Assembly (NCBI GenBank): GCA_009844885.1
Contig: VYAQ01000044.1
Coordinates: forward strand, 1 to 64,000
DNA: 64,000 nt
Source: Gemmatimonadota bacterium
GTDB taxonomy: Bacteria; Gemmatimonadota; Gemmatimonadetes; Longimicrobiales; Gaopeijiaceae
Reading direction: 5' to 3'
Positions within the stretch are counted from its first letter, which is position 1. Each line of letters starts with the position of its first letter. Under the pieces are notes generated by a model. That model searched no databases, was not told the DNA's origin, and saw only the letters and a program-made list of their open reading frames with translations. The position numbers were made by a program, and so were the translations under genes. This document shows, in pieces, positions 1 to 64,000 of the stretch.

Positions 1-17
1 AAATCCCGTAACTCCAA

Positions 18-91
18 TCGGGGCGGCCGGATTCGAACCGGCGACCTCCTGCTCCCAAAGCAGGCGCGCTACCGAGCTGCGCCACGCCCCG
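18..91 (-). tRNA. tRNA-Pro (UGG)
   Basis: Reverse complement CGGGGCGTGGCGCAGC...CCTGC-TTTGGGA-GCAGG...GGTTCGAATCC...CGCCCCG; 7-bp acceptor stem, anticodon TGG, T-loop TTCGAAT. Confidence 0.95.
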
Positions 92-302
92 TATCCGGCA
101 GTCGATGCAGGAAGATGGCGTAATGGGTGCGTCCAGGGTAGTTGAGGCCAGGTCCGGGCGGTTGGACCGCGAAGTCCCCGGCCGTTTGAACGCCCCGGTG
201 ATCCGTCGCAACCACCGCTTGACCCCCTTGCAGCCTGTGGACGATTTTCTTCGGGGGAACGTGGTCGTCCTTTCATACGACGAGCGGAGGAAACCGGGTC
301 AC

Positions 303-1598
303 GTGAAGCAACAGGCGGCAGCAAGCCGGAAGGGGGGCCTTCGTCTCACCACGGCCTTCGTCCCCGCATTCCTCGCATCGGCCGCACTCGTCGCTCCCGC
401 CGCCCAGGTGGCAGGCCTGCAGGACCCGACCGAGGCCGACACTGCCGCAGCCGCTGCCGTACCGGGATCCTCGCTGTCGGTGCATCTGCTCACCATGGAG
501 CCCGGAGACGCGATCTGGGAACTGTTCGGGCACAATGCCCTGGTGATCAGCGACAGGGCCACGGGGTACGCGCAGGCGTTCCACTACGGACTCTTCAACC
601 GATTCTCGGAGGGATTCTACTTCCGATTCCTGAAGGGTCGAATGATGTACGGAACCGCGGCGGTGCAACCGGACCGGCTGATCGCGGCCTACCGGGCGCA
701 GAATCGCCGGGTGTGGTCCCAGGAGCTCGATCTGGAGCCCCGCCAGAAGGCCGAGATGCTTCGGCTGCTGGAGACCGCAGTGCTCCCGGAGAACATGCGG
801 TACCGGTATGAGTATTACCTCAACAACTGCTCGACGAAGCTCCGGGACGTCATCGACGTCGTGCTGGACGGCCAGTTGCAACGGGCCACCGACGGGTCGG
901 CCACGGGCACGAACTGGCGGGAGCAGACCCGCCGGCTGACAGCCGCCGACCCGTTCGGATACGTCGGCATCGACCTCCTGCTCGGCCCCATGGGCGACGA
1001 GCCCACGAATCGATGGCAGGAGATGTGGATTCCCATGAAGCTCCGGGATACCGTCGGAGGCCTATGGGTGAACCGGAGCGACGGGAGCCGGGTCAGGCTG
1101 GTCGGCTCCGAGGTCTTGTTGGTGAACTCCGACAGGAGTCAGGAGGCCGCCGGCGCCCCCTCCGTAATCCCTCTGTTCCTGCTGTGCGGCATGCTGGTGG
1201 CGCTGCTCCTGCTGCTCGTCGGGCGGGCGGCTCACCACGGCGCTCTTCTCGCCCGGCTCGGACTCGGCCTCTTCGGCGGGCTGTGGGGGGGCTTCTGTTT
1301 CATCGCGGGAGCCATCCTGATCGCCGTCCACTGGACCGATCACGAGTTCATGTACTGGAACCAGAACGTCCTGCTATTCAGCCCGCTGGGAGCCGGCGTC
1401 GCCTTCGCCCTCATCCGGGTATCCATGCGAGGACGCACGAGCCGATGGGGACGCAGAGTCGCGATTGCGGCGCTCGGGCTGGCCGGCATTGCGCTGCTGC
1501 TGAACCTGATTCCGGCCCTGGCGTCGGGAAACCGTGAACTGGTCGTGCTGACCGTGCCGATCCACCTGGCCGTGTGCTGGATCATGCTGCGCGTCTAA
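303..1598 (+). CDS. DUF4105 / Lnb N-terminal periplasmic domain membrane protein
   Basis: ORF with LLTMEPGDAIWELFGHNALVI...YYLNNCSTKLRDVID motif typical of DUF4105, followed by C-terminal TM segments; start chosen at GTG 303. Confidence 0.75.
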   Translation: MKQQAAASRKGGLRLTTAFVPAFLASAALVAPAAQVAGLQDPTEADTAAAAAVPGSSLSVHLLTMEPGDAIWELFGHNALVISDRATGYAQAFHYGLFNRFSEGFYFRFLKGRMMYGTAAVQPDRLIAAYRAQNRRVWSQELDLEPRQKAEMLRLLETAVLPENMRYRYEYYLNNCSTKLRDVIDVVLDGQLQRATDGSATGTNWREQTRRLTAADPFGYVGIDLLLGPMGDEPTNRWQEMWIPMKLRDTVGGLWVNRSDGSRVRLVGSEVLLVNSDRSQEAAGAPSVIPLFLLCGMLVALLLLLVGRAAHHGALLARLGLGLFGGLWGGFCFIAGAILIAVHWTDHEFMYWNQNVLLFSPLGAGVAFALIRVSMRGRTSRWGRRVAIAALGLAGIALLLNLIPALASGNRELVVLTVPIHLAVCWIMLRV

Positions 1599-1689
1599 CC
1601 GATGGACCGCTCGCTCCTGTACGGTCACGGCGGGGGCCCGGGGACCACCAGGTACGGGGTGTAGGCTCCGGCCGCCCTGGAGGGGCCCG

Positions 1690-2313
1690 TCAGGACCGCA
1701 GATAGGCCGCCAACGCACGGAATGCCCGCCCGCGGTGGCTGCGCTCGTGCTTTTCGTCCGACGTGAGCTGGGCGTAGGTCCTGCCCGTGTCCATGTCCAG
1801 GAAGAGGGGATCGTAGCCGAATCCGCCCTGACCGCGCGGTCTCGTGACGATGCGTCCGGGCGCCTCGCCGCGGAAATGGGCGGTGTCTCCGGTCCGCGGA
1901 TCCATGTAGCACGCCACGCAAACGTACCGTGCCCCCCGCTCTGCCCGAGGCAGCCCGCGAAGGCTCTCCAGCAAGTGGCTGTTGTTGGCGTCGTCGCGCT
2001 CAAGACCGGGGTAACGTTCGAGCGGGGCGAAGCGCCTGGTCCTGACGCCCGGCCGGCCATCCAGCGCCGCGACTTCCAGGCCGGAGTCGTCCGCCACCGT
2101 CGGTAGTCCCGTCAGATCCGCAAAGTAGCGCGCCTTGGAGGCCGCGTTCTCTTCGAACGTCTCGAAGGGTTCCAGGGACTCTTCCGCCGCCGACCACGGA
2201 ACGGACTCGTCCTCCAGGGTGACCAGACGGTACGCGCCACCAGGTGCCGTCTCGAGGATGCGGGCCACTTCCGCGGCCTTGTGAACGCTACGCGTGGCGA
2301 GCAGGAGCTTCAC
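1690..2313 (-). CDS. rdgB: XTP/dITP diphosphatase (RdgB/HAM1 family)
   Basis: VKLLLATRSVHKAAEV...VADDSGLEVAALDGRPGVRTRRF...GQGGFGYDPLF. Confidence 0.9.
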   Translation of the reverse strand: MKLLLATRSVHKAAEVARILETAPGGAYRLVTLEDESVPWSAAEESLEPFETFEENAASKARYFADLTGLPTVADDSGLEVAALDGRPGVRTRRFAPLERYPGLERDDANNSHLLESLRGLPRAERGARYVCVACYMDPRTGDTAHFRGEAPGRIVTRPRGQGGFGYDPLFLDMDTGRTYAQLTSDEKHERSHRGRAFRALAAYLRS

Positions 2314-2810
2314 GACTGCTCCTTGAGGCGCCGCACGAGGCCGCTGGTCGAGCACCCCGCCACAAGCGGCACGATCACGACCCGTCCCCCGCGACCCCTC
2401 ATGGCCTCGGCTCCGGCCACCTCGTCCTCCGTGTAGTCACCGCCCTTGACGAGCACGTCGGGCTCGAGTTCGGCGACCAGCGCCTCCGGCGTGTCCTCGT
2501 GAAACGATGTGACCCAGTCCACGCACTCCAGCGCAGCCAGCACCATCGCACGATCCTCCTCTGCCACCAGCGGCCGGCCGGGACCCTTCCCCAGCCTCCG
2601 GACCGAGTCGTCCGTGTTGATGGCCACCAGCAGCGCGTTACCCAGGGCCCGCGCCTGAACCAGGCACTCGACGTGGCCACGGTGCAGGAGGTCGAAGCAG
2701 CCGTTGGTGAACACCAGCCGGAATGATCGCCCCGGACCCGCCCGCCGAACCGCCTCGGCGCGAGGGAGTATCTTCGCCGCCGGCGACCTGGGCGGCCCGG
2801 AAGTGCTCAC
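2310..2810 (-). CDS. rfaE2: RfaE2-type D-glycero-beta-D-manno-heptose 1-phosphate adenylyltransferase
   Basis: VFTNGCFDLLHRGHVECL...VAINTDDSVRRLGKGPGRP...PDVLVKGGDYTEDEVAG; nucleotidyltransferase HxGH motif. Confidence 0.88.
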   Translation of the reverse strand: MSTSGPPRSPAAKILPRAEAVRRAGPGRSFRLVFTNGCFDLLHRGHVECLVQARALGNALLVAINTDDSVRRLGKGPGRPLVAEEDRAMVLAALECVDWVTSFHEDTPEALVAELEPDVLVKGGDYTEDEVAGAEAMRGRGGRVVIVPLVAGCSTSGLVRRLKEQS

Positions 2811-2838
2811 CGGCGCCCCACTCCGACCCCCGCGCCGG

Positions 2839-4548
2839 TCAGAGGAACTCCAGGAGCAGGAACGCGGCCAGGATGATCGAGACCCACAGGACCATGCTTC
2901 CGGCCGGCCACGTCCGCGCGAGAATGCCCCGCGGCCCGTGCGCCCTGAACGCGCCACGCAGGACACCGCGCACCGTGCCGACCACCGTGCTCCGAAACGC
3001 CGCGTCCGCTGCGCCCACCGCACCACCCGTGAACCGGACAACCCGCGCCGCGGCCCTCCGATACACCCAGTCCGCGTCGAGATTCACCGACGGGATCTCC
3101 GCAGGGTAGATCTTCCAGAGGTGGAAGGCCGCGACCGCACCGATCGCGAAGGCCAGCAACTGCAGCTGGGTCAGGATGTGCGACGCGGTGTACGGCTCGT
3201 AGTCGACGGCATGGGGCAGGATGCCGTACAGCAGCTCGGGCCACACGCCGATCGCCAGGCAAGCGACCGCCCCCACCCCCATCGCGGCCAGCATGTTCCA
3301 GGGCGGCTCGCGGGTGCGAATTCCGGAATCGTGTGCAAAGAAGGCGAAGAAGGGGATCTTGATGCCGGCATGCTCCACCACGCCCGCCGAGGCGAAGAGC
3401 ATCACCGGCCAGATCCAGTTGAAGTGCTCCTCCAACAGCGCCGACATGATCATGCTCTTGGACACGAAGGCGTTGAACAGGGGCACGGCCGAGATCGACA
3501 GCGCGCCGACAATGCAGAGCGTGGCCGTCCACGGCATCGTCTTGTAGAGGCCCCCGAGATCCGACGCCTTCGTCTTGCCGGTCATGTGCATGACCGCCCC
3601 CATCGACATGAACAGGAGCCCCTTGAACAGCACGTCGTTGAACGCGTGCGACACGGCGCCGTTGATCGCGAGGTGCGTCCCCACCCCGATGCCGCAGACC
3701 ATGAAGCCGATCTGGTTGATCATCGAGTAGCCGAGCGTGCGCCTGAGGTCGTTCTCGATGACCGCATAGAAGATGGGGAAGCACGCCATGACGGCGCCGA
3801 TATAGATGAGGGCGTCCGTCCCGGCGTAGCCGCGCGCCAGCGCGTACACGGCCACCTTGGTGGTGAAGGCGCTGAGGAAGACGGTGCCCGTAGGGGTCCC
3901 TTCGGGATAAGCGTCGATCAGCCAGCTGTGCAGGAGCGGGAACGCCGCCTTGACGCCGAAGCCGAGCAGCACCAGCCAGCCGGCGAGCCCCTCCAGTCCC
4001 ATGAATCCGAAATCGAGGCTGCCCGTGTTGTGGGCGTGCACCATCGCCCCGGCAAGCAGCGTGACCCCCGACACGATGTGGACCAGCAGGTAGCGCATGC
4101 CGGCCGACACCGCCCGCGGCGACCTTCGGGTCCAGATCAGGAAGACGGAGCTGACGGCGAGCAGCTCCCAGAAGACGAACAGCGTGATGAAGTCGCCCGC
4201 GAACACCGCGCCGATCGCGCTTCCCGCGTACACCACCGCCGAGGTATGCTGCACTGTGGCATGATCGCCCTTCTTCAGGTGCAGCGAGTAGACGATCGCG
4301 ATGAACGCACCCAGGTGGAACAGGTGCCCGAACATGATCGCGAGCCTGTCGGCTCGCACCAGCGTGAGGGTGTAGCCGAGCAGCTCGTACTGCAGCTCGT
4401 ACCCCTCCTGGATCCCCATCGCGTTCAGCGCCCCCACAATGGGGATCAGCACCAGCCACAGCATGCGGACGCGGGGGACGCGGCTCAGCAGCGGGACCAC
4501 CAGCGCCCCGAGGAAGAAGATCAGGAACGGAGGGAGGCTACTCGGCAT
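2839..4548 (-). CDS. Proton-conducting MrpD/NuoL-like antiporter subunit (copy 1)
   Basis: Multi-TM protein with FWELLAVSSVFLIW, LLHSWLIDAYPEGTPTGTVFLSAFTTKVAVYAL (proton_antipo_M family). Confidence 0.85.
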   Translation of the reverse strand: MPSSLPPFLIFFLGALVVPLLSRVPRVRMLWLVLIPIVGALNAMGIQEGYELQYELLGYTLTLVRADRLAIMFGHLFHLGAFIAIVYSLHLKKGDHATVQHTSAVVYAGSAIGAVFAGDFITLFVFWELLAVSSVFLIWTRRSPRAVSAGMRYLLVHIVSGVTLLAGAMVHAHNTGSLDFGFMGLEGLAGWLVLLGFGVKAAFPLLHSWLIDAYPEGTPTGTVFLSAFTTKVAVYALARGYAGTDALIYIGAVMACFPIFYAVIENDLRRTLGYSMINQIGFMVCGIGVGTHLAINGAVSHAFNDVLFKGLLFMSMGAVMHMTGKTKASDLGGLYKTMPWTATLCIVGALSISAVPLFNAFVSKSMIMSALLEEHFNWIWPVMLFASAGVVEHAGIKIPFFAFFAHDSGIRTREPPWNMLAAMGVGAVACLAIGVWPELLYGILPHAVDYEPYTASHILTQLQLLAFAIGAVAAFHLWKIYPAEIPSVNLDADWVYRRAAARVVRFTGGAVGAADAAFRSTVVGTVRGVLRGAFRAHGPRGILARTWPAGSMVLWVSIILAAFLLLEFL

Positions 4549-4786
4549 CGTAGTAGTCCTCCCTCCTCATCACCAGCCGGCGCAGCACCTTCGACACCAG
4601 GATCAGGCAGGAAATCCCGACGAACCCGAACAGGGGATAGAAGACCGACCAGGCCTCCAGCGGGTGCTCCACGTAGCGATCGATGACGAAGTCGAGCACC
4701 ACGAGGATCGCGCAAATGACGGCGAAGACGATGAGGATGATCCCCGCCCAGGGCGACGGCACGCTGTTCGGCTTGTGGTCGCTCAT
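4538..4786 (-). CDS. Small 2-TM membrane protein in Mrp-like operon
   Basis: 82-aa ORF MSDHKPNSVPSPWAGIILIVFAVICAILVVLDF...; overlaps both neighbours. Confidence 0.7.
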   Translation of the reverse strand: MSDHKPNSVPSPWAGIILIVFAVICAILVVLDFVIDRYVEHPLEAWSVFYPLFGFVGISCLILVSKVLRRLVMRREDYYDAE

Positions 4787-6246
4787 GGTCCCGCCACCAT
4801 CGTCATGAGCCGGTAGAAGGGCTCCGGGTACAGGAACAGGGCCAGACAGGCCACCGCCGTCGTTACGATCGCGACCAGTGACCACTTCGGCCCCTCGTGG
4901 ATGCCCTCGTGGTGAGGCGGCTCGTCCGGCTTGTGGAAGAAGCCCTTGAGCGGAATCTCCATGAGGTACGCCAGCGAGAGCAGCGAACTGACCATGAGCA
5001 CCGCCATCAGGCCGACCTGGCCCGCCTCCAGCGACCCCACGCCGAGGAACCACTTGCTCCAGGATCCTCCGGTGGGCGGAAGCCCCACGATCGAGAGCGT
5101 TCCGATGAAGAAGGCGCCGAAGGTTACCGGCATCGTGCGTCCCAGGCCCTTCAGCTGGCTGACTTCGGACTTGTGCGCGGCCACCATGATCGCCCCCGCG
5201 CAGAAGAAGAGGGTGATCTTGCCGAAGGCGTGCATCAGGATGTGCAGGCCGCTGCCGATGACGCCCCAGCTGTTGGCCAGCATGGCGCCCAGCACGACGT
5301 ACGACAGCTGGCTCACCGTCGAGTAGGCGAGGCGGGCCTTCAGGTTGTCCTTGGTGAACGCGACCAGGGAGCCGAGGATGATCGTCGCCGCGGCCGCCCA
5401 CATCAGCCAGACCGACGCCCCGGCGCCCGCCAGGAAGTCGATTCCGAAGACGTAGACGGAGATCTTAAGCACCGAGAATACCCCCGCCTTGACCACCGCG
5501 ACCGCGTGCAGCAGGGCGCTCACCGGCGTGGGCGCCACCATGGCGGCCGGCAGCCAGCGGTGGAACGGCATGACCGCGGCCTTCCCGATCCCGAAGACGA
5601 ACAGGCCCAGCAGCACGGGAACCGCAATGCCGGCCAGCCGTCCGTCGAGGATGCCCCCGGCCTGGAAGTCCAGGGTGCCCGCAACCGCGTACGTCCACAC
5701 GATGGCGAGAAGCTGGAAGGCGATCGACGTGCCGAAGAGGATCCCCAGGTAGACGCGTCCGGCCCGCCTGGCGGCATCGGTGCCCGCGTGCGTGACCAGG
5801 GGGAAGGTCGTGAGCGAGAGGATCTCGTAGAAGACGAAGAGGGTGAACAGGTTGCCCGCGAAGGCCACGCCCATCACCGAGGCGATGGCGAAGGCGAAGA
5901 ACACGTAGAAGCGGGTCTGATTCTTCTCGTGGTGCCCCCGCATGTACCCGATCGAGTACATCGTGGTCACGATCCAGAGGAACGAGGCGATCAGTGCGAA
6001 GAGCACGCCGAGAGGTTCGGCCTCGAGCGCGATCGGTATGCCCCGGATCGGTTCCGCCAGAACCAGCTCGGGACGCTCCCCGGAACTCACGACGCCGTAG
6101 ATGCGCAGCACGATCGCGAACAGGGCGCCCGCCGTGACCAGGCTTGCCGCCTCGCGGGCGTTGGGGTTCTCGCGCAGGAGCAGGATCAGGAGCGTGCCCG
6201 CCGCGGGGACCGCCAGAGACAGCGCCAACAGCAGCTCGATGCTCAT
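4783..6246 (-). CDS. Proton-conducting MrpD/NuoM-like antiporter subunit (copy 2)
   Basis: FYEILSLTTFPLVTH, KAAVMPFHRWLPAAMVAPTPVSALLHAVAVVKAGVF. Confidence 0.87.
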   Translation of the reverse strand: MSIELLLALSLAVPAAGTLLILLLRENPNAREAASLVTAGALFAIVLRIYGVVSSGERPELVLAEPIRGIPIALEAEPLGVLFALIASFLWIVTTMYSIGYMRGHHEKNQTRFYVFFAFAIASVMGVAFAGNLFTLFVFYEILSLTTFPLVTHAGTDAARRAGRVYLGILFGTSIAFQLLAIVWTYAVAGTLDFQAGGILDGRLAGIAVPVLLGLFVFGIGKAAVMPFHRWLPAAMVAPTPVSALLHAVAVVKAGVFSVLKISVYVFGIDFLAGAGASVWLMWAAAATIILGSLVAFTKDNLKARLAYSTVSQLSYVVLGAMLANSWGVIGSGLHILMHAFGKITLFFCAGAIMVAAHKSEVSQLKGLGRTMPVTFGAFFIGTLSIVGLPPTGGSWSKWFLGVGSLEAGQVGLMAVLMVSSLLSLAYLMEIPLKGFFHKPDEPPHHEGIHEGPKWSLVAIVTTAVACLALFLYPEPFYRLMTMVAGP

Positions 6247-6259
6247 CCGGGGCCCCTGT

Positions 6260-7774
6260 TCATGATCCGATTCCCGCCATCAGCACTTCGGCGGCCTGTC
6301 TGGCCACGCCGGCGGTCCTCACCGCGTCGATTCCGAAATACAGGTTGGCGGCCACCAGCACCCAGGTGGGTGCCAGCAGACTCAGGGGTGCCTCGCCGGT
6401 TGTCTCGTCGCCCGAGAACTCCCGCAGATACGCGGCCTCGACGACGCGCCACACGTACACCAGCGCCATCACCGAAGTCGCCAGCACCAGCACGGCCACC
6501 GCAGTCCACGGCCCACCCTTCTCGAGAGCCCCCAGGATCAGGTACCACTTGCTGATGAAGCCCACCGTGAGCGGCACGCCCACCAGGCTGAGTCCTCCGA
6601 CCACGAAGGCGGCCATGGTCCACGGCATTCGCTTGCCGAGCCCGGCCATGGCATCGATATGCACCGACCCGATCCGGTAGACCACGCATCCGAGCGCCAT
6701 GAAGAGGGCGCCCTTCATGAGCGCGTGGTTGAAGAGGTGCAGCAGCGTCGCCGTGAGTCCCGTGACCGAGGCAAAGGAAAGGCCCAGGATCATGTACCCG
6801 ATCTGCGCGACCGAGGAATACGCGAGCAATCGCTTCACATCCACCTGGAAGATCGCCACGAGCGACATGCTCACGACCGCGACCAGCGCCAGCGGCAGAA
6901 GTACCCGGTCGAGCGCCATGACGTCGAACGAGAAGGCCGCGCCGAAGATCGAGAGGAAGAACCTGAGCAGCATGTAGACGGCGACCTTGGTGGCGGTCGA
7001 CGCCATGAAGGCGGTGACGGGCGACGGCGCGAAGGCGTAGGCGTTGGGCAGCCAGAGGTGGAGGGGGAAGAGCGCCAGCTTGAGACAGACCCCCACACCC
7101 AGGAAGCCGTACGCCACCTTGACGGTTCGCGAGTCCCACACGCCGGGCAGCAGTTCCGCCAGGTCCGCCATGTTCAGGGACCCGGTCATGACGTACAGCA
7201 GCCCGATACCGATGACGATGAAGGTGGCCCCGACGGACCCCATGATCAGGTAGCGGTAGGCTGCGGTGAGCGCGCGGCGCGGTCTTCCGAGCGAGATCAG
7301 GGCGTACGCGGAGAGCGACGAGATCTCGAGGAAGACGAACACGTTGAACATGTCGCCGGTGATCGTGATGCCCAGGAGTCCCGACAGACAGAGGAGATAG
7401 GCCGCGTAGAAGAGGGGAATCCGTCTGGAGGCGATCTCGTGTTCGACGCTCTTGACGGAGTACGGCGCCACGACCGCGCCCATCGACGCGACGATTACCA
7501 GCACCCAGGCGTTGACGATGTCGACCCGGTACTCGATCCCGATGGGGGGAACCCAGTCGCCGATATGGTAGGAGACGACGCCACCCGCCATGACCTGACC
7601 CAGCAACGCCAGCGCGATGGCGAGCGCCGACCAGCTCGCCAGCACGGCCAGCCAGGCCGCCGCCCTTCCGTGACGCAGGACGGCGCAGATCGGGGCGGCC
7701 AACAGCGGCACGATGATCTGGAGGATGGGAAGCTGGGCGGTCACGCGGCCCACTCCTTCGCCCGCACCGGCCAC
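6260..7774 (-). CDS. mrpD: Mrp Na+/H+ antiporter subunit D (copy 3)
   Basis: FVFLEISSLSAYALIS, LALFPLHLWLPNAYAFAPSPVTAFMASTATKVAVYML. Confidence 0.87.
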   Translation of the reverse strand: MAGAGEGVGRVTAQLPILQIIVPLLAAPICAVLRHGRAAAWLAVLASWSALAIALALLGQVMAGGVVSYHIGDWVPPIGIEYRVDIVNAWVLVIVASMGAVVAPYSVKSVEHEIASRRIPLFYAAYLLCLSGLLGITITGDMFNVFVFLEISSLSAYALISLGRPRRALTAAYRYLIMGSVGATFIVIGIGLLYVMTGSLNMADLAELLPGVWDSRTVKVAYGFLGVGVCLKLALFPLHLWLPNAYAFAPSPVTAFMASTATKVAVYMLLRFFLSIFGAAFSFDVMALDRVLLPLALVAVVSMSLVAIFQVDVKRLLAYSSVAQIGYMILGLSFASVTGLTATLLHLFNHALMKGALFMALGCVVYRIGSVHIDAMAGLGKRMPWTMAAFVVGGLSLVGVPLTVGFISKWYLILGALEKGGPWTAVAVLVLATSVMALVYVWRVVEAAYLREFSGDETTGEAPLSLLAPTWVLVAANLYFGIDAVRTAGVARQAAEVLMAGIGS

Positions 7775-7808
7775 TTGCAGGCGTCCCGGACGGCCGTGGG
7801 TCCGCGTC

Positions 7809-8207
7809 TCATTCTGACGCCTCCACCAGCGCCTCGATGCGGTTGATCTCGTCCTCTTCCAGCGTTCCGTAGGCCTCCTTGATGCGCACGGCCAGGGCGA
7901 GCCCTACGGAAGTGGTCGCGATGCCCACCACGATTGCGGTGAGAATCAGCACGTGCGGCAGTGGATTGGAGTAGACGACGTGTTCCACGGCTTCGCCGCC
8001 GTGCCCGTCGCCCACCAGGATGGGCGGGGTTCCGCCGGTGATCTTGCCCATGCTGATGTACAACATGAATACAGAGGTCTGAAACACATTGAGACCAACG
8101 ATTTTCTTGATCAGGTTGCCCCGGGAGATGAGGATGTAGAAACCCACCATCATCAGGAAAATCACGACCCAGTAGTTGTAGTGCGAGACGAAGAAATCGA
8201 GGCTCAC
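7809..8207 (-). CDS. mrpC: Mrp antiporter subunit C (NuoK-like)
   Basis: GTG start; VGFYILISRGNLIKKIVGLNVFQTSVFMLYI...DPLPHVLILTAIVVGIATTSVGLAL-type MnhC/NuoK signature. Confidence 0.88.
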   Translation of the reverse strand: MSLDFFVSHYNYWVVIFLMMVGFYILISRGNLIKKIVGLNVFQTSVFMLYISMGKITGGTPPILVGDGHGGEAVEHVVYSNPLPHVLILTAIVVGIATTSVGLALAVRIKEAYGTLEEDEINRIEALVEASE

Positions 8208-8629
8208 GACTCCCCCCTTCCCCGTCCGGCGAACAGGTAGAACACCGATGCCATGACCCCGAAAACGGTGACGAGCACACCGAGTTCGACCAGGAGGATG
8301 CCGTAGTGCTGGCCGTATTTGGGATCCGGGGCCAGCGCGTTGTAGCCCAGGTAGTTGTGGCCCAGCATCATCGTCACCACCCCGACGCCCCCGTAGATCA
8401 CGACGCCGAGCGCGGCACACAGGCGCGTGAACCACGGAGGCAGCACGCGCTGCACCGCGGCGAGGCCGTACACGAGTGCCAGCAAGGCGAACGCGGCGGT
8501 CAGGATCACACCCGCCTGGAACCCGCCCCCGGGGCTGTAGTCGCCGTGGAAGTGCACATAGAGAGCAAACATGATGATGAATGGAGTCAGGATCTTGGCT
8601 CCCACCCGGACGATGATCTCTTCTCTCAT
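8204..8629 (-). CDS. mrpB: Mrp antiporter subunit B
   Basis: LTPFIIMFALYVHFHGDYSPGGGFQAGVILTAAF (MnhB motif). Confidence 0.9.
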   Translation of the reverse strand: MREEIIVRVGAKILTPFIIMFALYVHFHGDYSPGGGFQAGVILTAAFALLALVYGLAAVQRVLPPWFTRLCAALGVVIYGGVGVVTMMLGHNYLGYNALAPDPKYGQHYGILLVELGVLVTVFGVMASVFYLFAGRGRGES

Positions 8630-9255
8630 CGGTGCCCCGCCCCGTTCGCCGGGCCATCGCCGCCCGCCTGGCCATCGCCGTTCGCCGGGCCATCGCCGCC
8701 CGCCCGGCCGTCACCGCTTGCCGCGGCCCGTGAACGCCTTCCCCCCATGAGCAGCAGCATCACGCCGACCGCCGCCGCGAAGACCACGGTCACCTCGCCC
8801 CAGGTGTCGTACCCGCGGTACGAGGCGAGCACCGCCGTCACGACGTTGGGAATGTCGATCTCGTTCGGACTCTCCTCCAGGTAGTGATCGGCCACGTGGT
8901 GGTGCACGGGATTGTCCGCGCCGCCGAACCCCGGCATGTCGATCGTGCCGTAGACCAGGGCCAGTCCGGTCACGCTGACGACGATCAGGGGCAGCAGAGG
9001 CGTGTGGCCGGGCCTGTTTTCGTGGTGTCCGGTCAGGGCCAGCGCCCCGAGGAAGAGTACGGTCGAGATCCCGGCGCCCACCGCCGCCTCGGTGAACGCC
9101 ACGTCCACGGCGTCCATTACGGTGAACAGCCCCGCCGACAGCAGCGAGTAGATCCCGGCCAGCATGACAACCGCGAACAGATTGCGGATCCTCAGGAGCG
9201 CGATGCCCGCCACCGCCAGCAGCGTGAGGAGCACGATGTCGACGACGATGCTCAC
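8626..9255 (-). CDS. MrpA C-terminal-like protein (DUF4040 plus MbhE-like region)
   Basis: GTG start; LLAVAGIALLRIRNLFAVVMLAGIYSLLSAGLFTVMDAVDVAFTEAAVGAG; then NVVTAVLASYRGYDTWGEVTVVF. Confidence 0.82.
   Translation of the reverse strand: MSIVVDIVLLTLLAVAGIALLRIRNLFAVVMLAGIYSLLSAGLFTVMDAVDVAFTEAAVGAGISTVLFLGALALTGHHENRPGHTPLLPLIVVSVTGLALVYGTIDMPGFGGADNPVHHHVADHYLEESPNEIDIPNVVTAVLASYRGYDTWGEVTVVFAAAVGVMLLLMGGRRSRAAASGDGRAGGDGPANGDGQAGGDGPANGAGHR
8644..8715. repeat. Two tandem 36-bp units within the 3' end of the MrpA-C-like gene
   Basis: gttcgccgggccatcgccgcccgcctggccatcgcc followed by gttcgccgggccatcgccgcccgcccggccgtcacc (two mismatches). Confidence 0.85.
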
Positions 9256-9602
9256 GGCCGGTCCCTTCCTTCGCGCTCGCCGTCGCCATGCGTCGTGTAC
9301 GGCGTCGTGCCTCCGGACAGCGCGGCCTTGGCCACGGCGTGGGTCGCGATCGGACTGGTGAACCACAGGAACGCCAGGACCAGCACCAGGCGCACCGCAA
9401 CGAGACCCGCGCCGTCGTGGAGACTGTAAATGCAGAGACCCGCCAGCGTCAGTCCCGCGCCCATCGTGTCCACCATCCCCGCCGCGTGCATGCGGGTGAA
9501 GACATCCGGCAGCCGCACCATGCCCAGCGCCCCGGTCACCATGAAGAAGCCACCCGAGATCAGCAGCACCCAGACCACCGCGTTGACGATGCCGCCCATC
9601 AT
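9252..9602 (-). CDS. mrpG: Mrp antiporter subunit G
   Basis: GGFFMVTGALGMVRLPDVFTRMHAAGMVDTMGAGL (MnhG motif). Confidence 0.9.
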   Translation of the reverse strand: MMGGIVNAVVWVLLISGGFFMVTGALGMVRLPDVFTRMHAAGMVDTMGAGLTLAGLCIYSLHDGAGLVAVRLVLVLAFLWFTSPIATHAVAKAALSGGTTPYTTHGDGEREGRDRP

Positions 9603-9883
9603 TCGGTGCCCGTCTCCCGGGGCGCGCTCACGCCGAGATCACCGTACTCGATGTACTTGAGCACGGCGATGGTCCCGATGAAGTTGATCAGCGCGTACGC
9701 GAGCGCCAGGTCGAGAAAGTCGGGACGCCCGTTGACGAATCCGAGCACCGCGATGAGCACCACCGTCTTGGTGCCGATGTTGTTGAGCGCGAGGACCCGG
9801 TCGTAGGCCGTCGGCCCCAGGACGGCGCGCAGCATCACGAGCACCATGCAAACGAGCACCGCGGCGGCGGACACGGCAAACAC
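9599..9883 (-). CDS. mrpF: Mrp antiporter subunit F
   Basis: GTG start; RAVLGPTAYDRVLALNNIGTKTVVLIAVLGF (MnhF/MrpF). Confidence 0.88.
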   Translation of the reverse strand: MFAVSAAAVLVCMVLVMLRAVLGPTAYDRVLALNNIGTKTVVLIAVLGFVNGRPDFLDLALAYALINFIGTIAVLKYIEYGDLGVSAPRETGTE

Positions 9884-9885
9884 GG

Positions 9886-10365
9886 CTACCCGGCCTCTCC
9901 CTCGAGCCGGGCCACACGCCGGTTCATGATGTTCTCCTCCGACCCGTCGATCTCCTCCTGCACGATGGCGTGTACCTCGAAATCGTCTCCCACGATTCCG
10001 GTGGTGACGGTGCCGGGCGTCAGGGTGATCGAATTGGCGTAGATGAAGCGCCCCAGATCGGTGCGCTGGGATGCCTGGAAGTGAACGATCGACGGATCGA
10101 CGCGGATCCTGGGGGACAGGATGATCCTCGCCACCCGCACGTTGGACTTGAAGATCTCCCACACCAGCCAGGGCACGTACGTGACGGCGCGCCAGGCCAG
10201 ATGTACGGGCAGGGACTCGCGGTCCAGGACGCCCATGCGCGCCACCACGAAGACCGCAATGGAGCAGGTCACCACGCCGAAGAACAGGAAGAGCCCGGTG
10301 AAGTGCCACGACAGAACGAGCCAGAGGGCGAAGAGGATCGCCCAGAGCCACGGTGCGCGGTTCAA
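9886..10365 (-). CDS. mrpE: Mrp antiporter subunit E
   Basis: LAWRAVTYVPWLVWEIFKSNVRVARIIL...YANSITLTPGTVT (MnhE). Confidence 0.9.
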   Translation of the reverse strand: MNRAPWLWAILFALWLVLSWHFTGLFLFFGVVTCSIAVFVVARMGVLDRESLPVHLAWRAVTYVPWLVWEIFKSNVRVARIILSPRIRVDPSIVHFQASQRTDLGRFIYANSITLTPGTVTTGIVGDDFEVHAIVQEEIDGSEENIMNRRVARLEGEAG

Positions 10366-10417
10366 GTCATCGATCTCCCGGCTGTCGGCTGCGTGGTCGC
10401 AAACACCGCGGGCGAAT

Positions 10418-10954
10418 CTACCAGTTGGACTGCGCTCCGTCCACTATTTCCTGCACGAGCAGCTCGATTGCTTCCGTCCTGCCGTTCTCTTCCGTCTCGC
10501 TGGCGTCCAGGTACTGCCCCACCACCCTGAGCCGGGTGTTGTCCCAAAGGATCGTGTAGGCCTCGCGATCGAGCACCTCGACACGCACGACCAGGACGAC
10601 CTCGCGCTGCAGCACCTGTACGCTCTCGGTCTCCTGGCCCCGGCGATAGAGCGGGGCGGTCAGCTCATAGCTGAGAATGCTCCCGCTCACGACCGCGTCG
10701 GCAGCCCCCTCGCCCGCGGGATTGAGGCCCAGGGCGCGTGGCAACTGGCGCAGCAGCGCTTCATGGATCTCCTGCCCGAGTTCGAAACGGGCGGTTTCGT
10801 TTTCGAAGGGCAGGATGGCGATGGTCCGAATGTGCTCAGGGAAGCCGGCGCCCGCGATGAAGGAGTAGTTACAGCCGGCCCCCGAGAGAAGCAGGATCGC
10901 GGCGGCTGCCGCGGAGGCCCGGATTCCAGATGTCGGACGGAAACGAATCCACAT
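10418..10954 (-). CDS. LptE-like LPS-assembly lipoprotein
   Basis: Lipobox LLSGAGC; NYSFIAGAGFPEHIRTIAILPFENET...LGQEIHEALLRQLP typical of LptE/DUF-type family. Confidence 0.7.
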   Translation of the reverse strand: MWIRFRPTSGIRASAAAAAILLLSGAGCNYSFIAGAGFPEHIRTIAILPFENETARFELGQEIHEALLRQLPRALGLNPAGEGAADAVVSGSILSYELTAPLYRRGQETESVQVLQREVVLVVRVEVLDREAYTILWDNTRLRVVGQYLDASETEENGRTEAIELLVQEIVDGAQSNW

Positions 10955-11624
10955 GTTCGAAGGTCTCCAGTCGCAGCCTGAGTTCACGGTAGTCCCGAAG
11001 GTTACGGTAGGTCGCTTCCGCGGGGTAGGCCGACCCGGGTCCGGGTTCGGAGGCGACCACGCGCTGCACGACCGCGCCTCCGTCCAGGACCATCGCATCG
11101 GCCACCGCGTGGCCGCGCAGGCGGAAGCGGACGCGATCCCCCACGGGAAGTCGATACCCCAACTCGATGCTGCCGTTGTCTTCGCGGCCGGCGACCAGCG
11201 TCGCGCCATCGCCGGGCCGGAACACCCCCAGCGCGGCCCAGAACAGGGCCGGCGGCGGCACGAGCTCGCTCGGGAGTTCGGCCGGAATCCGCAGTTCGTC
11301 GCCCACAAGCGCCGCGATGGCCGCAACTTCCCCGTTGTCGAAAAAGAGGTCCAGGCGAGCTTTGTCGGGTGGTTCGATACGGGCCACGCCCATGCCTTCG
11401 CTCCGGAAGTCGGGCTCCTGTGCCCTCCAGGCGAAGACCAGGCGAGCCGCCGTGGTGATCCGCGTCGTCCGTTCGGCCCTGACCGCCTCGGCTGCGACGG
11501 CCGCTGGCGGCTCCGGGAGTTGCATTGACGGGTCGGCACCGGGCACCGTCGCGCACGCGGACGCCAGGGCGAGGCCAACGCTCACTACCGCTCCATTCGG
11601 TCTCTTCGTACTTTCGGCGGTCAT
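10869..11624 (-). CDS. Hypothetical lipoprotein, DUF4292-like
   Basis: Signal/lipobox ASAC; conserved-looking reading frame upstream of LptE-like gene. Confidence 0.55.
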   Translation of the reverse strand: MTAESTKRPNGAVVSVGLALASACATVPGADPSMQLPEPPAAVAAEAVRAERTTRITTAARLVFAWRAQEPDFRSEGMGVARIEPPDKARLDLFFDNGEVAAIAALVGDELRIPAELPSELVPPPALFWAALGVFRPGDGATLVAGREDNGSIELGYRLPVGDRVRFRLRGHAVADAMVLDGGAVVQRVVASEPGPGSAYPAEATYRNLRDYRELRLRLETFEHVDSFPSDIWNPGLRGSRRDPASLGGRL

Positions 11625-12363
11625 GCCCTCCAAACCCGTCTTCCTGGTATCCGACATCCACCTCGGCGCCGTTTCGCAGGAGACCGAGGAAGCTTTTCGT
11701 CGATGGCTCCTGCATGTAAAGGAAGCGGGGAGCTTCCTGATCATCAACGGGGACCTCTTCGATTTCTGGTTCGAGTATCGCAGGGTCATCCTGGCCGAAC
11801 ACGTGCGGGTACTTGCGCTCCTGGCGGACCTCGCCGATGCCGGCGTGCGGGTGTTGGCGATGGGTGGCAACCACGACTGGTGGGGCGGCGACTTCCTGAG
11901 GGACCGCATCGGCATCGAGTTCCGACAGGACCCGGTTCGGCTCGAGATCGGGAAGGCGTCGCTGCTGGTGGCCCACGGCGACGGCCTGGGCTCGGGCGAT
12001 CTGGGCTACCGGATCCTCCGCCTGGTCCTTCGCAGCCGCCTGACGCGCTGGCTGTTCCGCTGGTTGCACCCGGATCTGGGCATCCCCATCGCGGACCGGT
12101 TCTCGGGGACGCGGCACCAACTCGGGTCGCCGGATGCGCGGCCGGACGACGGAAGGGCGAGGTTCCTGGAGAATTGGGCGGCGGAGCAACTCGAGCGCAA
12201 CGCCGCGATCGACATCGTGGCCCTCGGCCATGCGCACCAGCCCGTGGTACGCGAGGTCGCACCGGGACGGTTCTACGTCAACACGGGGGACTGGGTCGTG
12301 CACCGCTCATACGTGACGATCGGACCCTCCGGAAAGCCCGAAATGCACGAATGGGAGGGCTAG
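11623..12363 (+). CDS. lpxH: UDP-2,3-diacylglucosamine diphosphatase-like metallophosphoesterase
   Basis: FLVSDIHLGAV...INGDLFDFWFEYR...MGGNHDWWGG...VAHGDGLG...LGHAHQPVV metallophosphoesterase motifs. Confidence 0.82.
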   Translation: MPSKPVFLVSDIHLGAVSQETEEAFRRWLLHVKEAGSFLIINGDLFDFWFEYRRVILAEHVRVLALLADLADAGVRVLAMGGNHDWWGGDFLRDRIGIEFRQDPVRLEIGKASLLVAHGDGLGSGDLGYRILRLVLRSRLTRWLFRWLHPDLGIPIADRFSGTRHQLGSPDARPDDGRARFLENWAAEQLERNAAIDIVALGHAHQPVVREVAPGRFYVNTGDWVVHRSYVTIGPSGKPEMHEWEG

Positions 12364-12443
12364 CCGGACGTCGCCGCTTTCCCCGGCACAGCGGGACAAC
12401 GTGACGGGACAGGCGGCGGCGCGGGGGGTTCCCTGCAGCCCGC

Positions 12444-13100
12444 TCATCCAACAGGGATTCGAACCGCAACCTCGAAACCCCCTCCGACGGGGTTGCCCTC
12501 GATCGTCAGCGGCTCGGGAAAATCCTGGAGGTGGGTGGACACAAAGGCATCGACTCCGGAAAGCAGGAGCGTGAAGATCGCAACCGCAAACCAGTCCTCA
12601 CGCTGCTCTTCACGGGCGTCGACAAGTCCCCGAAAGCGCGCCACTTGCTCGTTTTCGCCCAGCAGGGTCTCGATTTCCATGGGATCGGTCACGCCGTCCA
12701 CCATGAGCTGGGCCGTGACGCGCTCCTCCCAGACACGGGCCTGTTCGCGCGCGACGCCCAGCCGGCGCGCCGTCTTGTAGAGCATCCAGCCCGCGAGGGA
12801 CTCGGCCCCGAAGTAGAATGCGCCGCGCGTGAGCGATCCCGAAGCGGCATGACCCCACCCGGGGATGAGCGACCCGCGCAGGAACGCCCCGGAGGGACTG
12901 ATGCCGCCCGCCACGGCGTCCAGCACAGCCAGCGAGTCGGCCACCTGCGTGGTGTCCGCGGCCGCAGCTCCCCCCTCCTGGCCCACGAGGCGGCCGGGCA
13001 CGATCGCCGATATGCACAATAGCATTGCGCATGCGCAAAACCGTTGCACATGAATGCCGGGCATCCGCCGACGGCGGCTCCGCTCTTCTCTATCGATCAT
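12444..13100 (-). CDS. DUF5683-like membrane protein
   Basis: SGAFLRGSLIPGWGHAASGSLTRGAFYFGAESLAGWML. Confidence 0.55.
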   Translation of the reverse strand: MIDREERSRRRRMPGIHVQRFCACAMLLCISAIVPGRLVGQEGGAAAADTTQVADSLAVLDAVAGGISPSGAFLRGSLIPGWGHAASGSLTRGAFYFGAESLAGWMLYKTARRLGVAREQARVWEERVTAQLMVDGVTDPMEIETLLGENEQVARFRGLVDAREEQREDWFAVAIFTLLLSGVDAFVSTHLQDFPEPLTIEGNPVGGGFEVAVRIPVG

Positions 13101-14058
13101 TGGACACCAGTACGGGAAATGCGCCCGGAATCACCTCCACCCGGAGCTCCGGGGCAGGCTCCGGAGCCAGTTCACCATCGAGTTCGAACCACATCGGCTC
13201 CCCGCCGGGATCGCGAATGACCGCGCGCTCCAGCCGCCGCATGGTCACCAGCGGAGACCCTGCGTGCGTACCCCGCATCACCTTCGGCACAAGCCGCAGG
13301 ATCGGCACGAGGCCGCCGGCGGCGACGTGACAGAGGTCAAGTTGCCCATCCAACGCGTGCGCGTCCGGATTGATCATGAAGCCGCCCCCGATTGAAGGTC
13401 CCACCGTAATAACGGATAGAGTCGTCCTGCCGCGAATGTGTTGCTCGCGGGGTCCCGCCGCCGGCTCCGGACCCGCCGCCGGCTCGCCCGCCCTCACCTC
13501 GATGTGCACGGCCTGCGGACGAAACCGCGCCAGCGCGTGCAGGAAGGACGCCAGGTATTGCGGAAGCCCGGGCAGACGCGAGTAGAGCGTCCGGCACCGC
13601 AGCACCTCCACGTCCACGCCTACACCGAGGAGGTTGACGAAGACGCGCTCTCCGCCCTCCCAGCGCACCCTGCCGACATCGAAGCGCTTGACCGCGCCCT
13701 CCTGCAGGAGTCTGGGGAGTTCCTTCACCCCCCGCCGCGGCGAGACCATCCGATAGAAGTCGTTACCCGTGCCCACCGGGCTGATCGCAACCGCAGGCAT
13801 GCGGTCGGCGCCGCTGCCCAGCAGCCCGCCAGCGACCTCGTGGACCGTGCCGTCGCCGCCGACCACGACCATGCGGTCGATCCCTTCCAGCGCCGCCTGG
13901 GCCGCGAGCCGCGAGGCGTGTCCGGGCGCCTCGGTGTATCGGGCGTCGCACGGCCAACCCTGGCCGTCCAGCTCCCCGAGCAGCGCCTCCGCGGCTTTCA
14001 TTCCGCGACCGCTCGAGGCGGCCGGGTTCACGATGACACGGAGCGGCGCGGTGGACAT
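13090..14058 (-). CDS. Diacylglycerol kinase family lipid kinase
   Basis: VIVNPAASSGRG...VVVGGDGTVHEVAGGLL...ISPVGTGNDFYR (DAGK catalytic domain). Confidence 0.9.
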   Translation of the reverse strand: MSTAPLRVIVNPAASSGRGMKAAEALLGELDGQGWPCDARYTEAPGHASRLAAQAALEGIDRMVVVGGDGTVHEVAGGLLGSGADRMPAVAISPVGTGNDFYRMVSPRRGVKELPRLLQEGAVKRFDVGRVRWEGGERVFVNLLGVGVDVEVLRCRTLYSRLPGLPQYLASFLHALARFRPQAVHIEVRAGEPAAGPEPAAGPREQHIRGRTTLSVITVGPSIGGGFMINPDAHALDGQLDLCHVAAGGLVPILRLVPKVMRGTHAGSPLVTMRRLERAVIRDPGGEPMWFELDGELAPEPAPELRVEVIPGAFPVLVSNDR

Positions 14059-14076
14059 GGTGGAAGATAAGTCAAG

Positions 14077-14093
14077 GGTGGCGGGGGCGTGTG
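14077..14093 (+). repeat. attL-type 17-bp direct repeat
   Basis: ggtggcgggggcgtgtg, identical to 24735-24751. Confidence 0.9.
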
Positions 14094-14254
14094 TCCCTCT
14101 TTCTGGTGTTTCTGGCGGTTTCAGTGTGTCTCGTAACGTTCGGTGATGGCTGGCGTTAGGTCCGTTCTGCTGTCCCTTGCGGTTTCCGGTTGTTTCACCC
14201 ATTTTCAGACAGAAAGTGATAACGACAGGGATAACTGCAACAAGAGCGACCCCG

Positions 14255-15421
14255 ATGAAGCGCCCGCGAATCCTGAACGCATCCTTCGTTCGGACCGTGA
14301 CACGGCCGGGCCGGTACGGCGATGGCCGGGGGGGACACGGGCTGTCCATGCTGGTGAAGCCCATGTCCAACGGCCGACTGTCGAAGTCTTGGGCTCAAAG
14401 GCTACGGATCAACGGGAAGCCCGTCAACATCGGGCTTGGAGCGTTTCCTGTCGTCACGCTCGCCGAGGCGCGCCAGAAGGCGCTCGACAATCGACGGACG
14501 GTTGCCCAGGGGGGTGATCCCCGCGGGGGCGGCATGCCCACCTTCGCCCAGGCCACCGAGAAGGTGATCGCGCTGCACGCCAAGGGCTGGAAGGGACACG
14601 TCAGCGAACGCCAGTGGCGAAACTCGCTCGCGACCTATGCCTTCCCGCACATCGGCCGGAAGCGGGTAGACAAGATCATGACTGCCGACGTGATGCGCGT
14701 CCTGCTGGCTGACGACCTCTGGAACACGAAGCGCGAGACCGCGAGGCGCGTCCGCCAGCGGATCGGCGCTGTGATGAAGTGGGCCGTCGCTCAAGGCTAC
14801 CGGGAGGACAACCCGGCAGGTGACGCAATCGGCGCGGCGCTCCCCAGGAACGGCAACCGGAAGGAACACTTCCGGTCCCTTCCCCATTCCGAGGTTGCCG
14901 AGGCGCTGGCGAAGGTGCGCGGGTCGGGTGCGTGGATCGGGACGAAGCTCGCAATCGAGTTTCTGGTCCTCACGGCAACCCGGCCGGGCGAGACACGGTT
15001 GGCGACGTGGGACGAAATCGATCTCGACGCGGCGACTTGGACGATCCCGCCGGACCGCATGAAGGCTGGGCGAGCACACCGGGTGCCGCTGTCACGGCGG
15101 GCGCTCGAAGTGCTCACCGAGGCGCTGGAGATTCGGAACGATACCGACCTGCTGTTCCCTTCGGTCACGGGCAAGGCGGCGGCCAACGTGACCTATACGA
15201 AGCTGCTTCGCGAGTTGGAGATCCCGGCGGTGTCGCACGGCTTCCGGTCCAGCTTCCGTGTCTGGTGCGGAGACACGGGTGTTGACCGCGAGGTGGCCGA
15301 GCGGGCGCTGGCGCATACCGTCCGAAACCCGGTTGAAGCCGCATACAACCGGGGTACGCTGTTCGAGCGGCGGCGGGAAGTCATGCGAGCCTGGGGCCGG
15401 TACATCGCGCCGATAGGGTGA
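14255..15421 (+). CDS. int: P4-type tyrosine recombinase/integrase with DUF4102-type arm-binding domain
   Basis: SKSWAQRLRINGKPVNIGLGAFPVVTLAEARQKA arm domain; TATRPGETRLATWDEID, HGFRSSFRVW (HxxR) and AYNRG catalytic motifs. Confidence 0.93.
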   Translation: MKRPRILNASFVRTVTRPGRYGDGRGGHGLSMLVKPMSNGRLSKSWAQRLRINGKPVNIGLGAFPVVTLAEARQKALDNRRTVAQGGDPRGGGMPTFAQATEKVIALHAKGWKGHVSERQWRNSLATYAFPHIGRKRVDKIMTADVMRVLLADDLWNTKRETARRVRQRIGAVMKWAVAQGYREDNPAGDAIGAALPRNGNRKEHFRSLPHSEVAEALAKVRGSGAWIGTKLAIEFLVLTATRPGETRLATWDEIDLDAATWTIPPDRMKAGRAHRVPLSRRALEVLTEALEIRNDTDLLFPSVTGKAAANVTYTKLLRELEIPAVSHGFRSSFRVWCGDTGVDREVAERALAHTVRNPVEAAYNRGTLFERRREVMRAWGRYIAPIG

Positions 15422-15541
15422 ACGGCGGAGGCGTTGGGGGGAGTTACGTCACCTCGAAGGGGCGGTTTCGGCTTCGCCGCCACTCGACGGAGTGTAAAGC
15501 AAACCTTACTCCATGTCGCCTTTACTTGACCTGCGTAGGGG

Positions 15542-15579
15542 GTGTTTTTTGGCCAACCTCAAAAAACACGCGTGTTTTT
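15542..15579. promoter_or_regulatory. Overlapping inverted repeats between int and alpA
   Basis: gtgtttttt (15542-15550) pairs with aaaaaacac (15561-15569); the latter also forms perfect 18-bp palindrome AAAAACACGCGTGTTTTT (15562-15579). Confidence 0.7.
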
Positions 15580-15685
15580 GTAAAACATTGAAAAATATGG
15601 TACTTGCAGAAACTTGACTCGTGACCTTGCCGGTCGTTTCCTTCCTGTTGCGTGCGACAACAACCCGCAATGTTCGGGGGGGACA

Positions 15686-15871
15686 ATGGCAGACAGAATC
15701 TTGCGCCCGCGGGCGGTTTGCGACCGGCTCAGCATCTCGCGAACGACACTCTGGAGAAAGCAGAAGGACGGCGACTTTCCACCTGCCCTGCGGCTTGGTC
15801 CAAACAGTATCGGCTGGAGGGAGTCCACCATCCAGGAATGGCTCGACTCGCGGTCCGAGGCGGCGGCGTGA
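15686..15871 (+). CDS. alpA: AlpA-family helix-turn-helix regulator/excisionase
   Basis: MADRILRPRAVCDRLSISRTTLWRKQKDGDFPPALRLGPNSIGWRESTIQEWL. Confidence 0.9.
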   Translation: MADRILRPRAVCDRLSISRTTLWRKQKDGDFPPALRLGPNSIGWRESTIQEWLDSRSEAAA

Positions 15872-16755
15872 AGACGGTTTACGGTACTAGTACCGCAAAA
15901 TCGTTCGATCCGTCCAGAAAGCGGTGGCCGAACTCCTGGCTGGAGGCATTGGACGACCACTTGCTGGACCTCTTGGCCGAGGACTGGCCGCAATCCATCC
16001 GCCACTGCTTCTACCGGATGACCGACCCGCGCTTGCCCGTCTACGTTCCCAAGACGGAGCACGGATACCGGCGTATCCAACGCCGCCTGACGCTACTCAG
16101 GCGTGCGGGGCGCTTGTCGTACTCTCGGCTCGTTGACACTACCCGGGCGGGCCATCACGTGCCCACCTACGGGGGCGCTGGCGACTTCCTGGAGCGCGTG
16201 GCCGGGCTCTATCGGCACAACCTCTGGGAGAACGCCGACACTCACGTGGAAGTCTGGTGTGAGTCCGCGTCCATCGCGGGGGTACTCCGCGGCACTTGCC
16301 AGGAACTGGCCGTGTCCCTCTACCCGACCCGCGGCTTCTCCTCGCTGACGCTGGCCTATGAGGCCGCTGAGGAGATCAACGAAGCGGGGCGGGTGCGTGC
16401 TGTCGTGCTCTACGTGGGCGACTACGACCCGGCCGGGGTGCTGATCGACCAGGCGGTTGAGATGGAGTTGCAGGGGCATCTGCACGTCCCGCTTGAGATG
16501 CGGCGGCTGGCAATCAACGAGAACCAGATTACCGAGTACGACCTTCCGGCGAAACCGAGGAAGGAAAGCGAGCGCAGACGTCCAGACGTGAAGGAGACCG
16601 TTGAGGCCGAAGCCATGCCCGCGGGTATCCTTCGCCGCATGGTGCGGAACGCAGTCGAGGAGTACCTACCCGCCAACGCGCTGTTGGCCGCGAAGGAAGC
16701 CGAGGCGTCCGAACGGGCGGTACTGAGGGCAATAGCAGGAGAGTTAGCAGCGTGA
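15868..16755 (+). CDS. TOPRIM-fold (Spo11/TopoVI-A-like) protein of unknown function
   Basis: GTG start overlapping alpA stop; SIRHCFYRMTDPRLPVYVPKTEHGYRRIQRRL...VEVWCESASIAGVL...VLYVGDYDPAGVLID (E...DxD TOPRIM-like motifs). Confidence 0.65.
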   Translation: MKTVYGTSTAKSFDPSRKRWPNSWLEALDDHLLDLLAEDWPQSIRHCFYRMTDPRLPVYVPKTEHGYRRIQRRLTLLRRAGRLSYSRLVDTTRAGHHVPTYGGAGDFLERVAGLYRHNLWENADTHVEVWCESASIAGVLRGTCQELAVSLYPTRGFSSLTLAYEAAEEINEAGRVRAVVLYVGDYDPAGVLIDQAVEMELQGHLHVPLEMRRLAINENQITEYDLPAKPRKESERRRPDVKETVEAEAMPAGILRRMVRNAVEEYLPANALLAAKEAEASERAVLRAIAGELAA

Positions 16756-17042
16756 ACTTGGAGGATGCCATCGACTAGCTCTCGCCACCATACGGAGTCC
16801 GGTTAGGGTCGTGCTGCGATAGTTGGCCGGGCGCTTGCAATGAAGGCTGCCACCAATCAACGGGCCGCACGGGCAGTGGGGGGAACCCCTCCAGGCAGCC
16901 ACCGACGCCGAAGTGCTGAACGGGGAGGGTGTCCGGACACTGGTGACCGGGCTTTGCAGCAAGCCGATCCGCAAATGCCAGTGAAGGCGGGATCGGTACC
17001 CCGACAGCGACCGGGCGGCTCCGGCCGAGGGACAGCGTTGTC

Positions 17043-17104
17043 GAAGGGGTAGAGGCCGAACCCGAGGGTTGACTCACCCTCGGGGGGTCCACCTTTACCC
17101 CTTC
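17043..17104 (+). other. Nested stem-loop upstream of terL
   Basis: Outer arms gaaggggtagagg/cctttaccccttc (13 bp incl. one G-U) and inner arms cccgagggt/accctcggg (9 bp, loop tgactc). Confidence 0.7.
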
Positions 17105-17138
17105 ACTCCCAGGCTCACCAACCGAGGGAGTTGGCGGA

Positions 17139-17172
17139 GCACTACCAATAGGTATGCACTACCAATAGGTAT
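17139..17172 (+). repeat. Perfect 17-bp tandem duplication, operator-like
   Basis: gcactaccaataggtat x2; each unit contains inverted repeat TACC-AATA-GGTA. Confidence 0.85.
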
Positions 17173-17217
17173 CTTCAGTCTCAAGCCAAGCCGTACGAAC
17201 TCGACTCCGGGAGGAGA

Positions 17218-17436
17218 ATGAACACCGTGGAAGCGATCGACGCAGGACACAAAATGGCCGATGTGCTACTCGAATGGCGGCCGGATATTCGCGAGAGTTA
17301 CGAGGACGCAGCCAGTGCGATCATGCACACCATGGAGCGCTACTCAATCGAAAGCGAGGGTGCAAGCGAGGGCGGAATGCAGGCGCTGTTCAGCGCGCTG
17401 GAACGCAAGATGAAGGAAAGGTGGATGTCATTCTGA
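17218..17436 (+). CDS. Small hypothetical satellite protein (72 aa)
   Basis: ATG preceded by strong RBS gggaggaga; MNTVEAIDAGHKMADVLLEWRPDIRESYEDAASAIMHTMERY. Confidence 0.65.
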   Translation: MNTVEAIDAGHKMADVLLEWRPDIRESYEDAASAIMHTMERYSIESEGASEGGMQALFSALERKMKERWMSF

Positions 17437-17500
17437 ATCCCGATGGCACCGCCGACGGCCGAACGGGGGCCGTGGAGCGTTGGGGGTAGGCACGAAATCC

Positions 17501-19003
17501 ATGAATGGCGCGTCTGACCTGCTGGCGTACCTGGGCGGGCTGACCGTCTCCCAGGGGCGGTTGGCCGGGGAGCGGTTGCGGGTGTTCCCGTGGGAGCGGC
17601 GCTTCGTCCGTGGGGCCTTCAAGCCGGAAGTCCAGTCGGCCGCGCTAAGTGTGGCGAGGGCGAACGGGAAGACGACGCTAACCGCCGGGATCGCAGCCGC
17701 GACGCTGGACGGGCCGCTTGCCGTTCCGCGAGGGGAGACGGTGTTGGTGGCTTCGAGTTTCGAGCAGGCCCGGATCGCGTTCGAGCACATTGTGGCGTTC
17801 ATGGGCGACAAGCTGCGGGACCGGGCGCGGTGGAGGGTATGGGACACGGCACAACAGGCTCGGGTGGAGGACCGCGAGACTGGTGCTCGGGTGCGGTGTA
17901 TCGGGAGCGATCCCAGGCGGGCGCATGGTCTGGCTCCGTCGCTGGTGCTGGCGGATGAGCCCGCACAGTGGCCTAACTCGACGGGGGAGCGGATGGTGGC
18001 GGCGCTGCGGACGGCGGCGGGCAAGCAGCCACACAGCCGCTTCGTGGCCCTCGGGACGCGCCCGGCCGGGTCTGAGCACTGGTTCGCGAAGATGCTGGCC
18101 GGGGGCGCGGACTATGCTCAATCGCACGCGGCGCGGGAGAATGACCCGTCCTTCTGGCGGCGGACCTGGAAGCGGGCGAACCCGAGTCTGGACCACCTTC
18201 CCGACCTGGAGGCGGCGATCCGGGCCGAGGCCGCCCAGGCGAAGCGCGATCCCGCGCTCCTGGCCGCGTTCGAGGCGCTGAGGCTCAACAAGGGGACCGA
18301 CGATACCGAGGTCGCGGTCCTGCTCGATGCGGCGCTGTGGGCGTCCATCGAGGGGGAGGCCGCGCTGGAGGGTCCGGTGGTGTGGGGCGTGGACCTGGGC
18401 ACTTCGGCGGCACAGTCGGCCGTGGCGGCCTACTGGCCCGAGACGGGGGCGCTGGAGTGTCTGGCGGCGTTCCCTTGCCAGCCGTCGCTTGATGTGCGCG
18501 GACGGCGTGACGGCGTGGCGGGGCTGTACCGGGAGTGCGCCAAGCGTGGCGAACTGCTGACGCTCGGACAGCGGGCGGTGGACGTGTCGGCTCTGCTCGG
18601 GGAGGCTCGCAAGCGGTTCGGGAGGCCGTCGCGGGTGGTGGCGGACCGCTGGCGCGAGGCCGAGCTACGTGACGCGCTGGAGAAGGCTGGCGTCCCGCCA
18701 GCGGCGTTCGAGGTCCGAGGGATGGGCTTCGCGGACGGTGGGGCGGACGTTCGGGCGTTCCGGCGCGCTTGTGCGGAGGGCCGGGTAACTCCTGCGCCGT
18801 CGCTGCTGTTGCGCTCGGCCATGAGCGAGGCCAGGACGATCAGCGACCCGGCGGGCAACGCCAAGCTGTCGAAGTCCACCCAGGGCGGGCGGCGTCTTCG
18901 AGCTCGAGACGACGCGGCGGCGGCCGCCGTGCTGGCGGTGGCGGCGGGAGTCCGGCAACCAGCAAAGTCGAAAGCGCGTTGGCGCTACCGGGGCGCGGCG
19001 TGA
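17501..19003 (+). CDS. terL: Phage terminase large subunit (TerL)
   Basis: FPWERRFVRGAF, Walker A-like SVARANGKTT, Walker B SLVLADEPAQW, nuclease-region VVWGVDLGTSAAQSAVAAYW. Confidence 0.9.
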   Translation: MNGASDLLAYLGGLTVSQGRLAGERLRVFPWERRFVRGAFKPEVQSAALSVARANGKTTLTAGIAAATLDGPLAVPRGETVLVASSFEQARIAFEHIVAFMGDKLRDRARWRVWDTAQQARVEDRETGARVRCIGSDPRRAHGLAPSLVLADEPAQWPNSTGERMVAALRTAAGKQPHSRFVALGTRPAGSEHWFAKMLAGGADYAQSHAARENDPSFWRRTWKRANPSLDHLPDLEAAIRAEAAQAKRDPALLAAFEALRLNKGTDDTEVAVLLDAALWASIEGEAALEGPVVWGVDLGTSAAQSAVAAYWPETGALECLAAFPCQPSLDVRGRRDGVAGLYRECAKRGELLTLGQRAVDVSALLGEARKRFGRPSRVVADRWREAELRDALEKAGVPPAAFEVRGMGFADGGADVRAFRRACAEGRVTPAPSLLLRSAMSEARTISDPAGNAKLSKSTQGGRRLRARDDAAAAAVLAVAAGVRQPAKSKARWRYRGAA

Positions 19004-19500
19004 GGCCCTTGCACCTTTTCGGGGATTGGTCGCGGGAAGGCAATGCGAGCCTCTTTCAGGCGGCGCTGTTCCGCGAGAACTAAAAGCATGCGTAGGTTTT
19101 CTTCCCCGTCAGGTACACCTACGCCGAGCGCGAGTAGCTTGGACGCGGTTCTTGCCCTGTGCGACAAATCACTTAGTCCCACACGGGCAATGGGATCGCG
19201 ACGCCTCTGTCTGGTTAGCTCCTGGATGTCGGGCACGAGGCGTCGGAAGCGTTCGCTCGGGCGCCGAGGTGCATACCACCGCCATCCACCTGTCACGCTC
19301 AGTATCAGTCCGATGACGGTGCAGACTAGTGCGACCAACGGGAGCGGAGCCCCGACACCGGGCCAGTGTTCGACGACAGTGGTGCGCACCTGCATGAAAT
19401 CCAGCAGATAGCCCAAGCCGAGGACCAGCAAGGTGATACCTCTGGCCCATCCGCCAAGGCTGGTGACGAAGTCAATGGCACGGGACGTCGCGGTGCTCAT
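18985..19500 (-). CDS. Hypothetical 2-TM membrane protein (reverse-oriented insert in satellite)
   Basis: ARGITLLVLGLGYLLDFM and PLPLVALVCTVIGLILSVTGGW TM segments, then charged cytoplasmic-like region. Confidence 0.6.
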   Translation of the reverse strand: MSTATSRAIDFVTSLGGWARGITLLVLGLGYLLDFMQVRTTVVEHWPGVGAPLPLVALVCTVIGLILSVTGGWRWYAPRRPSERFRRLVPDIQELTRQRRRDPIARVGLSDLSHRARTASKLLALGVGVPDGEENLRMLLVLAEQRRLKEARIAFPRPIPEKVQGPHAAPR

Positions 19501-19522
19501 CCTCCAACTTAGCGTCACTTCA

Positions 19523-19804
19523 ATGAGTCGTCATCACGATAAGCACCTTCCTGCCCGCCGTTGGTTGCACGTCCGGCGCGCCGTGCTGGACGCCGCGAAC
19601 TGGCGCTGCTCGACGTGCGGGCAGTACGGGAACGAGGTGGACCACATCGTGCCGCTCCACCGTGGCGGCGATCCGTGGTCGCTCGACAACCTCCAGGTGC
19701 TCTGCCGAGGCTGTCACATCCAGAAGACTGCCGCCGAGAACCGCCGCGAACCGACGCCAGCGGAGGCGGCTTGGCGGGCGCTGGTGGACGAACTGAGCCC
19801 GTAA
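19523..19804 (+). CDS. HNH endonuclease
   Basis: LDAANWRCSTCGQYGNEVDHIVPLHRGGDPWSLDNLQVLCRGCHIQKT (HNH with Cys pairs). Confidence 0.92.
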   Translation: MSRHHDKHLPARRWLHVRRAVLDAANWRCSTCGQYGNEVDHIVPLHRGGDPWSLDNLQVLCRGCHIQKTAAENRREPTPAEAAWRALVDELSP

Positions 19805-19907
19805 GAAACCCCCTGAAACCGATTGCAACAAGATCAAGCGGGACAGCGATTTGTGGATCTCGCACATGGTGTTATGCTCCCCCGGCAATCGTCTTCAAGG
19901 GGGAACC

Positions 19908-21170
19908 ATGACCAACGCACAGAGAATCCGGCTGCGCCTGTCCCAGGTCCGCCAGCGGCTGAACGAGATTGCGGGGCTGGAGGGCGAGGACTTCACCGAC
20001 GAGATCCGGTCCGAGGCCGAGACCCTCCAGACCGAGTACGCGGACCTCGAAACCCGCCACCAGGCCGCCATCGTGGCCGAAGACGAGGGGGAGACTCGTG
20101 AAGCCGCACCCGATGCCGAGATGCGGGAGCGGATCGAACTTCGCAGCCGCGCCAGTCTCGGCAACTACCTGGTCGCCGCCCTACGGGGCCGCCGGGTGGA
20201 TGGTGCGGAAGCCGAGCTACAGACCGCCGCAGGGATCGGGGACGGCATCCCGCTGGAACTGTGGGACGTGCCGACGGAGACTCGGGAGGACGCGGCGACG
20301 GGCGCACCGGGTTCGGTGGGGGTGAACCTGGACCGGATTCGTCCGGCCGTGTTCGCGAACTCGGTCGCGCCCAGGCTCGGTATCGAGATGCCGCGCGTGG
20401 CGAGCGGCACCTACGCCAGCGCGACGATCACCACGTCGCTCACCGCGGGCTCGAAGGCCAAGGGCGAGGCCCAGGAGTCCACCCCGGCCGCGTTCACCGT
20501 ATCGAGCGTGACACCGAAGCGGATCAGCGCCCGGCTCGGTATCCGCATCGAGGACGTGGCGGCGGTCGGACAGGCCAACTTCGAGGCCGTGCTGCGAGAG
20601 AACCTGTCCCTGGTGCTCTCCGACGAACTGGACGACCAGGCGATCAACGGGGCGGGTGGCAACGCGGGGGCCGACTTGAAGGGCATCTTCAACGCGCTCA
20701 CCGATCCGAACGCGCCCGGCGCAGGGGTGGCGAAGTTTGATGACTTCGTGAACGCCTATGCGGGTGGGATCGACGGGCTGTGGGCGTCCCGGATGAACGA
20801 GGTAGCCATCGTATGCGGTCCCGAGACCTACCGGTTGAGCGCGAAGGCGTTCCGTGACGTGGGCAGCAACACCGGCCACCGGGGCGACATTGCGTTCGCC
20901 GACTACGCGATGAAGCACACCGCGGGCTGGTGGACCAACAAGCGGATGCCGAACAAGGCGAACCACATCCAGCAGGCGATCCTCCACCGGAAGGGCCGCA
21001 CGGGGCTGCGCACGGCTGTGTGTCCGCACTGGAACGAGATCAGTATCGACGACATCTACTCGGGCAGCGCTCGGGGTGAGCGGTACTTCACGATGCACGT
21101 TCTCTTGGGCGACGTGATCCTGGTCCAGCCGAGCGCCTACGCCCAGGTAGCGTTTCGAGTCAGCACCTGA
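19908..21170 (+). CDS. HK97-type major capsid protein with N-terminal delta/scaffold-like region
   Basis: N-terminal coiled region then TPKRISARLGIRIEDVAAV...ENLSLVLSDELDDQAINGAGG...LKGIFNAL; HK97 MCP features. Confidence 0.87.
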   Translation: MTNAQRIRLRLSQVRQRLNEIAGLEGEDFTDEIRSEAETLQTEYADLETRHQAAIVAEDEGETREAAPDAEMRERIELRSRASLGNYLVAALRGRRVDGAEAELQTAAGIGDGIPLELWDVPTETREDAATGAPGSVGVNLDRIRPAVFANSVAPRLGIEMPRVASGTYASATITTSLTAGSKAKGEAQESTPAAFTVSSVTPKRISARLGIRIEDVAAVGQANFEAVLRENLSLVLSDELDDQAINGAGGNAGADLKGIFNALTDPNAPGAGVAKFDDFVNAYAGGIDGLWASRMNEVAIVCGPETYRLSAKAFRDVGSNTGHRGDIAFADYAMKHTAGWWTNKRMPNKANHIQQAILHRKGRTGLRTAVCPHWNEISIDDIYSGSARGERYFTMHVLLGDVILVQPSAYAQVAFRVST

Positions 21171-22015
21171 TGGATGCCCGCCGCCTGGTGACCGGGGCGG
21201 CTGAGATACGGGCCGCCGAAGATGGGCCGCACCTTCACGGTGTGCTGATCCAGGAGGGCCGTGCTGCGAGCGGAGGCCGCCGGGAGGTGTTCGCGCCCGG
21301 TTCCGTCGAGTGGCCGTCTACGGGCGTTGGTATCCTCACCGCGCACCGTACAGCGCCCGAGGTCCGGGCCATGCCGTCGCGCCGGTCCGATGGGCGCATC
21401 ATGGTCAGGACACCGGCAACGGAAGCGATCCGGGAAGCCGTCGAGGGCGGGCGGCGGTTCATGAGCGTGGAGTTTCACGCGCTCCGGGAACGCACGACGC
21501 GGGGCGGGGTCCGGGAGGTGCTGCGGGCCTTCGTGCCGGATGCCGCACTCGTTGCCAATCCCGAGTACGACACGACGGCCGCCGAGGTGCGCCGCCGTCT
21601 CGGTGGAGTCAAGGCCCGTGTCCCGACCGGCAAGGCGGTGGATTGCCGATGCGGTCCCGCAGCCTGCGAGACGGCGACAATCGACCCGGGCGGCCTGGAG
21701 ATCCCGGACGATGCCCCGGCTTTCCTGGGCGACTTCAAGCAGCCGCTCGCGGCCGCCACTTCCGAGGTGAGGGATGGTGTCGTCACGGTGGCCGCGGAGG
21801 TCCGGGACACGTCCTGGGGCCGGGATCTTGTCGAGGCCGGAACGGATCACCTGATCGTGCGTCCGTACCCCGACCCCATGAAATCGGAGTGGGAGGTGCG
21901 CGGCACCGACCGGCTCTTTACGCGGCTGAGCGTGGCCGCGTGGATCTTCTCATGGACCGACCAGACCGGCGGCTTCGAAGAAGCCGAGCTTGAGCGGAGG
22001 CGGCTGTGGCTGTGA
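21170..22015 (+). CDS. HK97-family (S78) prohead protease with C-terminal extension
   Basis: VGILTAHRTAPEV (His) and RRFMSVEFHALRE (Ser) motifs; adjacent to MCP (TGATG overlap). Confidence 0.82.
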   Translation: MDARRLVTGAAEIRAAEDGPHLHGVLIQEGRAASGGRREVFAPGSVEWPSTGVGILTAHRTAPEVRAMPSRRSDGRIMVRTPATEAIREAVEGGRRFMSVEFHALRERTTRGGVREVLRAFVPDAALVANPEYDTTAAEVRRRLGGVKARVPTGKAVDCRCGPAACETATIDPGGLEIPDDAPAFLGDFKQPLAAATSEVRDGVVTVAAEVRDTSWGRDLVEAGTDHLIVRPYPDPMKSEWEVRGTDRLFTRLSVAAWIFSWTDQTGGFEEAELERRRLWL

Positions 22016-22317
22016 CGGTGGACGCGGCGACTGTTGTAGCGGCCGCGCAAGTGAGCGAGGACCAAGCGGCCCGACTGCTCGCGGTCGCGACCACCCTGGT
22101 AGAGCGGTACGCACCGAACGCGCCCGAGGCGATCCAGAATGAGGCGGTGATCCGGGTGGCGGGTTGGCTCGGACAGACCCCGGCGGGGAGCTTCACCAGG
22201 GTGCAGACCGGGCCACGTGAGACCGAGTACGCGCCTGGGCAGAAGGGGGCGCTGCGTCACAGCGGGGCCATGTCCCTGCTCGCACCCTGGAAGGTGCGGC
22301 GGGGGGGAGCGATCTAA
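22006..22317 (+). CDS. Head-tail connector (gp6-like)
   Basis: DQAARLLAVATTLVERYAPNAPEAIQNEAVIRVAGWL; located between protease and portal. Confidence 0.72.
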   Translation: MAVTVDAATVVAAAQVSEDQAARLLAVATTLVERYAPNAPEAIQNEAVIRVAGWLGQTPAGSFTRVQTGPRETEYAPGQKGALRHSGAMSLLAPWKVRRGGAI

Positions 22318-23369
22318 TGCGCTGGCCGTGGCGGAAGCGAGAGACCCGCGACTCGGGCGGCGACTTCACCGACGCCGTCGTGCGGCTTATCGAGGCCCAG
22401 GCGGCCGGGAAGGCTGCCGACGCCTCCAGCACTGCCGCCGTGGAGGCCGCCAGCGGGGCGCTTAGCCGTGCGTTCGCCTCGGCCCGGGTGGAAGGGCCGC
22501 CGCACGTCCTGGAGGCCGTCACGCCCTCCGTACTGGCCCAGGTGGGCCGCGATCTGGTTCGGTCGGGGGACTCCATGCACGTCATCGACGTGGACCGCTC
22601 GGGGCGGGTGACGCTGCTCCCGTGCTCGAGCTGGCACTTCGAGGGCGACGCACACCCGCGCACCTGGACCGTGAGGGCGACCTACTACGGGCCGTCCACG
22701 TCCACGACACGGCATCTTCCCTTCTCGGGAGTGGTCTTCGTGACATGGGGATCGACGCCGGGCCAACCCTACGTCGGGATCGGGCCTACGTCCTGGGCAC
22801 ACACGACCGCGCGGCTCCAGTCCGAGACTGAGCGGTCCCTGGCCGACGAATCCGCAGGCCCGGTCGCACAACTCCTCGCTATCCCGCAGGACGGCGGCGG
22901 CGGCGAGGAAGACCCGCTCGCGCTGCTCAAGGCGGATCTCCGCACCGCCCGGGGCAAGGCACTGCTCGTTGAGACGACCGCCACGGGATGGGGCGACGGG
23001 AGGAGCGCGGCACCGCAACGTGACTGGCACGCTTCAAGGCTCGGACCCGCGCCGCCCGAGTCCATGGCCCGGGTCCGCACGGACGCCTTCAACGCCGTCC
23101 TGGCGGCAACAGGAACGCCTCCGAGCCTGTTTATGGACTCGGACGGGACCGCACAGCGTGAAGCCGTCCGGCGCTGGCACCTCGGGACCGTGCTCCCCCT
23201 GGCGGGACTCCTGGAGGCCGAACTGACGGCCAAGCTGGAGGCCGACGTGCGGCTCGCCTTCGACAGCTACCCGCTCGACCTCGCAGGACGCGCCCAGGCG
23301 TTCCAGAAGCTCGTTGCCGGGGGCGTGTCCGTGAGCGAGGCACTGGCGACCTCGGGGCTGCTCTCGTGA
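22317..23369 (+). CDS. Phage portal protein
   Basis: VGRDLVRSGDSMHVIDVDRSGRVTLLPCSSW...GTPPSLFMDSDGTAQREAVRRWHLGTVLPLAGLLEAELTAKL. Confidence 0.85.
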   Translation: MRWPWRKRETRDSGGDFTDAVVRLIEAQAAGKAADASSTAAVEAASGALSRAFASARVEGPPHVLEAVTPSVLAQVGRDLVRSGDSMHVIDVDRSGRVTLLPCSSWHFEGDAHPRTWTVRATYYGPSTSTTRHLPFSGVVFVTWGSTPGQPYVGIGPTSWAHTTARLQSETERSLADESAGPVAQLLAIPQDGGGGEEDPLALLKADLRTARGKALLVETTATGWGDGRSAAPQRDWHASRLGPAPPESMARVRTDAFNAVLAATGTPPSLFMDSDGTAQREAVRRWHLGTVLPLAGLLEAELTAKLEADVRLAFDSYPLDLAGRAQAFQKLVAGGVSVSEALATSGLLS

Positions 23370-23575
23370 ACTGGAGACCAGGCAAGCCGGACCCCGAGAT
23401 GAGGGCGATCCGGGATCGGATCAGAACCGCGGTGCGGACGCTAAAGGCGGCGGGCGTGCGGGTCGACCCCGAACTCGTATTGGCTGGTGCGGGCCTCGAC
23501 CTGCACGCGAAGCGCGACGAGTTGGTGCCGATGATCCGAACGATTGCCGAGGACCTGGTGGTCGATGCGGGTTAG
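23366..23575 (+). CDS. Small hypothetical satellite protein (69 aa)
   Basis: GTGA overlap with portal stop; acidic/basic helical protein. Confidence 0.55.
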   Translation: MNWRPGKPDPEMRAIRDRIRTAVRTLKAAGVRVDPELVLAGAGLDLHAKRDELVPMIRTIAEDLVVDAG

Positions 23576-23588
23576 GCCAGCGAGAGGA

Positions 23589-23777
23589 CTAGGTCGCTGG
23601 AATCGAACAGCGCGCGAATAGTTCCCCTTGGCCCTTGACCGTCTCCTTCTGCCGCCGGGATTCGTGATGTTTGGCCCATCGGGTCGGTCCATCGAGACGT
23701 TCCGACACTCGAATGATGACCGTGCCATCTGACCGGCGTTCTTCCTTCCATCCGTCGTTCGGTTCTTTCCCGCTCAT
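23589..23777 (-). CDS. Small hypothetical protein (62 aa), partner of serine protease
   Basis: ATGA overlap with upstream protease gene; MSGKEPNDGWKEERRSDGTVIIRVSERLDGPTRW. Confidence 0.6.
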   Translation of the reverse strand: MSGKEPNDGWKEERRSDGTVIIRVSERLDGPTRWAKHHESRRQKETVKGQGELFARCSIPAT

Positions 23778-24529
23778 CGTTTTCCTCCTTGGCTGTCCAA
23801 CCCCGCGTTCTCGATCATGTCTCGGCATCGAGCTAGCGGCGAAACCGTCGCCAATCCTGTCGTTCCGTACACTCCCATTACTATCCCGAACACCTTGCCG
23901 CTCGCAACTTCAATGACTCCTCCTCCACTGTTTCCCGGGTTGACGGGCATCTGAATGGTGTAGCTGTCCCGCAGAGCAGCTGCAGCTACGGGATGCGGGA
24001 TCACGGCGCTAACAGGTCCCTGCAGGAAGGTGCTGATGACCGTCTTTCCTTTGTACAGCTTGATCCCGTGTGGCCAGCCACAAGTTACCACCTGGTCCCC
24101 CTCTTGAGGTGCCAAGTCATAGCCTACCGCCATCTGGCGAGACGGGAATCCTCCCCTCTCGATTGACACGACCGCCACATCGTACTGCTGGTTTTCGAGA
24201 CTCTGTGTGATAGCGGTAACGGCATACGACAGTTCCACTTCTTGTCGGCTACTCGTGGCCGAATCCACGGTGAACACCGCGGCTGTTCCCTTCTCGGTCT
24301 TGGCTTCTTTTCGGAGACCTTCGAGGACGTGCGCTGCGGTTAGGATCACCCGCGGCCTCTTGATGGCAATACCTGTCCCGACAATGACGGGTTCCCGCTT
24401 ATCGGGAGGTGGCCAGAAGAGGCCGAAGCCGACCGTAGCCAACCGAATGTCCTCAAACATCTTTCTGCGCTTCTCACGGTGGCGCGCAGATCCATCCGGA
24501 GCCTGCTTTCGTTTGCTTGCCCGTCCCAT
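23774..24529 (-). CDS. Trypsin-like serine protease (S1 family)
   Basis: VGTGIAIKRPRVILTAAHVL (His), YDVAVVSI (Asp), MPVNPGNSGGGVI (Ser) catalytic triad motifs. Confidence 0.88.
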   Translation of the reverse strand: MGRASKRKQAPDGSARHREKRRKMFEDIRLATVGFGLFWPPPDKREPVIVGTGIAIKRPRVILTAAHVLEGLRKEAKTEKGTAAVFTVDSATSSRQEVELSYAVTAITQSLENQQYDVAVVSIERGGFPSRQMAVGYDLAPQEGDQVVTCGWPHGIKLYKGKTVISTFLQGPVSAVIPHPVAAAALRDSYTIQMPVNPGNSGGGVIEVASGKVFGIVMGVYGTTGLATVSPLARCRDMIENAGLDSQGGKR

Positions 24530-24594
24530 TTTCTCCGTTTCGTACCCCCACGGGGACCGCGGGGATGACAGTCGAACGTAGGAGGCATCAACGA

Positions 24595-24622
24595 CTTGTA
24601 GTACCTCTAAGGGTACTACAAG
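24595..24622. promoter_or_regulatory. 11-bp inverted repeat upstream of serine protease gene
   Basis: cttgtagtacc-tctaag-ggtactacaag, perfect arms. Confidence 0.75.
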
Positions 24623-24734
24623 GCGCCGAGGTCACCAAACCCCTGTGGGTTTGCAGGCATGTTACATATTCATAGTGATAACCAATATTATTGCGTACTG
24701 ATAAAGCATTATCATGATTAGAGTTAAGCACTCC

Positions 24735-24751
24735 GGTGGCGGGGGCGTGTG
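24735..24751 (+). repeat. attR-type 17-bp direct repeat (3' end of tRNA-Sec)
   Basis: ggtggcgggggcgtgtg, identical to 14077-14093. Confidence 0.9.
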
Positions 24752-24833
24752 GGAATCGAACCCACCCACCCGGGTCTTAGCCGGGCGCACTGGTTTTGAA
24801 GACCAGACGGAACACCAGTCCCGATCCGCCCCC
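24737..24833 (-). tRNA. selC: tRNA-Sec (UCA)
   Basis: 97 nt; GGGGGCGG acceptor, CTGG-TCTTCAAAA-CCAG anticodon arm (TCA), long variable arm GCGCCCGGCTAAGACCCGGGTGG, GGTTCGATTCC, encoded GCCA. Confidence 0.95.
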
Positions 24834-24860
24834 CCATGATACTCGGATCACCGACCCGCC

Positions 24861-26261
24861 CTACTCCTCGGGGCGCACACGCGCCGTGTCCACTGAGCCC
24901 CGGGCCGACACGTTGTCAGCATCCGGCGGCGGGGGCAACTCCTCGTTCAACCACCGCTCCTCCAGCCGCCGGAACGCCGCGGCAAGTTCGGCGCGCATCC
25001 GGGCGAAGCGCTCGCGTACGTCGGGTCGCCCCTGCAGGCGCAGGAACAACGCGGCATCCTCCCGCACCTCCCGCACCAGCTCCACCCATTGAAGAGCCAG
25101 GTAGCCACAAAAGGGCGCCGCCGCCAGGACCGCAACCGCCCATACGATTCCTCCCATGAAGAAAGCCAGCGTCACCCACAGAGCCCAGGCCACGACGACA
25201 CCGCCGAGGAGCGCGAGGATCTTGTGCGTGGCGGTGACCTCGTAGTCGGGCCGGGTCCGCTTCAGCACGAGCCCGGGGAGCCAGGTCACGGGGGCCCACA
25301 TCACCGCGCCCGCGACGGCAACCGGGAGCCCCACCAGCAGGAGAGTACCGCGAACGGCGATGTACCGGGCAACCGGAATCAGGCCGAAACGGGGCGGCAC
25401 GTCCCCTTCCCCCGCCCCGACCCGCTCATTGAGCGCGGCGTAGCGCTCTACCTTGCGCCGCAGTGCGCGGTGCTCCTCTGGGGCCTCCCGGCGAATCCAC
25501 TCCAGGCCCGCCGCAAAACGCTGCAGGCGCGGGAAGCGCACGCCCAGCTGCTCCCTGGCACGCCACGGCACCCACCGGTATTCCCGCACATACAGCTGTT
25601 CCGCCACCTCCACGAGCTCCCGGTCCCCGTGATGCACGAAGTTCAGTGTCTGCCGGCGAATGCCCGCCTCGATCCGTGTGGTGAGGATTCGCGCCGCCTC
25701 CACCGGGTCGCGGCGGTACGCCTCCGCCAGGTCCGCACAGCCGACGGCCCGTCCGTAGCGAACCGTCACCGGCGTCCGCGCCCGTTCCTTGCGCGAATAC
25801 GTGATGCCCACCGGCACGATCGAGAGCCCCAGTCCCCAGCCGGCGGCCGCCTCCGCCTGGAGCGCGATGCGCGCGGCTCCCGTGCGGAGTTCGGCGATCT
25901 GTGCGCCGGAGTGGCTCTTGCCCTCGGGGAAGATCTGGATCGCGCCGCCCTCCTGGAGCGCCTCGACCGCGGCGCGAAACATGTGCTCGTTGAGGTGCAT
26001 CGCCTCCGGATCGTCCTGTCGCCGGTAGACCGGGATCGCCCCGAGCGACCGGAGCACCGGCCCCAGCAGGGGCTGGTCGAAGAGCGGCGCCCGCCCGAGG
26101 GCCCGGACATAGCGGTCGCTGCAGCGCATGATCAGCACGGGGTCGAGCAGGCTGTTCGGATGGTTCGCGGCAACCAGCACGGGCCCCGCCGGAAGCCGCG
26201 GTCCGTGCGTGTCGACGCGGTAGAAGAGCCCGGCCGCCGTCCCCACCAACCGGGTGATCAC
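24861..26261 (-). CDS. PlsC-like 1-acylglycerol-3-phosphate acyltransferase
   Basis: VLVAANHPNSLLDPV (acyltransferase NHxxxxD-like), IQIFPEGKSHSG, then C-terminal TM pairs; start approximate. Confidence 0.8.
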   Translation of the reverse strand: MITRLVGTAAGLFYRVDTHGPRLPAGPVLVAANHPNSLLDPVLIMRCSDRYVRALGRAPLFDQPLLGPVLRSLGAIPVYRRQDDPEAMHLNEHMFRAAVEALQEGGAIQIFPEGKSHSGAQIAELRTGAARIALQAEAAAGWGLGLSIVPVGITYSRKERARTPVTVRYGRAVGCADLAEAYRRDPVEAARILTTRIEAGIRRQTLNFVHHGDRELVEVAEQLYVREYRWVPWRAREQLGVRFPRLQRFAAGLEWIRREAPEEHRALRRKVERYAALNERVGAGEGDVPPRFGLIPVARYIAVRGTLLLVGLPVAVAGAVMWAPVTWLPGLVLKRTRPDYEVTATHKILALLGGVVVAWALWVTLAFFMGGIVWAVAVLAAAPFCGYLALQWVELVREVREDAALFLRLQGRPDVRERFARMRAELAAAFRRLEERWLNEELPPPPDADNVSARGSVDTARVRPEE

Positions 26262-26365
26262 GGTGGCAATCCGGCTCGGCGATCCCTCCAACGCTCCACT
26301 CCTGAAGGCTTCGATTCTGTGACTCGGACAGGTTATCTTCGCAGACACCGCAACTGCTCGCCACC

Positions 26366-27394
26366 TTGACGAAACGGATGGTCGTGCGCGATCAAGCGAC
26401 ATCGGTCGGAAACAGCCCGGGGGGTCACGAGGCCACGGCCATCGCCCTGCCCCGCAACCCGGGCACGCCCCTCGACCTCAAGGCTGTGCGCGATGTGCGC
26501 GTCAATCGCTTCGCCGCGGACCACCGCGCGAGGACGCTGACCACGCGGCGCTCGGTCAAGCGCGACTCGCAGGCCGGATGGCTGCTCCGCGCGGTGACGA
26601 TGATCGACCTGACGACCCTGGCGGGCGACGACACGGCCGGGCGCGTACGGCGCCTCTGCGGCAAGGCCAGACACCCGGTCCGGGCCGACATCCTGGCCGC
26701 TTTGGGCGTGCCTGCCGCCGAAGTCAGGGCCGCGGCCGTTTGCGTCTACCACGCGCTCGTCCCCACCGCCTGTGATGCGCTCAGGGACAGCGGCATCCCC
26801 GTGGCCGCGGTCTCGACCGGCTTTCCCGCCGGCCTGTCGCCCTTCGCGACCCGGATCGCCGAAATCCGTGAGTCCGTCGCCGCGGGGGCCGAGGAGGTCG
26901 ACGTGGTGATCACGCGCGGGTCGGTGCTCGGCGGGGGCTGGGAGCGGCTCTACGACGAGGTCGCGGGCTTCCGCGAAGCCTGCGGCGACGCGCACATCAA
27001 GGTGATTCTGGCGACCGGGGAACTCGGGACTCTGGCCAACGTGAAGCGGGCCGCGACCGTTGCCATGATGGCCGGCGCGGACTTCGTGAAGACGTCCACG
27101 GGCAAGGAGTCCGTGAACGCGACGCTGCCGGTGGGCATCGTGCTGGCGCGCGCGATCCGGGAGTACCACCGGGCAACCGGCGTCCGGGTCGGGCTGAAGG
27201 CGGCCGGCGGGCTCAAGACCGCGAGGGATGCGCTGGCGTGGCTGATTCTGGTCAAGGAGGAGCTGGGGGACGCCTGGATCGACCCGCACCTTTTCCGGAT
27301 CGGCGCCAGTTCGCTCCTCGCGGACATCGAGCGGCAGCTCGAGCACCACGTCACCGGCCGCTACTCGGCATTTCACCGGCATCCCCTCGGGTAG
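26366..27394 (+). CDS. deoC: Deoxyribose-phosphate aldolase
   Basis: MIDLTTLAGDDT...AAVSTGFPAG...EEVDVVI...IKVILATGELG...GADFVKTSTGK...VGLKAAGGLKT. Confidence 0.93.
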   Translation: MTKRMVVRDQATSVGNSPGGHEATAIALPRNPGTPLDLKAVRDVRVNRFAADHRARTLTTRRSVKRDSQAGWLLRAVTMIDLTTLAGDDTAGRVRRLCGKARHPVRADILAALGVPAAEVRAAAVCVYHALVPTACDALRDSGIPVAAVSTGFPAGLSPFATRIAEIRESVAAGAEEVDVVITRGSVLGGGWERLYDEVAGFREACGDAHIKVILATGELGTLANVKRAATVAMMAGADFVKTSTGKESVNATLPVGIVLARAIREYHRATGVRVGLKAAGGLKTARDALAWLILVKEELGDAWIDPHLFRIGASSLLADIERQLEHHVTGRYSAFHRHPLG

Positions 27395-27408
27395 AGGAGC
27401 AACTCGCC

Positions 27409-29919
27409 ATGACCCGCCAAAGCGCCACGACGCGCGGCCGCGCCAACGACGAGCCGCCGGCCGGCAGCGCCTCGGCGTCCCGCGTGCTGGAAGCGTTCCG
27501 GGATCCCGGATACGGACCGGCGCCCGAAGGCGACCAGGTGGCCACGGAGTGGCTGGAAGAAGGCGAGCGGGTCTTTGGACACTACGTCGGCGGACGCTGG
27601 ACCGCCGGCGCCGGTGCGATCCGACGCACACACTGCCCGGCGGACGGACGGCTTCTCGCAAGCTTCAACGACGGCACCGCCGACGACATCGACCGGGCGG
27701 TGTCGGCGGCCGAAGAAGCGCTCGGGCCCTGGCAGGAGATCGGCGGTCACGCCCGCGCGCGGCACCTGTACCGGCTGGCTCGGCAGCTGCAGAAGCGGTC
27801 CCGGCTCTTCGCCGTGGTCGAGTCCCTGGACAACGGCAAGCCCGTGCGGGAATCGCGCGACCTGGACATCCCCCTCGCGATCCGGCACTTCTACCACCAC
27901 GCAGGCTGGGCCGAGCTCGCCCCTTCGGAGTTTGCGGGATACGAGCCCGTGGGCGTTGTGGGGCAGATCATCCCCTGGAATTTCCCGCTGCTCATGCTGG
28001 CGTGGAAGGTCGCGCCGGCCCTGGCCGCAGGCTGCACGGTCGTCCTCAAGCCCGCCGAATACACGCCGCTCTCGGCGCTGCTTTTCGCCGAGGTCGCGGA
28101 CGAGGCCGGGCTGCCTCCGGGCGTACTCAACGTGGTGACCGGGGGTGGAGCGACGGGCGCCGCCGTGGTGCGTCATCCAGGGACTGCCAAGATCGCGTTC
28201 ACCGGATCCACCGAGGTGGGGCGCGAGATCCGGCGGGTGACCGCGGGCACCGGCAAGCACCTGTCGCTCGAGTTGGGGGGCAAGTCCCCCTTCGTCGTGT
28301 TCGACAGCGCAGATCTGGACGCGGCCGTCGAAGGCGTGGTGGACGGGGTCTGGTTCAACCAGGGCCAGGTGTGCTGTGCCGGGTCGCGGCTGCTGGTGCA
28401 GGAGAGCGTCGAAGCCGAGATGCTGGACCGTCTTCGGGCGCGCATGGAGACCATCCGTGTCGGGCATCCGCTGGACAAGGCGATCGACATGGGCGCGCTC
28501 GTGGACCGCGTGCAGATGGACCGCGTGCAGCGCTACCTGGAGGCCGGCAAGGCGGACGGCGCGGAGATCTGGCAACCCGACCGGCCGCTGCCGCAGGACG
28601 GGCTGTTTCTGCCGCCGACGCTGTGCACCGGGGCGCCTCCCTCGAGCACCATCGTCACCGAGGAGATCTTCGGGCCCGTGCTGGTGAGCCTGACCTTCCG
28701 GACCCCGGCCGAGGCCGTCGCGCTCGCGAACGACACCCGCTACGGTCTGGCGGCCAGCATCTGGACGGAGGACATGAGCTTGGCGCTCGACGTGGCCCCG
28801 GGGATCAAGGCCGGCACGGTGTGGGTGAACTGCACCAACATGTTCGACGCGGCCTCCGGGTTCGGGGGCTACCGCGAATCGGGGTTTGGCCGCGAGGGCG
28901 GACGCGAAGGGATGTGGGAGTACCTGAAGCCTGTGGCGGCGGCACGCGGCGGGCGAGAGGCGACCGCGCCGGCAACGCCGGAATCCCCGGAAGCGGTGGA
29001 GGCGCCCCCGGTCGCGGAGCCTGATTCGGTGCCCCGGCCCATGTCAGCCGACCCCGCACCCTCCAGTGACCGTATCGACCGGACCCGCAAGCTGTGGATC
29101 GGTGGGAAGCAGGCGCGTCCGGACGGCGGCTACTCGCTGCCTGTCGCCGACTCCACGGGCATCGTCTACGCCGAGGCGCCGCGCGGGAACCGAAAGGACG
29201 TGCGCAACGCGGTCGAGGCGGCGGCGCAGGCGCGGGCGAAATGGGCACGACAGAGCGGCCACCTGCGCGCCCAGATCCTGTATTACCTGGCGGAGAACCT
29301 CGCGGTACGACGGAAGGAGCTCGCGCACACGCTCGGTCGTGCCACCGGCGCCGACGCGGGAGCCGCTGGGGCAGAGGTCGACGCCGCCGTGCAGTCGCTC
29401 TTCACGTTCGCGGCGTGGGCCGACAAGTACGACGGCAGCGTGCACTCGACCCCGTTCCGCAACGTTACCTTCGCGATGAACGAACCGGTCGGCACGATCG
29501 GCATCCGATGCGGGCACCACGCGCCCCTCGCCGGCATAGTCGGACCCTTGGCGGCCGCGATGTCACAGGGCAACGTGGCGGTGGTCGTGGTCCCGGAGCG
29601 CTGCCCCATCCCCGCCCTCGACCTGGTGCAGGTCCTGGAGACCTCGGACGTGCCGCCCGGCACGGTCAACATTCTCTCGGGGATCCACGGCGAAATCGTC
29701 CCCACCCTGGCCATGCACGACGACGTGGATCAGCTCTGGGACTTCGTGGCCGACGACCTCTCCGGGGATTCGGAGCGCCTTTCCGCAGGCAATCTCAAGA
29801 GGGTCTGGGTGGACCGCGAAGGCGTGATCGACTGGCTGGAGATGACGGGGCGCGACACCGGGATGCTCCTGCGCAAGGGCACAAGGGTCAAGAACATCTG
29901 GGTACCGTACGGCGTCTAG
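27409..29919 (+). CDS. Fused double-domain aldehyde dehydrogenase
   Basis: First ALDH domain with IIPWNFPLLM, LELGGKSPFVVF, NQGQVCCAGSR; second partial ALDH-like domain ~1040 nt lacking the canonical Cys motif. Confidence 0.88.
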   Translation: MTRQSATTRGRANDEPPAGSASASRVLEAFRDPGYGPAPEGDQVATEWLEEGERVFGHYVGGRWTAGAGAIRRTHCPADGRLLASFNDGTADDIDRAVSAAEEALGPWQEIGGHARARHLYRLARQLQKRSRLFAVVESLDNGKPVRESRDLDIPLAIRHFYHHAGWAELAPSEFAGYEPVGVVGQIIPWNFPLLMLAWKVAPALAAGCTVVLKPAEYTPLSALLFAEVADEAGLPPGVLNVVTGGGATGAAVVRHPGTAKIAFTGSTEVGREIRRVTAGTGKHLSLELGGKSPFVVFDSADLDAAVEGVVDGVWFNQGQVCCAGSRLLVQESVEAEMLDRLRARMETIRVGHPLDKAIDMGALVDRVQMDRVQRYLEAGKADGAEIWQPDRPLPQDGLFLPPTLCTGAPPSSTIVTEEIFGPVLVSLTFRTPAEAVALANDTRYGLAASIWTEDMSLALDVAPGIKAGTVWVNCTNMFDAASGFGGYRESGFGREGGREGMWEYLKPVAAARGGREATAPATPESPEAVEAPPVAEPDSVPRPMSADPAPSSDRIDRTRKLWIGGKQARPDGGYSLPVADSTGIVYAEAPRGNRKDVRNAVEAAAQARAKWARQSGHLRAQILYYLAENLAVRRKELAHTLGRATGADAGAAGAEVDAAVQSLFTFAAWADKYDGSVHSTPFRNVTFAMNEPVGTIGIRCGHHAPLAGIVGPLAAAMSQGNVAVVVVPERCPIPALDLVQVLETSDVPPGTVNILSGIHGEIVPTLAMHDDVDQLWDFVADDLSGDSERLSAGNLKRVWVDREGVIDWLEMTGRDTGMLLRKGTRVKNIWVPYGV

Positions 29920-30293
29920 CGCCGCAGAAACGAGCGGTACAGCGGGTTCGCGACCGTCAGGTACACCGTGTCGCCGGGCCCGACCGAAACCCGATTGGTG
30001 AGAATATCGTCTCCCGCCAGCACGTCGATCCGGATTCGGAGATCGTCGACGGTCGGCCAGGCAAGCGTGAAGGTCTCCCTTCCGTTGCCCGGGACGATTC
30101 CCAGACGCCGCTCCGTCCGCGACACGGCACGCAAAGTCGCCTCGTTGAAGTTGTTGTTCACGACGCTGATCCGGATGCTGCGGGCCGCCGCGCTACCACC
30201 GTCGAAGGGATTCGGCGCCTCGGCCGCACCGGCGCATCCCACCAGGGCCATGGCGGTCAACGCCATCGCCAAAAACCTCAATCGCCGTGTCAT
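29916..30293 (-). CDS. Hypothetical lipoprotein
   Basis: Signal with lipobox AMALVGC. Confidence 0.6.
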   Translation of the reverse strand: MTRRLRFLAMALTAMALVGCAGAAEAPNPFDGGSAAARSIRISVVNNNFNEATLRAVSRTERRLGIVPGNGRETFTLAWPTVDDLRIRIDVLAGDDILTNRVSVGPGDTVYLTVANPLYRSFLRR

Positions 30294-30386
30294 TCGAGCC
30301 TCCTCGCCTTTCGTCGGAGTCCCACGGACTCCGGTATCTCCGGACCGCCGGCCGGGGAGCCGTCCCCGCGGCGACCCGCACCCTCG

Positions 30387-33300
30387 CTAGCTCACCAGCC
30401 GCCTGTCCTCGATCGGTTCCAGTCCCTCGCGGATCAACAGTTCGTTCAGGCGGCCCAGGTCCCGCCGAATCACGATCTCCATCTGCGACATCTGCTCGTC
30501 CAGAAGCGCCGAGAGGTGCTGGAACACCTCGTGCGACTGGTCGGTCGGACGGTCTTCCGCACTCTCGACCACTCCCAGCAGCGCGGCGAGCTTGTTGTTC
30601 AGCTTGATCGGGAAGTTGAGCGGATCCTGGTTGCTCTGATTCCGGACCTGGTAGATCTCGGCCTCGACCACGCTAAGATTGTCGTCCACGACGACCGCCT
30701 GGGCTCCCACCTCCTCGTCGTCCGTCTCCTCAAGCCGCTCGTCGATCTGGCCCTTGATGTCGCGCACCTTGATCACGGCTTCGTTGGCCTCCGACACCCG
30801 GTCCCGGATCTCGATCGCCAGCTCGAAGCGTTCCCGCAGATCCGCCACGGTGACGCCTTCCAGGTTCGGGTTGATCCCGATTTCGAAATCCTGCGTCATC
30901 GGGGCTCCGTCGTTTACCGTCATCCGCACCGTATAGGTTCCGGGCACGGCGGTCGGTCCCATCGGCCGCGCCGCCCACATGATCCTGCCCTCGAAGTCCG
31001 TCCACGCGGGGTAGCGCATGTCCCAGCGGAACGAGTGGGACCCCTGCTCCACCGCCGGCTGCCCACCGCCCCCGCCACCGAAGAAGGCCGCGAAGGGACT
31101 CACTTCCTCCTCCTCTTCCTCGTCACCCGCGACTGCCTCGTAGGTGCGGATGACCTCGCCCGCGGCGTCGAGCACCTCGAACGTCACCTTCTCCGCGTCC
31201 TCGGCCAGGTGGTACTGGAACTCGGCACCGAAGTCCAACCCGCGGATGGGGTCGCGCGGATCGAAGAGCCACGCGTCCGCGTCCGCGATCTCATCGGTCA
31301 GCTGGCGCAGCGGCCCGATGTTCTCGAGCACCCAGAAGGAACGGCCGTGGGTGCCGATCACCACATCGTCCTCTTCGACGACGAGGTCCGACACCTGGAG
31401 GACCGGCAGATTCAGTGACAGCGGCTGCCACATTCCCCCGTCGTCGAACGAGACGTATACAGTCCGTTCGGACGCAGCGAAAAGCAGCCCCGGACGCCGG
31501 GGATCCTCCCGCGTGGCCCGGATGAAGTCGTCCTCCGGAATCCCGTCGACGATCTTTGTCCACGACTGGCCGTAGTCGTCCGTCTTCCAGATGTAGGGGG
31601 CGCGGTCGTCGTCCACGAGATAGCGGATGCCCGAGACATACGCCTTGCCCGGCGTGTTCGGCGACGCCTCGATCGTGTTGATGCGCACGAAGTCGGGCGC
31701 GTCCGGCGGCGTCACGTTCGACCAGTTCAGGCCTGCGTCGCGGGTGACGTGCACCAGCCCGTCGTCCGAACCCGCCCAGATCACCTCGGCATCGTGGTAG
31801 GACGGGGCGATGGCGAAGACCGTGGCGAACGTCTCCACACCCGTCTGGTCCCTCGTGATGGGGCCGCCCGAGGGGCCCATCGTCATCGGGTCGGCACGAG
31901 TCAGGTCCGGGCTGATCTGGTCCCAGCTCTGACCCTCGGTCGTCGTCTTCCAGACCTTCTGCGTACCCGTGTAGAGGACGTCGGGGTCATGGTGGGAGAA
32001 GACGATGGGGAAGGTCCACTGCACCCTTTCAATCAGATCCTCGGACGACTGGCCCATGGGGTTTTCCGGCCACACGTTGACCGCCCGCGTCTGGCCGGTG
32101 GCCATGTCGAAGCGGGACAGCGCGCCCCCGTAGCAGCCCGCGTAGAACACGTCCAGATTGATCGGATTGGGCGCCACGTACCCGCTCTCGCACCCGCCCA
32201 CGGCGTAGTACCACGCACGGCTGCCAGGCCCCCGCGCCGCCATCTGGTTCCAGCCGCGCACGGGGATGCACGCCGTCGAGTTGTCCTGCTGGCCTCCGCA
32301 GATGTGGTACGGCGTGTGCTCGGTCGTGATCACGCGGTAGAACTGGGCCGTCGAATAGTCCTGGTCCGTCCAGCTCCGGCCGCCGTTGAACGTCACGTTG
32401 GCCCCGCCGTCGTTCGCGTTGACCATGCGGTCCGAGTCGCCGGGGGCGATCCACAGGTCATGGTTGTCCCCGTGGGGCACCGGTATCCCGCGGGGGAACG
32501 TCTCGCCGCCGTCCCGCGACCGGTACAGCCCCGTGTTCAGGGCGTACATGACGTCCTCGTCGTTGGGGTCGGCGTACACGCGCGTGTAATAGAAGGCGCG
32601 CTGCCTCAGCTTGCGCTCGTCGTTCACGCGCTCCCAGGTGGCCCCGGCGTCGTCCGAGCGCCAAACGCCCCCGTCGGGTTCGTGTTCGATCAGCGCCCAG
32701 ACGCGATTCGGGTTCGCGGGCGACACGGCGACTCCGATCTTCCCGACCGGTCCCTCCGCCAGGCCGACATTGGCGGTGATCTCGGTCCAGCCCTCCCCTC
32801 CGTCGGTGGATTTGTAGAGGCCGCTGTCCTCACCCCCCGACGACATCCCCCAGGAACGGCGCCATGCCTCCCAAATCGCGGCATAGATGATGTCCGGATT
32901 CGTCACGTCCACGCTGATATCCACAGCGCCGGCCCCGTCGCTCTTGTAGAGGACCCGCCGCCAGGTCTCGCCCCCGTCGGTCGTCTTGAACACGCCCCGC
33001 TCGGGGTTGTTCGCGGAGTGCTTGCCGAAGGCCGCGGCCCAGGCCACGTCGCAGTTGTCCGGATGGATGCGGATGCGCGCGATGTTCTGGGTCTCGGTCA
33101 GCCCGATGTGTTCCCAGGTCTCCCCCGCGTCCGTGGACTTGTAGGCCCCGTCGCCCTGCTGGATGTTCCCACGGATCTGGGTCTCACCCGTCCCCATGTA
33201 GACGATGTCCGGGTTGCTCTCGCAGACCTGCACCGCCCCGATCGACGCGCTGTTCATCTGCCCGTCGGTGATCGGTTGCCAGTTCTGGCCGCCGTCCGTG

Positions 33301-33539
33301 GTCTTCCACAGACCGCCCCCGGTGGTGCCCATGTAGTACTCGAAGGGGCGGGCGTCGGAGCCCGCGGCGGCGATGGAGCGGCCGCCCCGGGGCGGGCCGA
33401 CGTTCCGCCATTCGAGGGAGCCCCACAGGGCCTCGTCGTAGCTCTGCTGGGCGTGGGCGGGGGTCTGGGGCCAGGCGGCGGCAGCGGCCACGCCGGCGAC
33501 GGCAGCGGCGAGGAACGGGAAGCGACGCTGGTTGTGCAT
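30387..33539 (-). CDS. Sortilin/BNR-repeat (VPS10-like) secreted protein
   Basis: Repeated GGGLWKTTDGGQNW, KSTDAGETWEHIG, SDDAGATWERV Asp-box repeats; signal peptide. Confidence 0.85.
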   Translation of the reverse strand: MHNQRRFPFLAAAVAGVAAAAAWPQTPAHAQQSYDEALWGSLEWRNVGPPRGGRSIAAAGSDARPFEYYMGTTGGGLWKTTDGGQNWQPITDGQMNSASIGAVQVCESNPDIVYMGTGETQIRGNIQQGDGAYKSTDAGETWEHIGLTETQNIARIRIHPDNCDVAWAAAFGKHSANNPERGVFKTTDGGETWRRVLYKSDGAGAVDISVDVTNPDIIYAAIWEAWRRSWGMSSGGEDSGLYKSTDGGEGWTEITANVGLAEGPVGKIGVAVSPANPNRVWALIEHEPDGGVWRSDDAGATWERVNDERKLRQRAFYYTRVYADPNDEDVMYALNTGLYRSRDGGETFPRGIPVPHGDNHDLWIAPGDSDRMVNANDGGANVTFNGGRSWTDQDYSTAQFYRVITTEHTPYHICGGQQDNSTACIPVRGWNQMAARGPGSRAWYYAVGGCESGYVAPNPINLDVFYAGCYGGALSRFDMATGQTRAVNVWPENPMGQSSEDLIERVQWTFPIVFSHHDPDVLYTGTQKVWKTTTEGQSWDQISPDLTRADPMTMGPSGGPITRDQTGVETFATVFAIAPSYHDAEVIWAGSDDGLVHVTRDAGLNWSNVTPPDAPDFVRINTIEASPNTPGKAYVSGIRYLVDDDRAPYIWKTDDYGQSWTKIVDGIPEDDFIRATREDPRRPGLLFAASERTVYVSFDDGGMWQPLSLNLPVLQVSDLVVEEDDVVIGTHGRSFWVLENIGPLRQLTDEIADADAWLFDPRDPIRGLDFGAEFQYHLAEDAEKVTFEVLDAAGEVIRTYEAVAGDEEEEEEVSPFAAFFGGGGGGQPAVEQGSHSFRWDMRYPAWTDFEGRIMWAARPMGPTAVPGTYTVRMTVNDGAPMTQDFEIGINPNLEGVTVADLRERFELAIEIRDRVSEANEAVIKVRDIKGQIDERLEETDDEEVGAQAVVVDDNLSVVEAEIYQVRNQSNQDPLNFPIKLNNKLAALLGVVESAEDRPTDQSHEVFQHLSALLDEQMSQMEIVIRRDLGRLNELLIREGLEPIEDRRLVS

Positions 33540-33703
33540 GAGGAAGAAAGCTCCTTATGAGGACTGAAAACGGTCGATCCGGTACCGGGCACGATAGGAT
33601 GAGACAGGTTGCCGATCAAGGACTGCCGTAGTGCAGGGTCCTGGCGTGGGCGGGGACGCCCGGCACCCGGCAGCGCACCGGCGCCGGGCCGGCGCGGCCG
33701 TCC

Positions 33704-34219
33704 CTACCGCCCGATGGGAATTCGGATGATCGGTACCAGGGTGCCTATGGTCTGGCCATCGTCGGGGTCCTCTTCGTTGGATCCTCCGACCACCACCTGC
33801 CGGACAACCACCGCAACCAGACCACTGCCCAGGGCGGCCATGACGCCGCTGCGCAGAAGGGACAACTCCCGGGTGGCCAGCGCTTCCACACCGGTTCGCG
33901 GGATGCCCACGGACTGCCGCAACTGCCGGCTCCCCGAGATCTCGGAAGGCAGGCGCAGGGTCACGACCGACACGAATACGGAGTCGTCGCTGGCGCCGAC
34001 CAGACGACCGTCCACGGTGCGCGAGAGCTGACCCGTCTGCTGGGTCAGTTCCAGGGCCTGCGCGTCGGACACCCTGACGCGCACATCTGTACCGACCGGC
34101 GGAGTGGACGCCGTCGGCTGGAAGGTGTAGCAGGCGCTGGAACACACCGCCGCCAGGACCACGGCGGTCCCCGCAAGGCGCCGGCAGCCCACCTTTCCCT
34201 GCAGATCAAGTCGTTCCAT
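33704..34219 (-). CDS. Hypothetical lipoprotein
   Basis: MERLDLQGKVGCRRLAGTAVVLAAVCSSACYTFQP; adjacent to SusC/D locus. Confidence 0.5.
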   Translation of the reverse strand: MERLDLQGKVGCRRLAGTAVVLAAVCSSACYTFQPTASTPPVGTDVRVRVSDAQALELTQQTGQLSRTVDGRLVGASDDSVFVSVVTLRLPSEISGSRQLRQSVGIPRTGVEALATRELSLLRSGVMAALGSGLVAVVVRQVVVGGSNEEDPDDGQTIGTLVPIIRIPIGR

Positions 34220-34222
34220 GGG

Positions 34223-34660
34223 TCACAGAAGCTCGAAGTCCTGGAGGACATGCTGATTGAACAGATACATGTAGAGAATCGGGTTTCCCGGTCCGGCCTG
34301 CACCGTGTTGTCGACCGCCTGCTCGTCGTCGAGGAAAACCTGGACCCGCACGGTAGCCGTCGTCGAGTCGGCCGGTACCGCAAACATGTAGAACCGCTGC
34401 TCTTCCTTGATGTTCCAGTTCCGGTCGAACGGAAGAGGGCCTCTGATGGTATCCGACACGAAGACCTGTGCCGTCAGATCGCCCTGCTCGTCGCTGGTCG
34501 CAAAGAACTCGGTGGACGTGATGACAAGGAACTGCCGGGTATCCCCTTCCAGGGTGATTCGAATCACGTCCGGGGCCGGGTCTTCGAACCAGTCACAGGC
34601 TCCGAATGCGAGCGCCATCAGGAAAGATGCGCCAAGCGCCTTGCGAACTCTGCTCTTCAA
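34223..34660 (-). CDS. Hypothetical lipoprotein
   Basis: TTG start; FLMALAFGACDWFEDPAPDVIRITLEGDTRQFLVITSTEFF. Confidence 0.5.
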   Translation of the reverse strand: MKSRVRKALGASFLMALAFGACDWFEDPAPDVIRITLEGDTRQFLVITSTEFFATSDEQGDLTAQVFVSDTIRGPLPFDRNWNIKEEQRFYMFAVPADSTTATVRVQVFLDDEQAVDNTVQAGPGNPILYMYLFNQHVLQDFELL

Positions 34661-34846
34661 CGGGACTCCCAATCGCTGCTGGAAAGAACTTCGGACTGCG
34701 GCCGCCGGGAGCTTCGCTTCGCCGGCCAACCAACTCGGATAACGAGCATCGCACGGCGGGGCCCAGGAGGCAACTCCTGGACCCCGCCCGGTCGCGCGTC
34801 GGCGGACCGACCGCCGAGCCAACCTTACTCGGCCTTTGCGTCCTGC

Positions 34847-36166
34847 CTACCCGTCACACGGATGATTCGCGTTGTCCGGGTGGTGACAGTTCGCGAGGAT
34901 CTCGATGCGGGTGATCGGCAGCATGAGGCCCGGCGTAGAGGCCGCGGGCGAGCCCGGCAGCCAATTCATGCTCTTGACGCCGAAGCGGTAGTGGTCCTGC
35001 AGCCTCTTGTACTGCATGAACAGATTCACCCGCCGCTCGTGCTCAAGCATGTCGCGTGCAGGAATCTGCCCCGAGTAGGCCGTCAGGCCGTCTAGCCCTT
35101 CGCGGATCATGTTGATGTGGTTCGCGAACCCGTCCATGTCACCGTTCGCCAGCGCGGCCTCAGCCACAATTAGACGCAGGCCCCGCTCGCCCACGACGGT
35201 CAGCGGCGCATATCCGCCCCCATCGAGAAACTCGTCCACACGCGTCATGTAGCGCGTATCCACAGCACCCTCGATCGGGTCCATGAGGTTGTGCGACGTC
35301 AGCGTCGGCGGGTCTTTCGGGTCCTTCGTAGCGTACTCGGGACCGATCTGGAGTTCGCCCCGCTCATTGACCTGCCACGACAGGTTGTTCGTCACCGTGG
35401 AGCCGCTGTACGAGAACCGGTAGGCCCAGTCCGTGCCCGCAACCGAGCCGAGCACCGCCATCGCGTCGCTGTTGGCGTTGGAGTCGTTGATGAGCGGATT
35501 GCCCGGTGTGGAACCCGGCGGGTTGAGCAGACCCCAGATCGCCTTCTGATGGTAGGCCTGCGCCCGGGCGGCCTGCGCCCGCATGGCAGTCTCTCCACCC
35601 CCCGACATCGCCGCGCTGTAGTACGCGATGGCCTGATCGAAGACCGTGTGCATGTTGGCTTCGCCGATGAGGGGCCCGGGCTCGGTACGGTCGCTGAACG
35701 CGAAGTCGTCGAACATCTGCGCGATGGACGAGTAGGCGACGCCGGCGTACAGATTTGCCCGCGCCAGATCCGCCTGCACGTCGGCGCCCTCGGAGACGTG
35801 CCCCTCCAGCAGGCCCACGGCGAACTGGGACATCCAGCGTGCCTGGGCAATGCCGGGGAACGAGCCGTCGGCGAATTCGTTGCCGGGGTTGTTCGGTGTG
35901 CCCTGGTCGAGCTCGTTCCACGCATCGCGGGACCCGATCCAGGTGATCTCGTCCCCGACGGTGGAGAATGCCGCGTAAATACCGCCGACGCCGCTGGCGA
36001 CCAGCGCCTGCGAGCCGTTCACGGCCGCGGCGGCGGCCTCGACCTTCTCGATGTCCGCCTGGACCAGAGCGTTGGGGTTGTCGACCTCGAGGAGGTCGCA
36101 AGCGCCGAGGAAGGCGACCGCCCCCAGCGCGGCCAGAAATGATCCTGGTTTCCTGTTGTTCATCAT
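34847..36166 (-). CDS. SusD/RagB-family outer-membrane lipoprotein
   Basis: AFLGACDLLEVDNPNAL...; follows SusC-like gene in same orientation. Confidence 0.82.
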   Translation of the reverse strand: MMNNRKPGSFLAALGAVAFLGACDLLEVDNPNALVQADIEKVEAAAAAVNGSQALVASGVGGIYAAFSTVGDEITWIGSRDAWNELDQGTPNNPGNEFADGSFPGIAQARWMSQFAVGLLEGHVSEGADVQADLARANLYAGVAYSSIAQMFDDFAFSDRTEPGPLIGEANMHTVFDQAIAYYSAAMSGGGETAMRAQAARAQAYHQKAIWGLLNPPGSTPGNPLINDSNANSDAMAVLGSVAGTDWAYRFSYSGSTVTNNLSWQVNERGELQIGPEYATKDPKDPPTLTSHNLMDPIEGAVDTRYMTRVDEFLDGGGYAPLTVVGERGLRLIVAEAALANGDMDGFANHINMIREGLDGLTAYSGQIPARDMLEHERRVNLFMQYKRLQDHYRFGVKSMNWLPGSPAASTPGLMLPITRIEILANCHHPDNANHPCDG

Positions 36167-36178
36167 CTCATCTCCCTC

Positions 36179-39100
36179 CTAGAAGCCCGCACGCAGCGAG
36201 AAGGTGAACCGCCGCGGAATCGGCACGCCGAAGGCTTCCGTTCCGGTGAGGAAGTTGCAGTTGACGCCAGCGCCCGTGCAGTTGGACTGCGGGTTGATCT
36301 CCGGGTCGATTCCGCGGTAGTCGCCGAACATCCAGAGATGCACGTTGCGGCCGCCAAGCGTAATCGCGGCGTTGTCGAGCCCGAACCCCTCGATCATGTC
36401 GGTTGGGAGCCGGTAAGACAGCGAAACCTCACGCAGCCGAATGAAGTCGGAGGTCCAGATCTGGTTCATCCCCGACATCGGCGCCAGGGCACGATACTCT
36501 CTGGCCCACTCGAGCGCGGCCTCGAGCCGCTGCTCGGCGGTGGACGCCGGATTCTGCATGATGGACGCCACGCGAGCGGTGCCGGGCACGTTGCGGCCGA
36601 TGACGGCGTTGGCCTGCCGGAAGGCACCGGTCAGATCCTGGGTATGGTAGTTGCCCGCCCGGTACTCGAAGTTGGTCGACAGGTCGAAGCTGCCGAGGAA
36701 GTTTATGTTGAACCCCGTTGAGCCGGCAAAGTCCGGAGTCGGCTTGCCTATGTAGCTGTCCAGGTATTCCGCCGCGCCACCCGCGCAGCCGACCGGAATG
36801 ACCTCGAACGACGACGGGTTGCGCGCCTCGCTGAAGAACTCGAGCGCCTCGGCCCGCGACGGCTCCGAGCAGTTCCGGTTGAGATCCAGAGGAATGGCCA
36901 TGTTCGGATCCAGGACCGCACCGAAGAACGAGCCGGGTGCATAGCCTTCCTTCAGGAAGTTCCGGTATCTGGGATATGACCCACCGGTCTTGAGCGGAGG
37001 AGCACCTCCCAGGTCCGTCACGATCTCGTCGATGTACGCCGTATTGGCGAAGACATTGACGGACAGGTTTTCGCTGTTGTAGACCGAACCGTTGACGGTC
37101 GCCTCAATGCCCGTCGCGTCAATCTGCCCGATGTTGTCGAGCTGCGTCGCGGTGAAGCCCCCCGTCACCGGGAACTGGCGGTTGACCAGTGCGTCGCTGG
37201 TGACGCGATCCCAATACGTGAGGTCAACGGCGATCCGGTCGTTCAGCAGACCGAACTCCATGCCGAATTCGTATTCGTCGGAGATCTCGGGCCTCAGCGC
37301 CTGGTTCCCCAGGTTGCCGGGAGAGAGCCCGGGCCCCACCTCGGCCGGGCGCGGCACGAAGGTGGTGAACTTGTCGAAGGCGCCCGGCTGCAGTCCCGAG
37401 CGTCCCCAGGCGGCGCGGACGCGGAACGTCGACAGCGTCTCGTTATCCCAGTCGAAGAGGTCGGTAGGGATGACGGAGGCCGCCAGCTTGGGATACGTCG
37501 CCGTCTCGAAGTCCGAACCGAACGCGCTGTTGGCGTCGAAGCGCGCGCCCAACGTCACGAACGCCCAGTCCTGCCAGCCCAGCTGTTCCTGGAAGTACAC
37601 GCCGGCGTTGACCACACGCGTCCACCCCTCGGATGTCCACTGGTTGGCTCCGGCGCTCGCCACCTCCAGACCGGGTCCGGGGAAGCTCTGGCCGCCGCCG
37701 CCGTGATAGACGTTCTGGCTCAGGAAGCCCTGGGTGCCGACGAGCAGCGTGCTGGTGATGTCGTCGGTGAAGCTGTTGTCGTAGGACAGCTTGAAGTCGC
37801 CCGTGACCTCACGATGGTTGCGGTCGCCGAACGAGCGGGTGCCCTCGGTATTGTAGGTCGTGAAGCTGTCGACGTTCCAGCCGAAGGGGAAGAAGGAGAC
37901 GTTCGTGCCGTTGGTGACGTCAACGCCGAAGGTGCCGTCGAAGACCATACCTTCCATGATCGTCCAGTTGGCGTTGAGGCTTCCGGCGAAGTGCTCGACA
38001 TCCTCGAAGATGTCGCGCTCGGCCGTTTCACGGAGCGTCGCGAAGGCCAGGCTGCCGTAGCGGTTGTTGTCGTCGGCGAGACGGAGCTGGCCCATAAGAC
38101 CGAGCGAGAAGACGCCGAAGATGTTGTTGCCCCCCGCGAGGCTGCTCTTGTTGAGCTCCGAATACAGGCCGCTCACGCGGATGCGCACGTTGTCGAAGGG
38201 GAAGATGCTGAGGTTCAGCGTCCCCTGCCGGCGCACGATCGTGTCCTCGTTCTTGAGCCTGCCGCCATCCGCGAAGACGCCGTCGAGCGTGCTGAACGGG
38301 CCGTTCTCGTTGTGGTAGCGCCCCGAGGCGAAGTACTGGATGAGGTCGCTGCCGCCCGAGACGGAACCCGAATAGGTCTGCCCGTACCCAGTGTTGTACA
38401 GCTCGCTCATGTAGTCGACCTCGTACACCTCGTACGGCTGGAGGCTCACGCCCCAGCGGTGCTGCATGCGCGCGACTTCTTCCGCGTTGCGCGGGAAGTC
38501 GGCGTGGTTGATGAAGCGATTGAAGGGCGCCCTGACCGCGGTCTGGTCGGTCTGGATCGTCCACCGCGGCGCACCCTGCTGGCCACGCTTGGTGAAGATC
38601 TGGATCACGCCATTCGACGCCTCGGTGCCGTACAGCGTCGCGGCCGCAGCCCCCTTGAGGATCTCGATCCGTTCGATCGAGTTGGGGTCGATGTCGTCGA
38701 TCCGTCGCGTGGCCGCCTGCCCCGCACCCCAGCCGCCCCCGCTGCCACGGTCGATACGGACGCCATCGAGGTAGATGATGGGCTCGTTCGACTGCGAAAG
38801 CGACGCGGAACCGCGGATGCGGATGCGCCCACTGGAACCGGTGTCACCGCCGCCGGGAAGACCTACGACCCCGGCCTCGCGGCCCTGGAGTACATCGCTG
38901 AAGCTGGTGATCGGCGCGTTTTCCAGCGCACCGACATCCACCGTGGCAATCGAGTTGCCGAGCTTCTTCTTCTCGGTCGCCACACCGGTGCCGGTGACCA
39001 CGATCTGGTCCAGCTGGATCGCGGTGACGGAAAGACCGAAGTCCACCGTGGACGTCCCACCCGCGGTGACCGTCACGGTCTCCGAGCCCGACCGGTAGCC

Positions 39101-39367
39101 GACCAGCTCGGCGATGACCGTGTGCGTCCCTGGCGGCGCGTTCACGAACAGGTACCGGCCCTGGCTGTTGGTCAGCGTACCGAGGGCCGTGCCCTCGATG
39201 TAGACCTGAGCCGACTCCAGAGGCCGGCCCGACGCGCCGTCGGTAACCTGTCCCGTGACGGTGCCGGTCTGGGCCGCCGCCGCGGATGCGAAGGCCAGGC
39301 TGGCCAACAAGGCCAGGCAAAGCCCTCCTGCCCCATTCCTGAGGCTTGCGAACGAATTACGTGTCAT
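36179..39367 (-). CDS. SusC/RagA-family TonB-dependent outer-membrane receptor
   Basis: Carboxypeptidase-like GTVTGQVTDGASGRPLESAQVYIEGT; plug VLQGREAGVVGLPGGGDTGSSGRIRIRGSASLSQSNEPIIYLDGVR. Confidence 0.93.
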   Translation of the reverse strand: MTRNSFASLRNGAGGLCLALLASLAFASAAAAQTGTVTGQVTDGASGRPLESAQVYIEGTALGTLTNSQGRYLFVNAPPGTHTVIAELVGYRSGSETVTVTAGGTSTVDFGLSVTAIQLDQIVVTGTGVATEKKKLGNSIATVDVGALENAPITSFSDVLQGREAGVVGLPGGGDTGSSGRIRIRGSASLSQSNEPIIYLDGVRIDRGSGGGWGAGQAATRRIDDIDPNSIERIEILKGAAAATLYGTEASNGVIQIFTKRGQQGAPRWTIQTDQTAVRAPFNRFINHADFPRNAEEVARMQHRWGVSLQPYEVYEVDYMSELYNTGYGQTYSGSVSGGSDLIQYFASGRYHNENGPFSTLDGVFADGGRLKNEDTIVRRQGTLNLSIFPFDNVRIRVSGLYSELNKSSLAGGNNIFGVFSLGLMGQLRLADDNNRYGSLAFATLRETAERDIFEDVEHFAGSLNANWTIMEGMVFDGTFGVDVTNGTNVSFFPFGWNVDSFTTYNTEGTRSFGDRNHREVTGDFKLSYDNSFTDDITSTLLVGTQGFLSQNVYHGGGGQSFPGPGLEVASAGANQWTSEGWTRVVNAGVYFQEQLGWQDWAFVTLGARFDANSAFGSDFETATYPKLAASVIPTDLFDWDNETLSTFRVRAAWGRSGLQPGAFDKFTTFVPRPAEVGPGLSPGNLGNQALRPEISDEYEFGMEFGLLNDRIAVDLTYWDRVTSDALVNRQFPVTGGFTATQLDNIGQIDATGIEATVNGSVYNSENLSVNVFANTAYIDEIVTDLGGAPPLKTGGSYPRYRNFLKEGYAPGSFFGAVLDPNMAIPLDLNRNCSEPSRAEALEFFSEARNPSSFEVIPVGCAGGAAEYLDSYIGKPTPDFAGSTGFNINFLGSFDLSTNFEYRAGNYHTQDLTGAFRQANAVIGRNVPGTARVASIMQNPASTAEQRLEAALEWAREYRALAPMSGMNQIWTSDFIRLREVSLSYRLPTDMIEGFGLDNAAITLGGRNVHLWMFGDYRGIDPEINPQSNCTGAGVNCNFLTGTEAFGVPIPRRFTFSLRAGF

Positions 39368-39644
39368 GAGTTGTCCTCCCTTTTCGAGTCATGGACATGT
39401 GACACACCCTATCTATTTCTTACCGGGTATCTCCCGGTCAGGGCCTTGGCCCAATGTTCGGGTCCTCCAACTCGCTCCGCAACCCCCCGCCCTGGACGGA
39501 CGAATCCCCCGGGGACTGCGAGTCCCCGGCGAAGTCGCGCCGCCACGTGAACAATCACGAAAGTTGCCCCTCCGGCATCGCGTGTCAAGCACGGTGTCGC
39601 TGGCAAGGGCTCGAAGCAGGTGCGGCCCTTCGCGGGAAAGGCAG

Positions 39645-40031
39645 TCAGGCGACCCTGGCGACGACCTCGATCTCGACATCCACGCCCGCGGGCAATCCCC
39701 CGGCGGCGACCGTTGCGCGGGCGGGGCGGTGGTCCCCGAAGTGACTTGCGTACACGGCATTCATGTCGGCGAACAGCGCCATGTCGGAAAGGAATACGGT
39801 GGTCTTGACGACCGTCTGCAGGCTCCCTCCCGCGGCCGCGAGCACGGCGGCAAGGTTTCGGAGCACTCTGTCCGCCTGCACCTCTACCCCGCCTTCGACG
39901 AGTTCGCCGGTCTCCGGGTCGATCGCGATCTGACCGGAGGCGAAGATCCAGCCATCGGTCACGATGGCCTGGGAGTAGGGTCCGAGGGCGCCGGGAGCGT
40001 CATCGGTATGAATTGTGGTGAGCAGGGACAT
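39645..40031 (-). CDS. RidA family enamine/imine deaminase
   Basis: LGPYSQAIVTDGWIFASGQIAIDPETGELV...ARATVAAGGLPAGVDVEIEVVA. Confidence 0.92.
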   Translation of the reverse strand: MSLLTTIHTDDAPGALGPYSQAIVTDGWIFASGQIAIDPETGELVEGGVEVQADRVLRNLAAVLAAAGGSLQTVVKTTVFLSDMALFADMNAVYASHFGDHRPARATVAAGGLPAGVDVEIEVVARVA

Positions 40032-40079
40032 GTTCCTGGAGTCCTTTGAGTGGAGTGAGGGCGCGGTCAGCGAAGGCCG

Positions 40080-41225
40080 TCACCATTTGGAGGCGGATCG
40101 CGTCGGGGCGCAAGGGGGACCCGCGCCGGCGGGGACACGGAGTCGCCCGCGCCCCTCGAGCCACACCGGTCTGGCGGCCGAGTCCCCACCCTCGATGCCC
40201 CACAGGTGGTCGTGAAGGTTGACCGACACGCATACGTGGTTGGGCACGAGCCGCAACTGTTCGCCAACCGTCGGCCGCCAATCCGTACCACTCAGGTCAA
40301 GGATGCCGTGCTCCTCGTTGATCGCCCTGACGATCACCTCCGGCCGGTCGAACAGGACGCCGTATCCAGGAGCGCCCGATCCCAGCGTTTCCCTGGAGAG
40401 CGCCTTGGACCCCGCGTCCACTACCGCGCCGTCTGGCACCGCAACGCTGATGACCGTGGCAAGTACGGTGTAGGCCAGGTGCTCCGGCGCGGCGGCGCCC
40501 ATCCCGACGATGTCGCGGTCGTTGTATATGCACGTGCCGGCACGGACTTCGGTCACCCCGGCAAGCAGGTGCGATTCCCACATCGTGGGCGTCGATCCGC
40601 CGGAAACCACGCGCGGCGGAAGCCCGGCCTGGCGCAGCGCCGCCACAAAGGCCCCAATTCGCTCCGAAAGTCGCGCGAGCCGCCCCGCCTGCCGGCTGCG
40701 CGGCATGCGGATGTGCCCCGGGTAGAACATGAGGCCGTCGAAGCGGACGCCGGGCAGCGACGCGGCCTCGGCTGCCACACGCACGGCCTCGGCAGGCTCC
40801 ACAACCCCGGTCCGGCCGAGTCCGGCATCGAACTCGACGAGGATGCCGAAGGTGCGCCCCGCCGCAGCCGCGCCGCGGGCCAGGGGTCGCAGGACCTCGA
40901 TCGAGTCGAGGCCCACCTTGAGATCGACAGTGCGCGGCAGCCCGCACAACCGGTCCACCTTGGCGGCCGACGCGGGCGGGTGCGCGAGCAGGAGATCGCC
41001 GGTCGCCGCGGACATTACCTCGGCCTCGTGCGCGGTCGCGACCGCCAGACCCGTGGCGCCGAGTTCCAGCTGGAGCCGGGCCATCTCCAGTGACTTGTGC
41101 GTCTTGACGTGGGGACGCCACGCGATGCCGTGCGCCTGGCAGTAGGTGACCGCCCGCTCGACGTTTTCCCTGGCCCGGCCCAGATCCACGACGCCGACGG
41201 GCGTCTCCACGCTTGCAAGATCCAC
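40080..41225 (-). CDS. DSD1-like PLP enzyme (alanine racemase fold, D-threonine aldolase family)
   Basis: ETPVGVVDLGRARENVER...WRPHVKTHKSLEMARLQLELGATGLAVATAHEAEVM...VVSGGSTPTMW. Confidence 0.85.
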   Translation of the reverse strand: MDLASVETPVGVVDLGRARENVERAVTYCQAHGIAWRPHVKTHKSLEMARLQLELGATGLAVATAHEAEVMSAATGDLLLAHPPASAAKVDRLCGLPRTVDLKVGLDSIEVLRPLARGAAAAGRTFGILVEFDAGLGRTGVVEPAEAVRVAAEAASLPGVRFDGLMFYPGHIRMPRSRQAGRLARLSERIGAFVAALRQAGLPPRVVSGGSTPTMWESHLLAGVTEVRAGTCIYNDRDIVGMGAAAPEHLAYTVLATVISVAVPDGAVVDAGSKALSRETLGSGAPGYGVLFDRPEVIVRAINEEHGILDLSGTDWRPTVGEQLRLVPNHVCVSVNLHDHLWGIEGGDSAARPVWLEGRGRLRVPAGAGPPCAPTRSASKW

Positions 41226-42581
41226 CTACGGAGCGCCCCAGCCGTCCAGGTCGAATACGGCGGCGCGCACCTGACCCCCACCGACCGGATCCGTCCATGC
41301 GAGCATGAGCCGATCCGGCCCGAGACGGGCGATACGCGGAAAACCGGAGGCCCGCGCGGCATCGGAGTCGGCCAGCGGGCGGGGGTCGCCCGCCACGCCG
41401 TTCGCGGCCACTCGCCTCCCGAGGATCACCGTCCCTTCCGAGGTGCGTTCGAGCCAGGTCACGATGGCCGAGCCGTCGTCGAGCATGAGGACATCCACCC
41501 GGCCAATCGGCTGCCCCAGGTCGACCCGCACCGGTGGGCCGAAGGACACGGCCGCGTCTTCCGAAAAAGCGACGTTCACCCGGGCCTCGCCCTCCGGGGC
41601 CGTGAACCAGGCGACGGCAACCCTTTCACCTTGCGCAACCATCGCCGGCCCGTTCACCGGACACCCACCGATCACCCAGCCGTCGTCGTGCACCGGAACG
41701 CTTGGCGTCCACGCGGGTTCGCCACCGTCCGCGGCGGCCATCCAGCGGCTCACGTGGATGTCACGCACCTCCCCCTCCGCCCGGTCCCGGAAAACCAGAA
41801 CCGGCACTCCGCCGGCGACCACCGCGTCCGTCTGGCAACACTCACAGGCGCGCGCATCGACAACCGTCTCTTCTCCGGCCCCGCCGTCACCCCTTGGCCC
41901 GAGAAGCGGCAGCAGCCGCGCCCTGACCGCCATCGGACCCCCGGGCTCGATCATCGCGCGTCCGTCGAGCCAGGCCGCCCACACGCCTCCCCCCGTCTCC
42001 AGGATCGACACGAAGCCGTGTTCGGTCGGCGTGCCGTCCTCGTGCGGCGTCCACGGCGAGGACCACGTCGACCCCCGGTCCTCCGACCACGAGAGCCTGA
42101 CCCCGTAGTCGTAGGTGCCCTGTCCGCCGCGCTGGAGCCAATGCGCCACGAGGCGGTCTCCAACGGCCTGGACGGAGGGAAAATCGGCCCAGTTCACGAA
42201 AAAGCCGTCGCTTGCGGCCACGGTCTGCGGAGCGCTCCACTGGTTGGCGAGCCTGTCGAAATGCGAAACCGCCACCCGGTGACCCGATGCCGCCGGCTCC
42301 GTCCAGCTCATCCAGACGCCGTCCTCGTCCGCGGCCACAAAGGGTTGTCCGCTGCCCGGTGCCGCGGGGGTCCCCACACGGGCGGGCGGAACGGGATCGG
42401 TTTCAGCCTCCGCGCACGCGAGAACCGCGAGAAAAACGGGCAACGCGAGTAGCGCGGCCGACGCCACGAGGCCATGCCCGCGCGGGTGCCCGCCACCACG
42501 CTTCCGCGTACGCACGCGTGCCGCACGCGGTAAGAACGCGCCGGTCGTGAGCGACCTCTCTTGTATATTGGTTGTGGTCAT
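41226..42581 (-). CDS. Sialidase/BNR-like secreted protein
   Basis: Signal/lipobox LAVLACAE; repeated SxDxGxTW-like motifs (SWSEDRGSTWSSPW). Confidence 0.6.
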   Translation of the reverse strand: MTTTNIQERSLTTGAFLPRAARVRTRKRGGGHPRGHGLVASAALLALPVFLAVLACAEAETDPVPPARVGTPAAPGSGQPFVAADEDGVWMSWTEPAASGHRVAVSHFDRLANQWSAPQTVAASDGFFVNWADFPSVQAVGDRLVAHWLQRGGQGTYDYGVRLSWSEDRGSTWSSPWTPHEDGTPTEHGFVSILETGGGVWAAWLDGRAMIEPGGPMAVRARLLPLLGPRGDGGAGEETVVDARACECCQTDAVVAGGVPVLVFRDRAEGEVRDIHVSRWMAAADGGEPAWTPSVPVHDDGWVIGGCPVNGPAMVAQGERVAVAWFTAPEGEARVNVAFSEDAAVSFGPPVRVDLGQPIGRVDVLMLDDGSAIVTWLERTSEGTVILGRRVAANGVAGDPRPLADSDAARASGFPRIARLGPDRLMLAWTDPVGGGQVRAAVFDLDGWGAP

Positions 42582-42761
42582 CGTGCTGCCGTCGACGTAT
42601 TGTGAGGTTGTCGGTTCTGTAAAGGACCTCCAGCGCACACGTAGGGTAGTAGGTGTGATGGGCCGGTGGGAGGCTGCCGGCAACGCTCCGCCTCCCCCGC
42701 CGGTCCTTGAACTGTACAGACACTCGCTTGCTCGCAAGCGTCAACAGGGAAGAGGCCGGGC

Positions 42762-45700
42762 ATGACACCGACGAGACCCCCACTTCGACAAACAGCGCTC
42801 CCACGGCACTCAGCGAACCGCTTTCCGGCCGGACATCGCGGTATCCAGACGGGCACGGAGGCCATTCGGAAGCGGGGCGCGCGCTGCCTGTGGGCGGTGG
42901 CGCTCGCCCTCCTCGTGGCTCCGGTGCCGGCGTCGGCCCAGTACTTCGGGCGCAACAAGGTGCAGTACGAGCAGCGGGACTTCCGCAAGCTGACCACCGA
43001 GAACTGGGACATCTACTACTACGCCGAGGCGTCGGATCCGATCGAGGACATCGCCCGCATGGCCGAACGGTGGTACGAGCGCTTCTCCCGCGTCTTCCAG
43101 CATGAATTCGACACCCGCAAGCCGCTGATCATCTACGCCGATCACCCGGACTTCCAGCAGACCAACACGCTGGGGGGCGCGATCGGCCAGGGCACCGGCG
43201 GCGTCACCGAATCGCTCAAGAACCGTGTGATCATGCCGCTGACGGCTTCCTACCGCGACACGGACCGCATCCTGGGTCATGAGCTGGTGCACGCATTCCA
43301 GTACAACATCGCCCAGAGCCGCACGGGCGGGGGCATCATGCGGCTGGCGCAGATGCCGCTGTGGGTCGTGGAGGGAATGGCCGAATACCTGTCGATGGGC
43401 CGCGAGCATCCGCACACGGCCATGTGGCTTCGCGACCACATTCTGCGGGACGACAAGCCGACCCTCAGGGAGATCACGCGCAATCCGAAGTACTTCGCGT
43501 ACCGGTTCGGCCAGGGCCTGATTTCGTACCTGGGGGGAACCTATGGCGACGATGCCGTCCAGGACCTCTTCCGCACCGCGCTCCGCGCCGGATGGGAGCC
43601 GGCGATCGAGCAGGTGTTCGCGATGTCCAGCGACACGCTGGCGATGCAGTGGTGGGACGCGATCGAAGCCGAGTACAGGCCGCTGATGGCGGGCAAGACC
43701 GACCCGTACGAGACCGGTGACGTCCTTCTGTGCGTCGAATGCGGCGCGGGCCGGACCAATGTCGCGCCGTCCCTGAGCCCTGACGGCCGGTACATCGTCT
43801 TCCAGTCGGAGCGGGATCTCTTTTCGATGGACCTGTTCCTGGCGGACGTCTACACGGGGGAGATCCTCCGCCCGCTGCAGCGCAACGAGGCGCCGTACAT
43901 CGACGGGATCCGCTACATCGACACGAGCGGATCGTGGTCGCCCGACGGACGCAACCTGGCTTTCGTGATCCTCGCCAACGGCAACAATCAGCTGGCCATT
44001 CTCGATGTCCAGAGCGGCAACATCGAGGAGCGCATCGAGATCGAGGGGCTCGGGGCGATACAGAATCCGGCGTGGTCCCCGGACGGCCGCAGAATCGCCT
44101 TCTCGGGACTGAAGGGCGGGATCACCGACCTCTATCTCTACGACCTCGAGACCGGCAGCGTGCAACAGCTCACCAACGACAAGCACGCCGACCTGCACGC
44201 AGCCTGGTCGCCCGACGGGCGCACCCTCGCCTTCACCTCCGACCGCGGTCCGGAAACCGACTTCGACGCGCTGACGTTCGGCAACTATGTCCTGTCCTTC
44301 CTGGACGTGGAAACGCTGGCGGTGGGCACGCGCATCCCCTTCCCCGGGTCGAAGCACATCAACCCGATCTTCGACCGGACCGGCGACGGCCTGTTCTTCG
44401 TGTCGGATCCGGACGGTTTCCCCGACATCTACCACATGAGTCTCGCCGACGGCGAAATGCGCCGGATCACGCGCGCCGTCACCGGCGTGAGCGGCATCAC
44501 GATGCAGTCGCCGGCGTTCACCTATTCTCCCGACGCGGACCTGCTCGCCTTCTCGGTCTTCCATGAGCGCGGCTACATCGTCAACACGGGACGGCCCGAC
44601 GAGATGTCGACCTACGTGGACGTCGTCGCGGACGCCGCTCCCCACCCGGGACGCATGCTCCCGCCGGGTCTCCCCGCCGTCGGCAGCCGGATCGCACGGT
44701 ACCTGGACGACCCCTACACCGGCCTCGTTTCGGACGAGATCTACACCTCCGACCAATCCGAACCCTACCGGCCTTCCCTGCAGCTCGACTACATCGGTCA
44801 GCCGAGCGTCGGGGTCGGGGCCGATACGTACGGTTCGTACATCGGGGGCGCGACATCGGCCTACTTCAGCGACATGCTGGGCGACCAGAGGGTGTTCACG
44901 AGCCTGCTCGCCAACGGCACCATCAAGGACATCGGCGCAAACGTCTTCTACCTGAACGAGAAGCGGCGCTGGAACTGGGGCGGCGGGATCCAGCACCAGC
45001 CGTACATGCGCAGTTATTTCTCGTTCGGGCGAAACAACTTCCAGATCATCCGCGAGCGCATCTTCATCGATTCGGCGGAGGGGCTGTTGCAGTACCCCCT
45101 GTCGGCCACCCGCCGGCTCGAGGGGGGAATCGGCTTCACGAGGTACGGATTCGACGTGGAGAGGGAAACGTTCCACACCGACCTGTTCCAGCGCGTCATC
45201 GGCTATGAGCGCGAGGGCCTCCCGTCACGCGATGCGCTGAACCTGGCCTCCGTGTCCATGGCGTTCGTGGGAGACAACCACTATTCGGGCTTCACGAGCC
45301 CGGTGCGGGGCGGACGCTTCCGGGTCGGCGTGCAGGCGCTCTACGGCACCGTGGATTTCCAGAACCTCACCCTGGACTACCGCCGCTACTTCAACAACGG
45401 CGGTCCGGTTACGCTGGCGCTACGCGGAATGCACCTGGGACGCTACGGGGACCTGCGCGAGCTCGATCAGCAGCAGCTGGGCACGTATTTCCTGGGCTAC
45501 GAACACATGATCCGAGGGTACTCGTGGGAGTCCTTCAATCAGAACCAGGAATGCACGATCAGCCTCAGTGGCTCGAGCTGCCCCGAACTCGACCGGCTGT
45601 TCGGACACCGGCTGGGCGTGTTCAACATGGAGCTCCGGCTCCCATTCACGGGAATCGAGGAGTTCGGGCTCATCAACTTCCCCTACATTCCGCTCGAGTT

Positions 45701-45920
45701 CACGCTGTTCACCGATGTCGGGTTCGCTTGGGATTCAGAGCGGCCGGGGACGTTGACGTGGTCGCGCCACTCTGCGGACCGGATCCCGCTGGCCTCCAGC
45801 GGCGTGTCGGCCCGCATGAACCTGCTCGGGTTCCTGATCCTGGAAGCGTACTACGTGTACCCCTGGCAGCGGCCCGAGAAGGGCTGGCACATGGGGTTCG
45901 TGGTCGCTCCGGGCTGGTAG
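42762..45920 (+). CDS. Peptidase MA-like / TolB-type beta-propeller / surface-antigen barrel fusion
   Basis: HELVHAFQYN gluzincin motif; PD40 repeats (SPDGRYIVFQSERD, SPDGRRIAFSG, SPDGRTLAFTSDRG); C-terminal Omp85-like barrel strands. Confidence 0.78.
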   Translation: MTPTRPPLRQTALPRHSANRFPAGHRGIQTGTEAIRKRGARCLWAVALALLVAPVPASAQYFGRNKVQYEQRDFRKLTTENWDIYYYAEASDPIEDIARMAERWYERFSRVFQHEFDTRKPLIIYADHPDFQQTNTLGGAIGQGTGGVTESLKNRVIMPLTASYRDTDRILGHELVHAFQYNIAQSRTGGGIMRLAQMPLWVVEGMAEYLSMGREHPHTAMWLRDHILRDDKPTLREITRNPKYFAYRFGQGLISYLGGTYGDDAVQDLFRTALRAGWEPAIEQVFAMSSDTLAMQWWDAIEAEYRPLMAGKTDPYETGDVLLCVECGAGRTNVAPSLSPDGRYIVFQSERDLFSMDLFLADVYTGEILRPLQRNEAPYIDGIRYIDTSGSWSPDGRNLAFVILANGNNQLAILDVQSGNIEERIEIEGLGAIQNPAWSPDGRRIAFSGLKGGITDLYLYDLETGSVQQLTNDKHADLHAAWSPDGRTLAFTSDRGPETDFDALTFGNYVLSFLDVETLAVGTRIPFPGSKHINPIFDRTGDGLFFVSDPDGFPDIYHMSLADGEMRRITRAVTGVSGITMQSPAFTYSPDADLLAFSVFHERGYIVNTGRPDEMSTYVDVVADAAPHPGRMLPPGLPAVGSRIARYLDDPYTGLVSDEIYTSDQSEPYRPSLQLDYIGQPSVGVGADTYGSYIGGATSAYFSDMLGDQRVFTSLLANGTIKDIGANVFYLNEKRRWNWGGGIQHQPYMRSYFSFGRNNFQIIRERIFIDSAEGLLQYPLSATRRLEGGIGFTRYGFDVERETFHTDLFQRVIGYEREGLPSRDALNLASVSMAFVGDNHYSGFTSPVRGGRFRVGVQALYGTVDFQNLTLDYRRYFNNGGPVTLALRGMHLGRYGDLRELDQQQLGTYFLGYEHMIRGYSWESFNQNQECTISLSGSSCPELDRLFGHRLGVFNMELRLPFTGIEEFGLINFPYIPLEFTLFTDVGFAWDSERPGTLTWSRHSADRIPLASSGVSARMNLLGFLILEAYYVYPWQRPEKGWHMGFVVAPGW

Positions 45921-45950
45921 GGCGGCAAGCCGGGGCTGCCGGACGGCGCG

Positions 45951-46898
45951 TCAGAAGATCTCGATCCTCACGTAGCGGTCGGGGTTTTCCCTGATGTCGG
46001 CCAGGAGCGCCTCCAGGCTCACCGCCGCCTCGTCGAGCGAGTCGTAGAGCGAGTCGTCGACCGAAAGCCTGCCCAGCGTGCCCTCGCCGCGCTCAATGCG
46101 CCCGAGGATGACGTTCAGCGAGGCCACGCCTGCGTCGATCGAGACGGAAGTGCGCTCGACGGTTGCGAGCGTGGCCTCGGCGGATGCCAGCGCACGCCTC
46201 CACTCGTCGGCCCCCGATATCTCCTCCAGGTTCTCCGCGTTCCGCCTCAGGCTCGCCGTGAGTGACCGGACTTCGGTGGCCTGACCGTCGATGATCTCAC
46301 CGAACTCGCCCAGCAGGTCACGCAGCTGCACCACCACCTCGCCGGTGCCCGCAATCGTCGAATCCGACAGGACGCCCTGGATCCTGGTAAGCACATCCTC
46401 CGCTTCACCCGCCAGGTCCCCTACGGTCTCGAGGACACCGGCCCCGCCAGTGCCGGGGATCCGTGTCCAGGGTTCGACGAAACCGTCACCCTCGCCGGGA
46501 ATGACCGAAACGACCATGCCGCCGAGAAAGCCCAGCGAAAGTAATTCGGTGCGCGATCCCACGGGGATCGGCCAATCGCCTTCCACCTCGAGCGTGATGA
46601 CCACCCCGCCGGCGGGCGCCAACTCGAACGCGTGCACCCGCCCGATATTGATCCCGCGCATCCTGACCGGATCCCCCCTGCGGATTCCCTGTGCGTCTTC
46701 CACTTGCGTCGTGACCATGTACCGTCCCCTGAACGTCCCCGGACTGGTCATCAGAAAGAGCACAGTGAAGAACGCGGCGATACCCAGTATGACGAAGACT
46801 CCCACGCGGAATTGACGCGCGCCCGGCGTGGGAGGAACGGCCCGCAGCACCTCGGCGTCCGAGAGACGCTGGTTGCGGTTGGTTTCCGTGTTGCTCAT
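45951..46898 (-). CDS. MlaD/MCE-domain protein
   Basis: GRYMVTTQVEDAQGIRRGDPVRMRGINIGRVHAFEL. Confidence 0.88.
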   Translation of the reverse strand: MSNTETNRNQRLSDAEVLRAVPPTPGARQFRVGVFVILGIAAFFTVLFLMTSPGTFRGRYMVTTQVEDAQGIRRGDPVRMRGINIGRVHAFELAPAGGVVITLEVEGDWPIPVGSRTELLSLGFLGGMVVSVIPGEGDGFVEPWTRIPGTGGAGVLETVGDLAGEAEDVLTRIQGVLSDSTIAGTGEVVVQLRDLLGEFGEIIDGQATEVRSLTASLRRNAENLEEISGADEWRRALASAEATLATVERTSVSIDAGVASLNVILGRIERGEGTLGRLSVDDSLYDSLDEAAVSLEALLADIRENPDRYVRIEIF

Positions 46899-47677
46899 GA
46901 CATCTCCACGACATCGAGGGCGGCTTGCGCGGCCGCCCGGTCAACGAAAGCCCTGACTACGGGATCGGAGCTGATCCGGAATTCGTCCGGCGTCCCGCAG
47001 AACCGGATTCTTCCTCCCTCCAGCATCGCGACGCGGTCACACATCCACAGCGCGCCCTCCACGTCGTGGGTGACGAGCACCGAAGTCACCCTCAGCTCTT
47101 CCGACAGCCGCTTGATCAACCTCTCCACTGCCGCCGTGTTCACGGGATCGAGACCCGTGGTGGGTTCGTCCCAGAGAAGGATCGCCGGGCGTCCCACGAT
47201 CGCGCGCGCGATACCCACGCGCTTCTTCATCCCTCCCGACAGCTCGGCCGGCAGGATGGACAGCACCGCATCCGGATCGAGGTTGACCAGCTCCAGCGCC
47301 CTCCGGATTGCGCGTGCGACATCGGCCCGGCTCATCCGCCGAATCCGCTCCACGGGCAGCCCCATCTCGACGTTTCCGTAGACGTTCAGGGAGTCGAAGA
47401 GCGCGGCGTGCTGGAACACGTATCCGACCTGCTGGCGCACGGCTTCCTTGGCTCCGTCGCCCCCGAAGTAGACCGAACGGCCGTTCACCTCCACGTCGCC
47501 GCGGTCAGGAACGACCAGGCCGATCGTGGTCTTGAGCAGCACGCTCTTGCCGGTGCCCGACGGGCCGAACAGGGCGAACATCTCGCCCTCGTGGATGTCG
47601 AGATCGACCCCCGACAGCACGGGATGGTTGAAGGCCTTGTGCGTGTTGCGGTAGCGAATGACGGGGGTGGCGGTCAT
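46895..47677 (-). CDS. MlaF-like ABC transporter ATPase
   Basis: FGPSGTGKSVLLKTTIGL, LSGGMKKRVGIARAIVGRPAILLWDEPTTGLDP. Confidence 0.93.
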   Translation of the reverse strand: MTATPVIRYRNTHKAFNHPVLSGVDLDIHEGEMFALFGPSGTGKSVLLKTTIGLVVPDRGDVEVNGRSVYFGGDGAKEAVRQQVGYVFQHAALFDSLNVYGNVEMGLPVERIRRMSRADVARAIRRALELVNLDPDAVLSILPAELSGGMKKRVGIARAIVGRPAILLWDEPTTGLDPVNTAAVERLIKRLSEELRVTSVLVTHDVEGALWMCDRVAMLEGGRIRFCGTPDEFRISSDPVVRAFVDRAAAQAALDVVEMS

Positions 47678-47693
47678 CGGCAGGGGCACCGCG

Positions 47694-48485
47694 TCATTGC
47701 AGGAAGAGGGGTGGGAAGAGCGCATCCAGGATCAGTATGGTCAGCGTCTGGAACATCACGGACGCGGTGGTGGTGCGGCCTACCCCCTCTGCTCCACCGG
47801 TGGTGCGGAAGCCCATGTGGATCGCGATCACGGGGATCGCGAACCCAAAGGCGACCGCCTTCATGAACGAGTAGAAGAGGTCCCACGAGTGCCAGAACAG
47901 CCGGGCGCCGTACAGGAAGGTCTCGAAGCTGAGCCCGAGGGACAGCTGCGCCGCCACCATCCCCGAGAAGATGCCGATGATGTTGGACAGCCCCACCAGG
48001 ACCGGCATCACGATGAGGCCGGCCAGAATGCGGGGAGCCGCGAGCATGATCACGGGATCGCGGCCCAGCGAGCGGTACGCGTCGATCTGTTCCGAGACCA
48101 CCATCGTGCCCAGCTCGGCGGTGATCCGGGCCCCGACCCGCCCCACCAGGACGACGGCCGTGAGGACCGGGGCGAGTTCGAGCACCACGCTGGTCACGGT
48201 CACGCTGCCGAGCACGTAAAGGGGGATCGTTGCGGTGAACTGGTATCCACCCTGCTGCGAAGTCACGATTCCCGTGAGGATCGAGGTCACTGCGACGATG
48301 GGGATGCTCTGGACGCCCATCACGTACAGCTGCCGCACGAATTCCCGGGACGAGATCCGCAGCCGGACCGCAGCCACCACCGTGGACCAGACCAGGAGAC
48401 CGATCTGTCCGCCGTGTTCCGCCCAGTCCTCCCACAACCGCCCCACCGCTCTGACGGGCCGCTCGTAGAAAGCGGCCTGTCTCAT
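47694..48485 (-). CDS. MlaE-like ABC transporter permease
   Basis: VLTAVVLVGRVGARITAELGTMVVSEQIDA (MlaE signature). Confidence 0.92.
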   Translation of the reverse strand: MRQAAFYERPVRAVGRLWEDWAEHGGQIGLLVWSTVVAAVRLRISSREFVRQLYVMGVQSIPIVAVTSILTGIVTSQQGGYQFTATIPLYVLGSVTVTSVVLELAPVLTAVVLVGRVGARITAELGTMVVSEQIDAYRSLGRDPVIMLAAPRILAGLIVMPVLVGLSNIIGIFSGMVAAQLSLGLSFETFLYGARLFWHSWDLFYSFMKAVAFGFAIPVIAIHMGFRTTGGAEGVGRTTTASVMFQTLTILILDALFPPLFLQ

Positions 48486-49063
48486 CCGCGACCCGGACCC
48501 CGAGGCACCGCGCGGGCGCGCGTCGGACTGAACATCAGGCCCACTGCGAAGATCTGCCTGTTGAGATCCGCCCCGATTTCCTGGCGGAGCTCGATGAAGG
48601 GAACCATCACGGGCAGAACCGGAAGGCGTACCCCGGCCACCAGGTTGAACACCCAGTCGTCCTCGAGCGGCTCCGACGCCATGGGTCCCGGATCGGGCGC
48701 GTCCGCGGGGCGCGTGAAACGCTGGTGCGAGGCGCCCGCGCCCACGTAGATGGTGCTCTGCGAGGCAAGAATGACCTGCCCGCCGATTCCCCGCCACGAA
48801 CAACCTTCGCAGTCGGGAAGCAGGTGGTCGTAGATCCCGACCACTGTCAGCCCTCTGCGAATGAAGCCCACTTCCATTTCGGCCCTGCCCCCGTAGCCGA
48901 ACGCCCCGTCGAAGAGCTGCGACTGGTACAGTGCATGGCCGCCGGCGCTCACGCTGAACTGCGCGGCCGCGGGGTCGGCCGGAGCGGCAGCCAGGGCGGC
49001 GATCACTATCAGACCGCCCGGCGCCGCGCGCGCACGGGTACGGGCCCTCGCCCACAACTCCAC
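48482..49063 (-). CDS. Hypothetical outer-membrane-like protein
   Basis: Signal peptide; overlaps mlaE-like start. Confidence 0.5.
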   Translation of the reverse strand: MELWARARTRARAAPGGLIVIAALAAAPADPAAAQFSVSAGGHALYQSQLFDGAFGYGGRAEMEVGFIRRGLTVVGIYDHLLPDCEGCSWRGIGGQVILASQSTIYVGAGASHQRFTRPADAPDPGPMASEPLEDDWVFNLVAGVRLPVLPVMVPFIELRQEIGADLNRQIFAVGLMFSPTRARAVPRGPGRG

Positions 49064-49160
49064 GGTTGGAACGATTTGTCGTAGATTGATCGGACGATCT
49101 CCCTGGTTTGCTCTGTCAGCTCCTGGTGCTCTGCGCCGGGTTCACCGCGGACTTCTAGGA

Positions 49161-49727
49161 ATGTACCGCAATCGTACAGCCTCCGTCTTGTCCACCGGTC
49201 TCCGGATCTGCCTTGTCGGCTTGCCCGCTCTGGCCGCGATCGCCTGGACGATTCCGGAAGCGCCCCGCGAAGCATCCCATCCCTTCCGGCTTTCGGTCGC
49301 GGACGTGCGTGTCGCCGACGCGATCCTCGAAGTCCGGATCCGTTTTTTCTGGGACGATCTGCAGTTCGCCGTAATGGAAAACACCTCGGATATGGACTTC
49401 GAACTGTCCGAGACTCCCGAAGTCGACACCACGATACAAGAGTACATCAATGAGATGCTGGTGTTCCGCACCGAGGGCACGCCGTTGGCGGGCACGGTGA
49501 TCGAGCGTGGCGTGGAGGACGCGGTCAGGCTCGACGAAGTCATGTGGTGGTACCGGCTCCGGTATCCGCTTCCGGCGTCGGTGGAACGGGTGCATATCCG
49601 GAACCGGCTGCTGTTCAACATGTTCGAGGATCAGCGCAATCTGGTGAACCTCAAGACCCGAAGCGGCGCTGAGCGGACCTACTACTTCACGTGGGACGAG
49701 GACAATCTCTCGGTCCCGGTCACCTGA
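49161..49727 (+). CDS. DUF6702-like hypothetical protein
   Basis: HPFRLSVADVRVADAILEVRIRFFWDDLQFAVM...EYINEMLVF. Confidence 0.55.
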   Translation: MYRNRTASVLSTGLRICLVGLPALAAIAWTIPEAPREASHPFRLSVADVRVADAILEVRIRFFWDDLQFAVMENTSDMDFELSETPEVDTTIQEYINEMLVFRTEGTPLAGTVIERGVEDAVRLDEVMWWYRLRYPLPASVERVHIRNRLLFNMFEDQRNLVNLKTRSGAERTYYFTWDEDNLSVPVT

Positions 49728-50838
49728 GGGACGGTGGCGGCCGCGTCTCTTCCATCTTCCAGAAAACGATCCCCCCAGCTTGCTGCCCTACTTCCAGATC
49801 GGCCACGCGCACGAAGCGGGTGAGGTCGAAGATATCGACCTTCCCCGGCTCGGCTCCTACGCCCTCGACCGAAACGAAGGCGTAGCGCCCGTCGGGGCTG
49901 ACGGTCACACCATGCGTCACGGTCGTGGAGGAGGGCGCGGTGCCCAGCTCCCGCCCGTCGGCGAGATCGAAGAACTGCACGGCCCCCGCCTGCTTCAGCG
50001 TGGCAACGAGGATCCGGTCGTCCGGGGTGAGCGCCAGATTGTAGGGTCCGGCGCCCGTTGCGAAGGTGCGCCTGAGCGACCACGATTCGCGGTCGATCTC
50101 GAGGATGCGGTCGCCCCGGTTGCACGCGGCCAGCAGCGACCGTCCGTCGCGCGTGGGGACGACCCAGGTCGGGGAGCACGGCGCCTCCGCGTGAAAGCGC
50201 CGACTGACCGTGAAGGTGCGCGTATCGATCTCGACGATCTGGTTGTCCATCATGCACCCCGAGTACAGGAAGTCCCCGGCTGCGTCCAGGCGGGCGCCGT
50301 GGGGCATGGTGCAGGTCTCGATCTGTTCCACTTCCATCATGTCGGGAGCGTACACGACCGAGATCGTCGAGGGCACCGGTTCACCGTGCAGGTTGAAATT
50401 GGCGACGAAGGCGTAGAGGCCGTCGGGCGTAAGGTCGAGTGTGGCGGGGAAGTAGCCGAGGAGGATGGGATCGGCGACCAGCGTGTCGGGGCCCGCGTGG
50501 AATTTCCACAGCTTGCCGTCGGGAACCCCGTGCCCGGTGGTCATGTAGAGGAAGCGTCCGTCGGGCGAGAGATTGAGGCCGTGCGGGCCCTCGGTTTCGG
50601 TGGCCATTTCACCCACCGCGACGGTGCGGTCCAGTGACGCGCCGTCCGGCCCGAAGCGTATCCTGTGAAGGAGATCGGCAGACTCGGCGCCCACGTAGAC
50701 ATAGTAGTCGGCGGTCGGCGGTTCCTGGGCGCCGCCGGCGTGCGGGACAAGCAGGAAGGGAATCAGCAGAGCAAATGCGGCATACGATCCACGAACCAAC
50801 GCGCTCCTCCATCGAAGTGGACAGGCAGGGGCAGGCAT
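49720..50838 (-). CDS. YVTN-type beta-propeller protein
   Basis: Signal peptide; repeats such as LNLSPDGRFLYMTTG, LDLTPDGLYAFVANF, VTVSPDGRYAFVSVEG. Confidence 0.75.
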   Translation of the reverse strand: MPAPACPLRWRSALVRGSYAAFALLIPFLLVPHAGGAQEPPTADYYVYVGAESADLLHRIRFGPDGASLDRTVAVGEMATETEGPHGLNLSPDGRFLYMTTGHGVPDGKLWKFHAGPDTLVADPILLGYFPATLDLTPDGLYAFVANFNLHGEPVPSTISVVYAPDMMEVEQIETCTMPHGARLDAAGDFLYSGCMMDNQIVEIDTRTFTVSRRFHAEAPCSPTWVVPTRDGRSLLAACNRGDRILEIDRESWSLRRTFATGAGPYNLALTPDDRILVATLKQAGAVQFFDLADGRELGTAPSSTTVTHGVTVSPDGRYAFVSVEGVGAEPGKVDIFDLTRFVRVADLEVGQQAGGIVFWKMEETRPPPSLR

Positions 50839-50944
50839 CGATGCCGAACGGTAGAGAGGGGCGGCGGATGGGGGCAAGGCCAGCCGGTCCGGCGCACCCG
50901 TGGACGGCGCGGTGCGGAACACGGCGACTCCGCCGGGGGGTGTC

Positions 50945-52165
50945 ATGATCAAGTTGCTCGCGGTGGTGGGCCTTTCGCTGTCAATTTCCTTCCTGTGCTC
51001 CGTGCTCGAGGCCGTGTTGCTGTCGGTCAACCGCTCCTACCTCGCGCTCCTGCAGCGGCGTGGCGAGGTCGCAGGCAATATCCTCGGCGGGATGAAGGAG
51101 CGGATCGACGAGCCGATCGCGGCGATCCTGACCCTCAACACCATTGGGCACACGATGGGAGCGGCCTGGGGGGGCACCATCGCCGCCCAGATCTTCGGCG
51201 AGGTCTGGCTCGGGGCGTTCGTCGGAGTCCTCACCTTCGCGGTTCTGGTCTTCTCGGAGATCATCCCCAAGACGCTTGGCGCCACCTTCTGCAATCAGCT
51301 GGCCCGGCCCACCGCGCACCTGCTGCGGGCGATGGTGTTCGTGATGAAACCGGTCCTCGGGCCGCTCGGGTTCCTGAGCCGCTGGATCACGCCGAAGGGA
51401 CACCGGGGCGCCACGATCAGCCGGGCGGAGATCGAGGTCCTCGCGGAACTCGGGCACCGCGAGGGCGCGCTCGACAAGGACGAGTTCCAGGTCATGTCGA
51501 ACGTCATGCAGCTCGACGAGATCGCCGTAAGCGAGGTCATGACGCCACGGATCGATATCGTGGCCGTGCCGGTCGAGGCGTCGGTGAGCGAGGCGATGGA
51601 CGTCATGCTGGACCATGGCAAGCTCCGTCTGCCGGTCTACGAGGAGAGCATCGACCAGATCGTGGGGCTCCTCCTCGCGCGGGACTTGTGGCGAGCTGCC
51701 CGCGATGGGGGCGAAGAGATCCGTGGCGTTGCGCGTCCCGCACAGTTCGCGCCCGCGTCCAAGCCGGTCGAGGAGCTGATCCACGAAATGCGGGCCAAAC
51801 GGACCAACATGATCATTGTCCTGGACGAATTCGGGGGCACGGCCGGCCTGGTCACCCTGGAGGACCTGATCGAGGAGATTGTGGGCGAGATCCAGGACGA
51901 ACACGAAACCAACGAACCGATCGACTTTCAGGAACTGGCCGACGGCCGGACGGTCATTCGTGGGGGTACGCCCGCCAGGGACGTGGAGGATCGCCTGGGC
52001 ATCGACCTGGGCGAAGATTACGACACGGTGGGCGGCTACGTCTTCGGTACGCTGGAGGGGATCGCGAAAGCCGGCGATACCGTTCCCGTCGAGGGCGGCC
52101 GGCTCAGGGTCGCCAAGGTACGGAGGCGCCGGATCGAGTACATCGTCTTCGATCCGGCGGCGTAG
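50945..52165 (+). CDS. CNNM/CorC-type hemolysin family transporter (DUF21-CBS-CorC_HlyC)
   Basis: DUF21 TM region; MTPRIDIVAVPVEASVSEAMDVML (CBS), DEFGGTAGLVTLEDLIEEIVGEIQDEHE. Confidence 0.93.
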   Translation: MIKLLAVVGLSLSISFLCSVLEAVLLSVNRSYLALLQRRGEVAGNILGGMKERIDEPIAAILTLNTIGHTMGAAWGGTIAAQIFGEVWLGAFVGVLTFAVLVFSEIIPKTLGATFCNQLARPTAHLLRAMVFVMKPVLGPLGFLSRWITPKGHRGATISRAEIEVLAELGHREGALDKDEFQVMSNVMQLDEIAVSEVMTPRIDIVAVPVEASVSEAMDVMLDHGKLRLPVYEESIDQIVGLLLARDLWRAARDGGEEIRGVARPAQFAPASKPVEELIHEMRAKRTNMIIVLDEFGGTAGLVTLEDLIEEIVGEIQDEHETNEPIDFQELADGRTVIRGGTPARDVEDRLGIDLGEDYDTVGGYVFGTLEGIAKAGDTVPVEGGRLRVAKVRRRRIEYIVFDPAA

Positions 52166-52218
52166 GGGCAGGCCGCGCGGGCGGGACCGCGGGCCGAACG
52201 GGTGTTGCGCAGGCCGCG

Positions 52219-52770
52219 TCAGCCCTGAGTGGGCTCCGGGCCGGGCCGGACGACCTCCGATGGCCCCTCGTCGGGCTCGGCCCCCTCCCGCTTGAGCCTT
52301 CGCTCCTCGGTCCAGAAGGAAATCACGAGGAACACCACTCCGCAGCTGATGGCCATGTCGGCGACGTTGAAGATCCACCAGTCCATGAACCCGAGTGAGA
52401 TGGGCCCGATGAAGTCCACCACGCCCTGATCCCAGCGGACGCGGTCGTACAGGTTGCCGAGTGCGCCGCAGATCACCAGCGTCAGGGCTACGATGCGCAG
52501 ATGGTCGTCCCGTTTGGCTTGAACGATCAGCGCAACCATCAGGGTGAGCGCGATGAGCGCAACCGGGATGAAGAACCAGCGCGGGTCGTCGCCGATGGAG
52601 ATCCCGAACGCGGCTCCCCGGTTGTAGTGCAGGTTCAGCGGGACGTAGCCGCCCAGGAAATCCGGACGGGGGGCTCCGGTCAGCGAGGCCACGGCCCACC
52701 GCTTGGTCACGATGTCGACAGCGAGTATGGTCGGCAGGCTGACGCCCAGTATGGTCAGTTTGCGCTTCAA
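52219..52770 (-). CDS. lspA: Lipoprotein signal peptidase II
   Basis: NLHYNRGAAFGI, ICGALGNLYDRVRWDQGVVDFI, NVADMAISCGVV. Confidence 0.93.
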   Translation of the reverse strand: MKRKLTILGVSLPTILAVDIVTKRWAVASLTGAPRPDFLGGYVPLNLHYNRGAAFGISIGDDPRWFFIPVALIALTLMVALIVQAKRDDHLRIVALTLVICGALGNLYDRVRWDQGVVDFIGPISLGFMDWWIFNVADMAISCGVVFLVISFWTEERRLKREGAEPDEGPSEVVRPGPEPTQG

Positions 52771-52818
52771 GGCTTGTTCGGTCTCCGGCCAGAACGGTCG
52801 TGGGTGCCGCGGGGCAAA

Positions 52819-53172
52819 TGGAGGCGGCGGGAGTCGAACCCGCGTCCGCGAATGGGTCCTTCCAAGCTTCTACGTGCGTAGATCGCCGTTCGGTTCACTT
52901 CCGGTCGGGTCGGCGAACAACCCTGACCGGAGCTAGCCACATTGATTCTCGTCCTCGGGTCCCGTGGCGTGGACCGAAGACCAGCCCGACTCGTCGACGC
53001 TCCCGCGACCCGCCTCGGGCGGGCAGACCGGGGAACGGGCAGCTATTGGTTAAGCGGCCAGTGCCAGATCGTTGTTGGCATTTGTTTGGTTTTCCAGGGT
53101 GTTTTACGAGGAACCCCGGACCTCGGCACGCAACTCCGAAATCTCCAAACCCGTCGAAGCCGTGTCGCCCCC
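52819..53172 (-). ncRNA. ssrA: tmRNA (ssrA)
   Basis: 5' GGGGGCGACACGGCTTCGACGGGTTTGGAG..., 3' GACGCGGGTTCGACTCCCGCCGCCTCCA; tag reading frame ...GCC AAC AAC GAT CTG GCA CTG GCC GCT TAA (53050-53079). Confidence 0.95.
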
Positions 53173-53230
53173 AAAGCTTTCAATCAACCGGTGGCTGTCC
53201 GGTCATCACCGGCCCCGCGGCCACCCTTTG

Positions 53231-54247
53231 TCAGGTAACGATAAGCTCGCCGCGGCCGGACGAGAACCCCGGGCGGGCCAGGTAGTCGTCAAGGACGGCC
53301 CGCACCTGGTCCAGATCGTGAACCTGAAACAGCTGTTGGCGCAGGGCTCTGCCGCCGGGCAGACCCTTGGTATACCAGCCGAGGTGCTTGCGGAACTCAC
53401 GCACCGCCTTGCCGGGATCGTTCTCGAATGCGACCGCGTTGCGGGCATGCTCGACGCAGATGTCGAAACGTACCCGCACGCCCGGCTGCCCCGGGACCCG
53501 CCGCCCATCGAGCGCGGCCCGGGACTGCCTGAAAAGCCAGGGCGCACCGTGCGATCCACGGGCGATCATGATTCCCCGGCACCCGGTCTGCTCCTTCATG
53601 CGCAGCGCGTCCTCGCCCGAACGGACGTCGCCGTTGCCGATCACGGGCACCTCGAGCGCCCGCGCCAGGGCCGCGATCTCGTCCCACCGGGCCTGGCCGG
53701 AGTACATGTCGGCGCGGGTACGCGGGTGCAAGGTCACCATTCGTGCCCCCGCGTCCTGGCAGATCAGTCCGAAGCGTACGGGGTCCCGGGTGCGCTCGTC
53801 GAAACCCGAGCGGATCTTTGCCGTGACCGGGAGCGGAGTGGCCGCCTCCACGGCGCGAACGATCCTGTGCACCAGCTCCGGATCGCGCAGGCATCCCGAA
53901 CCGCCGTTGCGCTTCACCACCTTCTTCACCGGACACCCGAAGTTGATATCGACGAAATCCGGCGCGTACACCTCGGTCACGAGCGCAGCGGCGTCCCCCA
54001 TCGTGTCGGGTTCGGCACCGAAGATCTGGATGCCGATCGGCCGCTCCTCGTCATCGAAGCGCAGGTATGCGGCGGTCCGCTCGTTGTTGCGGATGATTCC
54101 CTCGGCGCTGACGAATTCCGTAAGCACCACGTCGGCCCCGAAGCGGCGGCAGAGACGCCGGAACGGCGCCTCCGATACGCCGGCCTGCGGCGCCAGGAAG
54201 AGCGGCGTCACCGGATTCCCGGGGATCTCGAACGGCAGTCTGTTCAT
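53231..54247 (-). CDS. dusB: tRNA-dihydrouridine synthase (DusB-like)
   Basis: LAPQAGVSEAPFRRLCRRFGADVVLTEFVSA...DINFGCPVKKVVKRNGGSGCLRDPELV...VIGNGDVRSGEDA. Confidence 0.92.
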   Translation of the reverse strand: MNRLPFEIPGNPVTPLFLAPQAGVSEAPFRRLCRRFGADVVLTEFVSAEGIIRNNERTAAYLRFDDEERPIGIQIFGAEPDTMGDAAALVTEVYAPDFVDINFGCPVKKVVKRNGGSGCLRDPELVHRIVRAVEAATPLPVTAKIRSGFDERTRDPVRFGLICQDAGARMVTLHPRTRADMYSGQARWDEIAALARALEVPVIGNGDVRSGEDALRMKEQTGCRGIMIARGSHGAPWLFRQSRAALDGRRVPGQPGVRVRFDICVEHARNAVAFENDPGKAVREFRKHLGWYTKGLPGGRALRQQLFQVHDLDQVRAVLDDYLARPGFSSGRGELIVT

Positions 54248-54346
54248 TGTCGAAAGCTAATCCGCTGGTCTTCCCCTGCCAGGGCGAATAACTTCCCCGC
54301 CGCATCGAGGACACGTTCCCGGAAAGCCATCTCTCCGCCACCGCAC

Positions 54347-54799
54347 ATGACTCTGAGCGACTTCTTCACCAGAGAACGGATCAGCCTTGAACTGACCGGA
54401 GACACGCGGGACGATGTGCTGGGTGCGCTCGTCTCGCTTATGGCACTCGATGAACGCGCCGAGGCGACCCTTTCGCGAACGCTGCGCCGACGTGAGAGCC
54501 TGGGTTCGACGGGGATCGGCCGGGGAATCGCCATTCCACACTGCCGATCCCTGACGGTGCGCCGACTGTGCCTCGCCTACGGGCGACACTGCGACGGTAT
54601 CGACTTCCACGCCATTGACAATCGGCCCGTGCATCATTTCTTCCTGATCGTCGCGCCGCCGGTGGAGGTGTCCGTCCAGTATCTTCCAGTCCTCGGCAGG
54701 CTGGCGCAGTTCGCGAAACACCGGGACGTGCCCGCGAAGCTGACTGGATTGCGCTCCGCCGACGAGTTCTTCCGGCTGCTGGAATCCAAAGGAGTCTGA
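54347..54799 (+). CDS. PTS EIIA (PtsN/fructose-type) domain protein
   Basis: LSRTLRRRESLGSTGIGRGIAIPHCRS...HHFFLIVAPPVEVSVQYLPVLGRLAQF. Confidence 0.85.
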   Translation: MTLSDFFTRERISLELTGDTRDDVLGALVSLMALDERAEATLSRTLRRRESLGSTGIGRGIAIPHCRSLTVRRLCLAYGRHCDGIDFHAIDNRPVHHFFLIVAPPVEVSVQYLPVLGRLAQFAKHRDVPAKLTGLRSADEFFRLLESKGV

Positions 54800-54832
54800 C
54801 CGGGACGACCGCCCGCCACTCCGCCAGCGCCG

Positions 54833-55273
54833 CTACCTGGTGACGAACATCCTCCGGATCACCGGCTCGCGGCCGTTCACAACCATCTGGACAAAGTACA
54901 CGCCCGACGCGACCTGTCTGCCGGTTCGGTCGCGGCCGTCCCAGTGGGCTTCGTACTCTCCGGGGGATGTGTACTCGAGTTGAAGCATCGGCAGTCCCTC
55001 GCCGCCGGGGAACCCCAAGGCGACGGGCGCCGCAACGAATTGTTGCAGGATGTTGTAGATGCGGATCGACACCGTGGCCGAGCCCTCCTCCGTGAAGAGG
55101 GACTCGTACAGCTCAAACGGTATCCGCGTATCGGGATTGAAGGGGTTCGGGTAGTTCTGCTCCAGCGTGAACCCCGGGTCCTGTTCACCGAGGGGCGCAG
55201 GACGTTCCTGTCCCGCAGCGCGGCCCACTACACCGAAACAAAGAAACACCCCGACGCAAATGATGCGTCTCAA
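54833..55273 (-). CDS. Secreted protein with T9SS type A-like/FlgD-Ig sorting domain
   Basis: FTLEQNYPNPFNPDTRIPFEL...GVYFVQMVVNGREPVIRRMFVTR. Confidence 0.8.
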   Translation of the reverse strand: MRRIICVGVFLCFGVVGRAAGQERPAPLGEQDPGFTLEQNYPNPFNPDTRIPFELYESLFTEEGSATVSIRIYNILQQFVAAPVALGFPGGEGLPMLQLEYTSPGEYEAHWDGRDRTGRQVASGVYFVQMVVNGREPVIRRMFVTR

Positions 55274-55392
55274 AATCTGTCCTGCCTTCGTTCAGTAGCG
55301 TTCGTGCGATCGCCCCCCAAGGGCATGGGGCCCTTGCGGCCCCGTGGATTGGCAACTCGTGCGCCAATAGTACCCGGCCGGGCCACCCGAAG

Positions 55393-57348
55393 TCAAGCAG
55401 TTCCGCCGGGTGCCCTGCGCGAGACCCGTCTTCCGTCGTCCAGCCGCTGCGTGACGCCCCGGGCGTCCAGCCAGGCGAGGATTGGTATCAGGTGCTTGCG
55501 CGTCACCGGCAGCACTTCGCGGAAGTCGGCCGGCCCCAGTCCCTCGCGCCCCCCCAACTCCTCCAACACCCGGGTTGCCGCGCGGCCCAGGGCCACGGTG
55601 GTGACCCAGTAGAGGTCCCCCAGCATGCGCACACGGCCCTGCGTCGCCAGGTAGCGGAGCACCGCGCCGGTCCCGGGATCATCCACGGCCTCCTGAAGCT
55701 CGCTCGTGTCCGGGCCCTTGAGACCCGCATCGTGAAGGACCTCGAGAATGCGTTCGGCAAGCTGCTCCTCGGCGGGCGACAGCGTCGGCTCAAAGCCCGG
55801 CAGCCGCGCAATCTTCCGTTCGACGACCAGACGGCTTCGCGCGGCCAGGCGTGAAGCGAGGCCATCGGCCAGCCTCGGGTGCGCTCTCTCCGGCAGGGCC
55901 GTGCGGAGCGCACTCAGAGCAACCCCGGGCTCGAGCGGGTGCACCCGGTGATGCCGGCGGACGAGCCTCAGAAGCTTCTCCTCGCCGGCCGCGACAATGC
56001 CGCGGTCGAAAAGCACCCCGTCGAGACGCCAGACGACATCGGCCAGGTCATCGCTCGCGCCTCTGCGCCATCCGGCCACCACGCCGAGGGCGCCGACCTC
56101 CAGTCCCGCCCAGCCAGCCAGTCCGGCAGCGCCCAGCACCGCCTGGCGGCCACTCCTTGACAATGCCTCGAGCGCATCCCGGTCGGATGGGGCAAGGCGC
56201 TTGCGCTTCGGAGGCGCGGGCTCCAGAACGGTGCCCCCGGCGATGGTGGTGACGGGTGAATAGGAGCGCACGACCAACCGGTCGCCGCACCGCGCGACGA
56301 CCGGCGACTCGAGTCGCAACTGAGCGGGAACCGGTTCGCCGGGCACGGCCTCGTCGACGCCGAACAGGACCACCCTGCCCATCACTTCGACGGTGCCGAG
56401 GTGCACGCGCACCCGCTGCCCGGTCTCGATTCGCCAGCCACTGCCCGCCAGCGCGGTGAGCGACACGGTGAGCATGTGGGAGGGCGACCAGCTCCGGCTC
56501 GACACGATCACGTCGCCGCGCGCCACGTGCCCGCGCCGCACCACCGCTCCGGTCAAAGCCGCGGCCGTGCGCTGTCCGGCCACGGCTTCGTCGACCTGCA
56601 CGCCGTGCACCTGGAGCGCACGGATCCTCGCCTCGTCGCCCCGGGGCAGTATCCGCACCACGGATCCGCGCGACAGCCGTCCCGACCACAGCGTCCCGGT
56701 CACGACGGTGCCGGCACCCTCCATGGCGAAGACCCGGTCGACCGGAAGCCGCGCCAGGTCGTCGGTCGTCCTGGTCCGCGCCTGTTCGGCACAACGCGAG
56801 ATGGCCCGGGCCAGATCCGGCAGCCCAACCCCGGTCCGCACCGACGTGGGGACGATCTCGGCGGCCTCGTAGGGCGTCTCGGCGAGAAGCTCCCGCACCT
56901 CGTCGTCAACAAGTTCGAGCCACTCCTCGTCCACGAGGTCCGCCTTCGTAATCGCGACGACCATGCCCCCGACGCCGAGCATCCGTACGATGGCCAGGTG
57001 TTCGCGCGTCTGGGGCATCACTCCCTCGTCGGCCGCAACCACCATGAGGACGAGATCCATCCCCGATGCACCGGCAACCATCGTGCGGACGAACCCCTCG
57101 TGTCCGGGCACGTCCACGATACCGAAGCCGGGACCCTCCCCGGACGCGTAGCGCGCGAATCCCAGTTCGATGGTGATTCCGCGCCTCTTCTCCTCGGCCA
57201 GGCGATCCGTGTCGACGCCGGTCAGGGCCTGCACCAGCGCCGTCTTGCCGTGGTCGATGTGGCCCGCGGTGCCAAGGATCAGCCCCGCTTCGCCGGGCCG
57301 CTCATCGCGGTGGGCGCCGGGAATGTCACCATCCGCTGCCGGAGTCAT
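55393..57348 (-). CDS. selB: Selenocysteine-specific translation elongation factor
   Basis: [40 protein letters not shown]...[10 protein letters not shown]-terminal winged-helix region. Confidence 0.93.
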
Positions 57349-58100
57349 CGATTTCGGTCGATTCGAGGGGTGTCGAGAAAGCCGAACGACCCGAGGCGGC
57401 GGCCGCCCAGCATGTGAAAGGTGACGAAGTCGTCGAGCAGCGTCAGGTGGGCTCCCTGTCCACGCAGTTCGTCGGGAACGTCCCCTTCGAGCAGAGTGAG
57501 CAACTGCACCCGGGCAACAGGGCCAATACGCCGCGATCCGTCCGCTGCGGTGCATTCCGGTCCCCGCACCCCACCGGCCGAGAGGTCGAAGCGCGCCATC
57601 TCATCCGGTTCGAGGAGTCGGCCGCACCCGGTGCACACGGTGAGTTCCGGGGCGAAGCCCAGGGAATGGATGATTCGCCAACCGAGCGCGAGTACCTCTC
57701 CGATGATATTCTCGGGCCCGGCGCTGCCGAGCCGGTCCAGGCCGGCGGAAAGCGCGCGGTAGAGTTCGGCATTGGGTTCCTCGGCCGCGTGCCGGAGTAC
57801 GATCTCGGCGGCGATCGAGGCCCCGGCAAGCCGCCGGAAATCCCCGGCGAGCGCCAAGCGCGTCCTGGCCAGGCTGAATTCACGCAACGATTGCAACTCC
57901 CGGCCGTCACGCATGAAAATCACCGCAGTTCCCTCGCCGAACGTGTCGACGCCGCCGTGGCCCCGTGACGCCCCCCGGCGGATACCGCGCGCCATTACCC
58001 CGACCAGTCCGAGATCGCGCGTGTAGAACCTGAGGACCCGGCTGCTTTCGGAGAACGGGTGGGCGCGCAGCAGGATCGCGTCGGTGGTTACGATGGCCAT
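57345..58100 (-). CDS. recO: DNA repair protein RecO
   Basis: [38 protein letters not shown]...CTGCGRLLE. Confidence 0.9.
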
Positions 58101-58149
58101 CCCGCAGCTCTTGTCGGCCGGGAGCGCCGGCACCCGATACGGGGGGCGC

Positions 58150-59442
58150 TCATTCTCCCAGCTCCCTGAGCAGCTCGCGGCGGCGGCGGTCGTACGCCTC
58201 CGCCTCGATGCCTCCGGCGTTCCACCGTTCATCGAGCCGGGCCACTTCGACGAGCGCACGTCGGCGATTCCCGGCGGTCGTGGCGGCAACCCGGGCACGG
58301 GAGCGGAATGCGAGAGCCGCGCCCACCAGCGCCAGGGCCAGGGTGAGCATCACGGCGACAAGAGGGAGCTGGCCCCCCGGCAGCATTCGCGTACCGGACC
58401 CGACGGTGACGACCGACGGTGCCACCTCCCGTCCCGCAAAGCGCCGGTAGGTCACGTCCTCCAGCGTGACGGGGTCGGTGGACATGAGGCCCGTGACCGA
58501 AAGGTCGCCCGCCGGCTCGCGAATCAGCAGTTCCATGGACTCCGTCACCCCCTGGAGCGGAATGGTGAATTCGTCGGTGGGGATCCTGTAGCGGACCAGA
58601 TAGACGCTCTCGCCAGGTGGAATCGGGGCCGAGGAGTGAAGTCGTCCACCGCTGAAGCTGGCCGCTCCGCGCGGAAGGTCGCTGTCCCCGACCTCGACGT
58701 CGAGCGCCCCTGGGGGCAGGGCGTACGACCAGGCGGCCCCTGCTTCGCTTGCGACCACCGTCGCCTGGAGGTCGTTGCGCAGCTCGAAGAGGTCGCTCAC
58801 GGACCATCCGGACCCGCCGCTTTCCCGTACGGCGAAGAAGTTGCGGACCCGGATCGGCAGCGACACGCCGGGTCCGGCCGGGACGGTCGGATGAGCCCGA
58901 ATGACATAGGGGCCGACAAGATCGTCCGCGGTGGTAACCGCACCCCCTACGTAGAGCACGTTCCGGTATCGCACCGACGCGAAGTAGACGTCGTCGGTTG
59001 CAGCGTCGGACAGGCCTGCGAGTGGCATTGTGAAGACACCCCCCCGCTCGACCCGCACGCTGTCCACGGCACCCGTGAACGTGGGCGAGACCCGGTGCAG
59101 CACGACGGTGCCCGTATCCGCCGGAACGTCTCCGACCAGCACCCGTCCCGTCAGCGTGACAGGATTCGGGGGCTCCTGCGCAGTCCACAGGGGTGGCGGC
59201 CCGGAAGCAGCGCACGGCAACGGTCCGGTGCACGACAGGTCAACCGCTGCCGCCGCGGGACCCGCCGCCCCGATGGCAAGCACCGCCAGGGCGCATCCCG
59301 TGAGGCCGAAGGATCCCGCCGAAAGCCTGCGTTGGGTCGGAGCCGGGTCCGTGAAGCGGCCGGAAATCAGTGGTCGAACCGTCCGAAATCTTCGGGGCGC
59401 AACCTGCGCAGGTGCTCCTCGAGGGCTTCGCCGCTCATGCAC
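58150..59442 (-). CDS. Hypothetical secreted/membrane-anchored protein
   Basis: Signal-like segment, Ig-like region PNPVTLTGRVLVGDVPADTGTVVLHRV, C-terminal TM; start uncertain. Confidence 0.5.
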   Translation of the reverse strand: MHERRSPRGAPAQVAPRRFRTVRPLISGRFTDPAPTQRRLSAGSFGLTGCALAVLAIGAAGPAAAAVDLSCTGPLPCAASGPPPLWTAQEPPNPVTLTGRVLVGDVPADTGTVVLHRVSPTFTGAVDSVRVERGGVFTMPLAGLSDAATDDVYFASVRYRNVLYVGGAVTTADDLVGPYVIRAHPTVPAGPGVSLPIRVRNFFAVRESGGSGWSVSDLFELRNDLQATVVASEAGAAWSYALPPGALDVEVGDSDLPRGAASFSGGRLHSSAPIPPGESVYLVRYRIPTDEFTIPLQGVTESMELLIREPAGDLSVTGLMSTDPVTLEDVTYRRFAGREVAPSVVTVGSGTRMLPGGQLPLVAVMLTLALALVGAALAFRSRARVAATTAGNRRRALVEVARLDERWNAGGIEAEAYDRRRRELLRELGE

Positions 59443-59879
59443 GATTCCCCGTCCTCCTCACCTTCATCGCCGTCCTCGGCGGGCATGGATTCGGACACGG
59501 CCGCAAGCAGCGCGTCGTCCGCGAATATGCGCGCCTCCGCGCGCAGGGCGATGGCGATCGAATCCGAGGGCCGCGCGTCCACGGATATCAGGTCTCCATC
59601 CCGGTCGATGATCAGTTCGGCGAAGTAGGTGCTGTCTTCGACCCGCGTGATCAGGACCCGCTGCAGCGTACCTCCGAGTCCCCCAAGAACCGAGACCAGA
59701 AGATCGTGGGTCAGGGGCCTCTGGAAGGACACGCCCCCCAGCTGCATGGCGATCGCACTCGCTTCCCCGGGCCCAATCCAGATCGGCAGCACGCGATCCG
59801 TCCCGACTTCCCGCAGGATGACCACCGGCGTATTCGAAGCACGATCGAACGCGAGGCTCTGCACATTGACCTCGATCAC
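59367..59879 (-). CDS. Bifunctional nuclease (BFN/DUF151) family protein
   Basis: GTG start; NTPVVILREVGTDRVLPIWIGPGEASAIAMQLGGV...RPSDSIAIALRAEARIFA. Confidence 0.92.
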   Translation of the reverse strand: MIEVNVQSLAFDRASNTPVVILREVGTDRVLPIWIGPGEASAIAMQLGGVSFQRPLTHDLLVSVLGGLGGTLQRVLITRVEDSTYFAELIIDRDGDLISVDARPSDSIAIALRAEARIFADDALLAAVSESMPAEDGDEGEEDGESCMSGEALEEHLRRLRPEDFGRFDH

Positions 59880-60023
59880 ATGACCTCCTCGCCTGACGGT
59901 TTTCCGGCAGCCGGGTACAACCGGGGGGGTAACAAGTTGTGTCCCGCGCCCTTCCCGCGCCACCCGTCGGGAAACGGCCCGCGTCCCGGGTGTCGGCCAC
60001 CCGCGCCGGACCGGGATACGAAA

Positions 60024-61211
60024 CTACAGTGCCAGCGCCGTCCGCAGCTCGCCGACCCGGTCAGTACGCTCCCAGGTGAACAGGTTCACCTCGCGTCGCC
60101 GCGCCTTTGCGACGGCTGGAGTGCGGCCGAAGTGCCCGTAAGCGGCGGTAGGACCAAAGACCGGTCCTCTCAGGCCGAGATCGTGGATGATCTGTCTGGG
60201 GCGGAAGTCGAATACGTCCTGAACGGCAGCCGACAGAACGCGATCCGGCACGCATCCGGTCCCGAACGATTCCACCCATACCTGCACCGGCTCCGGCTTG
60301 CCGATCGCGTAGGCCAGGCGCACCTCGCATCTCGAAGCGGCGGCGGCGGCAACCAGATTCTTGGCTGCCCACCTGGCGGCGTAGGCACCCGACCGGTCCA
60401 CCTTGGTCGCGTCCTTGCCGGAAAACGAGCCGCCGCCGTGCCGGCCCATGCCCCCGTAGGTATCGACGATGATCTTGCGGCCCGTGAGCCCCGCATCCGC
60501 TTCGGGTCCTCCCGAAACGAAGCTGCCGCTCGGATTGACGTGGATCTTCGCGCTCTCGACCGAGAAATGGCGCTCCGGAAGCACCGGCACGATGATCCTG
60601 CGAATGATCTCGGAGCGGATCTCCTCCTGGGACAGCGCCGCCCCACCGTGTTCGGCCGCGTGCTGCGTGCTGACGACGACGGTATCGATGCGGACGGGCT
60701 CGAACCCGTCATACTCGTAGGTAACCTGCGACTTGCCGTCGGGCCCCAGCCAGGGGATTTCCCCCGACTTGCGCGCCTGCGCCAGCCGCTTGACCAGGGC
60801 ATGCGCTGCCGCGATGGGCGCCGGCATCAGCTCCGGAGTGTCGGCGCATGCGAACCCGAACATCATGCCCTGGTCGCCTGCTCCGCCGAGGTCGACACCC
60901 GCCGCAATCTCGGCCGACTGCTTGGACAGGGCCAGGTCGCAACGCGTTCCGTCCAGACCGTACATGGGCCGGCTGTAGCCCGCGTCGCGCATTACACGCC
61001 GGACCAGGTTCGGGACATCGGGGCGTTCTCCGTCCAGCGCGATTTCTCCCGCCACCAGTACCCTGTCCGCCGCGACCAGGGTTTCGCATGCGACGCGGCC
61101 CCCCGGGTCCGTGGCCAGGATTGCGTCGACGACGGCGTCCGATACCTGGTCGGCGATCTTGTCGGGGTGTCCCTCCGTCACGGATTCGGATGTAAAAAGA
61201 CTCGGACTCAA
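60024..61211 (-). CDS. metK: S-adenosylmethionine synthetase
   Basis: TTG start; FTSESVTEGHPDKIADQVSDAVVDA...GAGDQGMMFGFA...GGMGRHGGGSFSGKDATKVDRSGAYAARW. Confidence 0.95.
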   Translation of the reverse strand: MSPSLFTSESVTEGHPDKIADQVSDAVVDAILATDPGGRVACETLVAADRVLVAGEIALDGERPDVPNLVRRVMRDAGYSRPMYGLDGTRCDLALSKQSAEIAAGVDLGGAGDQGMMFGFACADTPELMPAPIAAAHALVKRLAQARKSGEIPWLGPDGKSQVTYEYDGFEPVRIDTVVVSTQHAAEHGGAALSQEEIRSEIIRRIIVPVLPERHFSVESAKIHVNPSGSFVSGGPEADAGLTGRKIIVDTYGGMGRHGGGSFSGKDATKVDRSGAYAARWAAKNLVAAAAASRCEVRLAYAIGKPEPVQVWVESFGTGCVPDRVLSAAVQDVFDFRPRQIIHDLGLRGPVFGPTAAYGHFGRTPAVAKARRREVNLFTWERTDRVGELRTALAL

Positions 61212-61351
61212 GGTGTCGGCTTCTTCTGGCAGGAGGAGCGAGTGTCGGTCAGGGCCGTAGCAGCGGTGTCGCCAGCGCACACGACCATCGGAGGGGAGGT
61301 GCCGGTACAGCGCCGCCGGAACTGTGACGGAAGAAGATTATGGGGAACTCG

Positions 61352-63112
61352 TCAAGTCCCCGAGCGGATCAGCACCTCACCCAGCGCCTCGTTGAGCCGG
61401 CGCCTCACGTCGCAGCTCGCCGACGCTTTCAGCGCTGCCGAGGCCGCAGCGCGCACCGCGCTCATTCGGCATCGGCGGACCAGCCTCTTGATCTCGAGCA
61501 GCGAGGGCCACGCCACCGAAAGGACCTCGACACCCAGACCCAGCAGCAGCAGGGCGCCGAGTGGCCGGGCGGCCATCTCCCCGCAGGCGTTCACCTCCAC
61601 GCCAGCCTCTCGGCCGGCGTCCGCCACCATGGAGATCTGGCCCAACACCGCCGGATGCAGTTCGTCGAACAGATGCGCCAGGCGGGTACTGGTCCGGTCG
61701 ACCGCCAGAGTGTACTGGACCAGGTCGTTGGTGCCGATGGAAAGGAAGTCGACGTGCTCGGCCAGCTGTCGCGCCTGCAGGGCCGCCGCCGGCGTTTCGA
61801 TCATTGCGCCCAGCTTGACCTGTTCCGAGAACGCCACTCCCTCGCGGCTCAGCTGGTCGGCGGCCGTGTGAAGGAGGCCGCGCACGGACGTGATCTCTTC
61901 CGGCGTGTTCACGAGCGGCACCATGATTCGCACGTCCCCATGCGCCGTGGCCCGCAACATCGCCCGCAACTGGGTGAGAAAGAGCGTGGTCTCGTCCGGG
62001 AGGACGCGGACGCCCCGCCTCCCCAGGAGCGGGTTCTCCTCAGCCGGAGCACGCAGAAAGACCGGAAACTTGTCGCCGCCCAGATCAAAGGTGCGAATCA
62101 GCACCGGGCGGCCGGCGAATGTCTCCGCCACGTGACGATACGCGCGGTATTGCTCCTCCTCTCCCGGGGCCGTGTTGCGGCCGACGACGAGGAACTCGGT
62201 GCGGAACAGCCCGATCCCGTCCGCGCCGTGCTCGCGGGCCTGTCGCGCCTCGCCGGGCAGGTCGAGGTTCGCCCGGAGCACGACCCTGGTGCGGTCGAGC
62301 GTAACCGCGTCCTCCCGCGCAATCGCGGCAATCTCGCGCCGCCATCCCAGGATCGCCGAGCGCCGCGACTCGAAGCGCTCCGCTTCCCTTGCGTCGGGAT
62401 CGATCACGACCCTGCCGGACCGCCCATCCACGACCATCACCTGCCCGTCGCGCGCCTTCGAGGAAACCCGGTCCAAGCCCGCGACGGCCGGGATCTGCAG
62501 CGACCGGGCGAGAATCGCCCAGTGCGAGGTGCGCGTGCCCTCGTCGGTGGCCAGCGCCACCACCCGATCGGTATCGAGTGCAGCGACGAAGCTGGGAGTG
62601 AGGTCCCGGGCCACGACCACAACGCCGGTCGCGGGGCCCAGGTCCCACGGCTCGGGCAGCGCCAGCAGCCGGTTCAGGACCCGCAACTGGAGATCGGCAA
62701 GGTCGTTAAGCCTGTCCAGCACCATGGGGTGGTCGGTTTGCGACCAGCGCTCCTTGAGTTCCAGCATCCTCCAGTGGAACGCGCGTGCCGCCGCGAGCCG
62801 ATTCGCGCCGATGTAGCGCTCCGTTCCCCCGACTACGTCGGGATCGTCGAGCATCAGGATCTGGGGATCGAATATCCTCGCCTCGACGGGTCCGAGCCGA
62901 GCCTCGGTCTCGCTCTTGAGCACCTCCAGTTCACGGCGCGCATTGGTCAGAGCGGCGCGAAAGCGCCCGAGTTCGCGATCCACCGAGGCCGCCTGGACAA
63001 CGGTGTGGGCGACCTCCGGGATACTCCACTCGATCCGACGCACGGTCCCCCTGGCGATCCCCTCGGCGGCGGGGAAGCCCTCGAGGACGGTCGGGGGTGA
63101 AGCGTCACTCAT
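61352..63112 (-). CDS. ptsI: PTS phosphoenolpyruvate-protein phosphotransferase (EI)
   Basis: TDEGTRTSHWAILARSLQIPAV (active His), GIGLFRTEFLVVGR, SIGTNDLVQYTLAVDR. Confidence 0.95.
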   Translation of the reverse strand: MSDASPPTVLEGFPAAEGIARGTVRRIEWSIPEVAHTVVQAASVDRELGRFRAALTNARRELEVLKSETEARLGPVEARIFDPQILMLDDPDVVGGTERYIGANRLAAARAFHWRMLELKERWSQTDHPMVLDRLNDLADLQLRVLNRLLALPEPWDLGPATGVVVVARDLTPSFVAALDTDRVVALATDEGTRTSHWAILARSLQIPAVAGLDRVSSKARDGQVMVVDGRSGRVVIDPDAREAERFESRRSAILGWRREIAAIAREDAVTLDRTRVVLRANLDLPGEARQAREHGADGIGLFRTEFLVVGRNTAPGEEEQYRAYRHVAETFAGRPVLIRTFDLGGDKFPVFLRAPAEENPLLGRRGVRVLPDETTLFLTQLRAMLRATAHGDVRIMVPLVNTPEEITSVRGLLHTAADQLSREGVAFSEQVKLGAMIETPAAALQARQLAEHVDFLSIGTNDLVQYTLAVDRTSTRLAHLFDELHPAVLGQISMVADAGREAGVEVNACGEMAARPLGALLLLGLGVEVLSVAWPSLLEIKRLVRRCRMSAVRAAASAALKASASCDVRRRLNEALGEVLIRSGT

Positions 63113-63371
63113 CGAACCCGCCACGCACCAGATTCGCCAATGCCGCCACCGCCTCCTCGGCGTCGCGCCCGTCCGCCGTGATGGTCAGGGAACTGCCCTT
63201 CTCGGCGGCGAGCATCAGAACACCCATGATGCTCTTGCCATTGACGCGCATTTCGTTCCTGGCCACCAGAATCGACGACGAAAAGCCACCGGCGAGCTTC
63301 ACGAACTCGGCACACGGCCGCGCGTGCATGCCGAGCCGGTTCGGCACCTCGACCTCGACGGAGCAGGTCAC
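63105..63371 (-). CDS. ptsH: HPr phosphocarrier protein
   Basis: VPNRLGMHARPCAEFVKLAG...NGKSIMGVLMLAAEKGSSL. Confidence 0.93.
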   Translation of the reverse strand: MTCSVEVEVPNRLGMHARPCAEFVKLAGGFSSSILVARNEMRVNGKSIMGVLMLAAEKGSSLTITADGRDAEEAVAALANLVRGGFDE

Positions 63372-63374
63372 CGC

Positions 63375-63857
63375 TCAGCGCAGTTGCGGACGCGGACGGT
63401 TGCCCGCGATCGCGACCTGCCCCTTCACGGCGAGGCGCGGGACCAGCTCGTCGAACTCGAGCCTGCGATTGAACACGAAATCGAGGAGCATTGGAAGGTT
63501 GACCCCCGTGATGACGGGCACGTCCGGCCGCTGCCGGGTTACGATGAGTGCCGCCAGATGGCATCCGCCGCTCGGCAGATCGGTGAACAGAAGGCTGCGA
63601 GGACCCCTCAGTTCACTCATGGCGCGGGCACACAATTCCTCCCTGCCCTCCCCGTCATGCGACACCGCGACCAGCGCGTCGTGGGTGGCACCGGCAATCT
63701 GGCGCACCGCAGCGACGAGGGCTTCCGCGAGTCCTCCGTGGGCAAGCACCACGCCCCGGGCCGGTGCGGGCAGCTCCCGTCCCTGATCGGCGGCGTCAAC
63801 GGTCGACGCCACCCGGTCACCGGCCGTCGGGGGCGCAACCCCTCCACGGTCACTCAT
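63375..63857 (-). CDS. PTS EIIA, mannose family
   Basis: GVVLAHGGLAEALVAAVRQIAG...LLFTDLPSGGCHLAALI...VITGVNLPMLLDFVF. Confidence 0.88.
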   Translation of the reverse strand: MSDRGGVAPPTAGDRVASTVDAADQGRELPAPARGVVLAHGGLAEALVAAVRQIAGATHDALVAVSHDGEGREELCARAMSELRGPRSLLFTDLPSGGCHLAALIVTRQRPDVPVITGVNLPMLLDFVFNRRLEFDELVPRLAVKGQVAIAGNRPRPQLR

Positions 63858-64000
63858 AGTCTTCGATCAACGAGTCACGGCGGTTCAGAGCTCTGCGCAG
63901 TCCATCGTCGAACCGCGTCGGCACGTCGACGCCCGAGTACGCGAGAAGCTGGTTCATCGCGACCACCTCGCTGATGGCGGCCAGGTTCTTGCCCGGATTG
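63850..64000 (-). CDS. hprK: HPr kinase/phosphorylase, C-terminal fragment (runs off window)
   Basis: Reverse complement translates to NPGKNLAAISEVVAMNQLLAYSGVDVPTRFDDGLRRAL..., matching HprK C-terminus. Confidence 0.75.
   Translation of the reverse strand, partial: NPGKNLAAISEVVAMNQLLAYSGVDVPTRFDDGLRRALNRRDSLIEDYE

Follow-up and report, generated by a model that had tools for sequence, protein, structure and literature searches.

A tail-less, capsid-encoding element in a tRNA-Sec gene of a probable Gemmatimonadota bacterium is best read as a phage satellite of an apparently distinct lineage

We analyzed a window of 64,000 nucleotides (the whole stretch of DNA under study) and found in it an element of 10.7 kb (10,675 bp; 14077-24751) integrated in a tRNA-Sec gene. 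The element is best explained as an intact, integrated, capsid-forming phage satellite that would build its own head and borrow the tail of a helper in the manner of cf-PICIs, a reading to which we give a probability of about 0.78. Satellites that make capsids but no tails are already well established (PMC10690885; PMC13230959); for this element, dependence on a helper tail is inferred. The lineage of tail-less elements to which it belongs is apparently distinct and undescribed, and is present in at least two bacterial phyla.

The ends of the element were marked by a perfect 17-bp direct repeat (GGTGGCGGGGGCGTGTG), with the left copy (attL) at 14077-14093 and the right copy (attR) at 24735-24751; of 300 runs of a Markov null on the same two end zones, 1 gave a repeat of at least 17 bp. 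The target gene, called tRNA-SeC by ARAGORN (24737-24833, minus strand), has its 3' end at the right copy, and in the sibling genome G016 the site is uninterrupted, the two flanking genes being the same and the 17-bp sequence occurring once between them. Since the tRNA coincidence and the empty site are independent facts, the ends are firm, and the exact boundaries given in the original prediction were confirmed. A relative of the capsid gene was present in 11 of 126 family genomes, the patchy distribution of an inserted element. A host outside the best-studied lineages had also been proposed; a SusC protein in the window matched Gemmatirosa at 43%, against at most 25% for homologues from all other organisms of the plasmid collection, suggesting a Gemmatimonadota host.

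A tyrosine recombinase (integrase; 14255-15421, plus strand) was identified by phrog_1 (7e-54) and by PF22022, PF00589, and PF13356, all above cut-off, and carries the catalytic R/H/R and candidate Tyr motifs. An AlpA-family excisionase/regulator follows (15614-15871, plus; PF05930, 2.7e-15; phrog_2790, 5.5e-11), whose true start may be an internal ATG at 15686. The TOPRIM protein (15838-16755, plus; phrog_6247 DNA topoisomerase, 1.9e-38) is presumed to act in replication or topology; a fold search returned the T7 primase TOPRIM at a score short of decisive (probability 0.94, E=0.07), and relatives 51-58% identical occur in viral contigs, one of which (L083) is cf-PICI-like and of canonical gene order. 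PHROG and Pfam searches matched no primase-helicase family among the ORFs tested, no dedicated replicase was recognized in the element, and no Par or Rep match was obtained.

The packaging and head genes, all on the plus strand, form a module of six in the order TerL-HNH-capsid-protease-adaptor-portal. The terminase large subunit (TerL; 17501-19003; phrog_9, 3e-53) was placed by its tree and by its ATPase and nuclease motifs (ANGKT, LVLADE, VDLG, VADRW, and RARDD), and the HNH endonuclease, of the packaging cofactor type (19523-19804, with a longer ORF beginning at 19433; PF01844, 7e-10; phrog_589, 1.6e-19), has an intact CxxC-DHI-CxxCH motif. The HK97-fold major capsid protein (19908-21170) bears an N-terminal extension and was detected by phrog_10 (1.7e-7) and, just under cut-off, by PF05065 (9.4e-5); its family profile matches the solved major capsid protein 8eck. 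The HK97-family prohead protease (21170-22015), which has an extra C-terminal domain, gave no single-sequence HMM match. A nine-member profile of it aligned by hhalign (probability 95%, E=3e-8) with the HK97-family prohead protease of the Escherichia coli EDL933 element (1680329-1694760), which from its gene content we take to be probably EcCIEDL933; the predicted fold resembles a herpesvirus protease (probability 0.99, E=0.03), and His and MSVEF Ser motifs are present. The head-tail adaptor (Ad1-like connector; 22006-22317; phrog_477, 9e-4) is kept in relatives, and the portal protein (22317-23369) was matched by PF04860 under cut-off (1.1e-6) and, as a family profile, by the RcGTA portal 6te8 (1e-6), the nearest solved structure. 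PHROG and Pfam models barely detect the capsid and portal proteins, so that the lineage would probably escape tools that rely on profiles of known cf-PICIs.

The predicted set of integrase, AlpA, TOPRIM, TerL, HNH, HK97 capsid protein, protease, connector, and portal was thus recovered by PHROG and Pfam matches, with the protease added by hhalign. The reading frames had been called intact, in agreement with the intact catalytic motifs and with low dN/dS values against the closest relative (portal 0.15, adaptor 0.17, the range 0.15-0.17 also covering the C-terminal part of the capsid gene). On these ratios, purifying selection acts on the capsid, adaptor, and portal genes that were compared.

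Four further ORFs were considered. A 72-aa ORF upstream of terL (17218-17436, plus), with no PHROG or Pfam match, was tried as a small terminase (TerS) and rejected: its position fits, and it shows no similarity, is not conserved in relatives, and is unique to this element. No TerS was matched by PHROG or Pfam besides HNH-domain matches, and no extra gene is conserved across relatives; the element may still have a cryptic TerS. The gap between terL and the HNH gene holds a tentative small membrane protein ORF (18985-19518, minus; ORF only, with a weak coding score and no family match), and a small ORF overlapping the portal stop (23366-23575, plus) has a 36% similar protein in the equivalent place in L022. 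At the right end, a trypsin-like protease (23774-24529, minus; PF13365, 3e-15; PADLOC PDC-M35A, 3e-10, and RT-Protease_XI, 8e-10) with catalytic triad motifs is probably a cargo gene. The tRNA-Sec target, the trypsin-like gene, and the membrane protein ORF were absent from the original prediction. As that prediction had held for tail, lysis, and primase-helicase genes alike, no tail or lysis family was matched by any element ORF tested in the PHROG and Pfam searches.

The six-gene module recurs in Gemmatimonadota-type and alphaproteobacterial genomes; the family is therefore not confined to the phylum of the probable host and has close relatives in Alphaproteobacteria. A search of related genomes for the same genes with conserved ends, as had been suggested, returned bounded elements of the same architecture: L015 and L047, each in a tRNA-Lys gene and delimited by repeats of 47 and 46 bp, and L016, bounded by an imperfect repeat where a peptidase gene ends. 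IMG/VR added 21 contigs with the module, which range from 4.4 to 17.3 kb and include several plasmid-like circles (9-14 kb); none exceeds 17.3 kb, compared with about 17 of 80 contigs with a canonical TerL that are longer. Relatives retain adaptor, head-closure, and neck genes, which a head would need if its tail came from elsewhere. They are not all wholly tail-free: the genes of L019 include one resembling a tape measure, and those of L020 one resembling a tail terminator. None of 50,697 phage records matched the capsid or portal protein, and a TerL scan of phages with L020 as query was negative. In a capsid profile of the whole family, conservation was nowhere high enough to scan the collection.

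As a satellite, the element would be excised by its integrase and AlpA upon infection or induction of a helper phage, and the circle copied with host or helper aid, to which the TOPRIM protein probably contributes. Capsid protein, protease, and portal would assemble a small head, TerL and HNH would cut and pack the unit of about 10.7 kb, and the adaptor would close the head before a helper's tail is attached; the particle would then inject its DNA, and the integrase would insert it at the next tRNA-Sec. Counted against this reading are the missing helper, the unrecognized TerS and replicase, the tail-like genes of L019 and L020, and the fact that the element itself was not seen in excised form. 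The suggested look for a helper prophage found none; one member of the genus, G016, has a tailed phage contig alongside a member of the element's family. PF10145 (tape measure), PF13550 (Phage-tail_3), and PF04984 (sheath) found none in 23 genomes of the genus, a weak negative, since PF10145 missed the real G016 tape measure; searched directly, that tape measure was absent from G000 and the other genomes of the genus.

Alternatively, the element could belong to a lineage of self-sufficient tail-less viruses or capsid-borne plasmids whose heads deliver DNA with no tail taken from a helper, for instance by way of a minimal portal-adaptor vertex that carries receptor-binding parts. No helper prophage was recognized in the host genome, but in other satellites a lytic phage, absent from genomes, can serve as helper (PMC10803314). 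The complete circular relatives carry ParA, Rep, or primase-helicase genes and no recognized tail gene, and the adaptors of L079, L103, and L105 carry a fused extension of 300-670 residues; the element itself, by contrast, has the short adaptor and, close by, no candidate for receptor binding, and several relatives retain neck and head-closure proteins, which normally join tails. We consider this explanation unlikely. There is likewise a slim chance that the module marks small HK97-type tail-less genomes, whether integrated or on plasmids, as a separate lineage of old standing, which crosses phyla without a helper tail and in some members has receptor-binding extensions fused to the portal adaptor.

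That the element is a diverged member of the established cf-PICI lineage is very improbable. It has the integrase and specific chromosomal att site (17-bp att, tRNA-Sec, empty site), AlpA-family regulator (PF05930, 2.7e-15), large terminase with HNH, own capsid, protease, portal, and head-tail connector, and absence of tail genes that characterize cf-PICIs, and it shares the TOPRIM protein with the canonically ordered L083. The cf-PICIs and the EDL933 element are likewise integrated islands with this gene content, arranged as MCP-protease-portal-head closure-connector-HNH-TerS-TerL with a DUF927 protein upstream, whereas the element departs from the canonical EDL933 order and has no recognized TerS, head closure, or primase. 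The capsid and adaptor could not be aligned to the EDL933 element by hhalign, and in a TerL tree with two cf-PICI-type entries the element's family lies on one side of a 100/100 branch with EDL933 outside; judged on this tree, its structural genes fall outside the known cf-PICI clade. The cf-PICIs average 14 kb, compared with 10.7 kb here, and have hosts of a different phylum (PMC10803314). The predicted cf-PICI-like satellite thus stands as the best supported reading, and membership of the cf-PICI lineage falls on gene order, the failure to find TerS or primase, and the separate TerL clade. From its sequence, the element would work like a cf-PICI but is not of that lineage.

A tail-deleted, decaying prophage remnant, the main alternative in the original prediction, is extremely unlikely. 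Head and packaging genes without a tail look like the product of deletion, and decayed family members exist (L043 and L046), but the element shows neither disrupted or relaxed genes nor lost ends, no parent phage was matched, and the same tail-less content recurs in many independently inserted and circular relatives. A domesticated, gene-transfer-agent-like particle serving the host, suggested by the RcGTA portal match, is scarcely credible for a patchy, inserted element with an integrase and att sites of its own and with the empty site seen in siblings, and known gene transfer agents have tails.

The satellite reading places the element closest to cf-PICIs, cf-PISPs, and MulchRoom. HK97-type tailed phages share its HK97-fold capsid, HK97-family prohead protease, HK97-type TerL, and HNH, but they carry full tails and lysis genes, their TerL is at best 27% identical, and their capsid and portal gave no match. 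MulchRoom and MiniFlayer, Streptomyces phage satellites compared by description only, also encode their own terminase, portal, capsid, and adaptor, and MulchRoom has an integrase and no tail genes; unlike the element, they have a scaffold, TerS, terminal repeats, virulent helpers, and Actinomycetota hosts (PMC10690885). The cf-PISP satellite-plasmids of Vibrio (TG54), which are circular and plasmid-maintained with capsid genes and no tail, are analogous to the circular relatives L074, L075, L079, and L105. Circular relatives fit the satellite-plasmid pattern of ParA/RepA and no integrase. Reported only from Vibrio, cf-PISPs keep the cf-PICI gene order and their capsid nests with gammaproteobacterial cf-PICIs (PMC13230959), whereas the element is integrated. 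Most capsid-forming satellites described so far come from Enterobacteriaceae and related families or from Bacillota (PMC10803314), to which the Vibrio and Streptomyces cases have been added. If tail-borrowing is confirmed, capsid-making satellites have had more origins than so far counted, and six genes suffice for a head kit. Here a separate lineage, with a capsid clade, a gene order, and a minimal gene set of its own, shows the same strategy, as both islands and plasmids, in probable Gemmatimonadota and in Alphaproteobacteria.

The element occupies 14077-24751, exactly the bounds of the original prediction. A 17-bp sequence is the sole long perfect direct repeat linking its two ends (14077-14093 and 24735-24751); in a Markov-resampled null of the same end zones, a repeat of at least 17 bp was reached in 1 of 300 runs, and the repeat taken alone is suggestive evidence of a boundary. 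The right copy sits on the 3' end of a minus-strand tRNA-Sec gene (24737-24833), and tRNA gene 3' ends are a classic insertion place for tyrosine integrases. In four sibling genomes (G016, G033, G036, and G037), tRNA-Sec lies close to a diacylglycerol-kinase-like gene, which is the left-flank gene of the element, with the right-flank acyltransferase gene on its other side. The empty site of G016 (...GGGCGCGGTGGCGGGGGCGTGTGGGAATCGAACCC...) holds the 17-bp core in a single copy. The repeat on the tRNA-Sec 3' end and these sibling sites thus define an element of 10,658 bp plus one core.

The plus strand encodes, in order, integrase, AlpA, a TOPRIM protein, a 72-aa ORF, TerL, HNH, capsid, protease, adaptor, portal, and a small ORF, followed by a minus-strand gene for a trypsin-like protease (23774-24529) adjoining the tRNA. 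The genes are intact, and catalytic motifs are present in the integrase, TerL (Walker A/B and nuclease acids), HNH, prohead protease, and trypsin-like protein. The prohead protease was the weakest element gene by HMM when taken singly; a nine-member profile aligned over 142 columns with the HK97-family prohead protease annotated in an E. coli capsid-forming phage satellite (cf-PICI; E=3e-8), and its AlphaFold model (pLDDT 73) matched the Epstein-Barr virus protease with a probability of 0.99 but an E of 0.03. The trypsin-like protein resembles the PADLOC protease components PDC-M35A and RT-Protease_XI and is possible anti-phage cargo, while a minus-strand 177-aa ORF with hydrophobic stretches in the TerL-HNH gap (18985-19518) is possibly an accessory membrane protein. 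The predicted lack of tail, lysis, and primase-helicase genes held: no tested ORF of the element matched these families, and no gap without an assigned gene has room for a tape measure.

The original prediction had proposed searching related genomes for the same gene set with conserved ends; relatives with the gene set were found, some of them bounded by repeats. Among 126 genomes from the host's family, 11 held capsid relatives, and gene calls on the surrounding DNA revealed a recurring block of TerL-HNH-capsid-protease-adaptor-portal, bordered by host genes wherever the contig extends far enough; in one locus (L021) the order differs, TerL and HNH following the portal. No conserved gene additional to these six was found across the compared relatives. 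In the phylum, 399 genomes were scanned with the portal profile, and matches occurred only within the host's family. A TerL scan of genome contigs revealed L015, whose TerL is 64% identical, in a Rhodospirillaceae MAG, which carries three family elements (L015, L047, and L048), and a further alphaproteobacterium carries another (L051). L015 (9.7 kb) lies between 47-bp repeats and L047 (10.2 kb) between 46-bp repeats, each pair in a different tRNA-Lys gene; the repeat delimiting L016, at a peptidase gene's end, is imperfect, with 15 and 18 bp matching exactly in two in-register blocks. A second, divergent portal on a 3.6-kb contig (C344) of the window's own genome (L044:867-1889) may mark a further, unassembled family element. 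Decayed members retain only portal and adaptor (L043:9817-11147, in G033) or a portal fragment (L046:8243-8446, in G024). The compared genes of the element are under purifying selection: against the closest relative, L018, dN/dS is 0.15 (portal), 0.17 (adaptor), and 0.16 (capsid gene, C-terminal part). The nearest relative changes by gene: L097 for TerL (74%), L018 for capsid (86%, partial) and portal (83%; L074, 67%), L022 and L017 for protease (~52%), L100 for integrase (52%), and L083 for TOPRIM (53% identical). This is the pattern of module exchange, across phyla too.

Portal and TerL profile scans of IMG/VR recovered 21 family contigs of 4.4-17.3 kb, leaving out two doubtful ones (L108 and L113). 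In a rough control with canonical TerL, ~17 of 80 IMG/VR contigs exceeded 17.3 kb; because IMG/VR contigs are often fragments, the short length of the family contigs is only supporting evidence. Six contigs (L074, L075, L078, L079, L105, and L110) are terminally redundant by exactly 55, 99, or 127 bp, typical assembler k-mer sizes on circles. An HNH or TerL gene is made whole across the end junction in L075 and L079, and TerL is divided between both ends of L105. The circles carry replication or maintenance genes (ParA-like, by sequence motif, in L075; Rep-like in L079; Replicase/PriCT in L105; primase-helicase in L074), and no tail genes were recognised on these four annotated circles; such gene content is the strong argument for a tail-less family. 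L074 (10010-13631) contains a transposase (phrog_7951, 2e-179) along with a resolvase/invertase, suggesting that a transposon lies within this satellite plasmid. In L079 (3514-5340), L105 (3484-5775), and the fragment L103 (5019-6269), the head-tail adaptor is fused to an extension of 300-670 residues, for which Pfam gave no match and PHROG nothing convincing, the L105 extension also having no phage match. Such an extension may serve at the portal vertex as a fibre-like or receptor-binding component.

We infer that Int and AlpA would excise the element, which would build a small head, that HNH and TerL would package its DNA, and that a helper would supply the tail. The last step is supported by several relatives that encode adaptor, head-closure, or neck proteins without tube or tip. 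Two observations count against a purely tail-free family: a same-genus member encodes, next to its head genes, a tape-measure-like protein of 539 aa (L019:15056-16675; phrog_2276, 1e-7), with no integrase seen nearby, and L020 has a tail-terminator-like gene. Helpers in the genus are plausible, since G016 bears both a family member and, on contig 40 (L119 and L120), a candidate helper type, namely a tailed phage or prophage that encodes terminase, portal, tape measure, tip, neck, and endolysin; no trace of this phage was found in the window's own genome.

Capsid and portal gave zero matches among 50,697 phage records, and TerL matched HK97-type TerLs at ≤27%. In the TerL tree, a 100/100 branch of length 1.2 separates 16 family members from HK97-type phages, the EDL933 cf-PICI, and L083; because its phages were taken from the window TerL's own matches, the tree is fair to the rival placement. 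The EDL933 island (1680329-1694760), which we take from its gene content to be EcCIEDL933, has capsid genes first, TerL last, and a P27 TerS, whereas TerL leads the head module in the window. By hhalign, family profiles matched its protease; its capsid and adaptor gave no match, a weak absence for a profile set against a single sequence. L083 (4152-14363, IMG/VR) is a ~10-kb cf-PICI-like island in canonical order (int, HTH, TOPRIM, MCP, protease, portal, HNH, P27-like TerS, TerL); given its TOPRIM protein related to the window's, the early modules are common to both satellite kinds. As to the host, the window's SusC protein matches Gemmatirosa plasmids at 43% versus 25% for the next organism; taken with the gene content, this points to a probable Gemmatimonadota host. 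A search of non-subscription literature found no paper on such elements from Gemmatimonadota. The gene set of cf-PICIs comprises capsid, protease, portal, connectors, TerS, TerL, and HNH, and they use helper tails (PMC10690885); they average 14 kb, are mostly reported from Enterobacteriaceae, Pasteurella, Morganellaceae, Lactobacilli, Enterococci, Bacillaceae, and Streptococci (PMC10803314), and have capsids of three radiations (PMC11389934). Their satellite-plasmid counterparts, the episomal cf-PISPs, are known from a 2026 description in Vibrio (PMC13230959). The lineage of the window's element would work likewise, but differs from cf-PICIs and cf-PISPs in the order of its genes, its minimal content, its capsid clade, and its hosts.
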